DNA of 64,000 nt from Aquipseudomonas ullengensis (lineage in GTDB: Bacteria > Pseudomonadota > Gammaproteobacteria > Pseudomonadales > Pseudomonadaceae). This document shows, piece by piece, positions 1 through 64,000 of the stretch (position 1 is its first letter; each line of letters begins with the position of its first letter). Below the pieces are notes generated by a model that was not told where the DNA came from, did not search any database, and was given only the letters and a program-made list of their open reading frames with translations. The position numbers and the translations under genes were made by a program. Where the stretch lies: the NCBI RefSeq assembly GCF_014174475.1, contig NZ_JACJUD010000001.1, positions 682,001-746,000 on the forward strand. Direction: 5' to 3'.

Positions 1-22
1 GCCAGTTGACGTAGTCGTGCAT
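1..22 (-). CDS. argA: N-acetylglutamate synthase ArgA, first codons only
   Basis: The reverse strand opens with an ATG at 22 and reads M-H-D-Y-V-N-W into the window edge. This closely matches the conserved start of Pseudomonas ArgA (M-P-x-Y-V-N-W-L-R). ArgA makes N-acetylglutamate, the first step of arginine synthesis. It lies just downstream of argE in the same direction, as in P. aeruginosa. Only seven codons are visible, so the call rests on this short match plus gene order. Confidence 0.72.
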
Positions 23-128
23 GTAAAAGCCTGTCGAACGATGGATGGACGAGCGATGGAAAGTCTCCCCGCCAGGGGAAGAGGGAATCGACCTAGCTTC
101 GTCGCAACATCAGGAGCTCCTTCATGGC

Positions 129-1277
129 TCAGATAGGTAACAGGCAATAATGTTGAATCAGTTGGCGCAGCAAACGCACCGTGGGATCCAGGCGCGCCAG
201 TTCGAGAAACTCGCCCGGCTGGTGGGCACAGGCGATATCGCCGGGGCCGAGGACGATGGTCTCGCAACCAAGCTGCTGAAGATACGGCGCTTCGGTGCCA
301 AATGCCACCGACTGCGCCGTATGCCCGGTCAGCTTCTCCGCCAGGCGCACCAGCTCGCAATCGGCGCTCTGTTCGAAGGGCGGCACGTTGGCGAACAGTG
401 GGGCGAAATCGATCTTCACCTGATGCCGCTCGGCCAGCGGCTGCAACTTGCTGCGGATCGCCGCGCGCAGCTGTTCCGGGTCCATGCCTGGCAGCGGGCG
501 CAGGTCGAACTCCAGCGAGCACTGGCCACAGATACGGTTGGGATTGTCACCGCCGTGGATGCAGCCGAGGTTGAGGGTCGGCTGCGGCACGCTGAACTGC
601 GGGTTGCTGAACTCTCGCTGCCACTGCGCGCGCAGGTTGCGCAGCTCACCCATGGCGTCGTGCATGGCTTCCAGGGCGCTGTGGCCGAGGCTCGGGTCGG
701 AGGAATGGCCGCTCTGGCCGAGGATGTCGATGCGCTCCATCATCACCCCCTTGTGCAGGCGGATCGGCTTGAGCCCGGTCGGCTCGCCAATCACCGCCGC
801 GCGCCCCAGCGGCTTGCCGGCATCGGCCAGGGCGCGGGCGCCCGACATCGAACTTTCCTCGTCGCAAGTGGCGAGAATCAGCAGCGGCTGGCGGAAGGGC
901 TGGTCGAGCAGCGTGCGCACCGCCTCGATCACCAGCGGGAAGAAGCCTTTCATGTCGCACACGCCGAGGCCGATCCAGCGGTCGCCCTGTTCGGTCAGTT
1001 TGAGTGGATCGCTCTGCCACAGCGCCGCATCGAACGGCACCGTATCGCTGTGCCCGGCCAACACCAGGCCACCGGGGCCGCTGCCGTAGGTGGCCAGCAG
1101 GTTGGCCTTGCCCGGCGCGACCTCCTGGATCTCGCAGGCGAAGCCCAGGTCGCCGAGCCAGCCGGCCAGCAGGTCGATCACCGCGCGATTGGACTGATCC
1201 CAGTTGGGCTGGGTGCAGCTCACCGATGGCGTGGCGATCAGCGCGGAAAACTGTTCCTTGAGACTGGGCAATGGCAT
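129..1277 (-). CDS. argE: acetylornithine deacetylase ArgE
   Basis: A 382-residue M20-family metallopeptidase that hydrolyses N2-acetylornithine to ornithine and acetate in cytosolic arginine synthesis. The di-zinc and catalytic residues are visible: H76-S-D78 in the first motif, D108 in V-C-D-M-K-G, and the E140-E141 pair in C-D-E-E-S-S. The reading frame extends further upstream, but the start at 1277 has AAGGAG about 8 nt before it and yields the usual M-P-L-P-S start and family length. It is followed in the same direction by argA and divergent from the CYTH/CHAD gene. Confidence 0.95.
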   Translation of the reverse strand: MPLPSLKEQFSALIATPSVSCTQPNWDQSNRAVIDLLAGWLGDLGFACEIQEVAPGKANLLATYGSGPGGLVLAGHSDTVPFDAALWQSDPLKLTEQGDRWIGLGVCDMKGFFPLVIEAVRTLLDQPFRQPLLILATCDEESSMSGARALADAGKPLGRAAVIGEPTGLKPIRLHKGVMMERIDILGQSGHSSDPSLGHSALEAMHDAMGELRNLRAQWQREFSNPQFSVPQPTLNLGCIHGGDNPNRICGQCSLEFDLRPLPGMDPEQLRAAIRSKLQPLAERHQVKIDFAPLFANVPPFEQSADCELVRLAEKLTGHTAQSVAFGTEAPYLQQLGCETIVLGPGDIACAHQPGEFLELARLDPTVRLLRQLIQHYCLLPI

Positions 1278-1414
1278 CGGCTTTCTCCTTGAGAAGTCCA
1301 TCATAGGGCCATGTACGCCCCGACGAAACCGCCAGCGCGGCGCGCCGGCGCCTTGTCCTGTAAACTGCACGGCACTGGCAGCCATCTCCGCGCTGCGTCC
1401 GAATGCCCCTCCCC

Positions 1415-2779
1415 ATGAACAAAGAAACCGAAATCAAGCTGCGCGTCAGCCGCGAAACCCTTGCCGCCCTGCGCGACCACCCGCTGCTGAAGAAGCGCAA
1501 CAAGTCGGGCTGGGAGCAGCGCGAGTTGTTCAACCAGTACTTCGACACCCCGGAGCGCGATCTGGCTCAGGCCAAAGTCGCGCTGCGCCTGCGCCGCGAC
1601 GGCGAGCAGTTCATCCAGACCCTGAAGACCCGCGGCCAGAGCGTGGCCGGGCTGTCCGAACGCAACGAGTGGGACTGGTACCTGCAGAAAGCCAAGCTGG
1701 ACACCAAGAAACTCACCGACGAGTGCTGGCCCGCCAGCCTGGCCGAGCTGGACAAAAAGCAGCTCAAGCCGCTGTTCACCACCGACTTCGTCCGCCAGAA
1801 GGCCGAGATCGCCTGGGGCCGTGGCAAGGCCAAGGTGGTCATCGAAGCGGCCCTCGACCTGGGCAAGGTGATCGCGGGCGAAGGCGAAGAGGAAATCTGC
1901 GAGCTGGAACTGGAGCTGCGTGAAGGCGACCCGGCTGCCCTGCTGGAACTCGCCGCCGAGCTGGCGGCCGACCTGCCGCTGATGCCGTGCGACATCAGCA
2001 AGGCCGAGCGCGGCTACCGCCTGTTCGACTCCGGCAGCTACAGCCTGAGCCTGCCGGCTCCGGAACTGAATCCCGAACAGAGCCTCGACGATGGCTTCAC
2101 TGCCCTCGCCTGGCACCTGCTCGGCAGCAGCCAGCGCCTGGCCGAGCAATACCGCTTCAATGGCCATTGGAAGCTGCTCAGCCAGTGGCTGGAAAAACTG
2201 GTGGAGCTGCGCGCCCTGATCGGCAGCCTCGGCCAGGCCGCGCCACGCGCCTCCAGCCATGAACTGCGCGAAGCACTGGACGCCCTGCTGGCCGACTGGC
2301 GCCCGCGCCTGCTCGCCGGTCAGCACGACGACAGCCTGCGCCACAACGCGCCGGCACTGTTCGCCGCCGAGTTGCAGGGCAACCGCTGGGGCCTGTTCTC
2401 GCTGACCCTGTCGCGCTGGCTGCTGGCACGCGCCTGGACCGTCGAGCGCAACGCCCGCGGCACCCGCCAGGGCGCTGCCGTGCTGGGCAACTGGCTGCCA
2501 CACCTGTTCGCCGAAGAAGGCGCAGCACTGCAACTCAAGCGCTACCAGCAGCAGCCGGAAGACCTTGCCGAGCAGTTGCCGCGTATCGAACGCATCCAGG
2601 TCTGGCTGCACCTGGCCCGGCAGATTCTCGACGTGCCGGAACTCGATCGCCTGTACGGCGAGATGAGCAAGCTGCACGAACTGGCCCAGCAGCCGCTGGA
2701 CCCCGAGGTGTTGGCCGCCCGCGTAGCTCAGGCCCATACTGTGGCCACGCTCAAGCCCTGGAAACAGCTGTTGAAATAA
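1415..2779 (+). CDS. CYTH-CHAD domain protein, probable inorganic triphosphatase
   Basis: A 454-residue protein with an N-terminal CYTH domain (about 1-200) and a C-terminal CHAD helical domain (about 220-450). The E-T-E-I-K-L-R start carries the ExExK signature of CYTH triphosphate-tunnel enzymes, and many paired basic/acidic residues follow. E. coli YgiF has this architecture and hydrolyses inorganic triphosphate; CHAD domains are known to bind polyphosphate. An in-frame ATG at 1403 is also possible, but 1415 puts ExExK at the expected distance from the N terminus. Neither has a strong Shine-Dalgarno sequence. The substrate is inferred from the family. Confidence 0.88.
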   Translation: MNKETEIKLRVSRETLAALRDHPLLKKRNKSGWEQRELFNQYFDTPERDLAQAKVALRLRRDGEQFIQTLKTRGQSVAGLSERNEWDWYLQKAKLDTKKLTDECWPASLAELDKKQLKPLFTTDFVRQKAEIAWGRGKAKVVIEAALDLGKVIAGEGEEEICELELELREGDPAALLELAAELAADLPLMPCDISKAERGYRLFDSGSYSLSLPAPELNPEQSLDDGFTALAWHLLGSSQRLAEQYRFNGHWKLLSQWLEKLVELRALIGSLGQAAPRASSHELREALDALLADWRPRLLAGQHDDSLRHNAPALFAAELQGNRWGLFSLTLSRWLLARAWTVERNARGTRQGAAVLGNWLPHLFAEEGAALQLKRYQQQPEDLAEQLPRIERIQVWLHLARQILDVPELDRLYGEMSKLHELAQQPLDPEVLAARVAQAHTVATLKPWKQLLK

Positions 2780-2815
2780 ACTGCGCAGCCCACCGCCGAG
2801 TTCATAGGGAGTCCC

Positions 2816-4600
2816 ATGTCCGCTCTAGCTTCACCTGCCCAGGATCGCTGGCTGGATCTCAACGACATCCTGCGTGAGCTGGTGGCCCAGGGCCGGGTCT
2901 CCCAGGAAAACGCCGAACAGTGCCTGATGCTGCGCCGCAGCTCGGGCAACGCGCAGATGCACCCGCTGGAGTTCCTCGCCGCGCAACAGATCGACGACCT
3001 GATGCGGCCGGGCAAGAAGCATGACCTGGAAGGCCTCACCGTGTGGCTGGCCAGCCATGCCGGGCAGCCCTATCTGCGCATCGACCCGCTGAAGATCGAC
3101 GTCGCCGCCGTCACCCCGCTGATGTCCTATGCCTTCGCCCAACGGCACAAGATCCTCGCCGTGGCGGTGGACAGCGAAGCGGTGACCATCGCCAGCGCGC
3201 AGCCGTTCGTGCACGGCTGGGAAACCAACCTGATCCACGTACTGAAACGCCCGATCAAGCGCGTGGTGGTCAACCCGGTCGACCTGCAGCGTTTCACCAC
3301 CGAGTTCTACCGCCTGGCCCGTTCGGTCAGCGGCGCCTCCGCCAATGATCAGAAGGTCAGCGGCATCGGCAACTTCGAACAACTGCTCAGCCTCGGCGCC
3401 AGCGACCAGGAACCGGACGCCAACGACGCGCACATCGTCAACATCGTCGACTGGTTGTTCCAGTACGCCTACCAGCAGCGCGCCAGTGACATCCATATCG
3501 AGCCGCGCCGCGAAGCCGGCACCGTGCGCTTTCGCATCGACGGCGTGCTGCACAACGTCTACCAGTTCCCGCCGCAGGTGACCATGGCGGTGGTCAGCCG
3601 CTTGAAGAGCCTTGGGCGGATGAACGTGGCCGAGAAGCGCAAACCGCAAGACGGCCGGATCAAGACCAAGACCCCGGACGGCGGCGAGGTCGAGCTGCGC
3701 CTGTCGACCCTGCCCACCGCCTTCGGCGAGAAGATGGTGATGCGCATCTTCGACCCGGAAGTACTGCTGAAAAGCCCCGACCAGCTCGGCTTCTCCCCCG
3801 ACGACCTGCGTCGCTGGGAAGGCATGACCAGCCAGCCCAACGGCATCATCCTGGTCACCGGCCCCACCGGCTCGGGCAAGACCACCACCCTGTACACCAC
3901 GCTCAAGCAGCTGGCGACCCAGGAAGTGAACGTCTGCACCATCGAAGACCCGATCGAGATGATCGAAGGCGCCTTCAACCAGATGCAGGTGCAGCACAAC
4001 ATCGACCTGACCTTCGCCAACGGCGTACGCGCGCTGATGCGCCAGGACCCAGACATCATCATGGTCGGCGAGATTCGCGACCTGGAAACCGCGGAAATGG
4101 CGATCCAGGCGGCGCTCACCGGCCACCTGGTGCTCTCCACCCTGCACACCAACGATGCGCCCAGCGCCATCTCGCGCCTGCTCGAACTGGGCGTGCCGCA
4201 CTACCTGCTCAAGGCCACCATCCTCGGCGTCATGGCCCAGCGCCTGGTGCGTACCCTGTGCCCGCACTGCAAGGAGCCGGTGCAGATCAGCGAGGACGAC
4301 TGGCAGAGCCTGACCAAGCCGTGGAGCGCACCGCTGCCGACCGGCGCGCACCGCGCCGTCGGCTGCCTGGAATGCCGCGATACCGGCTACCGTGGCCGCG
4401 CCGGGGTCTACGAAATCATGCTGCTCAACGATGCGATCAAACCGCTGATCACCGCCGACACCGACCTGGTCGCCCTGCGCCGCCATGCCTTCAAGGACGG
4501 CATGCGCAGCCTGCGCCTGTCCGGCGCGCAAAAGGTCGCCGCGGGCCTCAGCACCATCGAGGAAGTGCTGCGGGTCACCCCGCAGAGCGAGCAGAAGTAG
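2816..4600 (+). CDS. GspE/PilB-family secretion-type ATPase, orphan
   Basis: A 594-residue type II secretion/type IV pilus assembly ATPase. An N-terminal GspE/MshE-like region (about 1-190) precedes the ATPase core with Walker A G349-P-T-G-S-G-K355-T, Asp box, a Walker B-type M-R-Q-D-P-D stretch and a His box (L-S-T-L-H-T-N-D). A zinc-binding C4 motif is present (C482-x2-C485 and C517-x2-C520), as in GspE/PilB. These enzymes are cytosolic hexamers driving pseudopilus or pilus assembly. No pilin, pseudopilin, GspF or secretin gene is nearby, so its partners are elsewhere or it has another role. It is the second gene after the CYTH/CHAD protein with a 36-bp gap. Confidence 0.88.
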
Positions 4601-4614
4601 GTTGGCCCATGGCC

Positions 4615-4672
4615 GTAGCCCGGACTTCAGTCCGGGGTAGCGCGCCAATTCCCGGACTGAAGTCCGGGCTAC
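4615..4672. repeat. REP-like inverted pair of palindromic units
   Basis: Two near-identical palindromic units, CCCGGACTTCAGTCCGGG-type at 4619-4637 and 4651-4668, face each other. They are bounded by GTAGCCCGG (4615) and its exact complement ending at 4672. This is the head-to-head layout of Pseudomonas REP doublets. It sits just after the ATPase stop codon and could act as an mRNA stabiliser or weak terminator. It has no T-run. Confidence 0.75.
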
Positions 4673-4764
4673 CAAGCAATGCCCGGCAACGCTTGGCGCA
4701 TGCAGGGCCCTGCCGGCTGTGCTTAGATGCCGGCTCAATCACAAGCAATGTGGAGAGATTTGAA

Positions 4765-5685
4765 ATGGAAATCGGTGGCGTACTGTTCCTGTTTGTCGGC
4801 CTGGCCGTGGCCGTGGTGTTCATGGGCTTCAAGGTCGTGCCGCAGGGCTACGAGTGGACGGTGGAGCGCTTCGGTCGCTACACCAACACGCTCAAGCCGG
4901 GCCTCAACATCATCGTTCCGGTGATGGACCAGATCGGCCGCAAGCTCAACGTCATGGAAAGCGTGCTGGATATCCCGCCGCAGGAAGTCATCACCGCCGA
5001 CAACGCCACGGTGCAGATCGACGCCATCTGCTTCTTCCAGATCATCAACTCCGCCCAGGCCGCCTACGAGGTGAACAACCTCGAGCACGCCATCCGCAAC
5101 CTGGTGATGACCAACATCCGTACCGTGCTCGGTTCCATGGAGCTGGACGCCATGCTCGGCCAGCGTGACGCGATCAACGAGCGCCTGCTCAAGACCGTGG
5201 ATGAAGCCACCGCGCCCTGGGGCATCAAGATCACCCGCATCGAGATCAAGGACATCAGCCCGCCAGCCGACCTGATGGCCGCCATGTCCGGACAGATGAA
5301 AGCCGAGCGGATCAAGCGGGCGCAGATCCTCGAAGCCGAAGGTCAGCGCGCTGCGGCGATCCTCACCGCCGAAGGACAGAAGCAGGGCGACATCCTCAAG
5401 GCCGAAGGCCAGCGCGCCGCCGCCTTCCTCGAAGCCGAGGCCCGCGAGCGCGCCGCCCAGGCCGAGGCCGAAGCCACACGCATGGTGTCCGAGGCGATCG
5501 CCGCGGGCAACGTGCAGGCGGTCAACTACTTCGTCGCGCAGAAGTACATCGAGGCACTCGGCAACCTGGCCAGCGCCAACAACAGCAAGGTGATCCTGAT
5601 GCCGCTGGAAGCCAGCCAGGTGATCGGCGCGGTCGGCGGCATCGGCGAAATCGTGAAGGCCACCTTCGGTGACAAGCAAGCATGA
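4765..5685 (+). CDS. SPFH/band 7 membrane protein, QmcA-like
   Basis: A 306-residue stomatin/prohibitin/flotillin protein. One N-terminal membrane segment (about 5-23) is followed by the typical [19 protein letters not shown] motif, the band 7 domain to about residue 190, and an Ala/Glu-rich coiled-coil tail with repeated A-E-G-Q-R-A-A-A units. The start follows GGAGAG at 4752. The frame is open much further upstream, but that part overlaps the ATPase gene. SPFH proteins organise membrane microdomains or protease complexes. The stop overlaps the start of the NfeD partner by four bases (ATGA), the standard SPFH-NfeD pair (YbbK/YbbJ in E. coli). Confidence 0.92.
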
Positions 5686-6128
5686 TCGCCTACCTGCAGC
5701 ACCTGTCCTATTGGGATTGGCTGGCGCTGGGCACCCTGCTGCTGATCCTCGAAGTGTTCGGTGCCGGCGGCTACCTGCTGTGGATCGGCATCGCCGCCGC
5801 TAGCGTCGGCGTGCTCACCTACCTGTTCCCGGCGCTGCCCTGGGCCCTGCAGTTCGTCCTGTTCGGCCTGCTCTCGGTGCTCACCGCCGTGTTCTGGTGG
5901 CAGCGACAGCGCGCGGGTAGCAAAGTCTCGGCGCAGCCGGGGCTGAACCAGCGTGGCAGCGAGCTGATCGGCCGTACCTTCGTCCTGCACGAAGCGATCA
6001 TCGGCGGGCGCGGCAAGATCAGGGCCGGCGATAGCCTGTGGCTGGTGATCGGCGCGGACCTGCCCGTTGGAAGCGAGGTGCGTGTAACCGGCCAGGACGG
6101 CGTGCTGCTCAAGGTAGAGCCCCTCTAG
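5682..6128 (+). CDS. NfeD-like membrane protein, partner of the SPFH protein
   Basis: A 148-residue short-form NfeD protein. Membrane segments lie within residues 13-70, then comes a C-terminal beta-rich OB-fold domain (about 88-148) with the conserved L-I-G-R-T-F and G-x-x-V-R-V-T-G stretches. Its start overlaps the preceding stop codon by four bases, so the two genes are probably translationally coupled. It is the membrane-anchored adaptor of the SPFH oligomer, like E. coli YbbJ. The protease domain of long NfeD proteins is absent. Confidence 0.9.
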
Positions 6129-6219
6129 GCAGGCCAATGGGTGCTGGCGATTCGGTGGAACTCAGCGCGCCAGCGCCCGCTCATAACAGGTAGGCCATCT
6201 CACCAAGGAGCCTGCCGTT

Positions 6220-6537
6220 ATGCGTCCATCATTGCTCTGGGGCAGCCTTGCCCTGTTGTCTCTCAGCACCCCGAGCTGGGCTGACGATACCCTGCGCCAA
6301 ATCCTCTCCTCAGGGGCGACGACCGCCTCGACCTACTCCACCTTCAAAGACCACAAGCTGCTAGTCGCGGCCCAGGAAGACGCCGGCGCCTTTGTCGCCA
6401 GCAACGGCGACATCCGTGGGGTGCACCTGCAGGCGGCCATCGAACAGTGGCGCGCCGCGCATCCGCAGCAGCAGGCCAGCGATGAACAACTGGCCCAGGC
6501 GCTGCTGGTCGCCGAACCGGGCGATCTGCCGCGCTAG
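6220..6537 (+). CDS. DUF2388 family exported protein
   Basis: A 105-residue protein with a clear signal peptide (charged start, hydrophobic L-L-W-G-S-L-A-L-L-S-L, cleavage after S-W-A-D). The mature part has the S-S-x-A-T-T-A-S-T-Y-S-T-F-K-D-H-K-L-L-V run, A-A-Q-E-D-A-G-A-F-V-A-S-N-G-D-I-R-G, and a helical tail. This fits DUF2388, a Pseudomonas family of small periplasmic proteins of unknown function. A family member occupies this position before gcvP in P. aeruginosa as I recall, so this would be the last backbone gene before the catabolic island. Shine-Dalgarno AAGGAG is at 6200. Confidence 0.8.
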   Translation: MRPSLLWGSLALLSLSTPSWADDTLRQILSSGATTASTYSTFKDHKLLVAAQEDAGAFVASNGDIRGVHLQAAIEQWRAAHPQQQASDEQLAQALLVAEPGDLPR

Positions 6538-6625
6538 CAGGTCGTTGTTCAACAGACAGCTAGAGGCACAAGCCAGCCGCACACCTACAGGCCTGCAGCC
6601 CAACTCTAAACGGGCCACGCCCCTT

Positions 6626-6638
6626 GTTATCGTACAAC
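6626..6638. promoter_or_regulatory. upstream GntR-type operator, copy 1
   Basis: GTTATCGTACAAC, a 13-bp near-palindrome (GTTRT-N3-AYAAC). The 15-mer running to 6640 is identical to the site in front of kdgD at 16446-16460. It matches the T-GT-N3-AC-A pattern of FadR-subfamily GntR regulators. It lies about 100 bp upstream of the porin-side promoter, so it may support looping or be a leftover. Confidence 0.6.
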
Positions 6639-6729
6639 TAAGGGCTAATAGCCAACCCAGCGAAGGCTCTGCGTTCAGCACTTAATTCACGCACACTGCG
6701 GCACGACTGCTATTCAGGCGAAAACAGCG

Positions 6730-6759
6730 TTGACAATGTCTCTGAGCGGTGCTGATAAT
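6730..6759 (+). promoter_or_regulatory. sigma-70 promoter upstream of the porin gene
   Basis: A perfect -35 TTGACA (6730-6735), a 17-bp spacer, and TGATAA at 6753-6758 as -10. The expected transcription start near 6766 falls at the edge of the operator at 6769. The spacing to the following ATG (94 bp from -35) and the flanking sequence match the udh promoter at 16692. Confidence 0.65.
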
Positions 6760-6768
6760 CCGGCACAT

Positions 6769-6790
6769 GTTGTACGACGACGTATAACAA
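6769..6790. promoter_or_regulatory. GntR-type operator at the porin-side promoter
   Basis: GTTGTACGACGAC (6769-6781) differs from the perfect palindrome at 23253 by one base and runs into ACGTATAACAA. The whole 26-bp stretch from 6765 matches the udh operator region in about 20 of 26 positions. Placed just after the -10 box, it fits repression by blocking initiation. Confidence 0.6.
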
Positions 6791-6793
6791 TAC

Positions 6794-6801
6794 AAAAATA
6801 A
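6794..6801 (+). promoter_or_regulatory. A-rich AANAANAA motif in the porin mRNA leader
   Basis: AAAAATAA fits the AANAANAA catabolite-repression motif bound by Hfq with Crc in Pseudomonas. It lies upstream of the 6824 start codon. Recognised by motif only. Confidence 0.35.
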
Positions 6802-6823
6802 GAGACAACATCAGGGCTCAGCC

Positions 6824-6952
6824 ATGATCAGTATCCGCACCACCGCCTGGCAGATGGTTATCTCTCCACTCGCGCCGCCCTCGCACGCCGCCTGCATCTG
6901 GCTGTGCCTGCCTCCGCGCCATCGAACACCCATCGGATTCGCCGACGGCTAG
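6824..6952 (+). other. 42-codon open frame in the porin leader, uncertain
   Basis: The ATG at 6824 follows ATCAGGGCT and sits 94 bp after the -35 box, the same position and leader as the udh start codon (95 bp after its -35, preceded by TTCAGGGCT). The frame encodes 42 residues without a recognisable domain and stops at 6952, 137 bp before the porin gene. It may be a leader peptide, or the surviving start of a gene that was lost when this region formed. I would not annotate it as a functional gene without expression data. Confidence 0.25.
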
Positions 6953-7082
6953 TCGGCCAATGCGCCGGCCTACGCCTTGTGGCCGGCTCACGCCCTGAGC
7001 CCAGGGCACCACTCGTCCCTCCGCACAATGCGAGCCCGCAACGGCCTGCAGGGGGATGGCTATCGCCAGAAAAAAGGAGCAC

Positions 7083-7090
7083 AACAACAA
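7083..7090 (+). promoter_or_regulatory. Hfq/Crc-type motif overlapping the porin start
   Basis: AACAACAA exactly matches AANAANAA. It lies between the AAAGGAGC ribosome binding site and the ATG of the porin gene, where Hfq-Crc binding would block translation when preferred carbon sources are present. Inferred from motif and position. Confidence 0.55.
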
Positions 7091-8328
7091 TGAAAGCTCG
7101 CACCGCCCTCTGCAGCGCCCTGATCGGCGCCACGCTTGCCCCGCTGTCCATTGCCGTACAGGCCGCCGGCTTCGTCGAAGACGCCAAGGTTTCCCTGAAC
7201 CTGCGCAACTACTACATGAACCGTAACTTCGTTGGCCCCTCGGCGCAGAACTATGCCGAGGAGTGGACGCAGAACTTTATCTTCGACGCCAAATCCGGCT
7301 ACACCCAGGGCCCGCTGGGCTTCGGCGTGGACGCCCTGGGCCTGATGTCGATCAAGCTCGACGGGGGGCGCGGCACCGCCGGCACCCAACTGATTCCGAC
7401 CCACGACGATGGCCGCCCAGCCGACGACTGGGGCCGCCTGGCCGTAGCCGGCAAGATGAAACTGTCGAACACCGAACTGAAGGTCGGTGAGTGGATGCCC
7501 GTGCTGCCGATCCTGCGTTCAGACGACGGGCGCTCGCTGCCGCAGACCTTCGAGGGTGCCCAGCTGACCTCCCAGGAAATCACCAACCTGAGCCTCTACG
7601 GCGGCCAGTTCCGCCAAAACAGCCCGCGCAACGACGGCAGCATGGAGGACATGAACTTCGGCGGCGCCGAGTCGGATCGCTTCAACTTCGCCGGTGGCGA
7701 GTACAGCTTCAACGACAAGCGCACCCTGGTTGGCGTCTGGTACGCCGAGCTGGAAGACATCTACCAGCAGCAGTTCTACAACCTGGTGCACAGCCAGCCC
7801 GTGGGCGACTGGACCCTGGGCGCAAACCTCGGCTACTTCATCGGCAAGGAAGACGGCAACCAGCTGGCCGGCGATCTGGACAACAAGACCGCCTACGGGC
7901 TGCTCTCGGCCAAATACGGCAACAACACCTTCTACGTCGGCCTGCAGAAGCTCAGCGGCGACAGCGCCTGGATGCGCGTCAACGGCACCAGTGGCGGCAC
8001 CCTGGCCAACGACAGCTTCAACAACAGCTACGACAACCCCGAAGAACGCTCCTGGCAAGTGCGCCACGACTTCAACTTCGCCGGCGTTGGCGCACCTGGC
8101 CTGACCCTGATGAACCGCTACATCAGCGGCGACAACGTGCATGCCGGCGCAGTCGACGATGGCAAGGAGTGGGGCCGCGAGTCCGAGCTGGCCTACGTGA
8201 TCCAGAGCGGCACCTTCAAGAGCCTCAGCGTCAAATGGCGCAACTCGACGCTGCGCAAGGACTGGGTAGACGGCAAGAGCTTCGACGAGAACCGCATCAT
8301 CTTCAACTACCCGCTCTCCATCCTGTAA
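7090..8328 (+). CDS. OprD-family outer membrane porin
   Basis: A 412-residue OprD-type substrate-specific porin with a signal peptide cleaved near residue 26 (V-Q-A-A-G-F-V). The mature start has the family's D-A-K-V-S-L-N-L-R-N-Y-Y-M-N-R-N-F motif, followed by alternating beta-strand sequence and a C-terminal aromatic/hydrophobic strand typical of an 18-strand barrel. The start has AAAGGAGC before it; an upstream extension of the frame lacks one. Family members take up basic amino acids, aromatic acids or sugar acids. Its GntR-type operator is shared with the uronate genes, so it probably admits hexuronates or aldarates. A terminator follows at 8372. Confidence 0.9.
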   Translation: MKARTALCSALIGATLAPLSIAVQAAGFVEDAKVSLNLRNYYMNRNFVGPSAQNYAEEWTQNFIFDAKSGYTQGPLGFGVDALGLMSIKLDGGRGTAGTQLIPTHDDGRPADDWGRLAVAGKMKLSNTELKVGEWMPVLPILRSDDGRSLPQTFEGAQLTSQEITNLSLYGGQFRQNSPRNDGSMEDMNFGGAESDRFNFAGGEYSFNDKRTLVGVWYAELEDIYQQQFYNLVHSQPVGDWTLGANLGYFIGKEDGNQLAGDLDNKTAYGLLSAKYGNNTFYVGLQKLSGDSAWMRVNGTSGGTLANDSFNNSYDNPEERSWQVRHDFNFAGVGAPGLTLMNRYISGDNVHAGAVDDGKEWGRESELAYVIQSGTFKSLSVKWRNSTLRKDWVDGKSFDENRIIFNYPLSIL

Positions 8329-8371
8329 CGCTACCGCGACACTATTCCTCGGTTGCTCCAGCAGCCCTTGC

Positions 8372-8399
8372 GACCCGTCCCTGTGACGGGTCTTTTTTT
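8372..8399 (+). terminator. rho-independent terminator of the porin gene
   Basis: GACCCGTC / GACGGGTC stem with a 5-nt loop, followed by a run of seven T (8393-8399), 44 bp after the porin stop. Confidence 0.9.
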
Positions 8400-8499
8400 G
8401 CCGCAGGCCCAAGGCACCGGATCCGCGCGGCGAATGCTATCGTCAAGCAGTCGTCATCCACCCTTACCCTGACCGCATCACGCGCCAGAGCAGAACCGT

Positions 8500-9612
8500 A
8501 TGAAGCCGAACCGCCAGCCCTCTCCCCGAGGGAACCACGAGATCAGCCTCACCGGCCTGGAAGAAAGTGGCCGGCGCTCGCTGATGAGCCTGATCCTGAG
8601 CGCCACCGGCCTGACCCTCGGTTGCTTCTCGATCCTGCAGTTTCTTGCCGACAATTACCTCTTCGCCAGCTTCGAGCTGCTGGCCTGCAGCGTCTTGCTG
8701 TGGGGTTCGCGCGGCATCCTGCAGGCCCGGCGGCTGGAGCTGTGGATCTACCTGTACCTGGTGCCGACCTTCTGCTTCCTGATCTACATCATCCTCATGC
8801 CCAGGGCGTCGGCCACCGCCTTCACCTGGACCTACCTGATGCCACTGCTGTCCTACCTGCTGCTGGGCAAACGGCGCGGCGCACTGCTGACGCTGCCGTT
8901 TATCTGCGTCGCCATGCTGCTGTACTTCGTCCGCTACGACCTGCCGCTGGATGCCGCCGGGCTGATCGACATCGGCAATGCGATCCTCTGCGGCGTGCTG
9001 ATCATCGTCTTCGTGCACCTCTACGAATCGCGCCGCGCGCAGGCCTACCAGCAGCTCGAATACCAGGCCCAGACCGACCCGCTGACCGGGGTGACCAGCC
9101 GCGGCAGCTTCAAGCGCTCCCTGCTGCGCGCCATCCAGGAGGCCGAGCGCAGCCACAACCGGCTGGTTCTGGTGTTGATGGACATCGACCACTTCAAGAG
9201 CGTCAACGACCGCTGGGGGCACGACGCCGGCGATCACGCGCTCTGCCATGTCTGCGAGCAACTGCTCGACCGCCTGCGCGTGACCGATAGCCTGGGCCGG
9301 CTGGGCGGCGAGGAGTTCGGCCTCCTCCTGCGCAACACCGATAACGCCAGCGCCACGCGCCTGGTGGAGCAGTTGCGCCAGCATATCGTCGACAACCCGC
9401 TGAGCTACGGCGGGCAGCCCATCGCGCTATCCGCCACCTTCGGCCTGGCCGAATGGCCCACCGACGGCTACAGCACCGACGAGCTCTATCGCTGCGCCGA
9501 CCGGCGCCTCTACAGCGGCAAGCATCAGGGGCGTAACTGCCTGATCAATGGCGCCGACGAATCCCCCGTGCAGGCCCGCACAGCGGCCGAGGCCACGCGC
9601 CAGGAGCCCTGA
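8500..9612 (+). CDS. membrane-bound diguanylate cyclase (GGDEF)
   Basis: A 370-residue protein. About six membrane segments occupy residues 28-185, then a linker helix and a C-terminal GGDEF domain (about 197-350). The active-site motif is G269-G-E-E-F273, an active variant. The inhibitory I-site R260-x2-D263 is intact five residues before it. It should make cyclic di-GMP from two GTP at the inner membrane. The hydrophobic N-terminal region is a 6-TM sensor of unknown ligand. It is monocistronic between the porin terminator and its own terminator at 9645, inside the uronate island. Confidence 0.92.
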   Translation: MKPNRQPSPRGNHEISLTGLEESGRRSLMSLILSATGLTLGCFSILQFLADNYLFASFELLACSVLLWGSRGILQARRLELWIYLYLVPTFCFLIYIILMPRASATAFTWTYLMPLLSYLLLGKRRGALLTLPFICVAMLLYFVRYDLPLDAAGLIDIGNAILCGVLIIVFVHLYESRRAQAYQQLEYQAQTDPLTGVTSRGSFKRSLLRAIQEAERSHNRLVLVLMDIDHFKSVNDRWGHDAGDHALCHVCEQLLDRLRVTDSLGRLGGEEFGLLLRNTDNASATRLVEQLRQHIVDNPLSYGGQPIALSATFGLAEWPTDGYSTDELYRCADRRLYSGKHQGRNCLINGADESPVQARTAAEATRQEP

Positions 9613-9644
9613 CTCGGCCGCCGGCCCGTTCTGCAGGCAAAAAG

Positions 9645-9671
9645 AAGGCGCACTTGTGGTGCGCCTTTATT
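9645..9671. terminator. terminator after the diguanylate cyclase gene
   Basis: AAGGCGCAC / GTGCGCCTT stem with a 5-nt loop, preceded by AAAAAG and followed by TTTATT. It can serve both strands: the cyclase on + and the hydroxyacid dehydrogenase on -. Confidence 0.75.
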
Positions 9672-9780
9672 GCAATCCATTCAGTACAACCAGTGTGGGG
9701 GGCCGGATCGCCGCTTGTGGCAGCGATGCGGATATGACGGTGCGCCCCAGTGGCGCCCCCTCATATGCGGGCGGTGAGCG

Positions 9781-10719
9781 TCAGAGCGGGGTCAGCAGCT
9801 CACCGTTATCGATAAAGGCCTGCAGGTTGGCCAACACCAGTTCCTCCATCTGCAGGCGGGTTTCCTCGGTGCCGCTGCCGACATGCGGCAACAGCACCAC
9901 GTTGGGCAAACTGAACAAGGCCTCCGGCACCCTGGGCTCGGCCTCGAACACATCCAGCCCGGCGCCTCCCAGCGTACCGGCCAGCAAGGCCGCCACCAGC
10001 GCCGGCTGGTCGACCACGCTGCCGCGGGAGATATTGATCAGGATGCCCTGTGGCCCCAGCGCTTCCAGCACAGCGGCGTCGATCAGGTGATGGGTGGCCG
10101 CACCACCCGGGCAGGCCAGCACCAGGAAATCCGCCCAGCGCGCCAGGGCCAGCAGGTCCGCTTCATAGCCATAGTCGCTGCTCGGGTCGGCGCGGCGGTT
10201 GTGGTAGCGCACCGGCATGGCGAACCCCTCCGCGCGCCGGGCAATGTCCTTGCCGATGCGGCCCAGGCCGACGATGCCCAGGCGCTTGCCGCTGACCTTG
10301 CGCGTCAGCGGGTAATGCCCCGCCAGCCAGCGGCCCTCACGCACGAAACGATCGGCCGCCGGCAATTGCCGGGCGGTGTCGATGACCAGGCCCATGGCCA
10401 GGTCGGCCACGCAGTCGTTGAGCACATCCGGCGTGGTGCTGATGGCGATGCCGCGCTGGCGTGCGACCTCCACCGCGATGGCGTCGTAGCCGACACCAAA
10501 GCTGCAGATCGCCCGCAGGTTAGGCAGGCACTCAAGCAGCGCGGCGCTGCAACCGAAGCGCGCCGACGTCACCAGCACCTCGAACTGCGCGCCGTGCTCG
10601 GCGAGATAACCCAGGGCATCCGCCTGTTGCCACAACTGCACCACATCACGCCCCTGCAACAGGCGCTGATTGAAACGCTCGGTCAGCGGGCCGACATGCA
10701 CGATACGCACAGCACTCAT
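9781..10719 (-). CDS. D-2-hydroxyacid dehydrogenase (glyoxylate/hydroxypyruvate reductase-like)
   Basis: A 312-residue NAD(P)-dependent D-isomer hydroxyacid dehydrogenase. The Rossmann motif is G151-L-G-R-I-G156, and the catalytic Arg-Glu-His triad is visible as R232 (I-S-R-G), E261 (F-E-A-E-P) and H279 (L-P-H-V-G-S). It resembles glyoxylate/hydroxypyruvate reductases of the GhrB/GyaR type. It starts 19 bp after garD in the same direction with an AGGAGG site and is probably the last gene of the kdgD-to-garD operon. No step of the oxidative uronate pathway needs it, so its substrate here is unknown; a keto-sugar acid side product or tartronate semialdehyde are guesses. Confidence 0.87.
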   Translation of the reverse strand: MSAVRIVHVGPLTERFNQRLLQGRDVVQLWQQADALGYLAEHGAQFEVLVTSARFGCSAALLECLPNLRAICSFGVGYDAIAVEVARQRGIAISTTPDVLNDCVADLAMGLVIDTARQLPAADRFVREGRWLAGHYPLTRKVSGKRLGIVGLGRIGKDIARRAEGFAMPVRYHNRRADPSSDYGYEADLLALARWADFLVLACPGGAATHHLIDAAVLEALGPQGILINISRGSVVDQPALVAALLAGTLGGAGLDVFEAEPRVPEALFSLPNVVLLPHVGSGTEETRLQMEELVLANLQAFIDNGELLTPL

Positions 10720-10738
10720 CTCATCCTCCTGGTTCGAC

Positions 10739-12295
10739 TCAAGTCACCGGTGCCGGGTTGAACAGGGTCAGGTCGTTGTGCAGCTTGTGCTTTTCCGCCC
10801 AGGTCTGCTGCTTGCCGCTGGCCACGTCCAGATAGAGCTGGAAGATATGCCAGCCCATTTCCTCCAGGGTCATGCGCCCGGAGGTGATCTGCCCGGCATC
10901 GACGTCGATCAGGTCCGGCCAGCGCTCGGCCAGCTGGGTGCGCGTGGCCACCTTGATCACCGGCACCATGGCCAGGCCGTAGGGCGTGCCGCGACCGGTA
11001 GTGAAGATGTGCAGGTTCATCCCGGCAGCGATCTGCAGGGTGCCACAGATGAAATCGCTGGCCGGCGTGGCACAGTAATACAAACCCTTGCCGCGAATCC
11101 GCTCGCCGGGCGAAACCACCCCGGCAATGGCGCTGGAGCCGGACTTGGCGATCGAGCCCATGGCCTTTTCGACGATGTTGTTGAGCCCGCCCTTCTTGTT
11201 GCCCGGCGTGGTGTTGGCGCTGCGATCAGCCATGCCGCGTTCCAGGTAACGGTCGTACCACTCCATCTCGCGGATCAGCGCATCGGCCACCTCGACACTG
11301 GCGGCGCGCGGGGTAAGCAGGTGAATGCCGTCACGCACCTCGGTGTTCTCGGAAAACATCACCGTGGCCCCGACACGCACCAGCAGGTCGGCGGCGACGC
11401 CCAGCGCCGGGTTGGCGGTGATCCCGGAGAACGCATCGCTGCCCCCGCACTGCATGCCGACCACCAGCTCGGCCGCCGGCACCGTCTCGCGGCGGCGCTG
11501 GTTCAGCACCTTCAGACGCTCCTCGATCATCGCCATGATCTGCTCGACCATGCCGGCAAAGCCGCTGCTGGAATCTTGCAGGCGAAACAGCCAATCCTCC
11601 TCGTCCATGCCATGGGTCAGCGCATCGCCGTCCATCAACTGGCTGGCCTGCAGCTTCTCGCAACCGAGGCTGATGACCAGGGCCTGGCCGCCGAGATTGG
11701 GGTTGCGGCTGATGTTGTACAGGGTACGAATCGGCACCACCGCATCCGGCGCGTTGATCGCCACACCACAGCCGTAGCTGTGGGACAGCGCCACCACATC
11801 GTCGACATGCGGGTAGCGCGGCAACAGCTCCTTGCGCACACGCTCGACGCAATGCCCCAGCACACCCACCACGCACTGCACGGTGGTGGTCACGCCGAGA
11901 ATATTGCGCGTGCCGACCGTGCCGTCCGGGTTGCGGAAGCCCTCGAAGGTGTAGCCCTCCAGCGGCTCGACAGCAGGTGCCGGCAAGGTGGCCTTGGGCA
12001 GGTTGTCCAGCGCCGGCGCGGCGGGCATGCGCAACTGCGCCTCGGTAACCCAGCGCCCGGCCGCAATGGGTTCCAGGGCATAGCCGATGACTTCGCCATA
12101 GCGCACCACCTCGCCGTCCACGGCAATGTCCTGCAGCGCCACCTTGTGGCTCTGCGGGATACCTTCGACAGCTTCCAGGCCATCGGCGAAACGGCCACCC
12201 TTGGCGACACCCTGCTCATTGACCACCACGCCGACATTGTCAGACGGATGCAGGCGGATGTAGCGCGGCGAATCTTGGTGCGGGATCAACTGCAT
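10739..12295 (-). CDS. garD: galactarate dehydratase GarD
   Basis: A 518-residue UxaA/GarD-family dehydratase. The SAF-like N-terminal domain (about 10-90) has H-K-V-A-L, and the large domain has the G-T-R-N family motif (G-x-V-G-T-R-N-I), S-H-S-Y-G-C-G and the [17 protein letters not shown] stretch. It dehydrates galactarate (meso-galactaric acid) to 5-keto-4-deoxyglucarate, using iron or another divalent metal. Same strand as gudD, the aldehyde dehydrogenase and kdgD, so probably one operon. The 279-bp gap to gudD holds a permease remnant. Confidence 0.93.
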
Positions 12296-12320
12296 GATTC
12301 AGGCTCTTCTGGCTAATGCG

Positions 12321-12548
12321 TCAGGCGGAAACCAGGCGGTGGCCGCCCGTGGACTCGGTTGCGGATTCATCGCTGCGCCGGGCACCGCCCTGGCTGGGGT
12401 CATCCTTGAGGTCCAAGCGCTGAATCTTGCCAACGAAGACCAGCGCCCACTTGAACGACCCCGTGGCACTGATCAGGATCAGGTAGCGCAGGTCTTGCAC
12501 AGCATGTTTGTTCTTATCGGGGTCGTTGTCCGGCTGGCGCCGCGCCAC
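12321..12548 (-). pseudogene. remnant of an MFS glucarate/galactarate permease (gudP/garP-type C terminus)
   Basis: The frame between gudD and garD contains I-S-A-T-G-S-F-K-W-A-L-V-F-V-G followed directly by K-I-Q-R-L-D-L-K. In GudP/GarP-type major facilitator permeases these segments occur near the C terminus but are separated by one membrane helix (about 15-20 residues). Here that helix is missing, and everything before the first segment is gone (unrelated sequence M-A-R-R-Q-P-D-N-D). The position between two aldarate dehydratase genes is where gudP usually lies. I read this as a permease gene eroded by at least two deletions. The family match is from memory of the sequences, not a search. 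Confidence 0.62.
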
Positions 12549-12574
12549 CGCAGTGGCACGGCGTCGCCACAGCT

Positions 12575-13918
12575 TCAGCGCACCAGGCAGGGACGCTTGT
12601 TGTCGAACGTCCAGCCAGGAATCAGGTACTGCATGGCGATGGCATCGTCACGCGCGCCCAAGCCCTTCTGCTGGTACAACTCATGGGCGCGCGCCAAGGC
12701 GTCCCAGTCCAGCTCCACACCCAGGCCTGAACGCGTGGGCACCTTGACCTTGCCGCCGACGATCTGCAGCGGCTCGCGGGTCAGGTACTGGCCGTCCTGC
12801 CAGATCCAGTGGGTGTCGATGGCAGTGATCCGCCCCGGCGCCGCGGCGGCGACCTGGGTGAACATCGCCAGGGAAATGTCGAAGTGGTTGTTCGAGTGCG
12901 AGCCCCAGGTCAGGCCCCAGTCGTTGCACAACTGAGCGACCCGTACCGAACCGCTGAGGGTCCAGAAATGCGGATCGGCGAGGGGAATATCCACCGACTG
13001 CTGCTGCACCGTATGCACCATCTGCCGCCAGTCCGTGGCGATCATGTTGGTGGCCGTGGGCAAGCCGGTGGCACGGCGGAACTCGGCCAGCACTTCGCGC
13101 CCGGAGTAACCGTTCTCGGCCCCGCACGGGTCTTCGGCATACGCCAGTACCCCGTGCAGGTCGCGGCACAGCGCAACGGCCTGCTTGAGCGACCAGGCAC
13201 CGTTGGGGTCGAGGGTGATACGTGCCTGCGGGAAGCGTGCGGCCAGGGCGCGGATCGCCTCGACCTCCTGTTCGCCGCTGAGCACACCGCCCTTCAGCTT
13301 GAAGTCGTGGAAGCCGTAGCGCGCATGGGCCGCCTCGGCCTGGCGGACGATGGCCTCGGCATCCATGGCGGTGCGATTACGCTCGCGGAACCAGGCGTCG
13401 CCGGCCTCGCGCTCGTCGCGGTAATCGAGGTCGGTGGCGTCCTTGTCGGCGATGTAGAACAGATAACCGAGCATCTCCACTTCGTCACGCTGCTGGCCTT
13501 CACCGAGCAGGGCGGCCATGGGCACCTCGAGGAACTGCCCGAGCAAGTCGAGCAGGGCCGACTCCAGCGCAGCCACCGCATGGATGGTAATGCGCAGGTC
13601 GAAGGTCTGCAGGCCGCGGCCACCGGCATCACGCTCGGCGAAGGTCTGGCGCACGCGATTGAGCAGCGCGTTGTACTGGCCGATCGGCTGGCCGACGACC
13701 AGGCTGCGAGCGTCTTCCAGGGTCTGGCGAATGCGCTCGCCACCGGGAACTTCACCCAGGCCGATGCGCCCGGCATCGTCCTTGAGAATCAGGATATTGC
13801 GTGTAAAGAACGGGCCGTGGGCACCGCTCAGGTTGAGCAGCATGCTGTCCTGGCCGGCGACCGGGACCACGAGCAACTCGGTGATGCGCGGGGTTTGCGC
13901 AGGTGACACTGTGTTCAT
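12575..13918 (-). CDS. gudD: glucarate dehydratase GudD
   Basis: A 447-residue enolase-superfamily glucarate dehydratase. All catalytic positions known from E. coli GudD appear with an offset of two: K207-x-K209 (F-K-L-K-G), metal ligands D237, E268 and N291, then D315 and H341 in the G-S-H-S-N-N-H motif. It converts D-glucarate (and L-idarate) to 5-keto-4-deoxyglucarate, the product also made by GarD, so the two dehydratases converge. An AACAATAA motif (13931-13938) lies just before the ribosome binding site. It is 83 bp downstream of the aldehyde dehydrogenase. Confidence 0.95.
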
Positions 13919-13930
13919 TGCCGTTCCCTT

Positions 13931-13938
13931 TTATTGTT
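13931..13938 (-). promoter_or_regulatory. Hfq/Crc-type motif before gudD
   Basis: On the reverse strand AACAATAA (AANAANAA), within ACAACAATAAAAGGGAACGG before the gudD ATG at 13918. It abuts the ribosome binding site, the usual place for Hfq-Crc translational repression. An adjoining GTTGTACG half-operator is probably fortuitous. Confidence 0.55.
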
Positions 13939-14001
13939 GTACGGGAGGGGATCAATGCAGTCTGGAGCCGGCGCCCGGGTTGGCAGGCGCCGGATTCGGG
14001 G

Positions 14002-15444
14002 TTAGCCGATGTAAGTGGTCTTCACCGTGGTGTAGAACTCCGCCGCGTAGCGACCCTGCTCGCGCGAGCCGTAGGACGAGCCTTTGCGGCCACCGAACGG
14101 CACGTGGTAATCGACCCCGGCAGTGGGCAGATTGACCATGACCATGCCGGCCTGGGCATGACGCTTGAAGTGGTTGGCGTACTTCAGCGAGGTGGTGGCG
14201 ATCCCGGCGGAGAGGCCGAATTCGGTGTCGTTGGCCATGGCCAGCGCGGCCTCGTAGTCCGCCACGCGCACCACGTTGGCCACCGGGCCGAAGATTTCCT
14301 CACGGCTGATGCGCATCTCGGCGGTGCTGTCGGCAAACAGCGTCGGCGCGAGGAAGTACCCTTCGGTGTCGCAGGTCACCAGACCACCACCGCTGACCAG
14401 GCGCGCACCCTCGTCCTGACCGATGCCGATGTAGCGCAGGTCCTGGTCGAGCTGAGCCTGGGAGACCACCGGGCCGATGTCGGTACCGGCCTTGAGGGCG
14501 TGGCCGACCTTGATCGATTTCATCCGCTCGGCCACCGCCTCGACAAACCTGTCGTGGATGCCCGCAGTGACGATCAGCCGACTGGACGCCGTGCAACGCT
14601 GGCCCGTGGAATAGAAGGCGCTCTGCACCGCCAACTCGACCGCCAGTTTCAGGTCCGCGTCGTCGAGGATCACCTGCGGGTTTTTGCCGCCCATCTCCAG
14701 CTGGACCTTGGCGCCACGGGCCACGCAGTTGGCGGCAATGGTGCGACCCACGCCGACCGAACCGGTGAAGCTGATGCCATCGACGCGCTTGTCACCGACG
14801 ATGGCTTCACCCACTACCCGGCCACTGCCCATCACCAGGTTGAACACGCCGGCCGGGAAGCCGGCGCGGGAGATGATTTCGGCAATCGCCCAGGCGCAGC
14901 CCGGTACCAGATCCGCCGGTTTGAGCACCACGCAGTTGCCGTAGGCCAGAGCCGGGGCAACCTTCCAGGCGGGGATGGCGATCGGGAAGTTCCACGGGGT
15001 AATCAGGCCGACCACGCCCAGCGGCTCGCGGGTGACTTCCACCGATACGCCCGGACGCACCGACGGCAGGATCTCACCGGCCAGGCGCAGGCACTCACCG
15101 GCGAAGAACTTGAAGATGTTGCCGGCGCGGCTGACTTCGCCGATGGCTTCGGGCAGGGTCTTGCCCTCTTCCCGGGCCAGCAGGCTGCCGAGCTCCTCGC
15201 GGCGGGCGAGGATTTCGCTGCCGACCTTGTCCAGCGCATCGCTACGGGCCTGGATCCCCGATGTCGACCAGGCCGGGAACGCGGCGCGCGCGGCCTCGAT
15301 GGCCTGCGCCACCTGGGCGGCGTCGGCCTGGGCATATTCACCCACCACGTCAGCAAGATCGGACGGGTTGATGTTCGCCGAATAGCTGGCACCGGCGACC
15401 CACTCGCCACCGATGTAATTGTCGTAACGCTTGCTATCTGCCAC
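14002..15444 (-). CDS. 2-oxoglutarate semialdehyde dehydrogenase (aldehyde dehydrogenase family)
   Basis: A 480-residue NAD(P)-dependent aldehyde dehydrogenase. Counting from the GTG at 15444, N152 (P-W-N-F-P), general base E250 (Q-L-E-M-G-G) and nucleophile C284 (G-Q-R-C-T) are intact. The start is GTG because AGGAGA lies 6 nt before it; a GTG seven codons further upstream has no such site. Coming after KdgD in the same operon, it should oxidise 2-oxoglutarate semialdehyde to 2-oxoglutarate, the last step of the pathway. Succinate-semialdehyde activity cannot be excluded from sequence. Confidence 0.88.
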   Translation of the reverse strand: MADSKRYDNYIGGEWVAGASYSANINPSDLADVVGEYAQADAAQVAQAIEAARAAFPAWSTSGIQARSDALDKVGSEILARREELGSLLAREEGKTLPEAIGEVSRAGNIFKFFAGECLRLAGEILPSVRPGVSVEVTREPLGVVGLITPWNFPIAIPAWKVAPALAYGNCVVLKPADLVPGCAWAIAEIISRAGFPAGVFNLVMGSGRVVGEAIVGDKRVDGISFTGSVGVGRTIAANCVARGAKVQLEMGGKNPQVILDDADLKLAVELAVQSAFYSTGQRCTASSRLIVTAGIHDRFVEAVAERMKSIKVGHALKAGTDIGPVVSQAQLDQDLRYIGIGQDEGARLVSGGGLVTCDTEGYFLAPTLFADSTAEMRISREEIFGPVANVVRVADYEAALAMANDTEFGLSAGIATTSLKYANHFKRHAQAGMVMVNLPTAGVDYHVPFGGRKGSSYGSREQGRYAAEFYTTVKTTYIG

Positions 15445-15472
15445 GAGGATTCTCCTGTCAGTCACGGGCGGC

Positions 15473-16384
15473 TTATTGCGCGCCCTGGGCCTTGATCAGC
15501 TCGGCGAGCATTTCGTACTCGTTGGGCAACAGATCGGTCAGCGGCGCACGCACCGGACCGGCGTCGTAGCCAGAGATTTTCGCCCCGGCCTTGACGATGC
15601 TCACGGCATAGCCGGCCTTGCGGTTACGGATATCCAGATACGGCAGGAAGAAGTCATCGATGATCTTGCCGACGGTTTCGTGGTCATCGCGGGCGATGGC
15701 ACGGTAGAAGTCCATCGCGGTTTTCGGGATGAAGTTGAACACCGCCGAGGAATACACCGGCACACCCAGGGCCTTGTAGGCCGCGGCGTAGACTTCCGCG
15801 GTCGGCAGGCCGCCGAGGTAGCTGAAGCGCTCGCCGAGGCGGCGGCGGATCGACACCATCAGCTCGATATCGCCCAGGCCGTCCTTGTAGCCGATCAGGT
15901 TCGGACAGCGCTCGGCCAATTGCTCCAGCAGCGGCGCAGTCAGGCGGCAGACGTTGCGGTTGTAGACCACCACACCGATTTTCACCGACTTGCAGACTTG
16001 CTCAACGTGCGCAGCCACACCTTCCTGGCTGGCTTCGGTCAGGTAGTGCGGCAGCAGCAGCAAGCCCTTGGCACCCAGGCGCTCGGCTTCCTGGGCCATC
16101 TGGATGGCCTGACGGGTCGGACCACCGACACCGGCGAGAATCGGCACGGAGCCGGCGCAGGTGTCCACAGCGGTCTTGATGATCTGCGAATACTCGGCGC
16201 CATCGAGGGAAAAGAATTCGCCAGTGCCACCCGCCGCAAACAGTGCCGAAGCACCGTAGGGCGCCAGCCACTCCAGGCGGCGGGCGTAGCTGGCTGGGTT
16301 GAATTCACCCGCGGCAGTGAAGTCGGTTACCGGAAAGGACAGCAACCCGGAAGAGAGGATGGACTTGAGTTCTTGTGGATTCAT
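15473..16384 (-). CDS. kdgD: 5-dehydro-4-deoxyglucarate dehydratase KdgD
   Basis: A 303-residue class I aldolase-fold (DapA/NanA) enzyme that dehydrates and decarboxylates 5-keto-4-deoxyglucarate to 2-oxoglutarate semialdehyde. The A-A-G-G-T-G-E-F-F substrate loop (about 50-58), V-Y-N-R-N tyrosine (Y141) and the Schiff-base lysine in I-G-Y-K-D (K167) are visible. The start at 16384 gives M-N-P-Q-E-L-K-S, the normal family start; the open frame upstream is promoter DNA. It is the first gene of the minus-strand operon kdgD-aldehyde dehydrogenase-gudD-garD-hydroxyacid dehydrogenase, with a GntR-type operator 62 bp upstream. Confidence 0.93.
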
Positions 16385-16445
16385 TATTCGAACACCCTGA
16401 AAAGCAGTTATGAAGGTGGCCTGAGATCTTCGGCACGAGAGATAC

Positions 16446-16458
16446 GTTATCGTACAAC
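16446..16458. promoter_or_regulatory. GntR-type operator at the kdgD promoter
   Basis: GTTATCGTACAAC, identical to the site at 6626-6638 and one transition from a perfect palindrome. It lies 62 bp before the kdgD start and overlaps a possible -10 box, so binding there would shut off the catabolic operon. Confidence 0.65.
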
Positions 16459-16691
16459 TATGAAGATTGCCAACAAGCAAATCATTCCGCCGGTCGCCGG
16501 CAGCGCCGGCAAATCACGCCAGGGCACCGAGGCATCCGCCCGTCGTGCCCTGTGCAAACCGCAAGAGCCCCTGATTACGGGCACCTCAAGGCCTTATACA
16601 ATTTCAAAAGGCCACCACGGCAGCGCCCATACGACATCTTTTGGCCATACTAACGCGCCAGCCCGGTAGCGAATTTTCTACTTAAGTCACG

Positions 16692-16720
16692 TTGACAAGT
16701 CCTACAAGCCCTGATGAAAT
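16692..16720 (+). promoter_or_regulatory. sigma-70 promoter of the udh operon
   Basis: Perfect TTGACA (16692-16697), a 17-bp spacer and TGAAAT (16715-16720) as a moderate -10. The predicted start is at the edge of the operator at 16729. Confidence 0.6.
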
Positions 16721-16728
16721 CGGGACAA

Positions 16729-16751
16729 GTCATACGACAACATATGACAAC
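16729..16751. promoter_or_regulatory. double GntR-type operator at the udh promoter
   Basis: GTCATACGACAAC (16729-16741) overlaps a second near-palindrome, GACAACATATGACAAC (16736-16751), centred on CATATG. It is placed just downstream of the -10 box, like the operator at 6769. Confidence 0.6.
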
Positions 16752-16755
16752 CCCC

Positions 16756-16766
16756 AATAAGAACAA
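16756..16766 (+). promoter_or_regulatory. Hfq/Crc-type motifs in the udh leader
   Basis: AATAAGAACAA contains two overlapping AANAANAA matches, 20-30 nt before the udh start codon. Motif-based. Confidence 0.45.
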
Positions 16767-16786
16767 TCAAGATTCAGGGCTGCATC

Positions 16787-17608
16787 ATGACCACGACTCC
16801 CACCGCCCATCCCCGTCTGCCGCGCCTGCTCCTGACCGGTGCTGCCGGAGGTCTCGGCAAGGTTCTGCGCCAGAGCCTGCGCCCTTACGCTGACGTGCTG
16901 CGTGTTTCCGATATCGCCGCCATGGACCCGGCCGCCGGCCCCCATGAAGAAGTGGTGCCCTGCGACCTGTCCGACAAGGCGGCCGTGCACGCCCTGGTCG
17001 AGGGTGTCGACGCCATCCTGCATTTCGGCGGCGTCTCGGTGGAGCGGCCCTTCGAGGAAATCCTCGGCGCCAACATCAGCGGCACCTTCCATATCTATGA
17101 AGCCGCTCGCCGTCACGGCGTAAAGCGCGTGGTGTTCGCCAGCTCCAACCATGTGATCGGCTTCTATAAGCAGGATGCGCCACTCGACGCCCACTCGCCG
17201 CGCCGCCCGGATGGCTACTACGGGCTGTCCAAGTCCTACGGCGAGGACATGGCCAACTTCTACTTCGACCGCTACGGCATCGAGACCGTGAGCATCCGCA
17301 TTGGCTCCTCGTTCCCCGAGCCCGCCAACCGCCGAATGATGCACACCTGGCTGAGCTTCGCCGACCTGACCCAGCTGATCGAGAAATCCCTGTTCACCGC
17401 CAACGTCGGCCACACCGTGGTCTACGGCGTATCGGACAACGCCCAGGTGTGGTGGGACAACCGCTATGCCACGCACCTGGGCTTTGCCCCCCAGGACAGC
17501 TCTGAAGTGTTTCGCGCCAAGGTCGAAGCGCAGCCGCCCGTGGCCGCCGATGACCCGGCCGCGGTCTACCAGGGCGGTGCGTTTGTCGCCGCTGGCCCCT
17601 TCGAATAG
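16787..17608 (+). CDS. udh: uronate dehydrogenase Udh
   Basis: A 273-residue short-chain dehydrogenase (extended NAD epimerase type). It has nucleotide motif T17-G-A-A-G-G-L-G24 and catalytic Y145-x3-K149 (Y-Y-G-L-S-K), with family motifs H-F-G-G-V-S-V-E and S-S-N-H-V-I-G-F-Y. It closely resembles Pseudomonas and Agrobacterium uronate dehydrogenases, which oxidise D-galacturonate and D-glucuronate with NAD+ to the 1,5-aldarolactones. It is the first gene of the operon udh-lactonase-dctPQM and the entry step of the pathway. Confidence 0.94.
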   Translation: MTTTPTAHPRLPRLLLTGAAGGLGKVLRQSLRPYADVLRVSDIAAMDPAAGPHEEVVPCDLSDKAAVHALVEGVDAILHFGGVSVERPFEEILGANISGTFHIYEAARRHGVKRVVFASSNHVIGFYKQDAPLDAHSPRRPDGYYGLSKSYGEDMANFYFDRYGIETVSIRIGSSFPEPANRRMMHTWLSFADLTQLIEKSLFTANVGHTVVYGVSDNAQVWWDNRYATHLGFAPQDSSEVFRAKVEAQPPVAADDPAAVYQGGAFVAAGPFE

Positions 17609-17634
17609 GCCCCGCCCGTTCAACCTGGCCCGCG

Positions 17635-17645
17635 AACAACAATAA
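17635..17645 (+). promoter_or_regulatory. Hfq/Crc-type motif before the lactonase gene
   Basis: AACAACAATAA holds two overlapping AANAANAA matches and runs into the AAGAGA ribosome binding site, 12 nt before the ATG at 17658. Confidence 0.55.
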
Positions 17646-17657
17646 GAGACCGCGCCC

Positions 17658-18539
17658 ATGCAAGCTGAACTGATAGTCGATGCACGCAACGCCGTGGGTG
17701 AAAGCCCGGTGTGGAACGCCCAGGAACAGGCCCTGTACTGGGCCGATATCCCGGCGCGCCGCCTGCACTGCTGGTCTGCCGCCGACGGCAGCAGCCGCAG
17801 CTGGCAAGCCGATGAGATGCTCGCCTGCATCGCCCGCCGGGCCGATGGCCAGGGCTGGATCGCCGGCATGCAGAGCGGCATCTTCCAGTTACAGCCGCAG
17901 CAGGATGGCAGCCTGCAGACCACGGCACTGGCCGGCGTCGAACATGCCCAGGCCGAGATGCGCTTCAACGATGGCCGCTGCGACCGCCAGGGCCGCTTCT
18001 GGGCCGGCAGCATGTGCCTCGACATGGCCGCCGGCGTGCCGGCCGGCGTGCTCTACCGCTTCGCAGACGGCCGGCTGAGCGCCCAGCTCGACGGCTTCAT
18101 CGTGCCCAATGGCCTGGGCTTCAGCCCGGACGGCCGCACCCTGTACCTCTCCGACTCGCACCCCGACGTACAGGCTATCTGGGCCTTCGACTACGACACC
18201 GACAACGGCGAGCCACACAACCGCCGGCTGTTCGTCGACATGCGCCAGCACCTCGGCCGGCCAGACGGCGCCGCGATAGACGCCGACGGCTGCTACTGGA
18301 TCTGCGGCAACGACGCCGGCCTGGTGCACCGCTTCACCCCTGCCGGAAAACTCGACCGATCACTGGCCGTACCGGTGAAGAAACCCGCCATGTGCGCCTT
18401 CGGCGGACCGGGCCTGGACACGCTGTTCGTCACCTCGATTCGCCCCGCCGGCGACCTCTCCGACCAGCCCCTGGCTGGCGGCGTGTTCGCCTTGCAACCG
18501 GGCGTGCGAGGTATCGAGGAGCCGTTGTTCAACGGCTGA
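17658..18539 (+). CDS. SMP-30/gluconolaconase-family lactonase, probable aldarolactonase
   Basis: A 293-residue six-bladed beta-propeller of the SMP-30/regucalcin family. Metal-site motifs are visible: G-E-S-P-V-W (Glu ligand near 15), P-N-G-L-G-F-S-P-D-G (Asn ligand) and A-I-D-A-D-G-C-Y-W (Asp ligand). Located directly after udh, it should hydrolyse galactaro- and glucaro-1,5-lactones to galactarate and glucarate. Gluconolactonase activity cannot be excluded, but context favours aldarolactones. No signal peptide, so cytosolic. Confidence 0.9.
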   Translation: MQAELIVDARNAVGESPVWNAQEQALYWADIPARRLHCWSAADGSSRSWQADEMLACIARRADGQGWIAGMQSGIFQLQPQQDGSLQTTALAGVEHAQAEMRFNDGRCDRQGRFWAGSMCLDMAAGVPAGVLYRFADGRLSAQLDGFIVPNGLGFSPDGRTLYLSDSHPDVQAIWAFDYDTDNGEPHNRRLFVDMRQHLGRPDGAAIDADGCYWICGNDAGLVHRFTPAGKLDRSLAVPVKKPAMCAFGGPGLDTLFVTSIRPAGDLSDQPLAGGVFALQPGVRGIEEPLFNG

Positions 18540-18583
18540 TTGCCAGCCATCGCTTCACGCTGTTCGCAGTACTGCACTCCTAC

Positions 18584-18591
18584 AAAAACAA
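18584..18591 (+). promoter_or_regulatory. Hfq/Crc-type motif before dctP
   Basis: AAAAACAA (AANAANAA) just upstream of the CGGAGA ribosome binding site of the TRAP binding-protein gene. Confidence 0.5.
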
Positions 18592-18606
18592 AACCGGAGA
18601 ACCGTC

Positions 18607-19587
18607 ATGAACTTCAAACGCAAATTGCTCATCGCCGCCCTGCCCTTTGCCTTCTGCCTGTCAGGCACCGCCCACGCCCTGAGCATCAAGTTCGCCGAAG
18701 TGCACCCCGCCGGCTATCCGCCGGTGGTGGCTGAACAAGCCATGGGCAAGAAGCTGGAAGAGCAATCCAAGGGCGAGATCACCTTCAAGATGTTCGCCGG
18801 TGGCGTGCTCGGCTCGGAAAAAGAAGTGGTCGAGCAGGTACAACTCGGCGCCATCCAGATGACCCGCGTCAGCCTGGGCATCGTCGGCCCGGTGGTGCCG
18901 GACGTTAACGTGTTCAACATGCCGTTCATCTTCCGCGACCAGAACCACATGCGCGCCGTGATCGACGGTCCGGTGGGCCAGGAGATTCTCGACAAGATCA
19001 CTAACTCCGACTTCAACCTGGTGGCCCTGGCGTGGATGGATGGTGGCACCCGCAACCTCTACACCAAGACCCCGGTGCGCAAGATTGCGGACCTCAAGGG
19101 CATGAAGATTCGCGTGCAGGGCAACCCGCTGTTCGTCGACATGATGAACTCCATGGGCGGCAACGGTATCTCCATGGCCACGGGTGAAATCTTCAGCGCC
19201 CTGCAAACCGGCGTGATCGACGGTGCGGAAAACAACCCGCCAACCATGCTCGAACACAACCACTACCAGAACGCCAAGTTCTACACCCTGACCGGCCACC
19301 TGATCCTGCCGGAGCCGGTGGTGATGTCGAAAACCACCTGGGAAAAACTCACCCCCGAGCAACAAGCCCTGGTGCAAAAACTCGCCCGTGAGGCGCAGTT
19401 TGAAGAACGCAAACTGTGGGATGAAAAATCCGCCAGCGCCGAAGCCAAACTCAAAGCCGACGGCGTGGAATTCATCACCCTAAGCGATGCCGAGAAGAAA
19501 GAGTTCGTCGATGCCACAGCCCCGGTTCGGGCCCAGTACGGTGCGCCCTACGCTGAGCTGATCAAGCGCATCGAAGCTGTCCAATAA
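18607..19587 (+). CDS. dctP: TRAP transporter solute-binding protein DctP
   Basis: A 326-residue periplasmic binding protein with a signal peptide (K-R-K-L-L-I-A-A-L-P-F-A-F-C-L, cleavage after A-H-A-L). Family features include the G-x-L-G-S-E-K-E-V-V-E-Q-V-Q-L-G-A-I-Q motif, P-F-I-F-R-D, and G-M-K-I-R-V-Q-G-N-P with the carboxylate-binding arginine, then G-E-I-F-S-A-L-Q-T-G-V-I-D-G-A-E-N-N-P-P. TRAP binding proteins take organic acids, including uronates. Its place in the udh operon suggests galacturonate/glucuronate. Confidence 0.92.
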   Translation: MNFKRKLLIAALPFAFCLSGTAHALSIKFAEVHPAGYPPVVAEQAMGKKLEEQSKGEITFKMFAGGVLGSEKEVVEQVQLGAIQMTRVSLGIVGPVVPDVNVFNMPFIFRDQNHMRAVIDGPVGQEILDKITNSDFNLVALAWMDGGTRNLYTKTPVRKIADLKGMKIRVQGNPLFVDMMNSMGGNGISMATGEIFSALQTGVIDGAENNPPTMLEHNHYQNAKFYTLTGHLILPEPVVMSKTTWEKLTPEQQALVQKLAREAQFEERKLWDEKSASAEAKLKADGVEFITLSDAEKKEFVDATAPVRAQYGAPYAELIKRIEAVQ

Positions 19588-19653
19588 GCCCGTCACTCTG
19601 ATAACGCCGCAGCACGGGGATCACCCCCGTTGCTGTGGCCGTGGTGAAGCCCC

Positions 19654-20178
19654 ATGAGAAATACGCTGCTGCTCATAAATGACCAGATCTACCGCGCCTG
19701 CATCGGCATTGCCGGTGTGTCGATTCTGGTCATGACCCTGATTATTCCCTGGGGCATTTTTGCCCGTTACGTGCTGGGCAGCGGGTCCAGTTGGCCCGAG
19801 CCCACCGCCATTTTGCTGATGGTGGTGTTCACCTTTTTTGGCGCCGCGGCCAGTTACCGCGCCGGTGCCCATATGGCCGTCGGCATGGCAACCGAGCGCA
19901 TGCCGCCGAACGTGCGCAAGCTGCTCGCGATTGTGGTGCAACTGCTGATGGCGCTGATCTGCGTGTTCATGATCGTCAAGGGTGCCAAATTGTGCGCCGG
20001 CACGTGGAACCAGTACCTCGGTGAAATGCCCTCACTGCGGGTTGGCATCTCGTACCTGCCGATCCCTATCGGTGGCGTGATCACGCTGATCTTCGTACTG
20101 GAAAAACTGCTCCTCGGCGACCAAAGCAAGCGCCGCGTCATGAGCTATGACGTTGAAGAAGCAATGGAGGCCAAGTAA
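19654..20178 (+). CDS. dctQ: TRAP transporter small permease DctQ
   Basis: A 174-residue membrane protein with four predicted helices (about 15-40, 50-70, 88-110, 128-152). It has the family motif W-P-E-P-T-A-I-L-L-M-V-V-F-T-F-F-G-A-A near the second helix. It stabilises the large permease and docks with DctP for sodium-driven uptake. Its stop codon directly abuts the dctM start. Confidence 0.92.
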   Translation: MRNTLLLINDQIYRACIGIAGVSILVMTLIIPWGIFARYVLGSGSSWPEPTAILLMVVFTFFGAAASYRAGAHMAVGMATERMPPNVRKLLAIVVQLLMALICVFMIVKGAKLCAGTWNQYLGEMPSLRVGISYLPIPIGGVITLIFVLEKLLLGDQSKRRVMSYDVEEAMEAK

Positions 20179-21459
20179 ATGGATGCGCTGATACTGTTGG
20201 GCAGTTTTATTGTGCTGATCCTGATCGGCATGCCAGTGGCCTATGCCCTGGGCCTGTCGGCGCTGATCGGTGCCTGGTGGATCGATATTCCGTTTGATGC
20301 CCTGATGATTCAGGTGGCAGGCGGCGTTAACAAATTCTCCCTGCTGGCCATTCCCTTCTTTGTGCTGGCCGGCGCGATCATGGCCGAAGGCGGCATGTCC
20401 CGGCGCCTGGTAGCCCTGGCTGGCGTGTGCGTGGGGTTCGTGCGCGGCGGTCTGTCGCTGGTCAACATCATGGCCTCGACCTTCTTCGGCGCCATCTCCG
20501 GCTCCTCGGTGGCGGATACCGCCTCGGTGGGTTCGGTGCTGATTCCGGAAATGGAAAAGGCCGGCTACCCGCGTGACTACTCCACCGCCGTGACCGTTAG
20601 CGGCTCGGTGCAGGCGCTGCTGACGCCGCCCAGCCACAACTCGGTGCTCTACTCGCTGGCCGCCGGCGGCAGCGTGTCGATCGCCTCGCTGTTCATCGCC
20701 GGCATCGGCCCCGGGCTGCTGCTGAGCGCGGTGATGATGGCCCTGTGCATGGTCTTCGCCCGTAAGCGCAATTACCCCAAAGGTGAAGTGATCCCGCTGC
20801 GCCAGGCGCTGAAAATCGCCGGCGAAGCCCTGTGGGGCCTGATGGCCATGGTGATCATCCTCGGCGGCATTCTCTCCGGCGTGTTCACCGCCACCGAGTC
20901 GGCGGCGATCGCCGTGGTCTGGTCGTTCTTCGTCACCATGTTTATCTACCGCGACTACAAGTGGCGCGACCTGCCCAAGCTGATGCACCGTGCGGGGCGA
21001 ACCATCGCCATTGTGATGATCCTGATCGGCTTTGCCGCCAGCTTCGGCTACATCCTCACCTTGATGGAGATTCCCACCAAGATCACCGCCGTGTTCCTGA
21101 CCCTGTCGGACAACCGCTACGTGATCCTGATGTGCATCAACGTGATGCTGTTGATGCTGGGCACCGTGATGGACATGGCGCCGCTGATCCTGATCCTCAC
21201 CCCGATCCTGCTGCCAGTGATCACCGGCCTGGGTATCGATCCGGTGCACTTCGGCATGATCATGCTGGTCAACCTGGGCATCGGCCTGATCACACCGCCG
21301 GTAGGCGCGGTACTGTTCGTCGGCTCAGCCGTGGGCAAGGTGACGATCGAAGCCACCGTTAAAGCCCTGCTGCCGTTCTATGTGGCGCTGTTTGCAGTGC
21401 TGATGGCCGTGACCTATATCCCTGCCATCTCCCTGTGGCTGCCGAGCGTGGTGCTGTAA
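20179..21459 (+). CDS. dctM: TRAP transporter large permease DctM
   Basis: A 426-residue inner-membrane permease with about 12 helices. It has the DctM signatures I-P-F-F-V-L-A-G-A-I-M-A-E-G-G, F-F-G-A-I-S-G-S-S-V-A-D-T-A-S-V-G and N-L-G-I-G-L-I-T-P-P-V-G, which form the sodium and substrate site. It starts on the base after the dctQ stop, so translation is coupled. It would move hexuronates, captured by DctP, across the inner membrane using the sodium gradient. Confidence 0.94.
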   Translation: MDALILLGSFIVLILIGMPVAYALGLSALIGAWWIDIPFDALMIQVAGGVNKFSLLAIPFFVLAGAIMAEGGMSRRLVALAGVCVGFVRGGLSLVNIMASTFFGAISGSSVADTASVGSVLIPEMEKAGYPRDYSTAVTVSGSVQALLTPPSHNSVLYSLAAGGSVSIASLFIAGIGPGLLLSAVMMALCMVFARKRNYPKGEVIPLRQALKIAGEALWGLMAMVIILGGILSGVFTATESAAIAVVWSFFVTMFIYRDYKWRDLPKLMHRAGRTIAIVMILIGFAASFGYILTLMEIPTKITAVFLTLSDNRYVILMCINVMLLMLGTVMDMAPLILILTPILLPVITGLGIDPVHFGMIMLVNLGIGLITPPVGAVLFVGSAVGKVTIEATVKALLPFYVALFAVLMAVTYIPAISLWLPSVVL

Positions 21460-21480
21460 GCAGCATCCCCATCGGCCCGC

Positions 21481-21506
21481 CAACCGCCGCCTCAGGGCGG
21501 CGGTTG
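21481..21506 (+). terminator. hairpin after dctM
   Basis: An 11-bp perfect GC-rich stem (CAACCGCCGCC / GGCGGCGGTTG) with a 4-nt loop, 21 bp after the dctM stop. The T-tract is weak (CGTCTT), so termination may be partial, with read-through into the DMT permease gene. Confidence 0.55.
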
Positions 21507-21533
21507 CGTCTTACCCCAAGGACGATCTCTGCG

Positions 21534-22445
21534 ATGCCCACAGCCCTACCCTTCCCCCGCCTGCTGGCCGTGCTGATCCTGGTGTTCACCTCCAGCTCGT
21601 TCGCCGCCAACCACATCGCCGCGCGCATTGCCTTCGATCACCAGACCGGCCTGCTGCTGGCGATTCTGTGCCGCTCCGGCGTGACCCTGCTGCTGCTTGC
21701 CGGCCTGGTGCTGTGGCGGCGCGAGTCGCTGCGCCTGCCGCGAGGGAGCTGGGGCTGGCAACTGCTATTGGGGCTGCTTATCGCCCTGCAGAGCTTCTGC
21801 GTCTACTCGGCCGTGGCGCGCATACCGGTGGCCCTGGCGCTGCTGGTGGTGAACCTGGCACCGATCCTCCTCGCGCTGTTGACCTGGGCCCTCGGTGGCG
21901 CCGCGCCGACCCGGCGCACCGCGTTGCTGATGGGGATGATTCTGCTCGGCCTGGTTTTCGTCCTCGACGTACCCGCCCGCCTGGCCGGCCAGGCGGGCAG
22001 TGAGCCGCGCTGGCTGGCGGGGGTGCTGTTCGGCTTCAGTGCGGCGGCGGTCTTCGCCTGCGCCCTGTGGATCACCGACCACAAGCTGGCACGCATTCCC
22101 GGCACCGTGCGCAGCCTGCTGACCATGTCGGTGGTGTTCAGCAGCGCCGCGCTGGCTGGCAACAGTGGGCTGCTCGAAGGCGGCATGAGCCTACCCAATG
22201 CCAGTGCCGGATGGTGGGCGCTGGGCTGCCTGATCGTCCTCTACGGGATGGCCTTCTCGACGCTGTTCATCTGCATGACGCGGCTGGATCTGGCGCGCAA
22301 CGCGCCGGTGATGAATGTCGAGCCAGTTGCCAGCCTGCTCTTCGGCTGGCTGATTCTCGACCAGCTACTCGCTGCCGGGCAGATCGTCGGCGGGGTGATC
22401 GTGCTCGCCGGTATCGTGCTGCTCACGTACCGCAAGCAGGCTTGA
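21534..22445 (+). CDS. EamA/DMT-family permease
   Basis: A 303-residue drug/metabolite transporter with ten predicted helices as two EamA repeats (about 8-140 and 160-300). Family patterns include F-A-A-N-H-I-A-A-R near the start and E-P-V-A-S-L-L-F-G-W-L at the end of the second repeat. The start at 21534 gives M-P-T-A-L-P-F-P; the upstream open frame is the hairpin region. Substrate unknown. Its place between the TRAP genes and the island's regulator suggests export or uptake of a pathway compound, but this is context only. Confidence 0.88.
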   Translation: MPTALPFPRLLAVLILVFTSSSFAANHIAARIAFDHQTGLLLAILCRSGVTLLLLAGLVLWRRESLRLPRGSWGWQLLLGLLIALQSFCVYSAVARIPVALALLVVNLAPILLALLTWALGGAAPTRRTALLMGMILLGLVFVLDVPARLAGQAGSEPRWLAGVLFGFSAAAVFACALWITDHKLARIPGTVRSLLTMSVVFSSAALAGNSGLLEGGMSLPNASAGWWALGCLIVLYGMAFSTLFICMTRLDLARNAPVMNVEPVASLLFGWLILDQLLAAGQIVGGVIVLAGIVLLTYRKQA

Positions 22446-22461
22446 ACGAGCATGCAGAGTC

Positions 22462-23202
22462 TTAGAGCGCTGCCGCTTCTTCGTGTGCCTGACGCAACCG
22501 CTCGCGGCTGTTGGTCAGGTGCAGGCGCATGGCGGCGCGGGCGGCATCGGAGTCCTGACGGGCAATCGCCTCGTAGATTTCCTCATGCTCGCGGCTAAGG
22601 CGCGCCAGGTAGTGCTGCTGGTCATCATGAGCCAGGCGCGCCGAATTGAGACGGGTGCGCGGAATGATGCTGGTGCCCAGGTGGGTCATGATGTCGGTGA
22701 AGTAGCGGTTGCCGGTGGCCAGGGCAATCTGCAGGTGGAACTGGAAGTCCGAGGCCACCGCGTCGCTGCGGTGCGCGGCACTGTGAAAGGTATCCAGCGC
22801 GGCACGCATGGCCGTCAGTTGCTCGGGGCTGCGGCGCGAAGCCGCCAGGCCGGCGGATTCCACTTCCAGGCTGATGCGCAGCTCGAGGATCGCCATCACA
22901 TCGCGCAGGGTGACGATGGTGGCCGGATCGATGCGAAACCCACTGGGGCTCGGCGTATCGAGCACGAAGGTGCCGATGCCATGCCGTGTTTCCACCAGGC
23001 CGGCGGCCTGCAGGCGCGAAATCGCTTCACGCACCACGGTCCGGCTGACGCCCTGGGCTTCCATGATCGCCGACTCGGTCGGCAGCTTGTCGCCGCGCTT
23101 GATCTGGCCATCGATGATCTGCTGCGACAGCACGCTCACCAGCTCCTGCGCGAGACTGCGGTGTTTGCGGCGAGCGGGCAGCGGGGAGCTGGGGGTATCC
23201 AT
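22462..23202 (-). CDS. GntR-family (FadR subfamily) transcriptional regulator
   Basis: A 246-residue regulator. The N-terminal winged helix (about 14-82) has the GntR motifs G-D-K-L-P-T-E, G-V-S-R-T-V-V-R-E-A-I-S-R-L and L-V-E-T-R-H-G-I-G-T-F-V. The C-terminal all-helical FCD ligand domain (about 100-235) has the E-L-R-x-x-L-E-x-x-x-A and D-F-x-F-H-L-x-I-A-x-A-T-G-N metal-site pattern. FadR-type proteins such as UxuR and ExuR repress sugar-acid genes and release DNA on binding a pathway acid. A perfect 13-bp palindrome lies 50 bp upstream of its start, suggesting self-repression. It is the likely regulator of the island. Confidence 0.9.
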   Translation of the reverse strand: MDTPSSPLPARRKHRSLAQELVSVLSQQIIDGQIKRGDKLPTESAIMEAQGVSRTVVREAISRLQAAGLVETRHGIGTFVLDTPSPSGFRIDPATIVTLRDVMAILELRISLEVESAGLAASRRSPEQLTAMRAALDTFHSAAHRSDAVASDFQFHLQIALATGNRYFTDIMTHLGTSIIPRTRLNSARLAHDDQQHYLARLSREHEEIYEAIARQDSDAARAAMRLHLTNSRERLRQAHEEAAAL

Positions 23203-23252
23203 GTCTGGGGTCGGTCTCGGCGATCAGCGGTGCGGCCATCATATCCCAGGCA

Positions 23253-23265
23253 GTTGTACGACAAC
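23253..23265. promoter_or_regulatory. perfect GntR-type operator at the regulator gene
   Basis: GTTGTACGACAAC has perfect dyad arms (GTTGT / ACAAC) around ACG. It lies between the divergent regulator and epimerase genes and fits the FadR-subfamily T-GT-N3-AC-A consensus. It is the best example of the island's motif. Confidence 0.7.
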
Positions 23266-23336
23266 ACCGTCAACAGCAGAAAACTCGGCGCCTTGCGCGC
23301 GCCCCACTCCGCCAACCCGTCAACAGGAAGCCCGCC

Positions 23337-24206
23337 ATGACCGCCGCTGCGCTGATTCTCGAAGACACGCTGACGCGCCTGGTGCTGCGCCCCGACCTGG
23401 GCGGCAGCATCGCCAACTGGAGCCTGCGCAACAGCGGCCTGCCCCTGCTGCGGCACGCGGACCGAACCGCCCTGGAGGCGGCTACGCCACGTCGCCTGGG
23501 CTGTTTTCCGCTGCTGCCCTGGTCCAATCGCATCGACCAGGGCGGCTTCGCCAATCCGGATGCCTGGCTGGACCTCACGCCCAACAGCGATGATCCGTAC
23601 CCGATCCACGGCACGGCCTGGCAACAGGCCTGGTCGGTCGTCGAGCAGAGCCGCCAGCAGGTGCTGTTGCGCCTGGACAGCGAGGAACCGTTCGCCTACA
23701 GCGCCGAACAGCGCATCCACCTGGACGGCGGGCGCCTGAGCATCGAACTGCAGGTCACCCATCGGGCCGCCGCACCGGCCTGGTATGGCCTGGGCCTGCA
23801 CCCCTATTTCCCGCGCACCGCCAACACCCAGTTGCACGCCCCCGCCGCTGGCGTATGGCAGGGCGTCGGCGCCGCCCTGCCCAGTGAGCTGACGCCGCTG
23901 CCCAGTGGCTGGGACTTCCACGGCTTGCAGCGGCTGCCCGCAGAACGGGTGGACCATGCCTTCTCCGGCTGGAACGGCCAATGCCGCATTCATCAACCGG
24001 ACCTCGGCTACGACCTGGATTGCAGCGCCAGCCATTGCGCCTATTACCTGCTGTTCACCCCGCCGGGGCAGGGTTTCTTCTGTATCGAGCCGGTCAGCCA
24101 CCCAATCAACGCCCACCACCTGCCCGGCCGCCCCGGCCTGCGCCTGCTCACTGCCGGGCAAACGGCGCGCCTGAACTGGCACATGGCCTGTCGCCTGCTC
24201 GACTGA
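23337..24206 (+). CDS. aldose 1-epimerase-like protein
   Basis: A 289-residue galactose-mutarotase-fold protein. Visible family elements are L-G-G-S-I-A-N-W near the start, F-P-L-L-P-W-S-N-R-I, the P-I-H-G-T-A-W-Q motif with the substrate histidine, G-L-G-L-H-P-Y-F-P with the catalytic histidine, and V-D-H-A-F-S-G-W. It interconverts anomers of a sugar. Next to the uronate genes and sharing a control region with the regulator, it may supply the beta-pyranose uronate that Udh oxidises. That role is inferred. Confidence 0.88.
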   Translation: MTAAALILEDTLTRLVLRPDLGGSIANWSLRNSGLPLLRHADRTALEAATPRRLGCFPLLPWSNRIDQGGFANPDAWLDLTPNSDDPYPIHGTAWQQAWSVVEQSRQQVLLRLDSEEPFAYSAEQRIHLDGGRLSIELQVTHRAAAPAWYGLGLHPYFPRTANTQLHAPAAGVWQGVGAALPSELTPLPSGWDFHGLQRLPAERVDHAFSGWNGQCRIHQPDLGYDLDCSASHCAYYLLFTPPGQGFFCIEPVSHPINAHHLPGRPGLRLLTAGQTARLNWHMACRLLD

Positions 24207-24240
24207 GCCCGCGGCGGAGTAGCACCATCGAGCGGCCATG

Positions 24241-24265
24241 AAAAAGGCCGCCCGAAGGCGGCCTT
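24241..24265 (-). terminator. rho-independent terminator of the gcv operon
   Basis: AAGGCCGCC / GGCGGCCTT stem with a CGAA/TTCG tetraloop. On the reverse strand it is followed by TTTTT, just after the gcvP stop. Confidence 0.88.
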
Positions 24266-24282
24266 GTGCATAACGGCAACGC

Positions 24283-27159
<2,877 letters not shown>

Positions 27160-27248
27160 GGCGGGGCTCTCGAAAAATGACAGAGCCTCGACTAGCGAGG
27201 CTCGACAGCGGAAATCGTCAGGCCGTGCAACACGCGCGGCGCTTGAAC

Positions 27249-27638
27249 TCAGGCGTCGGCGGAACTGGCGGCTTTATAGGCGCCAGCGTCGAGCAGGCCG
27301 TCGAGGTCGCCGGCATTGTTCGGCTTGAGCTTGAAGAACCAGGCGCTGTAGGGCTCGCCGTTGACCAGTTCAGGGCTGTCGGACAGGGCCTCGTTGACTG
27401 CGATCACTTCGCCGGCGATCGGCGCGTAGATGTCCGAAGCGGCCTTCACCGACTCCACCACACCGGCTTCCTGGCCAGCGGCCAGTTGCTTGCCGACTTC
27501 CGGCAGCTCGACGTAGACCACGTCGCCCAGGGCTTCCTGCGCGTGGTCGGAGATGCCCACGGTGACGCTACCGTCGGCTTCCAGGCGGGCCCACTCGTGG
27601 CTGGCGGCGTAACGCAGATCGGCGGGGATAGTGCTCAT
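27249..27638 (-). CDS. gcvH: glycine cleavage H protein
   Basis: A 129-residue lipoyl carrier. The lipoylated lysine is K65 in V-E-S-V-K-A-A-S-D, with the typical H-E-W start region and G-D-V-V-Y-V-E-L-P core. It shuttles the aminomethyl group from GcvP to GcvT. It is the middle gene of the operon. Confidence 0.97.
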
Positions 27639-27690
27639 GTCGGAATCCTCGAAATCAGGGGGCGGACAACCCGCCGGGAAAATTTAGCAG

Positions 27691-28773
27691 TCAGATAACA
27701 GCTTTGCCGTTACGTACAAAGTTCGCTTGCACGACCCGCACCGGGTACCACTTGCCACGGATCTCCACCTCGGCGCGTTCGCCGGTGGCGGCTGGCACGC
27801 GGGCCAGGGCGATGGACTTGCCCAGGGTCGGCGAGAAGCTGCCACTGGTGATCTCGCCTTCGCCGACGCCGTCGATGCGCACAACCTGGTGGGCACGCAG
27901 CACGCCGCGTTCTTCCAGCACCAGGCCGACCAGCTTGGGCTGGTCACCGGCGGCGCGCTGGGTTTCCAGGGCGCTGCGGCCGACGAAGTCACGCTCGGCC
28001 GGCTCCCAGGCGATGGTCCAGGCCATGTTGGCGGCCAGCGGCGAGACATCGTCGGTCATGTCCTGGCCGTACAGGTTCATCCCGGCTTCCAGGCGCAGGG
28101 TGTCGCGGGCACCGAGGCCGATCGGGGCGATACCGGCGCCGACCAGTTCGGCGAGGAACGCCGCGGCTTCGCCGGCTGGCAGCATGATTTCCAGGCCGTC
28201 TTCACCGGTGTAGCCGGTACGGGCGATGAACCAGTCGCCTTCCGGCAGGCCCTGGAACACCTTGAGTTCGTGAATGATCGCGGCACGCGCGGCGCTGACC
28301 AGCTCGGCGGTCTTGGCGCGGGCATTGGGGCCCTGGATGGCGAGCATGGCCAGCTCGGGGCGCTCGGTCAGGGTGACGTCGAAACCGCTGGTGCGGGCCT
28401 GCATCCAGGCCAGGTCCTTGTCGCGGGTGGCGGCGTTGACCACCACGCGATAGCCCCAATCGGTGAGGTAGACGATGAGGTCGTCGACCACGCCGCCGCG
28501 CTCGTTGAGCATGCCGCTGTAGAGGGCCTTGCCTGGGGTTTTCAGGCGATCCACGTCGTTGGCCAGCAGGTACTGCAGCCAGGCCTTGGCCTGGGGACCG
28601 GTCACGTCGACCACGGTCATGTGGGACACGTCGAATACCCCGCAATCGCGACGCACCTGGTGGTGCTCTTCGACTTGCGAGCCGTAATGCAGTGGCATGT
28701 CCCAGCCACCGAAATCGACCATCTTGGCGCCAAGCGCCAGATGCTGTTCGTACAGAGGGGTACGCTGTCCCAT
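27691..28773 (-). CDS. gcvT: glycine cleavage T protein (aminomethyltransferase)
   Basis: A 360-residue folate-binding protein. It transfers the methylene group from GcvH to tetrahydrofolate and releases ammonia. Family motifs are P-L-Y-E-Q-H[13 protein letters not shown], F-D-V-S-H-M and G[17 protein letters not shown] with the folate region. It is the first gene of the operon, with an AAGGAG site before the ATG. Confidence 0.96.
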
Positions 28774-28863
28774 GGAAAACTCCTTGTGCTAGACGCCCGC
28801 CCGCGCCGGCCGTGGCCTGCAGCGGAAGCGGGATGCATGGTCGGGCCGCGTCGGCAGGCGCGC

Positions 28864-28892
28864 ATTGTAGCCCCGGCGCAGCACTTGGTCAC
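28864..28892 (-). promoter_or_regulatory. probable gcv operon promoter
   Basis: On the reverse strand GTGACC (-35), a 17-bp spacer and TACAAT (-10), giving an 85-nt leader before gcvT. I saw no glycine riboswitch in that leader. Confidence 0.5.
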
Positions 28893-28916
28893 CACGCAAG
28901 GTGCGGGTCAGCGTCA

Positions 28917-29115
28917 GGATTTCGCGAGCTAGAGACGGGCAAGGCGCAACGACCAGCGGGAGTAACAGCCATAGGCTGACCCGAAGGGTGAGCGCCAGCG
29001 AATCAAGGCGCGAGGCCGCGGAGTTTACTGGCTGTAAATGAGCAGGCCGAGCGCCCTTGACCAGCCGGAGCTGTTACTGCGTTTCAACGCAGCCCGGCCG
29101 ACGCGCAGCAAATCC
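28917..29115. repeat. dispersed repeat, copy 1 (long form)
   Basis: About 195 bp between gcvT's promoter and hitB. It shares with copy 2 the blocks GCGAGCTAGAG (near 28924), GCAAGGC, GGAGTTTAC, GCTGTAAATGAGCA (29031-29044) and GGCCGACGCGCAGC (29096-29109). It is bounded by GGATTT and its complement AAATCC. Extra DNA in the middle (28950-29010) is absent in copy 2. With the promoter at 28864 this accounts for the 341-bp gap; no gene is seen. Confidence 0.7.
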
Positions 29116-30734
29116 TAATGCCCTGGTTGGCGCGCCGAGCGGCGAATCAGGCCTATCACCGGCAGCAGGCCGACCAGCACCAAGGTCAGTGCGGGCAGTG
29201 CGGCACGGGCCCATTCGCCCTCGCTGGTCATCTCGAAAATCCGCACCGACAGGGTGTCCCAGCCAAAGGGGCGCATCAGCAGGGTGGCCGGCATTTCCTT
29301 GAGTACATCGACAAACACCAGCAGCGCGGCAGACAGCGCGCCCGGCACCAGCAAGGGCAGGTAGACCCGCAAGAACAGCCGCGGCCCGCCCACACCGAGG
29401 ATGCGCGAGGCCTCCGGCAGCGATGGGCGAATACGCGCCAGGCTGTTTTCCAGAGGCCCATAGGCCACCGCCATGAAGCGAATCAGGTAGGCCAGCAACA
29501 ACGCAGCCAGGCTTCCCAGCAGCAGTGGCTGGCCGGCGCCACCTAGCCAGATGGAGAGCGGGATCACCAGCTGTTTGTCGAGGTAACTGAACGCCAGCAT
29601 GATCGCCACCGCCAGCACCGAGCCCGGCAGGGCGTAACCGAGATTGGCCAGGCTGACCGCGCCACGGATCGGTCGGGTCGGCGCCTGGCGACGGGCGAAG
29701 GCCAGCAGCAGCGCCACCACCACGGTGATCAGCGCCGCCAGGCCGCCCAGGGAGAGGGTGTGCAGGATCAGGCCGATGTAGCGCTCATCCAGATCGAAGC
29801 GGCCACGCTGCCAGAACCAGGCGAGCAGCTGCAGCAACGGCACGACGAAGGCGCAGGCGAACACCAGGCCACACCAGCCACTGGCCAGCGCCGCTTTCCA
29901 GCCGTGCAGGTGATACAGCGCCTTGCCACGCGGACGCTCGTTGCTCGGCCGGCTGGCGCCGCGCGCCCGGCGCTCGCCATAAAGCACCAGCAGCACCGCG
30001 AGCAGCAGCAGACTGGCCAGTTGGGTAGCGCTGGACAGGCTGTAGAAGCCGTACCAGGTCTTGTAGATGGCAGTGGTGAAGGTATCGAAGTTGAACACCG
30101 CCACCGCGCCGAAATCGGCCAGGGTTTCCATGATCGCCAGGGCCAGGCCGGCGCCAATCGCCGGTCGCGCCATCGGCAACGCCACGCGCCAGAACGCCTG
30201 CCAGGGCGATTGGCCGAGCACTCGCGCCGCTTCCATCAAGCCCTTGCCCTGGGCCAGGAACGCGCCACGGGCAAGCAGGTAGACGTAGGGATAGAACACC
30301 AGCACCAGCACGACGATCACCCCGCCGGTGGAGCGCACCCGGGGAAAGCGAATACCGCTACCGAACCATTCACGCGCCAGGCTTTGCACCGGCCCGGAGA
30401 AGTCGAACAGGCCAATGAAGACGAAGGCCAGCACATAGGCCGGAATGGCGAACGGCAACATCAGCGCCCAGTCCAGCCAGCGCCGCCCGGGGAACTCGCA
30501 GAGGCTGGTGAGCCAGGCCAGGCTGACGCCGAGGCCAACCACGCCGACGGAGACGCCTAGCACCAGCACCAGGGTATTGCCGAGCAGGCGCGGCATCTGC
30601 GTGGCCCACAGGTGCGCCCAGATTTCCTGGTCGATCTGCTGCCACGACAGCAGCAGTACCGACAGCGGCAGCAGCACCAGCGCAGCGATGGCAAAGGCGA
30701 TGGGGTACCAGCGGCGTTGGGCGGGATGGGCCAC
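29115..30734 (-). CDS. hitB: iron(III) ABC transporter permease HitB-like
   Basis: A 539-residue double-length permease with about 12 helices and two binding-protein-dependent transport domains (about 50-255 and 325-530). The EAA-type loops include E-A-A-R-V-L-G-Q-S-P-W-Q-A-F-W-R-V. This is the FbpB/HitB layout for ferric-iron uptake. The start is GTG at 30734 with GAGGAG before it, giving A-H-P-A-Q-R-R-W-Y; the upstream ATG frame runs through the repeat. It follows hitA on the same strand across repeat copy 2. No ATPase gene is adjacent. Confidence 0.9.
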   Translation of the reverse strand: MAHPAQRRWYPIAFAIAALVLLPLSVLLLSWQQIDQEIWAHLWATQMPRLLGNTLVLVLGVSVGVVGLGVSLAWLTSLCEFPGRRWLDWALMLPFAIPAYVLAFVFIGLFDFSGPVQSLAREWFGSGIRFPRVRSTGGVIVVLVLVFYPYVYLLARGAFLAQGKGLMEAARVLGQSPWQAFWRVALPMARPAIGAGLALAIMETLADFGAVAVFNFDTFTTAIYKTWYGFYSLSSATQLASLLLLAVLLVLYGERRARGASRPSNERPRGKALYHLHGWKAALASGWCGLVFACAFVVPLLQLLAWFWQRGRFDLDERYIGLILHTLSLGGLAALITVVVALLLAFARRQAPTRPIRGAVSLANLGYALPGSVLAVAIMLAFSYLDKQLVIPLSIWLGGAGQPLLLGSLAALLLAYLIRFMAVAYGPLENSLARIRPSLPEASRILGVGGPRLFLRVYLPLLVPGALSAALLVFVDVLKEMPATLLMRPFGWDTLSVRIFEMTSEGEWARAALPALTLVLVGLLPVIGLIRRSARQPGH

Positions 30735-30806
30735 GCAGACTCCTCGGCGGTGGAAACGAAACGCCCCGGGCAGGCCGGGGCGTCGAGTATAACGATTGGC
30801 AGAACT

Positions 30807-30928
30807 CGCGATTGAGCGAGCTAGAGCCAGACAAGGCAAAAATGGCCGAGGGAGCGGAGTTTACGAGCTGTAAATGAGCATCCCGAGGCCATTTTTAACG
30901 CAGGATGGCCGACGCGCAGCCAATCGCG
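30807..30928. repeat. dispersed repeat, copy 2 (short form)
   Basis: About 120 bp between hitA and hitB in the same orientation as copy 1. It has GCGAGCTAGAG, ACAAGGC, GGAGTTTAC, GCTGTAAATGAGCA and GGCCGACGCGCAGC. The ends are an exact 8-bp inverted repeat CGCGATTG (30807-30814) and CAATCGCG (30921-30928), different in sequence from copy 1's ends but equally complementary. An internal stem of AAAAATGGCC and GGCCATTTTT (about 30838-30896) is also present. Confidence 0.75.
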
Positions 30929-30929
30929 C

Positions 30930-31931
30930 TCAGTTCCAGCCGACGCGATCCATCATCTTGATCGCTTCAGCCTGGCGCTTGCCGGCGACTTCCACCGGCA
31001 GGCTGTCGGCCTTGAAGCTGCCCCAGGCCGCCACTTCCGAGGACGGCTTGACCGCCGGGTTGGCCGGGAACTCCTGGTTGATCTCGGCGAACAGGCTCTG
31101 CGCTTCAGGCGTGGTCATCCACTCGACCAGCTTCTTCGCGGCTTCGGCATGCGGCGCATGCTGGGTCAGGCCGACGCCGGACAGGTTGACGTGCACGCCA
31201 CGGTCATTCTGGTTGGGCCAGAACAGCTTGGCGCGCAGTTCCGGGTTGGCCTTGTGCAGGCGCCCGAAGTAGTAGGTGTTGACGATGCCGACGTCGCACT
31301 GGCCGGCATCCACGGCGAGGATCACCGCGTTGTCGTCGGCGAACACGTCGGTGGCCAGGTTGTTGACCCAGCCCTGGATGATCTGCTCGGCCTTGGCGGC
31401 ACCGTGGGTCTCGATCAGGGTGGCGGTGAGCGACTGGTTGTAGACCTTCTTGCCGGTGCGCAGGCACAGGCGGCCTTCCCAGTTGCTGTCGGCCAACGCC
31501 TCGTAGGTGCTCAGCTCACTCGGCTGCACGCGGTCGGTGGAGTAGACGATGGTCCGCGCACGCAGCGACAGGCCGGTCCAGGCATGGCTGCTGGAGCGGT
31601 ACTGCGGCGGGATGTTGGCGTCGATGGTCGGCGAGGTGAACGGCTGCAGGATGCCCATCTGCTCGGCCTGCCACAGGTTGCCGGCATCCACCGTGATCAG
31701 CAGGTCGGCCACGCCGTTGTCACCTTCGGCCTTGATGCGCTGCATCAGCGGCGCTTCCTTGTCGGTGATGAACTTGATCGGCACGCCGGTCTTGGCGGTG
31801 TAGGCGTCGAATACCGGCTTGATCAGCTCGTCGATGCGCGAGGAATACACCACCACTTCCTCGGCGGCTTGCGCGGATGTGGCGGCAGCGCTCAGGGCCA
31901 GGGCGGCGAACAGGCGTTTGCGAAGCGACAT
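30930..31931 (-). CDS. hitA: iron(III) ABC transporter binding protein HitA-like
   Basis: A 333-residue periplasmic ferric-binding protein with a signal peptide cleaved after S-A-Q-A-A. The iron-binding tyrosine pair Y220-Y221 (V-N-T-Y-Y-F-G-R-L) and the E-V-V-V-Y-S-S-R start match FbpA/HitA/FutA. It delivers Fe3+ to HitB. The start at 31931 places the signal peptide at the N terminus. A Fur-box-like sequence is 30 bp upstream. Confidence 0.93.
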
Positions 31932-31960
31932 GGGCGAGACTCTCGTGACTGTGGAAAGGC

Positions 31961-31979
31961 ACAAATGATAGTCAGTCTC
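31961..31979. promoter_or_regulatory. Fur-box-like site upstream of hitA
   Basis: The 19-bp window ACAAATGATAGTCAGTCTC matches 13 of 19 positions of the Fur consensus GATAATGATAATCATTATC, including the central AATGATA-TCA. It lies 30-48 bp before the hitA start, fitting iron repression. Confidence 0.45.
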
Positions 31980-32035
31980 AGCTGCGAGCTGTAGCGCTTT
32001 CTTTAACCGGGTGTTTCCCGCACACCGCGCGGGAC

Positions 32036-32067
32036 CGCGGTAACCCGCGCCGAGCGCGGGTTACCGC
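32036..32067. repeat. REP-like hairpin between hitA and ubiI
   Basis: GCGGTAACCCGCGC-CGA-GCGCGGGTTACCGC is a 14-bp perfect stem with a 3-nt loop, just after the ubiI stop (reverse strand) and followed by CGACCTAC. It lacks a T-run. A second GC-rich repeat (ACCGCGCGGG) adjoins it. Confidence 0.6.
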
Positions 32068-32071
32068 CGAC

Positions 32072-33289
32072 CTACAAACTGGCCAGCGGCGGCAGATCGC
32101 CGACCAGTCCGAGGGCCTGGCGGACGAACAGGGCCTTGGCTTCCGGCAGCTCGTCGACCCAGTTGAGGCCGCTGTTGCGCAGCCAGCGCAGCGGCAACGG
32201 ATCGGCCTGGAACAACCGCTCGAAGCCCTCCATCGCGGCCATCATCGCCAGGTTGTGCGGCATGCGGCGGCGCTCGTAGCGGCTCAGCACGCGCACGTCA
32301 TTGAGCTGCTCGCCACGCTCCAGCGCGTGCAACAGCACATCGGCCAGCACCGCCGCATCGAGGAAACCGAGGTTGACCCCCTGCCCTGCCAGCGGGTGAA
32401 TGCTGTGCGCGGCGTCGCCGATCAGTGCCAGGCCGCTTTCCACGTAACGCTTGGCGTGGCGCTGGCGCAGCGGGATGCAAAGACGCGGATCAACCTGACT
32501 GACTTCGCCCAGGCGCCACTCGAAGGCCTTGCCCAGCTCATGGCGGAAGGCCTCCTCATCCAGCGCCATCAGGCGTTCGGCCTCGGCCGGTACGGTGGAC
32601 CAGACGATCGAGCACCAGTGCTGATCATCTCCACGCTGCAGCGGCAGGAAGGCCAGCGGGCCGTCGTCGGTGAAACGCTGCCAGGCCGTGCGTTGGTGCG
32701 GACGGGCACAGCGCACGCTGGTGACGATGGCGTGGTGCAGGTAATCCCACTCGCGGGTGGCGCAACCAGCCAGGCGCCGCACCGCCGAGTTGGCGCCATC
32801 GGCAGCCACCACCAGCGGCGCGCGCAGTTCGCGGCCATCGGTGAGCTTGAGCAACCAGCCATCGCCGGAGCGGCGCAGCTGTTCAAGGCGCGCATTGGCC
32901 AGCAGGCCAAGCTGGCTGTCGTGCAAGCGATCGAGCAGAGCATCCTGCACCACGCGGTTCTCGACGATATGGCCGAGCGACTCGGCATGCACGCTGGCCG
33001 CGGAGAAGTGCACGCTGCCGGTGCCAGAGCCGTCCCACACCTGCATGTCGCGGTACGGCGAGGCGCGCCGTGCGGCGATGCCAGGCCACACGTCGAGGCG
33101 TTCTAGAACGCGCTGGCTGGCGGCGGACAGGGCGCTGACCCGCGGCTCGAACGGCGCCTGGGCATCGAACGGCTTGACGCTGAGCGGGCCGCCATCGACC
33201 ACCAGCACGTTCAAGCCACTGTGTTCCAGGGCCAGGGCCAGGGCGCTGCCCACCATGCCGGCGCCAACGATGATCAGGTCCGCTTGCAT
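32072..33289 (-). CDS. ubiI: UbiI/VisC-type ubiquinone biosynthesis hydroxylase
   Basis: A 405-residue FAD monooxygenase of the UbiH/UbiF/UbiI/Coq6 family. It has the dinucleotide motif G9-A-G-M-V-G14, the middle D-G-A-N-S motif, and G-D-A-A-H-S-I-H-P-L-A-G-Q-G-V-N-L-G for FAD ribityl binding. It hydroxylates a polyprenyl phenol ring in ubiquinone synthesis. Which ring position cannot be told from sequence; in P. aeruginosa this locus gene (PA5221) is the UbiI/VisC-type member. It is the last gene of the ygfB-pepP-ubiH-DUF4442 run. Confidence 0.87.
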   Translation of the reverse strand: MQADLIIVGAGMVGSALALALEHSGLNVLVVDGGPLSVKPFDAQAPFEPRVSALSAASQRVLERLDVWPGIAARRASPYRDMQVWDGSGTGSVHFSAASVHAESLGHIVENRVVQDALLDRLHDSQLGLLANARLEQLRRSGDGWLLKLTDGRELRAPLVVAADGANSAVRRLAGCATREWDYLHHAIVTSVRCARPHQRTAWQRFTDDGPLAFLPLQRGDDQHWCSIVWSTVPAEAERLMALDEEAFRHELGKAFEWRLGEVSQVDPRLCIPLRQRHAKRYVESGLALIGDAAHSIHPLAGQGVNLGFLDAAVLADVLLHALERGEQLNDVRVLSRYERRRMPHNLAMMAAMEGFERLFQADPLPLRWLRNSGLNWVDELPEAKALFVRQALGLVGDLPPLASL

Positions 33290-33298
33290 CTTCTTTCC

Positions 33299-33781
33299 TT
33301 ATGCAGCTTGCCGCGCGCGTGGTTTGAGACGGACATACAGCGTCTTGTGGGCGGTGGCCACCAGGGTGCCGGCCGCATCACGAATATCCACCTGCAGCTC
33401 GGGCAGGTATTTCTCGCCACCGGCGGTTTTGGCGCGAATATCGGCAAGCAGGGCGTCGTCGATACGGAACTCGGCGTACACCGGGCCCTTGCCCGGCGTG
33501 ACGAAATCGATGCTGGCGGCCTTGTCCCAGACGATGTAGTCGTCGCCCAGCAGGGGCATCAACAGCAGCATGTAGAAGGGATCAACCATGCTGTACAGCG
33601 AACCGCCGAACTGGGTGCCGACGAAATTGCGGTTGTACCAGCGTAGGGCCATCTTCACCCGTGCCTGACGGCAATCCGGGCTGATCTGCTGCACGCGGAT
33701 GCCGGCGCCGATATAGGGCGGGTAGAGATTCAGGCCCAAACGCAGCAGGCGGGCGCGGCGCGCCAGTTTACGGTCACTCAT
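33299..33781 (-). CDS. DUF4442 hotdog-fold protein
   Basis: A 160-residue protein of the DUF4442/thioesterase-like hotdog family. Recognisable are N-R-N-F-V-G-T-Q-F-G-G-S-L-Y-S-M-V-D-P-F and the F-V-T-P-G-K-G-P-V-Y-A-E-F strand. It lies between ubiH and ubiI with gaps of 9 bp each, so it is co-transcribed with ubiquinone genes. Function unknown; a role tied to acyl or prenyl intermediates is only suggested by location. Confidence 0.8.
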   Translation of the reverse strand: MSDRKLARRARLLRLGLNLYPPYIGAGIRVQQISPDCRQARVKMALRWYNRNFVGTQFGGSLYSMVDPFYMLLLMPLLGDDYIVWDKAASIDFVTPGKGPVYAEFRIDDALLADIRAKTAGGEKYLPELQVDIRDAAGTLVATAHKTLYVRLKPRARQAA

Positions 33782-33790
33782 CGAACAGTC

Positions 33791-34975
33791 TCACAGGGTA
33801 CGGGTGCCAAGGCCCATGGCCTGGCGGGCAAACCAGCGCTTGGCCGGCGGCAGCAAGTCGAGGCCGAGCAGGCCGAGGGTACGCCCGGCCACCAGCAGCG
33901 ACTCACCCCGACCGAACAGGCGCGGCAGGCGATCGGAGAAGCCGACGGTCAACGCCTGGTCCTGCTGCTGGCGCGTCAAGTAACGCTGCAGGGTAGTCAG
34001 GTCACCGAGCGGCGCGGGGCTTTCCAGCAGGGTTTCGGCCAGCACCAGGGTGTCGCGCAGCGACAGGTTGTAGCCCTGCCCCGCTACCGGGTGCAGGCTG
34101 TGCGCGGCGTTGCCCAGCAATACCAGGTGCGGGCGAGCCTGCTCGGTGGCCTCGACCAGCGCCAGCGGATAGAGATGGCGGGCACCCACCTGGCGCAGCG
34201 CGCCCAGGCGATAGCCAAAGGCGGCCTGCAGTTCTGCCAGGAACGCGGCATCGGGCAACTGCTGCAAACGTTCGGCATCCACCGGCGGACGCGTCCAGAC
34301 CAGCGCGCAGCGGTTGTCGGCCAGCGGCAGCAAGGCCATCGGCCCGTGTTCGGTGAAACGTTCGAAGGCCTGGCCGACATGAGGCTCGACCGGGCTGACG
34401 TTGGCGATCAGTGCGCTCTGCTCATAGGGCGTATGGCGCACGGCGATGCCCAGTTGCTCGCGCAGGCCAGAGCGCCCGCCATCGGCAAGCACGGCCAGGT
34501 CGCAGTCGATCTGGCTGTCGTCATTCAGGGTCAGGCGATAGCCGTCGCCCAGCGGTTGCAGGCGCGTGACTTCGGCCGGGCAGCGCCAGCTCACCACCTC
34601 CGGATCGAGGGCCTGCCACAGGCAGTGGCCGAGCCAGGCGTTCTCCACCACGTAGCCCAGCGCCGGCACACATTCATCCTCGGCGCTGAGGCGGGTGGCG
34701 CCGAGGCGGCCACGGTCGGAGACGTGGATCTGGCTGATGGCTTCGGCGCGCTGGCTGATCGCCGGCCAGATGCCCAGACGCTCGTAGAGCTGCCGGCTGC
34801 CGTAGGAGAGTGCCGTGGAACGGGCATCGTAGCTGGGCTGGAAACCTTCGCCAGGGGCGAACGGCTCGACCAGCAGGATGCGCCAGCCACGGGCCTTGGC
34901 ACCGGCCTGCAGGGCCAGCGCCAGGCTGGCGCCCACCAGGCCGCCGCCAATGATGGCGAGCTGCACGCGACTCAT
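33791..34975 (-). CDS. ubiH: 2-octaprenyl-6-methoxyphenol hydroxylase UbiH
   Basis: A 394-residue FAD monooxygenase, paralogue of ubiI. It has the G-G-G-L-V-G-A-S-L-A start, A-D-G-G-R-S-G-L-R in the middle and G-N-A-A-H-S-L-H-P-V-A-G-Q-G-Y-N-L-S-L-R-D. The usual G-D of that last motif is G-N, as in UbiH proteins. It hydroxylates the ubiquinone precursor ring. It starts 4 bp after the pepP stop, an operon order shared with E. coli (ygfB-pepP-ubiH-ubiI). Confidence 0.9.
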   Translation of the reverse strand: MSRVQLAIIGGGLVGASLALALQAGAKARGWRILLVEPFAPGEGFQPSYDARSTALSYGSRQLYERLGIWPAISQRAEAISQIHVSDRGRLGATRLSAEDECVPALGYVVENAWLGHCLWQALDPEVVSWRCPAEVTRLQPLGDGYRLTLNDDSQIDCDLAVLADGGRSGLREQLGIAVRHTPYEQSALIANVSPVEPHVGQAFERFTEHGPMALLPLADNRCALVWTRPPVDAERLQQLPDAAFLAELQAAFGYRLGALRQVGARHLYPLALVEATEQARPHLVLLGNAAHSLHPVAGQGYNLSLRDTLVLAETLLESPAPLGDLTTLQRYLTRQQQDQALTVGFSDRLPRLFGRGESLLVAGRTLGLLGLDLLPPAKRWFARQAMGLGTRTL

Positions 34976-34979
34976 CGAC

Positions 34980-36314
<1,335 letters not shown>

Positions 36315-36327
36315 GGCGATGATGACC

Positions 36328-36882
36328 TTAATGCAGGGAAGGTTTGGCGGCCGCGGCCGGAGCCTTGGCACACTCGGTGAACAGCAGCAGCGGCGCGACG
36401 CGCAGGTACTCCATCACTTCCATGTAATCGCTCTCGCCATCTTCGGACTCTTCCAGGGCGCTCTGCACCTGGGAGATCGCGGACAGGTCCTGCAGCACTT
36501 CCATCGCCTCGGCGCTGAGCGCGGTGCTGCCCAGGGTCATGCCGAAACCGTCGAGGAAGCCCTGGCACCATTGGCCCAGCGCCTTGGCCCGCTCGACCAG
36601 CGGCGCGTCGTCGCTGGGCAACAGCAGCACCACGGTGATGTCGGTACCGGTCAGTTCGGCCTTGACCATTTCCTGAAGGCCGATCAGCGCCTGGCGCACG
36701 GTGTCTGCCGGCTCATCACCGAGCAGTTCGACCGCATCGCCAATCCAGGCTTCGGGCTCGAAACCGGCACCAGCACAACTGCGACCGAGCAGCAGACCGT
36801 GCAGTTCGGCGGGGGAAATGGATTTGCCGGTGCTGGCCAGCAGGGCGGCAAAGGCGTCGTAAGGAGAGTTCGGAGTCGGCAT
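36328..36882 (-). CDS. ygfB: YgfB/UPF0149 (YecA-like) family protein
   Basis: A 184-residue helical protein of the UPF0149 family, with [11 protein letters not shown] near the start and [12 protein letters not shown] in the middle. In P. aeruginosa YgfB has been linked to control of ampDh3 and beta-lactam resistance; in most species its role is open. The ATG at 36882 is preferred to a TTG two codons upstream. It is the first gene of the pepP operon and divergent from the zapB-like gene. Confidence 0.88.
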
Positions 36883-37060
36883 GGGCAACTAGGCGCTAGT
36901 GCGCGCGATCACTAGAATAGAGGCCTCGTATCCTAGCACCGGCAGGCGCGGCAAGACCATCGAAGGCAGCGCGCGTGTTGGTCTAGAATCACCAGCCGGT
37001 TGCCTCATGCACCCAGCAATCCTTTATAGTTCCACCACTCATCGCCCAGGTAGGGAGCCC

Positions 37061-37270
37061 ATGGAAGACGTCGAACTGCAAGCCCTTACACGCAAGCTGG
37101 ACCTGCTGATCCAGCGTGTGGAGCAGTTGAAGTCGCAGAACCGTGACCTCCTGGCCAGTGAGAAGGCCTGGCGCGAGGAACGCGCCCATCTGATCGAGAA
37201 GAACGAAATGGCCCGGCACAAGGTCGAATCGATGATTTCGCGCCTGAAAGCCCTGGAGCAGGACTCATGA
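37061..37270 (+). CDS. TIGR02449/ZapB-like coiled-coil protein
   Basis: A 69-residue acidic/basic coiled coil over nearly its whole length (E-L-Q-A-L-T-R-K-L-D-L-L-I-Q-R-V-E-Q-L-K heptads). The start follows AGGGAG. It overlaps zapA by four bases (ATGA), so the two are translated together. The pairing and shape suggest a divisome partner of ZapA. Confidence 0.87.
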   Translation: MEDVELQALTRKLDLLIQRVEQLKSQNRDLLASEKAWREERAHLIEKNEMARHKVESMISRLKALEQDS

Positions 37271-37584
37271 CCCAAGCTAATACCGTAACCGTGCACATCC
37301 TCGACAAGGAATACTGCATCGCCTGCCCGACAGACGAGCGCGCCAACCTGGAAAGCGCCGCGCGCTACCTGGACGGCAAGATGCGTGAAGTACGCAGCAG
37401 CGGCAAAGTCATTGGTGGCGATCGCGTCGCCGTGATGGCCGCGCTGAACATCACCCACGACCTGCTGCACAAGCAGCAGCGCCTGGATCAGGAAGCCACC
37501 TCCACCCGCGAAACCGTGCGCGATCTGCTCGACCGGGTCGACCACGCCCTGGCCGCCGATCATCAGGACGGCCCGGGCAGCTGA
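37267..37584 (+). CDS. zapA: cell division protein ZapA
   Basis: A 105-residue protein with the ZapA N-terminal domain (V-T-V-H-I-L-D-K-E-Y-x-I-x-C-P, A-A-R-Y-L-D-G-K-M) and a C-terminal coiled coil. It crosslinks FtsZ protofilaments at midcell. The zapA-6S RNA-ygfA order is conserved across gammaproteobacteria and is seen here. Confidence 0.95.
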   Translation: MTQANTVTVHILDKEYCIACPTDERANLESAARYLDGKMREVRSSGKVIGGDRVAVMAALNITHDLLHKQQRLDQEATSTRETVRDLLDRVDHALAADHQDGPGS

Positions 37585-37611
37585 TTGCAGAGCGGCTGAT
37601 TGGGGTATACT
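37585..37611 (+). promoter_or_regulatory. promoter of 6S RNA
   Basis: TATACT (-10) at 37606-37611, six to eight bases before the RNA's 5' end. The -35 is weak (TTGCAG at 37585 with 15-bp spacing). Confidence 0.55.
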
Positions 37612-37617
37612 CGGGGC

Positions 37618-37795
37618 CAGCTCCCTGGTGTGTTTGCCAGTCGGTGATGTCCCTGAGCCGATACGCACAACCACGGGGGTTGCAAGTGGGGCCGGTGTGC
37701 ATGTCCGCCTGACGGAAAGCCTGAACGCCTCCTGCAATCTCCACCTTGAACTTTCGGGTTCAAGGGCTAACCCGACAGCGGCACAACCGGGGAGT
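37618..37795 (+). ncRNA. ssrS: 6S RNA
   Basis: About 178 nt. It has the closing stem GCTCCCTGG ... CCGGGGAG, the conserved CTGGTGTGTTTGCCAG and GGTGATGTCCCTGAGCCGAT segments, GGTGTGCATGTCCGC, and the hairpin CCTTGAACTTTCGGGTTCAAGG near the 3' end. These match the P. aeruginosa 6S RNA as I recall it. It sits between zapA and ygfA, its conserved site. It mimics an open promoter and binds sigma-70 RNA polymerase in stationary phase. Ends are approximate. Confidence 0.93.
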
Positions 37796-37805
37796 CATTA
37801 TTTAC

Positions 37806-38405
37806 ATGCTTGAAGCCGGCACCCTCTCCCGCCCGGTTCTGCGCCGCCAGCTACGCCAGGCGCGCCGCAATCTCTCCCCTCTCCAGCAGAAACAAGCCGC
37901 CCGCGCGCTATACCGTCAACTGGTTCAGCATCCGCTGTTTCGCCGCGCCCGGCATATCGCCCTGTACCTGCCGACCGATGGCGAGATCGATCCACGCCCA
38001 TTGCTACGCGCCGCCCAGCGCCACGGCAAGACCACCTACCTGCCGGTGCTCAGCACCTGGCCACGCACCCACATGGGCTTCCAGCGCATCGAGGCGCACG
38101 AACAACTGGCACGCAACCGCTTCCATATCGCCGAGCCACACGCCAACCCGGCGCGCCAACGCCGCGCCTGGACGCTCGACCTGATCCTGTTGCCGCTGGT
38201 GGGATTCGACGAAGAAGGGGGGCGCCTGGGCATGGGCGGCGGCTTCTACGATCGCAGCCTGGCCTACCGGCAGGTGCGCAAAAATTGGCACAAGCCGACG
38301 CTGCTGGGCCTGGCCCATGAATGTCAGAAGGTCGATAAGTTGGCGCTGGCCAGTTGGGATGTGCGACTGCAGGCCGTAGTGACGGATCGGCGCTGGTACG
38401 CCTGA
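37806..38405 (+). CDS. ygfA: 5-formyltetrahydrofolate cyclo-ligase
   Basis: A 199-residue enzyme converting 5-formyl-THF to 5,10-methenyl-THF with ATP. Motifs: basic R-R-Q-L-R-Q-A-R-R near the start and G-R-L-G-M-G-G-G-F-Y-D-R at about 140. It begins 11 bp after the 6S RNA end, so it is probably made from the same primary transcript, as in E. coli. Confidence 0.92.
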   Translation: MLEAGTLSRPVLRRQLRQARRNLSPLQQKQAARALYRQLVQHPLFRRARHIALYLPTDGEIDPRPLLRAAQRHGKTTYLPVLSTWPRTHMGFQRIEAHEQLARNRFHIAEPHANPARQRRAWTLDLILLPLVGFDEEGGRLGMGGGFYDRSLAYRQVRKNWHKPTLLGLAHECQKVDKLALASWDVRLQAVVTDRRWYA

Positions 38406-38478
38406 GTGTTGCGCTGGCTGCACGGCAGCCCTGGGGAACTGAGCTGCCGCGATCCCTGCGGCGCTCGTGAGCGGTGGT

Positions 38479-38607
38479 TTACTGCTGCGACTGGCTGGCC
38501 GGTTGGCTGCCCTGACGATCCCACATGCTCTGGGTGTAACCGGTAGTAACCATCCCCAGACTGAACAGGATGACCAGTACCCATAGTAGATCTGGCTTGC
38601 GTTTCAT
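38479..38607 (-). CDS. small single-span membrane protein, unknown
   Basis: A 42-residue protein M-K-R-K-P-D-L-L-W followed by a membrane segment (about 9-24) and a polar Ser/Gln-rich tail. A very strong ribosome binding site (GGGGGAGG) is 7 nt before the ATG, which decides the start over the longer open frame. Too short for most gene callers. I recall similar proteins in other Pseudomonas but no function. Confidence 0.6.
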   Translation of the reverse strand: MKRKPDLLWVLVILFSLGMVTTGYTQSMWDRQGSQPASQSQQ

Positions 38608-38809
38608 GCGTTTGCCTCCCCCTTTCCAGGCACACTGCTTGATTGACCGGTGGTGGTTTTTATTATTGGTCGGTACAGCGGCGTCTAGCCTGAACCTTCT
38701 GCCGCCATCGGGCGGTGAAGAACTACACAGTTTTTGGCGCCAACCCATTGTCTATTGCGGGAACGAGATTCAATCCCAGCGCAAAGACCGGCAAACAGGA
38801 GCAAAGTTC

Positions 38810-39259
38810 ATGCCTTTTTGGCTGATGAAGTCCGAGCCCGACGAAATGTCCATCCATCACCTGCAGCAACTGGGTCGCGCGCGCTGGGATGGCGTGCGTA
38901 ATTACCAGGCGCGCAACTTCCTGCGCAGCATGCAGGTGGGCGAACAGTTCTTCTTCTATCACTCCAGCTGCCCCGAGCCGGGTATTGCCGGGATCGCCCG
39001 CATTGCCGGGCCGACCTACCCCGACCCCACGGCACTGGACCCGAACAGCCATTACTTCGACGCCAAGGCCAGCCACGAGAAGAACCCGTGGAGCGCGCTG
39101 GACGTCGAATTCGTCGAAGCCTTCCCCCGCGTATTGCCACTGGCGCGCCTGCGCGCAGAACCCGCACTGGCCGAATTGGCGCTGGTGCAGAAAGGCAGCC
39201 GGCTGTCGGTGATGCCGGTCAGTGATGCCGAATGGGCGGCCATTCTCGCCCTGCGTTGA
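38810..39259 (+). CDS. EVE domain (PUA-like) protein
   Basis: A 149-residue EVE-domain protein similar to human THYN1. It has F-W-L-M-K-S-E-P, W-D-G-V-R-N-Y-Q-A-R-N-F-L, F-F-Y-H-S-S and the D-P-N-S-H-Y-F-D / W-S-A-L-D-V-E-F pattern. EVE folds bind modified nucleobases in DNA or RNA. The start is set by AGGAGC at 38799. It follows ygfA, as is common in proteobacteria. Confidence 0.9.
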   Translation: MPFWLMKSEPDEMSIHHLQQLGRARWDGVRNYQARNFLRSMQVGEQFFFYHSSCPEPGIAGIARIAGPTYPDPTALDPNSHYFDAKASHEKNPWSALDVEFVEAFPRVLPLARLRAEPALAELALVQKGSRLSVMPVSDAEWAAILALR

Positions 39260-39309
39260 GTCGCCTCGTGCACTGTGTTATCACGTGCTGAAGCCCCCGG
39301 AGTCCGCCC

Positions 39310-41187
39310 ATGCGAGCACGCCCTGTCTGGCCAGCCCGCCTGGCGCTGACCCTCCTCCTGTTGGCACTGTGCCTGGCCAGTTTCATGCTCTGGCGCCAAC
39401 TGGAAAGCAGCCAGCAGGAGCGCCTGCGCGAGCACGTCAACTTCCAGGCCCACGCCCTGGCGCGGCAACTGGAAAGCAACCTGCACGGCGAAGTCGACAG
39501 CCTGCAGCGCATCGCCCGCCTGTGGAACAGCCTCGGCCGCCTGCCCCAGCAGGCCTGGGAGAAGGAGGCGACGCTGGCCCTGGCCGATTTCCCGGCCTAC
39601 CAGTCAATCCAGTGGGTTGGCGCCGACCTGCGCATGCGCTGGCTGCTGCCGCTGGAAGGCAACGAAGCTGCGGTCAACTTCCAGCTCAGCGCCGATCATC
39701 CCAACTACCCGCTGGCCATGCAGGCCCGCAACAGCGGCGAGCAGCGCTTCTCCAACAGCTTTCAACTGGTCCAGGGCGGTCGCGGCTTCGTCCTCTATAC
39801 CCCGCTTTACCTGCGCAACAACCAGGGTGAGCGCCAGTTCGACGGCTTCCTGCAGGGCGTTTTCCGCGTCGAGCCGTTGATGAGCGAACTGCTGGCCAAT
39901 CTCGACAAGGGCGACTTCAGCGTGCGCCTGCTGGAAAACGGCCAGCGCATCTACAGCCGCGAACAACCGGACAACCTGGCGCTGCTGACCCAACAGGTAC
40001 CGATCGCGCTGCTCAACAATCGCAACTTCAGCCTGCAGCTGAGCCCCACACAGGCCCTGCTGCAACGCTTGAACACGCCGCTGCCGCAAGTTGTCCTCGG
40101 TGCCAGCCTGGCCATCAGCCTGCTGCTGGTGGCGGCACTCGCCCAGGCCTTGACCAGCGCCCAGCGCGCCCAGGCCCTGCAACTGGCCAACCAGCGCCTG
40201 CAGGTCGAAGCCAATCGCCGCGAACACACCGAGCAGGAGCTGCGCGACAGCCGCGAGCGCCTGCAACTGGTGCTCGACCTCACCGACTCCAGCCACGACA
40301 GCCTGTTCATCTTCGATACCCAGAGCCGCGAACTGCTGCACATGAACCAGGCCACCTACGCCAGCCTGGGTTACCACCCGGAGCAGTTCGCCCAGTTGCT
40401 ACGGGACAATCCCGAGCAGCTCCTGCCGGGCTTCTATGCCTGGCTGGAACTGGTGCGCAGCGCCCAGCGCGACAACCAGTCGCGCATTTTCCAGCGCGAG
40501 ATGCGCCGTCGCGATGGCAGCAGCCAGCCCGCCGAGATCAACACCCAACTGGTGCAACTGGGCGAGCGCGAGTACCTGATCGGCCTGTCCCGCGACAACA
40601 GCGAGCGCCTGCAACTGGAAGCCCGCCTGCAGCGCCTGTCGCAACTCGACGGCCTGACCGGCCTGTACAACCGGCGCTTCTTCGACCAGCAGCTACAGGG
40701 CGAATGGCGGCGCCTACGGCGCATCGGTGCGCCGCTGACCCTGCTGATGCTGGATATCGACCACTTCAAGGCCTACAACGATGCGCTCGGCCATCTGGCG
40801 GGCGACGATGCGCTGCGCAAGGTCGGCGCGACCCTGCAGGACTGCCTGCAACGTGAAGGGGATGTGGCCTGTCGCTATGGCGGCGAGGAATTCGCCATGA
40901 TCCTCGCCAACACCGGCATCGAGGGCGGCGAGCACATGGCGGCGCGGGTGCATGAACTGATCGCCGCGCTGGATATTGCCCACCCCGCCAGCCCGCAGGG
41001 CCGACTGACCCTGAGCATCGGCCTGGCCATGGCCGAGCCGGTCAGCGAGGAACAGGCGGCCAGCCTGGTCGCCCACAGTGACCAGGCGCTGTACCTGGCC
41101 AAGCACGAGGGGCGCAACCGCACCTGCATCTGGAGTCCAGGCATGGCCCGTCAGCCGGCTCCGCCGCAGGATGGCGTTACTGGATGA
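39310..41187 (+). CDS. diguanylate cyclase with periplasmic sensor and PAS domain
   Basis: A 625-residue protein with an N-terminal membrane helix (about 11-28), a CHASE-like periplasmic domain (about 30-255), a second helix (about 258-285), a coiled coil, a PAS domain (about 310-430) and a GGDEF domain (about 445-610). The active site is G524-G-E-E-F528 and the I-site R515-x2-D518 is intact. It should make cyclic di-GMP in response to a periplasmic signal. The 3' end overlaps the convergent fliL-like gene by 11 bp. Confidence 0.9.
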   Translation: MRARPVWPARLALTLLLLALCLASFMLWRQLESSQQERLREHVNFQAHALARQLESNLHGEVDSLQRIARLWNSLGRLPQQAWEKEATLALADFPAYQSIQWVGADLRMRWLLPLEGNEAAVNFQLSADHPNYPLAMQARNSGEQRFSNSFQLVQGGRGFVLYTPLYLRNNQGERQFDGFLQGVFRVEPLMSELLANLDKGDFSVRLLENGQRIYSREQPDNLALLTQQVPIALLNNRNFSLQLSPTQALLQRLNTPLPQVVLGASLAISLLLVAALAQALTSAQRAQALQLANQRLQVEANRREHTEQELRDSRERLQLVLDLTDSSHDSLFIFDTQSRELLHMNQATYASLGYHPEQFAQLLRDNPEQLLPGFYAWLELVRSAQRDNQSRIFQREMRRRDGSSQPAEINTQLVQLGEREYLIGLSRDNSERLQLEARLQRLSQLDGLTGLYNRRFFDQQLQGEWRRLRRIGAPLTLLMLDIDHFKAYNDALGHLAGDDALRKVGATLQDCLQREGDVACRYGGEEFAMILANTGIEGGEHMAARVHELIAALDIAHPASPQGRLTLSIGLAMAEPVSEEQAASLVAHSDQALYLAKHEGRNRTCIWSPGMARQPAPPQDGVTG

Positions 41188-41596
41188 TCAGGTTGTTGAA
41201 CAGCAGGTCTTCCACCAGCGGCTTGCCTTCCTCCTGGGTCAGCACGTCCTGCACCTGCTTGAGCGCCTCGACACGCAGCTTTTCCTTGGCGTTCTGGTCG
41301 CCCATGCTCGCTTCGGTCTGCTGGGAAAACAGCATCACCAGCTGATTGCGGATCAGCGGCTCGTGGTGCTCGACCTTCTCTTCAGCCTCGGTACCGGTCA
41401 CGCGCAGGGCGATATCGGCCTTGTAGAACTTCAGCTTGGGCCCGGCCCCGAAGTTGCCGACCAGCGCCGGGGTCAGGCTGTAGTAGGCCACCTTGGGCAC
41501 CGCGTTCTCGCCTTCCTTTTCCTCCTCTGCGCCACCGCTGGCCAGAGCGGTAAATGGCAACGACAGGGCCAACAGCAGAGCGATCCAGGTTTTCAC
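41177..41596 (-). CDS. FliL-like periplasmic protein
   Basis: A 139-residue protein with a cleavable signal peptide (M-K-T-W-I-A-L-L-L-A-L, cleavage A-L-A-S), an acidic linker and a FliL domain (about 38-139). It has Y-Y-S-L-T-P-A-L-V-G-N-F, the H-H-E-P-L-I-R-N-Q-L stretch and the E-D-L-L-F-N-N-L-I-I-Q end. Classical FliL is a membrane-anchored stator ring component; this one appears to be released to the periplasm and lies far from any flagellar gene. Convergent with the diguanylate cyclase gene. Confidence 0.82.
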   Translation of the reverse strand: MKTWIALLLALSLPFTALASGGAEEEKEGENAVPKVAYYSLTPALVGNFGAGPKLKFYKADIALRVTGTEAEEKVEHHEPLIRNQLVMLFSQQTEASMGDQNAKEKLRVEALKQVQDVLTQEEGKPLVEDLLFNNLIIQ

Positions 41597-41757
41597 GGCG
41601 GCAGTTCCTTATGGAGGTATGGCGCTAGCATAGCCATTGCCGGCGCCGCGCCCAAGCCCGACGCTTATGCCCGGTCATAATGACCGGCCATGCTCGTTGA
41701 CCGGCCAGACCCGGCACCTACACTGCCAGGCCATCACCCTGCAGCGAGTACCTCGTC

Positions 41758-42738
41758 ATGAAAGCCGTTCTGTGCAAAGCCTTTGGCCCGGCCGAGACCC
41801 TGGTTCTGGAAGAAGTCGCCAGCCCCGAAGCGAAGAAGAACGAAGTCCTGATCGAGGTGCATGCCGCCGGAGTCAACTTCCCCGACACCCTGATCATCGA
41901 AGGCAAGTACCAGTTCAAGCCGCCCTTCCCCTTCTCCCCGGGTGGCGAAGCGGCCGGCGTGGTCAAGGCGATTGGCGAGAAGATCAGCCACCTCAAGGTC
42001 GGTGACCGGGTGATGGCCCTGACCGGCTGGGGCAGCTTCGCCGAAGAAGTCGCAGTCCCCGGCTATAACGTGATGCCGGTCCCGGCGAGCATGGACTTCG
42101 CCAGCGCCGCCGCCTTCGGCATGACCTACGGTACCTCGATGCATGCCCTCAAGCAGCGCGCCAACCTTCAACCAGGCGAGACCCTGCTGGTGCTCGGCGC
42201 CTCCGGTGGCGTGGGCCTGGCTGCGGTGGAAATCGGCAAGGCCATGGGCGCCAAGGTGATCGCTGCGGCGAGCACGGCCGAGAAGCTGGAAGTGGCACGC
42301 AAGGCTGGCGCCGATCACCTGATCAACTACAGCGAGCAGAGCCTCAAGGAAGAAGTGAAAAAGCTCACCGGCGGTCAGGGCGTGGACGTGATCTACGACC
42401 CGGTTGGCGGCGAACTGTTCGAGGAGGCCTTCCGCTCCATCGCCTGGAACGGCCGCTTCCTGGTGGTCGGCTTCGCAGCGGGTGGCGGTATCCCGGCCCT
42501 GCCGGCCAACCTGCCGCTGCTCAAGGGCGCCGCGCTGATCGGTGTGTTCTGGGGCGCGTTCGCCCAACGCCAGCCGCAGGACAACGCCGCCAACTTCCAG
42601 CAGCTGTTCGCCTGGCATGCCGAAGGCAAGGTCAAGCCACTGGTGTCGCAGACCTTCCCGCTGAGCGACGCCGCCAGCGCGATCAATGCCCTGGGGCAAC
42701 GCAAGGCTGTCGGCAAGGTCGTGGTCCAAGTCCGCTAA
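41758..42738 (+). CDS. NADPH:quinone oxidoreductase (MDR family)
   Basis: A 326-residue zinc-less medium-chain dehydrogenase. Motifs: P-D-T-L-I-I-E-G-K-Y-Q, P-F-S-P-G-G-E-A-A-G-V-V, and the nucleotide-binding L-V-L-G-A-S-G-G-V-G-L-A-A-V-E. It resembles quinone oxidoreductase/acryloyl-CoA reductase types; the true substrate is unknown. Monocistronic, with a strong terminator after it. Confidence 0.88.
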   Translation: MKAVLCKAFGPAETLVLEEVASPEAKKNEVLIEVHAAGVNFPDTLIIEGKYQFKPPFPFSPGGEAAGVVKAIGEKISHLKVGDRVMALTGWGSFAEEVAVPGYNVMPVPASMDFASAAAFGMTYGTSMHALKQRANLQPGETLLVLGASGGVGLAAVEIGKAMGAKVIAAASTAEKLEVARKAGADHLINYSEQSLKEEVKKLTGGQGVDVIYDPVGGELFEEAFRSIAWNGRFLVVGFAAGGGIPALPANLPLLKGAALIGVFWGAFAQRQPQDNAANFQQLFAWHAEGKVKPLVSQTFPLSDAASAINALGQRKAVGKVVVQVR

Positions 42739-42751
42739 GTTTCGACGCCGC

Positions 42752-42779
42752 AAAAAAGCCGCCCTCGGGCGGCTTTTTT
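42752..42779. terminator. bidirectional terminator
   Basis: AAAAAAGCCGCCC-TC-GGGCGGCTTTTTT, a perfect stem with A and T tracts on both sides. It ends the quinone reductase on + and the flavin reductase on -. Confidence 0.92.
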
Positions 42780-42803
42780 CATGTTTTTTTCATGTCGGCA
42801 CGA

Positions 42804-43772
42804 TCAGTCCCGTGGCGCGTAGGCAAACACGTCGGCGCGCATCTGGTGCGCATCCATGCCAGCCGCCACCAGCGCATCCAGGGTGCCGTAGACCATCGCC
42901 GGCGAGCCACTGGCGTAGACGTGCAGGCTCGTGAGATCGGCGAAATCCTCACACACCGCCTGATGCAGCAAGCCGCAACGCCCTTCCCAGCCACACAGCT
43001 CGCTGACCACCTGATGCAAGGTCAGATTGGGTGTGTGCTGCCACTGCTGCCAGTGCGGCAGGTCATAGAAGTCGCTCGGAACCCGCGCCCCCCAGTACAG
43101 GTGCACCGGGTGGGTAAAACCCTGGGCGCGGCAATGTTCGATCAGGCTGTGCATCTGCGCCATGCCGGTGCCGGCGGCGATCAGCACCAGTGGCCCGTCG
43201 GGCAGCTCGGCCAGGTGGGTGTCGCCGAACGGCATCTGCAGTCGCGCCAAGCCCGTGCGTTGCAGCTGCGCGATCAGGTTGCGCGCACTGTCTTCGCGAA
43301 CCAGCACGTGCAACTCCAGCTCGCGCGAACCCGCTGGCGCCGAGGCCAGGGAGAACGCCGACCACTCGCCGTCATCACGCGCCACCAGTACGTATTGCCC
43401 GGCGTGATAGCGCGGCGGCTTGCCGGCCGGCGCACGCAGGCGCACGCGCCAGACATCGCCGCCGACATCAGCGCACTCAATCACCTGGCAGCCAAAGGTG
43501 CGCACCGGCAGCTCGCCGGGTGCCAACACGCCGTCCCAGTGCAGCACGCAGTCCTGCAGGGGCTCGGCGATACAGGTGAACAGCTCGCCCTGGGCCAGCT
43601 CGGTGCCGCCCTGCAGCACCCGCCCTTCCACCAGCAGCGCCGCGCAGATATGGCAATTGCCGTTGCGACAGCTCTGCGGGCAGTCGTAACCGAGCCGGCG
43701 GGCGGCATCGAGGATGCGCTCGCCGCTGTGCACATCGAGCACCGCGCCCGAGGGTTGCAGAGTGACTTTCAT
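42804..43772 (-). CDS. ferredoxin/flavin reductase (CDP-6-deoxy-delta-3,4-glucoseen reductase-like)
   Basis: A 322-residue iron-sulfur flavoprotein. An N-terminal 2Fe-2S ferredoxin domain has the C-x4-C-x2-C cluster motif (C-P-Q-S-C-R-N-G-N-C-H-I-C) plus a distal C-I-A. A flavin-binding domain with R-Y-H-A-G-Q-Y-V-L-V and an NAD(P)H domain with I-A-A-G-T-G-M-A-Q follow. The ATG at 43772 overlaps the ubiD stop by one base, so they are coupled. In E. coli fre (flavin reductase) follows ubiD in the same way; this gene may supply reduced flavin. Confidence 0.85.
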   Translation of the reverse strand: MKVTLQPSGAVLDVHSGERILDAARRLGYDCPQSCRNGNCHICAALLVEGRVLQGGTELAQGELFTCIAEPLQDCVLHWDGVLAPGELPVRTFGCQVIECADVGGDVWRVRLRAPAGKPPRYHAGQYVLVARDDGEWSAFSLASAPAGSRELELHVLVREDSARNLIAQLQRTGLARLQMPFGDTHLAELPDGPLVLIAAGTGMAQMHSLIEHCRAQGFTHPVHLYWGARVPSDFYDLPHWQQWQHTPNLTLHQVVSELCGWEGRCGLLHQAVCEDFADLTSLHVYASGSPAMVYGTLDALVAAGMDAHQMRADVFAYAPRD

Positions 43773-45238
43773 CAATCGATGCCTAGCTCTTTCCATAGCT
43801 CATCGACCCGCGCCGTCACGGCCGGATCCTTCTCGATCACCCGGCCCCATTCGCGGCTGGTTTCACCCGGCCACTTGTGGGTCGCGTCGAGGCCCATCTT
43901 CGAGCCAAGGCCGGAAACCGGCGAGGCGAAGTCGAGGTAGTCGATCGGCGTGTTGTCGATCAGCACCGTGTCGCGCTTGGGGTCCATGCGCGTGGTGATG
44001 GCCCAGATCACGTCGTTCCAGTCGCGCGCATTGATGTCGTCGTCGGTGACGATGACGAACTTGGTGTACATGAACTGGCGCAGGAAACTCCACACGCCGA
44101 GCATCACCCGCTTGGCGTGGCCGGGGTACTGCTTCTTCATGGTCACCACCGCCATGCGGTACGAGCAGCCTTCGGGCGGCAGGTAGAAGTCGGTGATCTC
44201 GGGGAACTGCTTCTGCAGGATCGGCACGAACACTTCGTTGAGCGCCACGCCGAGGATCGCCGGCTCATCCGGCGGCCGACCGGTGTAGGTGCTGTGGTAG
44301 ATCGGCTTCTGCCGGCGGGTAATGCGCTCGACGGTGAACACCGGGAAGCGGTCGACCTCGTTGTAGTAGCCGGTGTGGTCACCATACGGGCCTTCATCGG
44401 CCATCTCGCCGGGATGGATCACCCCTTCGAGGACGATTTCGGCGCTGGCCGGTACCTGCAAGTCGCTGCCACGGGCCTTGACCAGCTCGGTCTTGTTGCC
44501 GCGCAGCAGGCCGGCGAAAGCGTATTCGGAGAGGCTGTCCGGCACCGGGGTGACCGCGCCGAGAATGGTCGCCGGGTCGGCACCGAGGGCCACGGCCACC
44601 GGGTAGGGCTGACCGGGAAACTTCTCGCACCAGTCGCGAAAATCCAGGGCGCCGCCGCGGTGGCTGAGCCAGCGCATGATCACTTTATTGCGACCGATCA
44701 CCTGCTGGCGGTAGATGCCGAGGTTCTGCCGGTCCTTGTTCGGCCCCTTGGTGATGGTCAGGCCCCAGGTGATCAGCGGCGCCACGTCGCCCGGCCAGCA
44801 GGTCTGCACGGGCAGCTTGGTCAGGTCGACGTCGTCGCCTTCCTCGATCACTTCCTGGCACGGCGCGTCCTTCAGCACCTTGGGCGCCATGCTCAGGACC
44901 TTCTTGAAGATCGGCAGCTTGGACCAGGCGTCTTTCAGGCCTTTCGGCGGCTCGGGCTCCTTGAGGAACGCCAGCAGCTTACCGATCTCGCGCAGCTCGC
45001 TGACCTCTTCGGCGCCCATGCCCAGCGCCACGCGCTTGGGTGTGCCGAACAGGTTGCCGAGCACCGGCATGTCGAAGCCGGTGGGGTTTTCGAACAGCAG
45101 CGCCGGGCCACCCTTGCGCAGGGTGCGGTCACAGATTTCGGTCATCTCCAGTACGGGAGAGACGGGGGTCTGGATGCGCTTGAGTTCACCACGCTTTTCC
45201 AGGCCCTGAATAAAGTCGCGCAGGTCGCGATACTGCAT
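43772..45238 (-). CDS. ubiD: 4-hydroxy-3-polyprenylbenzoate decarboxylase UbiD
   Basis: A 488-residue prenylated-FMN decarboxylase of ubiquinone synthesis. It has the E-D-R-like [23 protein letters not shown] region and [11 protein letters not shown]. It needs the prenyl-FMN made by UbiX, which is not in this window. It is the first gene of a two-gene operon with the flavin reductase. Confidence 0.96.
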
Positions 45239-45317
45239 GCGTGAGCCTCATGTGTGGGGCGTGCAGGTGGGGCGCAAAGTTTAGCGCCGATGTCGGTGAT
45301 TCAGAAGACTGCAGAAA

Positions 45318-45343
45318 CGCAAAGGCCGGGTTTCCCCGGCCTT
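45318..45343 (-). terminator. terminator of rho
   Basis: On the reverse strand AAGGCCGGG-GAAA-CCCGGCCTT followed by TTGCGTTT, 15 bp after the rho stop. Confidence 0.75.
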
Positions 45344-45358
45344 CGTATAACGCTGCTC

Positions 45359-46618
45359 TTACTTGCGCTTCATCGACAAGAAGAATTCATCGTTGGTCTT
45401 GCTGTCTTTCAGCTTGTCGAGGAGGAACTCGATGGCGGCGATTTCGTCCATCGGGTGTAGCAGTTTGCGCAGGATCCACATGCGCGACAGCTCTTCCTCG
45501 CCCGTCAGCAACTCTTCGCGGCGGGTGCCGGATTTGTTGATGTTGATGGCCGGGAACACGCGCTTCTCGGAAACCCGGCGATCGAGGATCAGCTCCAGGT
45601 TGCCGGTACCCTTGAACTCTTCGTAGATCACTTCGTCCATCTTCGAGCCGGTTTCCACCAGCGCGGTGGCGATGATGGTCAGCGAACCGCCTTCTTCGAT
45701 GTTACGCGCGGCGCCGAAGAAGCGTTTCGGCTTCTCCAGGGCGTGGGCGTCGACACCACCGGTGAGGACCTTGCCGGAGCTCGGGATCACGGTGTTGTAG
45801 GCACGCGCCAAACGGGTGATGGAGTCGAGCAGGATGACCACGTCCTTCTTGTGCTCGACCAGCCGCTTGGCCTTCTCGATCACCATCTCGGCAACCTGCA
45901 CGTGGCGGGTCGGCGGTTCGTCGAAGGTGGAAGCAACCACTTCGCCGCGCACGGTGCGCTGCATCTCGGTCACTTCTTCCGGGCGCTCGTCGATCAGCAG
46001 AACGATCAGGTGGCACTCGGGGTTGTTACGGGTGATGTTGGCCGCGATGTTCTGCAGCATGATCGTCTTGCCCGCTTTCGGCTGGGCGACGATCAGGCCG
46101 CGCTGGCCCTTGCCGATCGGTGCACAGAGATCGATCACACGCGCCGTGAGGTCTTCCTTGGAGCCGTTGCCGGCTTCCATTTTCAGACGCTCGTTGGGGA
46201 ACAGCGGCGTGAGGTTCTCGAACAGGATCTTGTTCTTGGCGTTTTCCGGGCGATCGAAGTTGATCGAGTCAACCTTGAGCAGGGCGAAGTAACGCTCGCC
46301 CTCTTTCGGCGGACGGATCTTGCCGATGATGGTGTCGCCGGTACGCAGGTTGAAGCGGCGGATCTGGCTTGGCGAGACGTAAATGTCGTCCGGGCCGGCC
46401 AGGTACGAGGAGTCCGCACCGCGCAGGAAGCCGAAGCCGTCCTGGAGGATCTCCAGCACGCCGTCGCCGGAGATTTCTTCACCACTTTTCGCGTGTTTCT
46501 TCAGCAGGGCAAAGATCACATCCTGCTTGCGCGAACGGGCCATGTTTTCCAGGCCCATTTGTTCGGCCAGGTCGAGGAGATCGGCAATCGGCTTTTGCTT
46601 GAGTTCGGTCAGATTCAT
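45359..46618 (-). CDS. rho: transcription termination factor Rho
   Basis: A 419-residue hexameric RNA helicase, the same length as E. coli Rho. An N-terminal RNA-binding OB fold (G-F-G-F-L-R) precedes the ATPase domain with P-loop A-Q-P-K-A-G-K184-T, the Q-loop/R-loop and arginine finger regions, and [13 protein letters not shown]. The start at 46618 gives M-N-L-T-E-L-K. About 190 bp of non-coding leader separates it from the trxA terminator, enough for Rho autoregulation. Confidence 0.97.
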
Positions 46619-46808
46619 AGGAATGACGTTATAGATATGAGGGAGGGACAAAGCATTCAGCTTTGGAAACCGCGCCGCGGAGAAGGCGACTGGATCGCTC
46701 GATATTATCGGCTAGGGAAGCGTCGGCGACGGTTTGGAGGGCTGCGAAGGAATCGCAGCAGGGCCGAATGTAACACCGGCCCAACGGGGAGTCTAGCCCG
46801 CGCCCATG

Positions 46809-46832
46809 AAAAAGCCCCGCGAGATGCGGGGC
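46809..46832 (-). terminator. terminator of trxA
   Basis: On the reverse strand GCCCCGC-ATCTC-GCGGGGC followed by TTTTT, 46 bp after the trxA stop and upstream of rho. Confidence 0.9.
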
Positions 46833-46878
46833 CTTTGCGACGCGCTGAAGTCCAATCCGGCAACAGCCGGAAGGGCTA

Positions 46879-47205
46879 TCAGATGTTGGCGTCGAGGAAC
46901 GCTGCCAGCTGCGATTTCGACAGGGCGCCGACTTTGGTCGCTTCGACGTTGCCGTTCTTGAACAGCATCAGGGTCGGGATACCGCGCACGCCGTACTTCG
47001 GCGGGGTTTCCTGGTTTTCGTCGATGTTCAGTTTGCAGACCTTCAGTTTGCCCTGGTAGGTCTGGGCCACTTCGTCGAGCACCGGTGCGATCATTTTGCA
47101 CGGACCGCACCATTCGGCCCAATAGTCGACCAGGACAGGACCTTCGGCCTTGATTACATCGTCTTCGAAACTGGCGTCGCTGACGTTGGTAATGAACTCG
47201 CTCAT
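46879..47205 (-). CDS. trxA: thioredoxin 1
   Basis: A 108-residue thioredoxin with the active site W-C33-G-P-C36-K and cis-proline motif G-I-P-T-L. It reduces cytosolic disulfides. The start at 47205 has CGGAGA before it; the frame is open further upstream but without a site. Divergent from ppx. Confidence 0.97.
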
Positions 47206-47422
47206 GGATAATCTCCGAGGTCGGAAGCGAAAAGTGGCGGCCATGATAGCCCGGCTTGGGCGCTGCCGAAAGTCACAGGCCATTGTCCTTGGCTATCGAC
47301 ACCCTTGGGAAAAGCTGATGAAAGAATACGGCAGGAATGCCCCGCAGGGTTAACATGAGCAGCATTGGAGCCCCTGCCCTAACCTGGCAGGATGCCTGCC
47401 TATCGCCTCGAGACCCCTGACG

Positions 47423-48922
47423 ATGCCACAAGCCGCCAAGCAGTTTCCCCTGATCGCCGCCATTGACCTCGGCTCCAACAGCTTCCACATAGTGCTGGCC
47501 AAGGCCGAGCATGGCGAAATCCGCATTCTCGAGCGGCTGGGAGAAAAGGTGCAGTTGGCGGCCGGGATCGACGAGCAGCGCCTGCTCAGCGAAGAAGCCA
47601 TCCAGCGCGGCCTCGATTGCCTGAGCCGTTTCGGCCAGTTAATCCAGGGCCTGCCCCAGGGCGCAGTGCGTATCGTCGGCACCAACGCCCTGCGCGAAGC
47701 GCGCAACCGCAGCGAATTCATCCGCCGCGCCGAGGCGCTGCTCGGCCACCCGGTGGAAGTCATCTCCGGGCGCGAGGAAGCGCGTCTGATCTACCTCGGC
47801 GTGTCACACAGCATCGCCGACACCCCGGGCAAGCGCCTGGTGGTCGACATCGGTGGCGGCAGTACCGAATTCATCGTGGGCCAACGCTTCGAGCCGCTGC
47901 TCCGCGAGAGCCTGCAGATGGGCTGCGTAAGCTTCACCCAGCGCTACTTCAAGGACGGCAAGATCACCCCCGCGCGCTACGCCCAGGCTTACACCGCCGC
48001 GCGCCTGGAGCTGATGGCCATCGAACAGGGCCTCCAGCGCCTCGGCTGGCAGGAAGCAGTGGGCGCCTCAGGGACTATTCGAGCGGTGGGCCTGGCGATC
48101 AAGGCCGGCGGCCTGGGCAACGGCGAGATCAATGTCGAGGGCCTGGCCTGGCTCAAGCGCAAGGTGTTCAAGCTGGGCGAAGCCGACAAGCTCGACCTCG
48201 ACGGGATCAAGCCGGACCGCCGGCAGATTTTCCCCGCCGGACTGGCCATCGCCGAGGCGGTGTTCGATGCCCTCGACCTGCAGCGCATGGACCACTCCGA
48301 AGGTGCCCTGCGTGAAGGCGTGCTGTATGACCTGCTCGGCCGCCACCACCATGAAGACGTGCGCGAACGCACCCTGGGCGCGCTGATGGAGCGCTACCAC
48401 GTCGACGTGCAGCAGGCCGCGCGGGTCGAAGCCAAGGCACTGCAGGCGCTGGAGAAAGTCGGCGAGACCTGGAAGCTGGACGACGACTGGCACCGCGACC
48501 TGCTGCAATGGGGCGCACGAGTGCACGAGATCGGCCTGGACATCGCCCACTACCACTACCACAAGCACGGCGCCTACCTGATAGAGCACTCCGACCTGGC
48601 CGGCTTCTCGCGCAAGGACCAGTTGATGCTGGCGCTGCTGGTGCGCGGTCACCGCCGCAACATTCCACGCGACAAGTTCGCCGAGTTCGGCGACGAGGGC
48701 GTCAAGCTGCAGCGCCTGTGCGTGCTGCTGCGCTTCGCCATCCTGTTCCACCACATCCGCGGTGCCCAGGAAATGCCCAAGGTGCAGATGCAGGCCGGCC
48801 CACAGAGCCTCGACCTGACCTTCCCCGCCGGCTGGCTGGAAGCCAACCCGCTGACCCAGGCCGACTTCGATCAGGAAGCCGAGTGGCTGACGCGGATCGG
48901 CTTCAGCCTGACCATGCGTTAA
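47423..48922 (+). CDS. ppx: exopolyphosphatase
   Basis: A 499-residue Ppx/GppA phosphatase of the sugar-kinase/actin fold. It has I-D-L-G-S-N-S-F-H near the start, D-I-G-G-G-S-T-E-F for phosphate binding, E-A-R-L-I-Y in between, and a C-terminal HD-like helical domain. It removes terminal phosphates from polyphosphate. Convergent with ppk and separated from it by a shared terminator. Confidence 0.95.
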
Positions 48923-48939
48923 GCGTTGGCCCCAGCATG

Positions 48940-48968
48940 AAAAAAGCCCCGCAATGCGGGGCTTTTTT
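48940..48968. terminator. bidirectional terminator between ppx and ppk
   Basis: AAAAAAGCCCCGC-AAT-GCGGGGCTTTTTT, with tracts on both sides. Confidence 0.92.
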
Positions 48969-48988
48969 GTGGCCTGCCGGAACCCGGC

Positions 48989-51211
48989 TTAACGCAGCAC
49001 CTGCGGCGCGGTGAGCTTCTCCAGCAGCGCCGCCTGGGCACTGCGCGGGTTGGCGTTGCCGCTCGGGCTGGTGCGCAGGTAGCGGCCGTCCGGCTGCAGC
49101 ACCCAGGCCTGGGTGTTGTCCGTCAGGTAGGACTCCAGCTCCTTCTTCACCCGGATGATCAGCTTGCGCCCTTCCACCGGGAAACAGGTCTCCACGCGCT
49201 TGTCGAGGTTACGTTCCATCCAGTCGGCACTGGACAGGTAGATCTTCTCATCGCCGCCATTGAGGAAGTAGAACACCCGCGTGTGCTCGAGGAAGCGGCC
49301 GATGATCGAGCGCACATGGATGTTGTGCGACACCCCGTGTACACCCGGGCGCAGCGAACACATGCCACGTACCACCAGGTCGATCTTCACCCCGGCCTGG
49401 CTGGCCTTGTACAGCGCGCGGATGATCTTCGGATCGGTCAGCGAGTTGAACTTGGCCATGATGTGCGCCGGCTTGCCTTCGGCGGCCAGCGTGGTCTCGC
49501 GGGTGATCATGTCGAGCAGGGTTTTTTTCAGGGTGAACGGCGCATGCAGCAGCTTCTTCATGCGCAGGGTCTTGCCCATGCCGATCAGTTGGCTGAACAG
49601 CTTGGACACGTCCTCGCACAGCGCCGCATCGGCGGTGAGCAGGCTGTAGTCGGTGTACAGCTTGGCGTTGCCGGCGTGGTAGTTGCCGGTGCCGAGGTGC
49701 GCGTAGCGGCGCAACTCGCCGTTCTCGCGACGCAGGATCAGCATCATCTTGGCGTGGGTCTTGAAGCCGACCACGCCATAGATCACCACCGCGCCGGCAG
49801 CCTGCAGGCGGCTGGCCAGTTGCAGGTTGGATTCTTCGTCGAAGCGCGCGCGCAGTTCGATCACCGCGGTGACTTCCTTGCCGTTACGCGCCGCTTCCAC
49901 CAGGGCGTCGACGATTTCCGAGTTGGCCCCGGAGCGGTACAGGGTCTGCTTGATGGCCAGTACATGCGGGTCTTTCGCGGCCTGGCGCATCAGGTCGACC
50001 ACCGGGGTGAACGACTCGAAGGGGTGCAGCAGGAGGATGTCCTGCTTGCCGACCACGCTGAAGATGTTCTCGCTGTTCTGCAGCAGCTTGGGGATTACCG
50101 GGGTGAAGGTGTTGTACTGCAGCTCCGGGTGGCTATCCAGGCCAGTGATGCTGAACAGGCGCGTCAGGTTGACCGGCCCATTGACGCGGTACAGCTCGCT
50201 CTCGGCCAGGTTGAACTGCTTGAGCAGGTAGTCGGACAGCTGCAGCGGGCAGGTCTCGGCCACTTCCAGGCGCACCGCATCGCCATAGCGGCGCGAGAAC
50301 AGCTCGCCACGCAGGGCGCGCGCCAGGTCTTCGACGTCCTCGGTGTCCACCGACAGGTCGGCGTTACGGGTCAGGCGGAACTGGTAGCAGCCCTTGACCT
50401 TCATGCCAGGGAACAGGTCGTCGGCATGGGCGTGGATCATCGAGGAGAGGAACACGTAGTTGTCGCCAGGGCCGCTGATCTCTTCCGGCACCTTGATCAC
50501 CCGCGGCAGCAGGCGGGGCGCCGGAATGATCGCCAGACCGGAATCGCGACCGAAGGCATCGATGCCCTCCAGCTCGACGATGAAGTTCAAGCTCTTGTTC
50601 ACCAGCAAGGGGAACGGGTGCGTCGGGTCGAGACCGATCGGGGTGATGATCGGTGCGATCTGCTCGCGGAAGTAACGGCGCACCCAGACCTTCAGCTTGG
50701 CCGACCAGTTACGGCGGCGGATAAAGCTGATCTGGTGCTTGGCCAGCTCGGGAAACAGCACGTCGTTGAGCAGCGCGTACTGGCGGTCTACCTGCTCGTG
50801 GGCGATCTCGGAGATGCGCGCCAGCACCTGGCTCGGCAGCAGGCCGTCGGGGCCGGCCTGCTCGCGGGCGAAGTTGATCTGCTTCTTCAGGCCGGCGACG
50901 CGGATCTCGAAGAACTCGTCGAGGTTGCTGGAGAAGATCAGCAGGAACTTGAGCCGCTCGAGCAGCGGATAGGACTCGTCCAGCGCCTGCTCCAGCACGC
51001 GGATGTTGAACTGCAGTTGCGACAGCTCGCGGTGGATGTACAGGCTGCTGTCATCCACGCTGGGGATCGGCGGCGGCGCCACCGCTGCCAGAGCCGCAGG
51101 CTCCGGCTCTGGAGCGGCCACGGGCTCGACCACCTCGACGGCGGCGATCTCCAGTTCGACGACGGGGGCGTCATCCACAACTGCGTTCTTGCTGAGTCCC
51201 TCGGTGTTCAT
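48989..51211 (-). CDS. ppk: polyphosphate kinase 1
   Basis: A 740-residue PPK1 that polymerises the gamma phosphate of ATP into polyphosphate. The phospho-histidine is in G-F-K-T-H-A-K-M and the second essential histidine 19 residues later in [10 protein letters not shown], the spacing of E. coli H435/H454. An Ala/Pro/Glu/Val-rich segment of about 50 residues precedes the core ([12 protein letters not shown]), longer than in E. coli. It follows hemB on the same strand with a 20-bp gap. Confidence 0.96.
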
Positions 51212-51231
51212 GCCATCTTCCCTGGAGCGCT

Positions 51232-52287
<1,056 letters not shown>

Positions 52288-52345
52288 TTATATGCCTCCA
52301 TTATGACCAAATGATGACGATCCGGGCACCGCCGCTTGCCCGGAA

Positions 52346-53596
52346 TCAAGCACGCACTGGCGCGACCCATTGCCGCTGCAGCAGTGCCAGGGCCAGCAGG
52401 CTGGTGCCGGTATAGGCCGCCAACAGGGCCCAGGCACTCATGGAGCTCGCCAGCAGCCCCTGCTCCTGCGCCAGCCACAACAGCGGCAGGTTGAGCAGCA
52501 GCCGCAGCAGTTCCAGGCGCCCAGCGAAGCTGCGGTTCTCCAACCAGGCCCCGAGGCTGAACAGGCCGAACGCCATCCAGCCCCAACCCAGCAGCAACTG
52601 GGCGAGCGGCAGCGTGCCGCCAACGCCCAGCAGCCAGGTGCCACCCGCCACATAGCCAACAAACTGCACCAGCGCATAGAGCTGCCGCGAGCGGCTCAAC
52701 GGCACCTCGAAACGGCGGAACTGGGCGAGATCGGGCTTGCTGCGCGGGAAGCGCGCCTCGACATCCGCCGGGCGCCAGCCGGTGCGCATGAACCAGATGC
52801 GCAACTTGTCGCGTAAAGACTGCGTACGCCGCGCGTCCTGCCACAGCGCCGCATACACCTGCAGGTTGGCCCACAGCGGGTTCCAGCTCTGCAGCGGCAC
52901 GGTCACGCCAAACACCACCGGATGCTCGTCGAGTTCTTCCTGAAAGGTGCCGAACAGACGATCCCAGAGGATGAACACGCCGCCGTAGTTACGATCCATG
53001 TACACCTGGTTCTGCGCATGGTGCACCCGGTGGTTGGACGGGGTGATGAAGAACCACTCGAACCAGCCAAGCTTGGGGATGTGCCGGGTGTGCACCCAGA
53101 ACTGGTACAGCAAATTGAGCGCGCCGACCGTGAGGAACACCAGCGGCGGCACCCCGGCGATGGCCATAGGCAGGTAGAAAATCCAGCCGAAGAGGAAGCC
53201 TGTGCTGGTCTGGCGCAGGGCCGTGGAGAGGTTGTACTCCTCGCTCTGGTGGTGCACCGAGTGCGCCGCCCAGAGGATGCTGCGCTCGTGGCCCATGCGG
53301 TGTAGCCAGTAGTAGCAGAAGTCGTAGAAAACAAAGGCAAACAACCAGACCCAGAGGTTGTCTACCGATAACTCGAACAGGGCCAGGTGCTGCCAGGCGA
53401 AGGCATAGGTGACCAGGCCGAAGGCTTTGGTCAGCAGGCCGCTGGTAGTCGACAGCACGCCCGCGCTGAGGCTGTTGAGGGCATCGGCCAGGCGATAGGT
53501 GCTCAGGCCGCGCCAGCGATCGACCAGCAGCTCGATGCCGATCAGCAGGAAGAAGGCCGGTACCGCATAGAGGATGTAATTCACCGTGGACCCCAT
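52346..53596 (-). CDS. sterol desaturase/fatty acid hydroxylase family protein, alkylglycerol monooxygenase-like
   Basis: A 416-residue membrane protein with several helices. The di-iron histidine cluster is complete: H99-R-M-G-H103, H112-S-V-H-H116, H169/H172 and H189-R-V-H-H193. The N-terminal half resembles human alkylglycerol monooxygenase (TMEM195); the C-terminal third (about 300-410) has four more predicted helices of unknown function. It should use O2 to hydroxylate a lipid-type substrate. Transcribed in the same direction as hemB, but 100 bp upstream. Confidence 0.85.
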   Translation of the reverse strand: MGSTVNYILYAVPAFFLLIGIELLVDRWRGLSTYRLADALNSLSAGVLSTTSGLLTKAFGLVTYAFAWQHLALFELSVDNLWVWLFAFVFYDFCYYWLHRMGHERSILWAAHSVHHQSEEYNLSTALRQTSTGFLFGWIFYLPMAIAGVPPLVFLTVGALNLLYQFWVHTRHIPKLGWFEWFFITPSNHRVHHAQNQVYMDRNYGGVFILWDRLFGTFQEELDEHPVVFGVTVPLQSWNPLWANLQVYAALWQDARRTQSLRDKLRIWFMRTGWRPADVEARFPRSKPDLAQFRRFEVPLSRSRQLYALVQFVGYVAGGTWLLGVGGTLPLAQLLLGWGWMAFGLFSLGAWLENRSFAGRLELLRLLLNLPLLWLAQEQGLLASSMSAWALLAAYTGTSLLALALLQRQWVAPVRA

Positions 53597-53734
53597 ATCG
53601 TCAGGCCGCTGTGCGGGCTAGGATGACAGTATATGGAGCCATGCTAAGCCAGCCCGAGCAGCCGACCGAGAGCCGGGCATGACAGGCCGAGCGGCATTTG
53701 GCGACATCGGACGTTTTCCCATCAGGAGCACACC

Positions 53735-54400
53735 ATGAGCAAAAAGGTAGCCGTCATTCTCTCCGGCTGCGGCGTCTATGACGGCGCGGAAATCCAGGAA
53801 AGCGTGATCACCCTGCTGCGCCTCGACCAACGCGGCGCCCAGGTGCAGTGCTTTGCGCCGAATGTGGCGCAGATGCATGTGATCAACCACCTGAGCGGCG
53901 AGGAGATGCCGGAGAGCCGCAACGTGCTCACCGAGTCCGCGCGCATCGCCCGTGGCAATGTCGAGGATGTGCGCACCCTGGCGGTCGAGCACTTCGATGC
54001 GCTGATCCTGCCGGGTGGTTTCGGCGTGGCCAAGAACCTCTCCAACTTCGCCGTGGAAGGCGCTAACTGCAGCGTGCAGCCGGACGTACTGGCCGCCGCC
54101 CAGGCCTTCGCCCAGGCGGGCAAACCCATCGGCCTGATCTGCATCTCGCCGGCCCTGGCGGTGAAGATCTTCGGCGCCGGCGTTACCGCCACCCTCGGCA
54201 GCTCGGAAGACCCGGCTGCCGCCGCCCTCGTCAGCATGGGCGGCGTACACGAAGAGTGCGCAGTGGAAGATGTGATCGAAGACCAGGCGCACAAGCTGGT
54301 CACGACCCCGGCCTACATGCTCGCCCAGTCCATCGCCGAAGCGGCATCCGGGATCAACAAGCTGGTCGACCGGGTGCTTGAGCTGGCCCAGCCGCACTGA
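53735..54400 (+). CDS. elbB: isoprenoid biosynthesis glyoxalase ElbB
   Basis: A 221-residue DJ-1/PfpI-family protein. It has S-G-C-G-V-Y-D-G-A-E-I-Q-E-S near the start, L-I-L-P-G-G-F-G-V-A-K-N-L, and the nucleophile elbow I-G-L-I-C-I-S-P-A with its cysteine. E. coli ElbB is a glyoxalase-III-like protein named for an effect on isoprenoid output. Shine-Dalgarno AGGAGC. Divergent from the AGMO-like gene. Confidence 0.92.
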   Translation: MSKKVAVILSGCGVYDGAEIQESVITLLRLDQRGAQVQCFAPNVAQMHVINHLSGEEMPESRNVLTESARIARGNVEDVRTLAVEHFDALILPGGFGVAKNLSNFAVEGANCSVQPDVLAAAQAFAQAGKPIGLICISPALAVKIFGAGVTATLGSSEDPAAAALVSMGGVHEECAVEDVIEDQAHKLVTTPAYMLAQSIAEAASGINKLVDRVLELAQPH

Positions 54401-54410
54401 TCCACAGGTT

Positions 54411-54430
54411 GGCGTAGCTCAAGCTACGCC
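54411..54430. repeat. 20-bp hairpin after elbB
   Basis: GGCGTAGCT-CA-AGCTACGCC, a 9-bp perfect stem with a 2-nt loop, 11 bp after the elbB stop. No T-run, so it is more likely a small repeat or stabiliser than a terminator. Confidence 0.5.
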
Positions 54431-54527
54431 GATCCGGCCAATCGCCGCGGCACCTGCGCCTCGGCGCTGGCCAAGGCTGGCAAGTTACGGCAGCGTGAGC
54501 ACACTCTTCGCGCCGGAATAGCCGCTC

Positions 54528-54998
54528 ATGACCCAACCGCCTTTCGAACTCACCCCTGAGCTGCACGACGCTGTCGGCAGCTTCTTCCAGCGCATCCCCT
54601 TCAACCAGGTGCTCGGCATCCAGCTGGTCGAGCTGGCCGTGGACAAGGTGGTGATGAGCCTGCCGATGAAGCCCGAGCTGATCGGCAACTTCGTCCAGGG
54701 CATTCTGCATGGCGGGGTGATTTCCTCGCTGCTCGATGTCGCCGGCGGCGCCATGGCGCTGATCGGCGCCTTCGAACGGCATCAGCACCTGCCCGCCAGC
54801 GAACGCATGGCCAGGCTGTCCAAGCTCGGCACCATCGACCTGCGCGTCGACTACCTGCGTCCGGGGCGCGGCCAGCTGTTCACCGCCACCGCGGTATTGC
54901 TGCGCTCAGGCAACAAGGTCGCGGTGGTGCGCACCGAACTGCACAGCGACGACGGCACCCTGGTTGCCGTGGGCACCGGCACCTACCTGTGCGGCTAA
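54528..54998 (+). CDS. PaaI-type hotdog thioesterase
   Basis: A 156-residue thioesterase of the YigI/PaaI group. The active-site region is Q-G-I-L-H-G-G-V-I-S-S-L-L-D-V-A-G-G, followed by I-D-L-R-V-D-Y-L-R-P-G. It probably hydrolyses medium- or long-chain acyl-CoA. Its substrate cannot be told. 127 bp after elbB. Confidence 0.87.
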   Translation: MTQPPFELTPELHDAVGSFFQRIPFNQVLGIQLVELAVDKVVMSLPMKPELIGNFVQGILHGGVISSLLDVAGGAMALIGAFERHQHLPASERMARLSKLGTIDLRVDYLRPGRGQLFTATAVLLRSGNKVAVVRTELHSDDGTLVAVGTGTYLCG

Positions 54999-55001
54999 TC
55001 C

Positions 55002-55089
55002 TGTAGCAGCGAACTCTGCTCGCGAACCGGGTTCGTCCGGCTGGATCTCCCGCTAAAACAGAGCAGCCTGTAGGGCGGGTGCAACCCGC
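55002..55089. repeat. REP-like elements
   Basis: TGTAGCAGCGAACTCTGCTCGCGAA (55002-55026) resembles the Pseudomonas REP TGTAGGAGCGAGCTTGCTCGCGAA. GTAGGGCGGGTGCAACCCGC (55070-55089) is a second unit with a GCGGGT/ACCCGC stem. They lie between the convergent thioesterase and yaiI genes. Confidence 0.6.
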
Positions 55090-55115
55090 GGCGGTCGGCG
55101 CGCAAGGTGCCTTGC

Positions 55116-55571
55116 TCAGGCCTGGCGCATCAACCGGGTGAGGATGCGATCCAGCGAATTGGCGAACGCCTGGCGATCTTTCTCGCCATAGGCGGCCTGG
55201 CCACCGCCCACCTGGCCCTGCTCGCGCAGGTCGGTGAACAGGTTGCGCACCGCCAGGCGCTCGCCCATGTTGCGCTCGTCGAATTCACGACCCCGCGGAT
55301 CGAGGGCGCTGACGCCCTTCTTCACCAATCGGTCGGCCAGCGGCACATCGCTGCAGATCACCAGCTCGCCGGGCACCGCGTGCTCCACCAGGTAGTCATC
55401 GGCAGCATCCGGCCCGCTCGGCACCACGATCAGGCGCACGCAGGTGAAGGACGGCCTGGCCACCGGCTGGCCGGCCACCAGCACCACCTCGAAGCCGCGC
55501 TTCAAGGCGAACTTCACCACCTGGTCGCGCGCCGCCCGTGGGCAGGCGTCGGCATCGATCCATACGCGCAT
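55116..55571 (-). CDS. yaiI: YaiI/YqxD family (UPF0178) protein
   Basis: A 151-residue NYN/PIN-like protein. It has W-I-D-A-D-A-C-P near the start, D-D-Y-L-V-E-H, I-C-S-D-V-P-L-A-D and P-R-G-R-E-F. The aspartates suggest a nuclease-like metal site, but no activity is established for the family. It follows the FTR1 gene by 5 bp, so it is probably co-transcribed with it. Confidence 0.9.
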   Translation of the reverse strand: MRVWIDADACPRAARDQVVKFALKRGFEVVLVAGQPVARPSFTCVRLIVVPSGPDAADDYLVEHAVPGELVICSDVPLADRLVKKGVSALDPRGREFDERNMGERLAVRNLFTDLREQGQVGGGQAAYGEKDRQAFANSLDRILTRLMRQA

Positions 55572-55576
55572 CGGCG

Positions 55577-57475
55577 TCAGGCACTCGCCTGCGCGCGACG
55601 CCGCTCACCCAGCCAGCTGCGGCCGTAGAGCACGGCAATGCCGAGCAGCGCCAGGGCCTGGGCCGACAGGGTGTAGGCGTCGGCGTGGATGCCCAGCCAG
55701 TCGAAGTCGAAGAACGCCACCGGCCGCGTGCCGAGCACGCCGGCTTCCTGCAGCGCCGCCACACCATGGCCAGCGAACACCACCGAGAGCACGCACAGCA
55801 GCACCGCGTTGGCGGTAAAGAAGGTCGCCAGCGGCAACTTGCGCGAGCCACGCAGGATCACCCAGGCCAGGCCGAGCAACAGCACCAGCGCCGCAGCAGC
55901 GCCAGCCAGGACCATGTCGTGGCCGGCCGGACCGGCCTGCAACCAGAGGGTTTCGTAGAACAGGATGACCTCGAACAGCTCGCGGTAGACGGAGAAGAAC
56001 GCCAGCACGGCGAAGCCGAAGCGCCCGCCGCCACCGATCAGGCTGCTTTTGATGTAGTCCTGCCAGGCCGCCGCATGCCGGCGATCGTGCATCCACACGC
56101 CGACCCACAGCAGCACCACGCTGGCGAACAGCGCCGTGGCGCCTTCGAGCAACTCGCGCTGGGCGCCGCTGACGTCGATCACATACGCCGCCAGGGCCCA
56201 GGTGCCGACACCGGCCAGCAGGGCCAGGCCCCAGCCGACGTGCACGCTGCGCACCGCCTGTTGCTGCCCGGTATTGCGCAGGTAAGCAAGGATCGCCGCC
56301 AGCACCAGGATCGCCTCCAGGCCTTCGCGCAGCAGGATCAGCAGGCTGGAGAAGAAGCTCAGCGAGGCATTCATCGCCCCGCCGGCGAGCAGCTCGGCAG
56401 CCTTGCCCAGTTCGACCTTGGCCACCTCAAGTGCCTGCTCAGCCTCAGCCACGCTGGCGCCATCCTGCAGCAACTGACGGTAGGCCATCAGCGCTTTCTC
56501 GGTGGTCTTGCGCTGTGCCGCGTCGAGGTTGTCCAGGGCACTTTCGACCAGCTCGAAACCTTCCAGATAGGCCGCCACGGACAGGTCATAGGCCTGCTCA
56601 TGGTCGCCAGTGCGGTAGGTCTGCAGGCTCTGCTCGAGGGTGCTGCGGGTGTAACCAATCAGCTCCTGCGGGCCACGTTGCTCCTGCGGTGGTTGGGCGC
56701 GCTGGGCACGGAAGGCGGCGACCGCCTTGGCGTCATGGTTGCTGGCGACTTCTTCCGGGGTCTTGCTGGCCAGTTCGGCCAGGCCGAATGTGCTGCCAGC
56801 GGCCTGGTCAGGCTGCGCGGTGAACGAGGCGACATAGGTCGCGATGTCCCAGCGCTGGCGCTCGTCGAGCTGGTCGGCGAACGACGGCATGTCGGTGCCT
56901 TCCACGCCCAGGCCGAGGGTGCTGAACAGGTCATACAGGCTCAGCTTGTCCATCCGCGCAGCATCGCGCAGGTTGGCCGGCGGCGGCTCCAGGCCAAGCC
57001 CGGCAGGGCCGTCACCGGCACCCAGGTCGCCGTGGCACACCGCGCATTGCTGCGCGTACAGCGGAGCGCCGCGCGCCGGGTCGGGGGTAATCGCCGGAAT
57101 CTGGCGAATCTGGTACAGCTCGGCCAGGCGGGCCGCCAGCTGCCGCGCCTGGCGGGTCACGGCCACGCCGTCGCCATGCTGCTCGACGGCGCTGCGCAGT
57201 TGCGCCACGCCCTGCTCAAGCTCGCCACGGCCGGCATTGGCCGGCAGGGCGACGATCAGGCCCTGCAGCACGCCGAGGAATTCCAGTTGCTCACGGTACT
57301 CGTCAGCGTCGATGACCTGGCCGGCATTCACCGTGGCCGGGTAGTCGGCGCCGATATAGCCCAGCAGGTGCAGGGCCTGGGCCGTGCCATCGGCCGGTTC
57401 GGCCATGACGGACAGGCTGCACAGGGCCAGCAGCGGCACCAGCAGCCAGGAAAGGAGGAAGCGATTGCGAAGCAT
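55577..57475 (-). CDS. cytochrome c-FTR1 fusion, iron permease
   Basis: A 632-residue protein. A signal peptide (about 1-25) is followed by a helical region, a c-type cytochrome domain with C144-A-V-C147-H148 and axial M196 (D-M-P-S-F), a helical linker (about 250-365), then an FTR1 permease domain with about seven helices. The iron-pathway motifs are R383-E-G-L-E387 and R498-E-L-F-E502; R440-E-L-L-E is a third REXXE. Fe2+ would be oxidised at the haem side and passed into the permease. The start at 57475 places the signal peptide at the N terminus. Confidence 0.9.
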   Translation of the reverse strand: MLRNRFLLSWLLVPLLALCSLSVMAEPADGTAQALHLLGYIGADYPATVNAGQVIDADEYREQLEFLGVLQGLIVALPANAGRGELEQGVAQLRSAVEQHGDGVAVTRQARQLAARLAELYQIRQIPAITPDPARGAPLYAQQCAVCHGDLGAGDGPAGLGLEPPPANLRDAARMDKLSLYDLFSTLGLGVEGTDMPSFADQLDERQRWDIATYVASFTAQPDQAAGSTFGLAELASKTPEEVASNHDAKAVAAFRAQRAQPPQEQRGPQELIGYTRSTLEQSLQTYRTGDHEQAYDLSVAAYLEGFELVESALDNLDAAQRKTTEKALMAYRQLLQDGASVAEAEQALEVAKVELGKAAELLAGGAMNASLSFFSSLLILLREGLEAILVLAAILAYLRNTGQQQAVRSVHVGWGLALLAGVGTWALAAYVIDVSGAQRELLEGATALFASVVLLWVGVWMHDRRHAAAWQDYIKSSLIGGGGRFGFAVLAFFSVYRELFEVILFYETLWLQAGPAGHDMVLAGAAAALVLLLGLAWVILRGSRKLPLATFFTANAVLLCVLSVVFAGHGVAALQEAGVLGTRPVAFFDFDWLGIHADAYTLSAQALALLGIAVLYGRSWLGERRRAQASA

Positions 57476-57509
57476 GAATGCGTCCCAAATAAGAATGGGT
57501 GGCATTAAA

Positions 57510-57563
57510 TTGTTACCTCCCTAACGATTTCACTCAAGCAAAATCGGAAATAAATGGTAACAA
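57510..57563. promoter_or_regulatory. inverted repeat flanking the FTR1 promoter region
   Basis: TTGTTACC (57510-57517) and GGTAACAA (57556-57563) are exact complements 38 bp apart. On the reverse strand the stretch between them holds TTGAGT followed at 16 bp by TAACAA, a possible promoter for the FTR1 gene. This could be a two-site operator. Regulator unknown. Confidence 0.35.
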
Positions 57564-57614
57564 GGGGACGAAACGGCCGCTGCGCAGTGAGCACTGCGCA
57601 GCGCTGCAGGCGCC

Positions 57615-58247
57615 TCAGGCCGCGGCGCGGCGCACCGTAGCCAACAGACCGGCGGCGAGCACGAACAGACTGGCGAAGGTACGATTCATCACCCGTTGTT
57701 GGCGCGGCGTGCGCAGCGCGCGCAGCACTCGCGAGGCCAGGCCGGTGTAGCCGGCCATGACGATCAGGTCGACGCTGATCATGGTCACGCCCATGATCAG
57801 GTACTGCGCCAGCAGCGGCTCCTGCGGATGGATGAACTGCGGCAGCACGGCGAGCATGAACACCACCGCCTTGGGGTTGCTGACGTTGACCAGGAAACCA
57901 CGCAGCACCAGGGTCAGCGGGCGGCCGATGGGGCGTTCGGCACTGCCGACGGACAAGTCACTGGGCACCGCGCGCCACTGAGCGATGGCCAGCCACACCA
58001 GGTAGATCACGCCGAACCACTTGATCAGGCTGAACGCCAGTGCCGACGTAGCCAGCAGCGCGCCAACCCCGGCGGCGACAATGGCGATCTGCAGGGCCAG
58101 GCCGATCTGCAGGCCCAGGGCGTTCCAGTAGCCACGCCAGAAGCCGTATTGCAGGCCGCTGGACATCGAGGCGATGGCGCCCGCGCCCGGCGACAGGCTG
58201 ATCACCCAGCAGGCAACGAAGAAAGCGAGCCAGGTTTCCAGAGCCAT
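57615..58247 (-). CDS. LysE/RhtB family amino acid exporter
   Basis: A 210-residue membrane protein with six predicted helices and the family start S-L-S-P-G-A-G-A-I-A-S-M-S-S-G plus W-R-G-Y-W-N-A-L-G-L-Q. It resembles RhtB-type homoserine/threonine exporters. The start at 58247 is preferred to an upstream in-frame codon because it gives M-A-L-E-T-W-L, the usual start. Substrate not known. Confidence 0.9.
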   Translation of the reverse strand: MALETWLAFFVACWVISLSPGAGAIASMSSGLQYGFWRGYWNALGLQIGLALQIAIVAAGVGALLATSALAFSLIKWFGVIYLVWLAIAQWRAVPSDLSVGSAERPIGRPLTLVLRGFLVNVSNPKAVVFMLAVLPQFIHPQEPLLAQYLIMGVTMISVDLIVMAGYTGLASRVLRALRTPRQQRVMNRTFASLFVLAAGLLATVRRAAA

Positions 58248-58265
58248 GACAGATACCTCAGAAAG

Positions 58266-58297
58266 CAAAAAGGGGCAGGCCGTAAAGCCTACCCCTT
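58266..58297 (-). terminator. terminator of the TerC-family gene
   Basis: On the reverse strand AAGGGGTAGGC-TTTACG-GCCTGCCCCTT followed by TTTGC, 25 bp after the stop at 58322. Confidence 0.85.
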
Positions 58298-58321
58298 CGT
58301 TTCAGCGAAGCACAGTATCAG

Positions 58322-59080
58322 TCAGTCAGGCGAACCCTTGCGCAACTGTACTGGCTCCTCGCCCTTCTGCCGCGCCATGGCGCCGCGCAGGCGGATGTTG
58401 ATCGCCTCGACCGCCAGGGAGAAGGCCATGGCGAAGTAGACGTAGCCCTTCGGCAGGTGCACTTCGAAGGACTCGGCGATCAGCACGGTACCGACCACGA
58501 TGAGGAACGACAGCGCCAGCATCTTCAGCGACGGGTGCTTGTCGATGAAGGCACTGATGGTGCTGGCCGACAGCATCATCACGATGACCGAGATGACGAT
58601 GGCCGCCACCATCACCGGCACATGCTGTACCAGACCGACGGCGGTGATCACCGAGTCCAGGCTGAAGACGATGTCGATGATCGCGATCTGCACGATGATG
58701 CCCATGAAGCCGTAGGCCTTGCCGCCGCCGTCTTGCGACTGCTCGGCGCCTTCCAGGCTGTGGAAAATTTCCATGCTGCTCTTGAACAGCAGGAACAGGC
58801 CGCCGAAGAACAGGATCAGGTCACGCCCGGAAATACCGTGGTCCATGACAGTGAACAAGTCGGCAGTCAGGCGCATGACCCAGGTGATCGACAGCAGCAA
58901 CAGGATGCGCGTACCCATGGCCAAGGCCAGGCCGAAGAAGCGCGCCTTGGGCTGCTGCTCGACCGGCAAACGGCTGACCAGGATCGAGATGAAAATGATG
59001 TTGTCGATGCCGAGGACGATCTCCAGGGCGGTCAGGGTGAGAAAGGCGACCCAGATTTCCGGGCTCATCAGCCATTCCAT
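58322..59080 (-). CDS. TerC family membrane protein
   Basis: A 252-residue integral membrane protein with about seven helices. It has the TerC motifs E-I-V-L-G-I-D-N-I-I-F in helix 1-2 and V-F-S-L-D-S-V-I-T-A, whose acidic residues are essential in the family. TerC/Alx/YgdQ proteins are linked to manganese export or metal insertion into secreted proteins. No yybP-ykoY-type riboswitch was seen in the 31-bp upstream gap. Confidence 0.9.
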   Translation of the reverse strand: MEWLMSPEIWVAFLTLTALEIVLGIDNIIFISILVSRLPVEQQPKARFFGLALAMGTRILLLLSITWVMRLTADLFTVMDHGISGRDLILFFGGLFLLFKSSMEIFHSLEGAEQSQDGGGKAYGFMGIIVQIAIIDIVFSLDSVITAVGLVQHVPVMVAAIVISVIVMMLSASTISAFIDKHPSLKMLALSFLIVVGTVLIAESFEVHLPKGYVYFAMAFSLAVEAINIRLRGAMARQKGEEPVQLRKGSPD

Positions 59081-59111
59081 GTTATTTGCCTCAGTGGTTT
59101 AGTGAATTCGT

Positions 59112-61025
<1,914 letters not shown>

Positions 61026-61075
61026 AATGGCCGCGGAGTCTACCAGCTTCATTCTGCTATCGCCCGGAGAGCCGC

Positions 61076-61537
61076 ATGCCTTCTGACCTGTGGAGTTTTG
61101 CCAGTTGTTGCTACGCGCGCCCCGGCGCTGAAACGGCCTGTCTGCAGCTGCAGGCGGCGGGTGCCGATGTCTGCCTGCTGCTGTGCGGCGCGTGGCTGGA
61201 GGCTCGCGGGGTGGCGTGTGACGAGCAGCGCGTGGCGCAGCTGCAAGCCATCAGCGAACCCTGGCAGCGCCAGGTGGTGCGCCCGCTGCGCGAACTGCGC
61301 CAAGGCTGGCGTGAGGCGGCACAACTGGATGCGGCGCGATTGCGCCTGCGCGAACAGGTCAAGGCACTGGAGCTGGAGGCCGAGCGCGAGCTATTACGGC
61401 GCCTGGAAGTGCTGGCGGGGGAATGGCCAGCACACAAAGAACCGGCGGCCTGGCTGGAACAGCTGGCCGCCGGTGCGGGAGAACAACACCGCGACGCGCT
61501 GCAGGTGCTGCGCGTCGCGGCAACCAGCCAGGCTTAG
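61076..61537 (+). CDS. TIGR02444/DUF2390 family protein
   Basis: A 153-residue helical protein starting M-P-S-D-L-W-S-F-A with C-L-Q-L-Q-A-A-G-A-D-V-C-L-L-L-C-G-A-W, typical of DUF2390. No known function. The start follows GGAGAG. It is divergent from the ABC-F gene, with a 50-bp gap, and its last four bases overlap the convergent algP gene. Confidence 0.87.
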   Translation: MPSDLWSFASCCYARPGAETACLQLQAAGADVCLLLCGAWLEARGVACDEQRVAQLQAISEPWQRQVVRPLRELRQGWREAAQLDAARLRLREQVKALELEAERELLRRLEVLAGEWPAHKEPAAWLEQLAAGAGEQHRDALQVLRVAATSQA

Positions 61538-62697
61538 ACGCCGGCTGGCGGGGTGCTGCCATTGCTGCTGGCCGGCACGGCGGCTGGCGCAGGAGCAGCA
61601 GCCGGGGCTCCTGCAGGCTTGGCAGCGACCGGCTTGGCGGCCGGGGCTTTCTTCACTGGCGGTTTTGCGGCGGGCTTGGCAGCGGGTTTCGCCGCCGGCT
61701 TCGCTGTTGCCTTGACCGGCGCCTTGGCCGCTGCAGGTTTAACCGCGCTAGGGGCAGGCTTCTTCACTGCGGCAGGCTTGGCAGCAGGTTTAGCGACCGG
61801 CTTGGTAGCAGCCTTGACCGGCGCCTTGGCGGCAGCCGGCTTGGCTGCGCTGGCTACTGGTTTGACTGCTGGCTTCTTCGCCGCCACGGGTTTGGCTGCT
61901 GGCTTGGCCGCCGGTTTCGCGGCCGCTTTGACCGGTGCCTTGGCTGCAGGTTTGGCCGCCGCGCTGGCTGCCGGCTTCTTCGCTGCAGCAGGTTTAGCGG
62001 CTGGCTTGGCGGCGGGTTTAGCCGCTGGCTTCGCAACGGCCTTGACCGGTGCTTTTGCCGCAGCGGGTTTAGCCGCAGCTGCTGGTTTCTTCGCTGCCGG
62101 TTTGGCGACAGGTTTTGCCGCAGCCTTGGCCGGCGCCTTGCTGACACCCGGTTTTGCCGCGGGCTTGGCGGCAACTTTTGCAGCAGGTTTTGCGGCCGGC
62201 TTGGCTGCCGTTTTCGCCACAGGTTTTGCTGCAGCTTTGGTCGCCGGTTTAGCGGCGGGTTTGGCCGCTACCTTGGCTGCCGGTGCAGCAGTTGTACGGC
62301 TGCTCAGCGCCTTCGAGGCGGCCTCGCGAACCTTGCCGATACCCTGGGCCAGTTTCAGGCTTTCCTGGGCATCGCGCTTTAGCTGCACGATGTAGCTGCG
62401 AGTTTCCGCCTGACGGGCTCTGAGTGCGCCGAGCAGGTCTTCCAGTTCAGCGACGGCCGCCTTGGCTTTGTCCTGCGCCTTGACCTTGCCGGCCTTGGCT
62501 GCGTCCTGCAGTTTGCTGCGGGTGTTGTGGAGTTTTTCCTGCGCCTTGCCACGCTGCTTTTCCAACTTGGTCAGCAGCCCTTCGGCTTCGACCAGAGCCT
62601 GCGAGCAGGCCTCTTCCAAATGTTCGAGCAGGCTGTGGGAAAGTTGCTGAAGCAGATGCAAAGGAGTGCTAACGGACTTCTTGTTGTTGGTCGACAT
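61534..62697 (-). CDS. algP: AlgP, histone H1-like regulatory protein
   Basis: A 387-residue protein. An N-terminal helical domain (about 1-135: H-L-L-Q-Q-L-S-H-S-L-L-E-H-L-E) with coiled coil is followed by a long tail of K-P-A-A-K-P-A and A-P-V-K-A repeats to about residue 375. This is the AlgP (AlgR3) layout of P. aeruginosa, a DNA-binding protein linked to alginate gene control. It lies near algQ, as in that species. The tail is highly repetitive, so its length varies between strains. Confidence 0.93.
   Translation of the reverse strand: MSTNNKKSVSTPLHLLQQLSHSLLEHLEEACSQALVEAEGLLTKLEKQRGKAQEKLHNTRSKLQDAAKAGKVKAQDKAKAAVAELEDLLGALRARQAETRSYIVQLKRDAQESLKLAQGIGKVREAASKALSSRTTAAPAAKVAAKPAAKPATKAAAKPVAKTAAKPAAKPAAKVAAKPAAKPGVSKAPAKAAAKPVAKPAAKKPAAAAKPAAAKAPVKAVAKPAAKPAAKPAAKPAAAKKPAASAAAKPAAKAPVKAAAKPAAKPAAKPVAAKKPAVKPVASAAKPAAAKAPVKAATKPVAKPAAKPAAVKKPAPSAVKPAAAKAPVKATAKPAAKPAAKPAAKPPVKKAPAAKPVAAKPAGAPAAAPAPAAVPASSNGSTPPAGV
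61650..62290. repeat. degenerate tandem repeats coding the AlgP tail
   Basis: Many imperfect 12-15 bp units (GCCGGCTTGGC / GCAGGTTT types on the + strand) encode K-P-A-A and A-P-V-K-A repeats. Recombination between units would change the tail length in frame. Not a CRISPR: units are coding and have no unique spacers. Confidence 0.85.
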
Positions 62698-62823
62698 GAC
62701 GACCTCCTAACGGACGTTGGTGACCCCATACTAGACGCCCGTTTCGGCTGTCGCTAGCAGCAACATTGAGTCGACGCCAGCAACAGGCATAATCGCCGAC
62801 GAATCCGTGCGGAGAACCTGTTC

Positions 62824-63474
62824 ATGTTGCGCTACTCGCTGTTGTTGCTTTGCCTGTTTTCCAGCCTCTCGCCGGCTGCACAGCAACAGGACGATCTGGC
62901 CTACAGCATGGGCGCGCGCCTGGGCGAAAGACTGCGTAGCGAAGTGCCGGATCTGCAGCTGGAAGCGTTGCTCGAGGGCCTGCGCCAGGCCTATCGCAAC
63001 GAACCGCTGCGCCTGCCAGCCAAGCAGATGGATCGCCTGCTGGAGGAACACGAAACGCAGCTGAGCCAGCAGAGCGAAGCCCATCGCCGCGAGCAGGCGA
63101 GCCTCGCCGAAGGACGCTTTCTCGCCACGCAAAAATCACAGCCGGGCGTGCATGAACTGGCGGGCGGCGTACTGATCCGCGAGCTGCGTGCCGGGCATGG
63201 AAGAAAGCCATTGGCGAGCAGCCGAGTGCAGGTGAATTACCGAGGCGAACTGGCCGATGGCAGCCTGTTCGATCAGAGCGAGGGGCCGCAATGGTTTCGC
63301 CTGAACGCGCTGATCCCCGGCTGGCAGACCGCCTTGAAAGCGATGCCCGTAGGTGCGAAATGGCGGGTGGTGATTCCAGCGGAGCAGGGCTATGGCCACG
63401 AAGGCGCCGGGGGTTTGATTCCGGCAGATGCACCGCTGGTATTCGAGGTGGAACTGCTGGACGTCACCGACTGA
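62824..63474 (+). CDS. fklB: periplasmic FKBP-type peptidyl-prolyl isomerase
   Basis: A 216-residue protein with a signal peptide (L-L-L-L-C-L-F-S-S-L-S-P-A-A), an N-terminal dimerisation domain (Y-S-M-G-A-R-L-G, about 25-110) and a C-terminal FKBP domain (about 118-215) with V-N-Y-R-G-E-L, G-W-Q-T-A-L and G-Y-G. It resembles FkpA/MIP-type folding catalysts. It lies between algP and algQ, as the PAO1 gene PA5254 does as I recall. Confidence 0.9.
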   Translation: MLRYSLLLLCLFSSLSPAAQQQDDLAYSMGARLGERLRSEVPDLQLEALLEGLRQAYRNEPLRLPAKQMDRLLEEHETQLSQQSEAHRREQASLAEGRFLATQKSQPGVHELAGGVLIRELRAGHGRKPLASSRVQVNYRGELADGSLFDQSEGPQWFRLNALIPGWQTALKAMPVGAKWRVVIPAEQGYGHEGAGGLIPADAPLVFEVELLDVTD

Positions 63475-63500
63475 GTCGGGCGTCCAGCGGCAGGTGCAGC

Positions 63501-63977
63501 TCAGGCAGTCGGTAGCGCCTGGTGCTTGTGTGCGGTGTGCAGCACTTCGATCAGGCAGTCTTCCAGTTCGAAGCGTTCGTGTAGCAGCTGACCCAGACGT
63601 TTCAGCTCGGCCGTGTGCGAAGCGCTGTCGCGGCAGTCGCCATTGTCGCAACGGTCGTTGAACGCCAGCGCCACTTCGGTAATGGCTTCGATGCGTGGAT
63701 AGATCTGCTTGGCCAAGTCCAGGCCACGCTGATCACCAAAGGTCTTGGCCTCGGCGGTCAGCTGCTCGTAAACCTCGAAATGCCCAGCCGATACATAGTC
63801 GACCAGAATCTCGCAAAAGCGCTGCAGCCCGGCTGCATTGGCCGCCGGCGCCTGTGGCTTGTCACCACTCAGGGCCCCGTAGGCATTCACCAGTTCGTGG
63901 CGCTCCTGAAGCCAGCGATCGATCAGCTGGTTGACCCCTCCCCAACGTTCCTGGGCGTTCTGGCAGCTCTCGAGCAT
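63501..63977 (-). CDS. algQ: AlgQ, Rsd-family anti-sigma-70 protein
   Basis: A 158-residue helical protein of the Rsd/AlgQ family, starting [16 protein letters not shown] with [12 protein letters not shown] and [11 protein letters not shown]. It binds region 4 of sigma-70 and shifts RNA polymerase use, affecting alginate and siderophore genes in P. aeruginosa. Convergent with fklB. Confidence 0.94.
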
Positions 63978-64000
63978 GATGTCCTCACTTCCCTACTGGT

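Follow-up and report, generated by a model that had tools for sequence, protein, structure and literature searches.

A very probable relic of a GudP-type permease gene between gudD and garD in Aquipseudomonas ullengensis

What remains between the glucarate and galactarate dehydratase genes of Aquipseudomonas ullengensis, and does it tell which sugar acids this strain can take up? In the stretch of 64,000 nucleotides that was analysed (the window), gudD and garD are separated by a gap of 279 bases, in which the initial annotation had recognised an eroded MFS glucarate/galactarate permease. The genes surrounding this gap are the following:

9781 to 10719, minus strand: gene of the D-2-hydroxyacid dehydrogenase family, downstream of garD (PF02826/PF00389)
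10739 to 12295, minus strand: garD, galactarate dehydratase (TIGR03248, above cut-off)
12575 to 13918, minus strand: gudD, glucarate dehydratase (TIGR03247, above cut-off)
14002 to 15465, minus strand: aldehyde dehydrogenase (PF00171), judging from the cluster probably 2-oxoglutarate semialdehyde dehydrogenase
15473 to 16480, minus strand: kdgD, 5-dehydro-4-deoxyglucarate dehydratase (TIGR03249, above cut-off, matching from residue 35; the true start is probably near codon 33)
16787 to 17608, plus strand: udh, uronate dehydrogenase (matches solved uronate dehydrogenases)
17658 to 18539, plus strand: gene of the SMP-30/gluconolactonase family (PF08450), a probable aldarolactonase
18607 to 19587, plus strand: dctP, TRAP solute-binding protein (PF03480; best solved match 4xfe)
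19654 to 20178, plus strand: dctQ, TRAP small permease (PF04290)
20179 to 21459, plus strand: dctM, TRAP large permease (PF06808; TIGR00786)

The gudD, garD, kdgD, udh and TRAP genes are open frames with family matches, and the TRAP transporter had rightly been described as intact, with dctP, dctQ and dctM all open and adjoining the uronate dehydrogenase gene. Regarding its substrate, 4xfe is the closest match of DctP among solved structures (E = 4.4e-174), and 4xfe, 4x04 and 4n8y are presumably DctP structures with uronate ligands (glucuronate for 4xfe). From this closeness and from the neighbouring genes, the system would be a uronate importer; it stands intact in the window, separate from the relic.

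Among the relatives found to share this island, the nearest is Pseudomonas sp. PDM15 (L070), which has all of it in the same order and, exactly between gudD and garD, an intact permease of 455 aa. This protein matches TIGR00893 (517 bits, cut-off 395), PF07690 and its nearest solved relative, the D-galactonate transporter 6e9n (E = 1.7e-110); the named model that fits it best is that of the D-galactonate transporter family, and a glucarate/galactarate substrate is suggested by its gudD-garD neighbourhood. No relative nearer than L070 was found by comparing the gudD-to-kdgD region across 38 relatives. Moreover, L070 or Pseudomonas sp. Gutcm_11s (L069), which has the permease, no gudD at this place and no close DctP, ranks first among 80 loci for seven genes (garD, gudD, aldehyde dehydrogenase, hydroxyacid dehydrogenase, dctP, dctM and udh), the eighth gene compared, kdgD, being the exception. 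Between the window and L070, DNA identity is 88-89% for garD, gudD and the aldehyde dehydrogenase gene versus 94.7% for dctM (1037 of 1281 nt compared) and 93.2% for dctP, and the TRAP genes are thus well conserved (at the protein level, 94% aa for dctP and 98% aa for dctM over 346 of 426 residues compared). The kdgD gene of the window is closer to L065 and L067 than to L070, and the GarD protein is slightly nearer L065-L068 (93-94%) than L070 (92%); since L065-L068 are loci with the other kind of permease, the genes of the cluster may have mixed histories.

With the intact gene as a guide, the gap can be read, on the minus strand throughout, as follows:

12501 to 12523, minus strand: leader of the permease gene, with ACCCCGATAAGAAC kept and the GTGGGGA/ATGGGGA of L070/L069 missing
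12321 to 12500, minus strand: gudP relic, an open frame of 59 codons running from a GTG aligned with the intact gudP start codon to a TGA
12474 to 12488, minus strand: RYLIL, an N-terminal permease scrap after a 15-nt deletion (alignment with L070, L069, L055, L053 and L106)
12473 to 12474, minus strand: approximate junction of a 1143-nt deletion, joining RYLIL to ISATG (exact breakpoint not placeable)
12429 to 12473, minus strand: segment ISATGSFKWALVFVG, start of the permease's last helix region (alignment to intact copies)
12429 to 12435, minus strand: junction of a 45-nt deletion (CGTCGGC flanks the missing stretch on both sides in L070)
12321 to 12428, minus strand: C-terminal tail KIQRLDLKDDP...RLVSA and stop of the permease (alignment to intact copies)

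Both GudP/GarP C-terminal segments that had been reported at 12321-12548 are indeed present, in one open frame, and they correspond to the C-terminal end of the MFS permease located upstream of garD in relatives. Their direct joining with loss of the intervening helix is also borne out, as 15 codons (ANALVAVFSYLVIVG) are absent compared with five intact copies. The rest of the permease had been considered missing altogether; about 400 codons are gone, but the N-terminal start region, RYLIL and part of the leader (ACCCCGATAAGAAC) had been overlooked and are retained. Homology is recognisable over approximately 12321-12523, and positions 12524-12548, included in the original span, have no convincing homology. 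The relic is therefore collinear with both ends of the intact L070 gene in the alignment (start region with RYLIL, ISATGSFKWALVFVG and tail), and it occupies the same slot between gudD and garD. The L070 permease aligns to the gap with 40.0 bits, against 23.9 bits for the best of 1000 dinucleotide shuffles, of which 330 gave any match, ruling out chance similarity. As the translation of the relic (P0001) has no Pfam or NCBIfam match, no whole-protein MFS model recognising it, and about 400 codons are missing, it is a pseudogene and not a working permease. Taken with the intact permease in the L070 slot, these observations make it very probable that the feature is what decay has left of a gene for a GudP-type MFS aldarate permease, a well-documented pseudogene reflecting ordinary gene loss.

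GudP-type permeases sharing the start region and the C-terminal segments with the relic precede garD in L070 (455 aa), L069, L055 and L053, the L070 copy being also directly after gudD; compared with these intact genes, the window copy has lost the roughly 400 codons and a presumed ribosome-binding stretch. Among the carriers of glucarate and galactarate in E. coli, PMC12076931 lists GarP and GudP. The same job as that of the glucarate permeases GudP/GarP of E. coli and GudT of Salmonella is assumed here from gene neighbourhood. Two kinds of permease, 64% identical, can be distinguished among the relatives, namely kind A (like L055) and kind B (like L057). The relic is of kind A, not kind B, since a stretch of 16 residues including ISATGSFKWALVFVG is identical at 15 positions to the L059 permease and at only 10 or 11 to those of L054, L056 and L057. 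Kinds A (L055, L070) and B (L057, L065 and others) share the slot before garD in different Pseudomonas, a distribution that suggests in-place replacement of one by the other.

How the gene was reduced was mapped on five intact copies (L070, L069, L055, L053 and L106; L104, in which the script's motif was not found, was dropped). From RYLIL to TTCAAGTGG, the distance is 1173 nt in all five and 30 nt in the window, corresponding to a loss of 1143 nt, and a further 15 nt of coding sequence have disappeared between the start codon and RYLIL; the breakpoints of these two losses are not exactly placeable in the alignment. The third coding loss, the 45 nt specifying ANALVAVFSYLVIVG, follows the core, and since this stretch has CGTCGGC on either side in L070, slippage or recombination between these short repeats is suggested as its origin. 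In the leader, the GTGGGGA of L070 or ATGGGGA of L069 is gone, a stretch whose position makes it a presumed Shine-Dalgarno sequence.

The GTG at 12500 in the window aligns with an ATG in L070 and L069 and with a GTG in L055, and the 59-codon frame that it opens reaches its stop 25 nt ahead of garD. The N-terminal scrap had at one point been taken as out of frame, counting from the leader ATG; this was dropped because the GTG start of L055 aligns with the window GTG. Each of the three coding deletions (15, 1143 and 45 nt) has a length divisible by three, and the stop of the tail is still reached in frame; this speaks against plain decay, which would produce it about 1 time in 27 if lengths are random (a rough estimate of our own). 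The remnant could have persisted as a short frame that is still translated, deletions that keep the frame being favoured because they avoid polarity on garD from untranslated RNA, with translation continuing up to the garD start. Besides the frame-keeping losses, the aligned start codon (L055 has GTG there and L070 ATG), the stop just before garD and the preference of window-only changes for third codon positions speak for such a frame. However, the odds of three frame-keeping deletions by plain decay are not tiny, the window lacks the stretch with GGGG that precedes the start codon in relatives, so that weak initiation at the GTG is expected, the leader ATG starts another frame, which stops after eight codons, and the relic is seen in one genome only. 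We consider this reading rather unlikely. Still less favoured is its selective elaboration, in which successive frame-keeping deletions would have trimmed the permease down to a 59-codon translated spacer shielding garD from polarity, which would make it a natural example of an operon gene being removed under selection to keep the frame.

The same open frame contains one hydrophobic stretch (YLILISATGSFKWALVFVG, mean hydropathy 1.52), and it might be taken for a new functional single-helix membrane peptide. This is very improbable: the hydropathy is borderline, there is no clear ribosome-binding site, and the frame has no family match and is absent from the other genomes searched. An assembly error, with the permease intact in the organism, was also considered, as a single assembly of this lineage was seen; it was rejected as extremely improbable, the locus lying deep inside a 1.22 Mb contig and the gap holding diverged scraps with three separate losses, hardly the product of a misassembly. 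Decay of a once intact permease gene is thus the reading retained.

Regarding the age of this loss, 15 of the 78 kept coding bases (the core) differ from L070, 11 of them at third codon positions, and gudD differs at 147 of 1341 bases, 111 of them at third positions. Where the five intact copies agree, the window carries a different base at seven positions, five of which are third positions (p = 0.014). Because the differences fall mostly at third codon positions, most of the divergence looks to have arisen while the permease was still coding, and the loss looks fairly recent. The core is nonetheless more diverged from L070 than gudD is (15/78 versus 147/1341, p = 0.04), an excess that sits poorly with a very recent loss and would leave some time for decay thereafter.

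Among relatives, we searched 398 same-genus genomes with the DNA of 12290-12600 (311 bases, E <= 0.001) and obtained matches in 232; nearly all the matches listed are 35-45 nt coding for ISATGSFKWALVFVG, the few others concerning other parts of the query. Where both were matched, the ISATGSFKWALVFVG DNA lies just upstream of the garD start (e.g., G010 and G027). Twelve same-genus stretches were inspected, and in 11 of them a permease-like frame of 441-481 residues is the longest frame before garD; L060, the remaining stretch, has a different frame as its longest, and the segment of the relic still matches there. Within the best 80 of 576 garD loci, the fetched stretch contains a permease match covering 400 residues or more in 54, and no such match in 26. 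In 22 loci the gap upstream of garD contains no permease, and no convincing relic was detected there either (best 20.4 bits); five of them (L107-L109, L111 and L112) have a permease further upstream. In these five, the gene order is kdgD, aldehyde dehydrogenase, a GudD relative, permease, gudD and garD, the extra gene being 37% identical to GudD. In L120-L122, L124-L127, L129-L135, L138 and L144, the gudD-garD spacing is 113-255 nt with neither a permease nor a convincing relic, and the rest of their genomes yielded no close GudP (best 29%, L120). The same deletion was not found in any relative among the 398 same-genus genomes, 398 same-family genomes (E <= 1e-28) and the best 80 of 576 garD loci; the two genome draws overlap and each comes from a larger group, and nearer relatives may be missing, as records very close to the window may be left out. 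The relic is thus seen in a single genome. Plasmid matches came from 43 records, and all 20 records listed match at the gudD end only. In the titles and abstract openings of the open-licence papers listed, none dealt with gudP loss in Pseudomonas.

The initial annotation had gone one step further and proposed that the relic records a switch, in which a TRAP transporter arrived and replaced the MFS permease. Several facts point that way: the genome of the window has a TRAP system and no close GudP, L069 has GudP and no close DctP, and DctP is present in 18 of 19 GudP-less genomes versus 18 of 30 GudP-bearing ones (Fisher p = 0.008, not corrected for descent). These numbers come from 50 genomes hand-picked from the 80 loci (all of the 26 whose fetched stretch lacks a permease and 24 of the 54 whose stretch has one), 37 of which have DctP; GudP was counted as present from about 55% identity upwards across most of its length and DctP at E <= 1e-70, and L118 (best GudP match 46%, DctP present) was excluded from the comparison of 19 with 30. 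In L110, L118, L124 and L128 the analysed stretch begins within 2.1 kb of garD, and L057/L088, L058/L080 and L060/L104 are apparently the same genomes and hence not independent. Replacement is not supported, however, as L070, in its syntenic island, and nine further loci (L074-L077, L080, L081, L092, L093 and L108) carry dctP and a full-length GudP in one stretch, i.e., 10 of the 80 loci, and as 18 of the 30 GudP-bearing genomes also have DctP. Moreover, the 19 GudP-less genomes comprise 11 named Stutzerimonas, five with similar loci (L120, L124, L126, L135 and L138), P. indica and PIC25, which are alike, and P. aegrilactucae (L117), which has no close match to either GudP or DctP; mostly they seem to be one clade with few independent losses, and the association is therefore suggestive only. 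TRAP and MFS transporters are also usually viewed as serving different substrates. A switch by replacement is accordingly quite unlikely. Since L070 and the nine further loci carry both systems, the TRAP system most likely predates the loss of the permease, on grounds of shared descent. A weaker form of the switch, in which TRAP uptake made the permease dispensable, is more likely and fits the 18-of-19 association.

Judging from the gene order in L070, the ancestor would have had an operon of kdgD, aldehyde dehydrogenase, gudD, gudP, garD and hydroxyacid dehydrogenase beside udh, the lactonase gene and the TRAP genes. The permease would then have been removed mainly by the single internal loss of 1143 nt, together with the losses of 15 nt, 45 nt and the presumed ribosome-binding stretch. 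Such a loss would be tolerable if the TRAP system imports uronates and if uronate dehydrogenase and the lactonase make aldarates inside the cell; gudD and garD would remain useful with no aldarate importer because uronates would become aldarates intracellularly. PMC5114784 outlines an oxidative route of this type, in which uronates are converted to 2-oxoglutarate by way of uronate dehydrogenase, glucarate dehydratase and KdgD.

Searching the genome with a kind-A permease gave only MFS proteins of at most 28% identity and nothing at the site of the relic, i.e., no other close GudP. The strain thus probably has no permease of this type devoted to aldarates, though other carriers may exist. It is predicted to grow poorly or not at all on glucarate or galactarate supplied from outside, while still growing on glucuronate or galacturonate. 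The locus thus offers a clear prediction of usable sugar acids (uronates yes, external aldarates probably not), and gudD and garD alone are no proof of growth on glucarate. Clusters with garD and no close GudP recur in relatives, 18 of 19 with a uronate-type TRAP binding protein, and the gudD and garD enzymes of GudP-less clusters may often serve uronate oxidation only.

Finally, other irregularities were seen in these clusters. In L058 (741-3536) and L080 (4165-6960), probably one genome, kdgD matches as two fragments separated by about 1.9 kb, a pattern resembling either an incomplete second copy of kdgD or an insertion in the gene. L072-L077 have two kdgD matches in a row, the second being broken up in L075. 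In Pseudomonas sp. KNUC1026 (L141; G723:C1:3174051-3175414), a GudP relative is apparently split over two frames, one with an internal stop, and is a possible second decayed permease.
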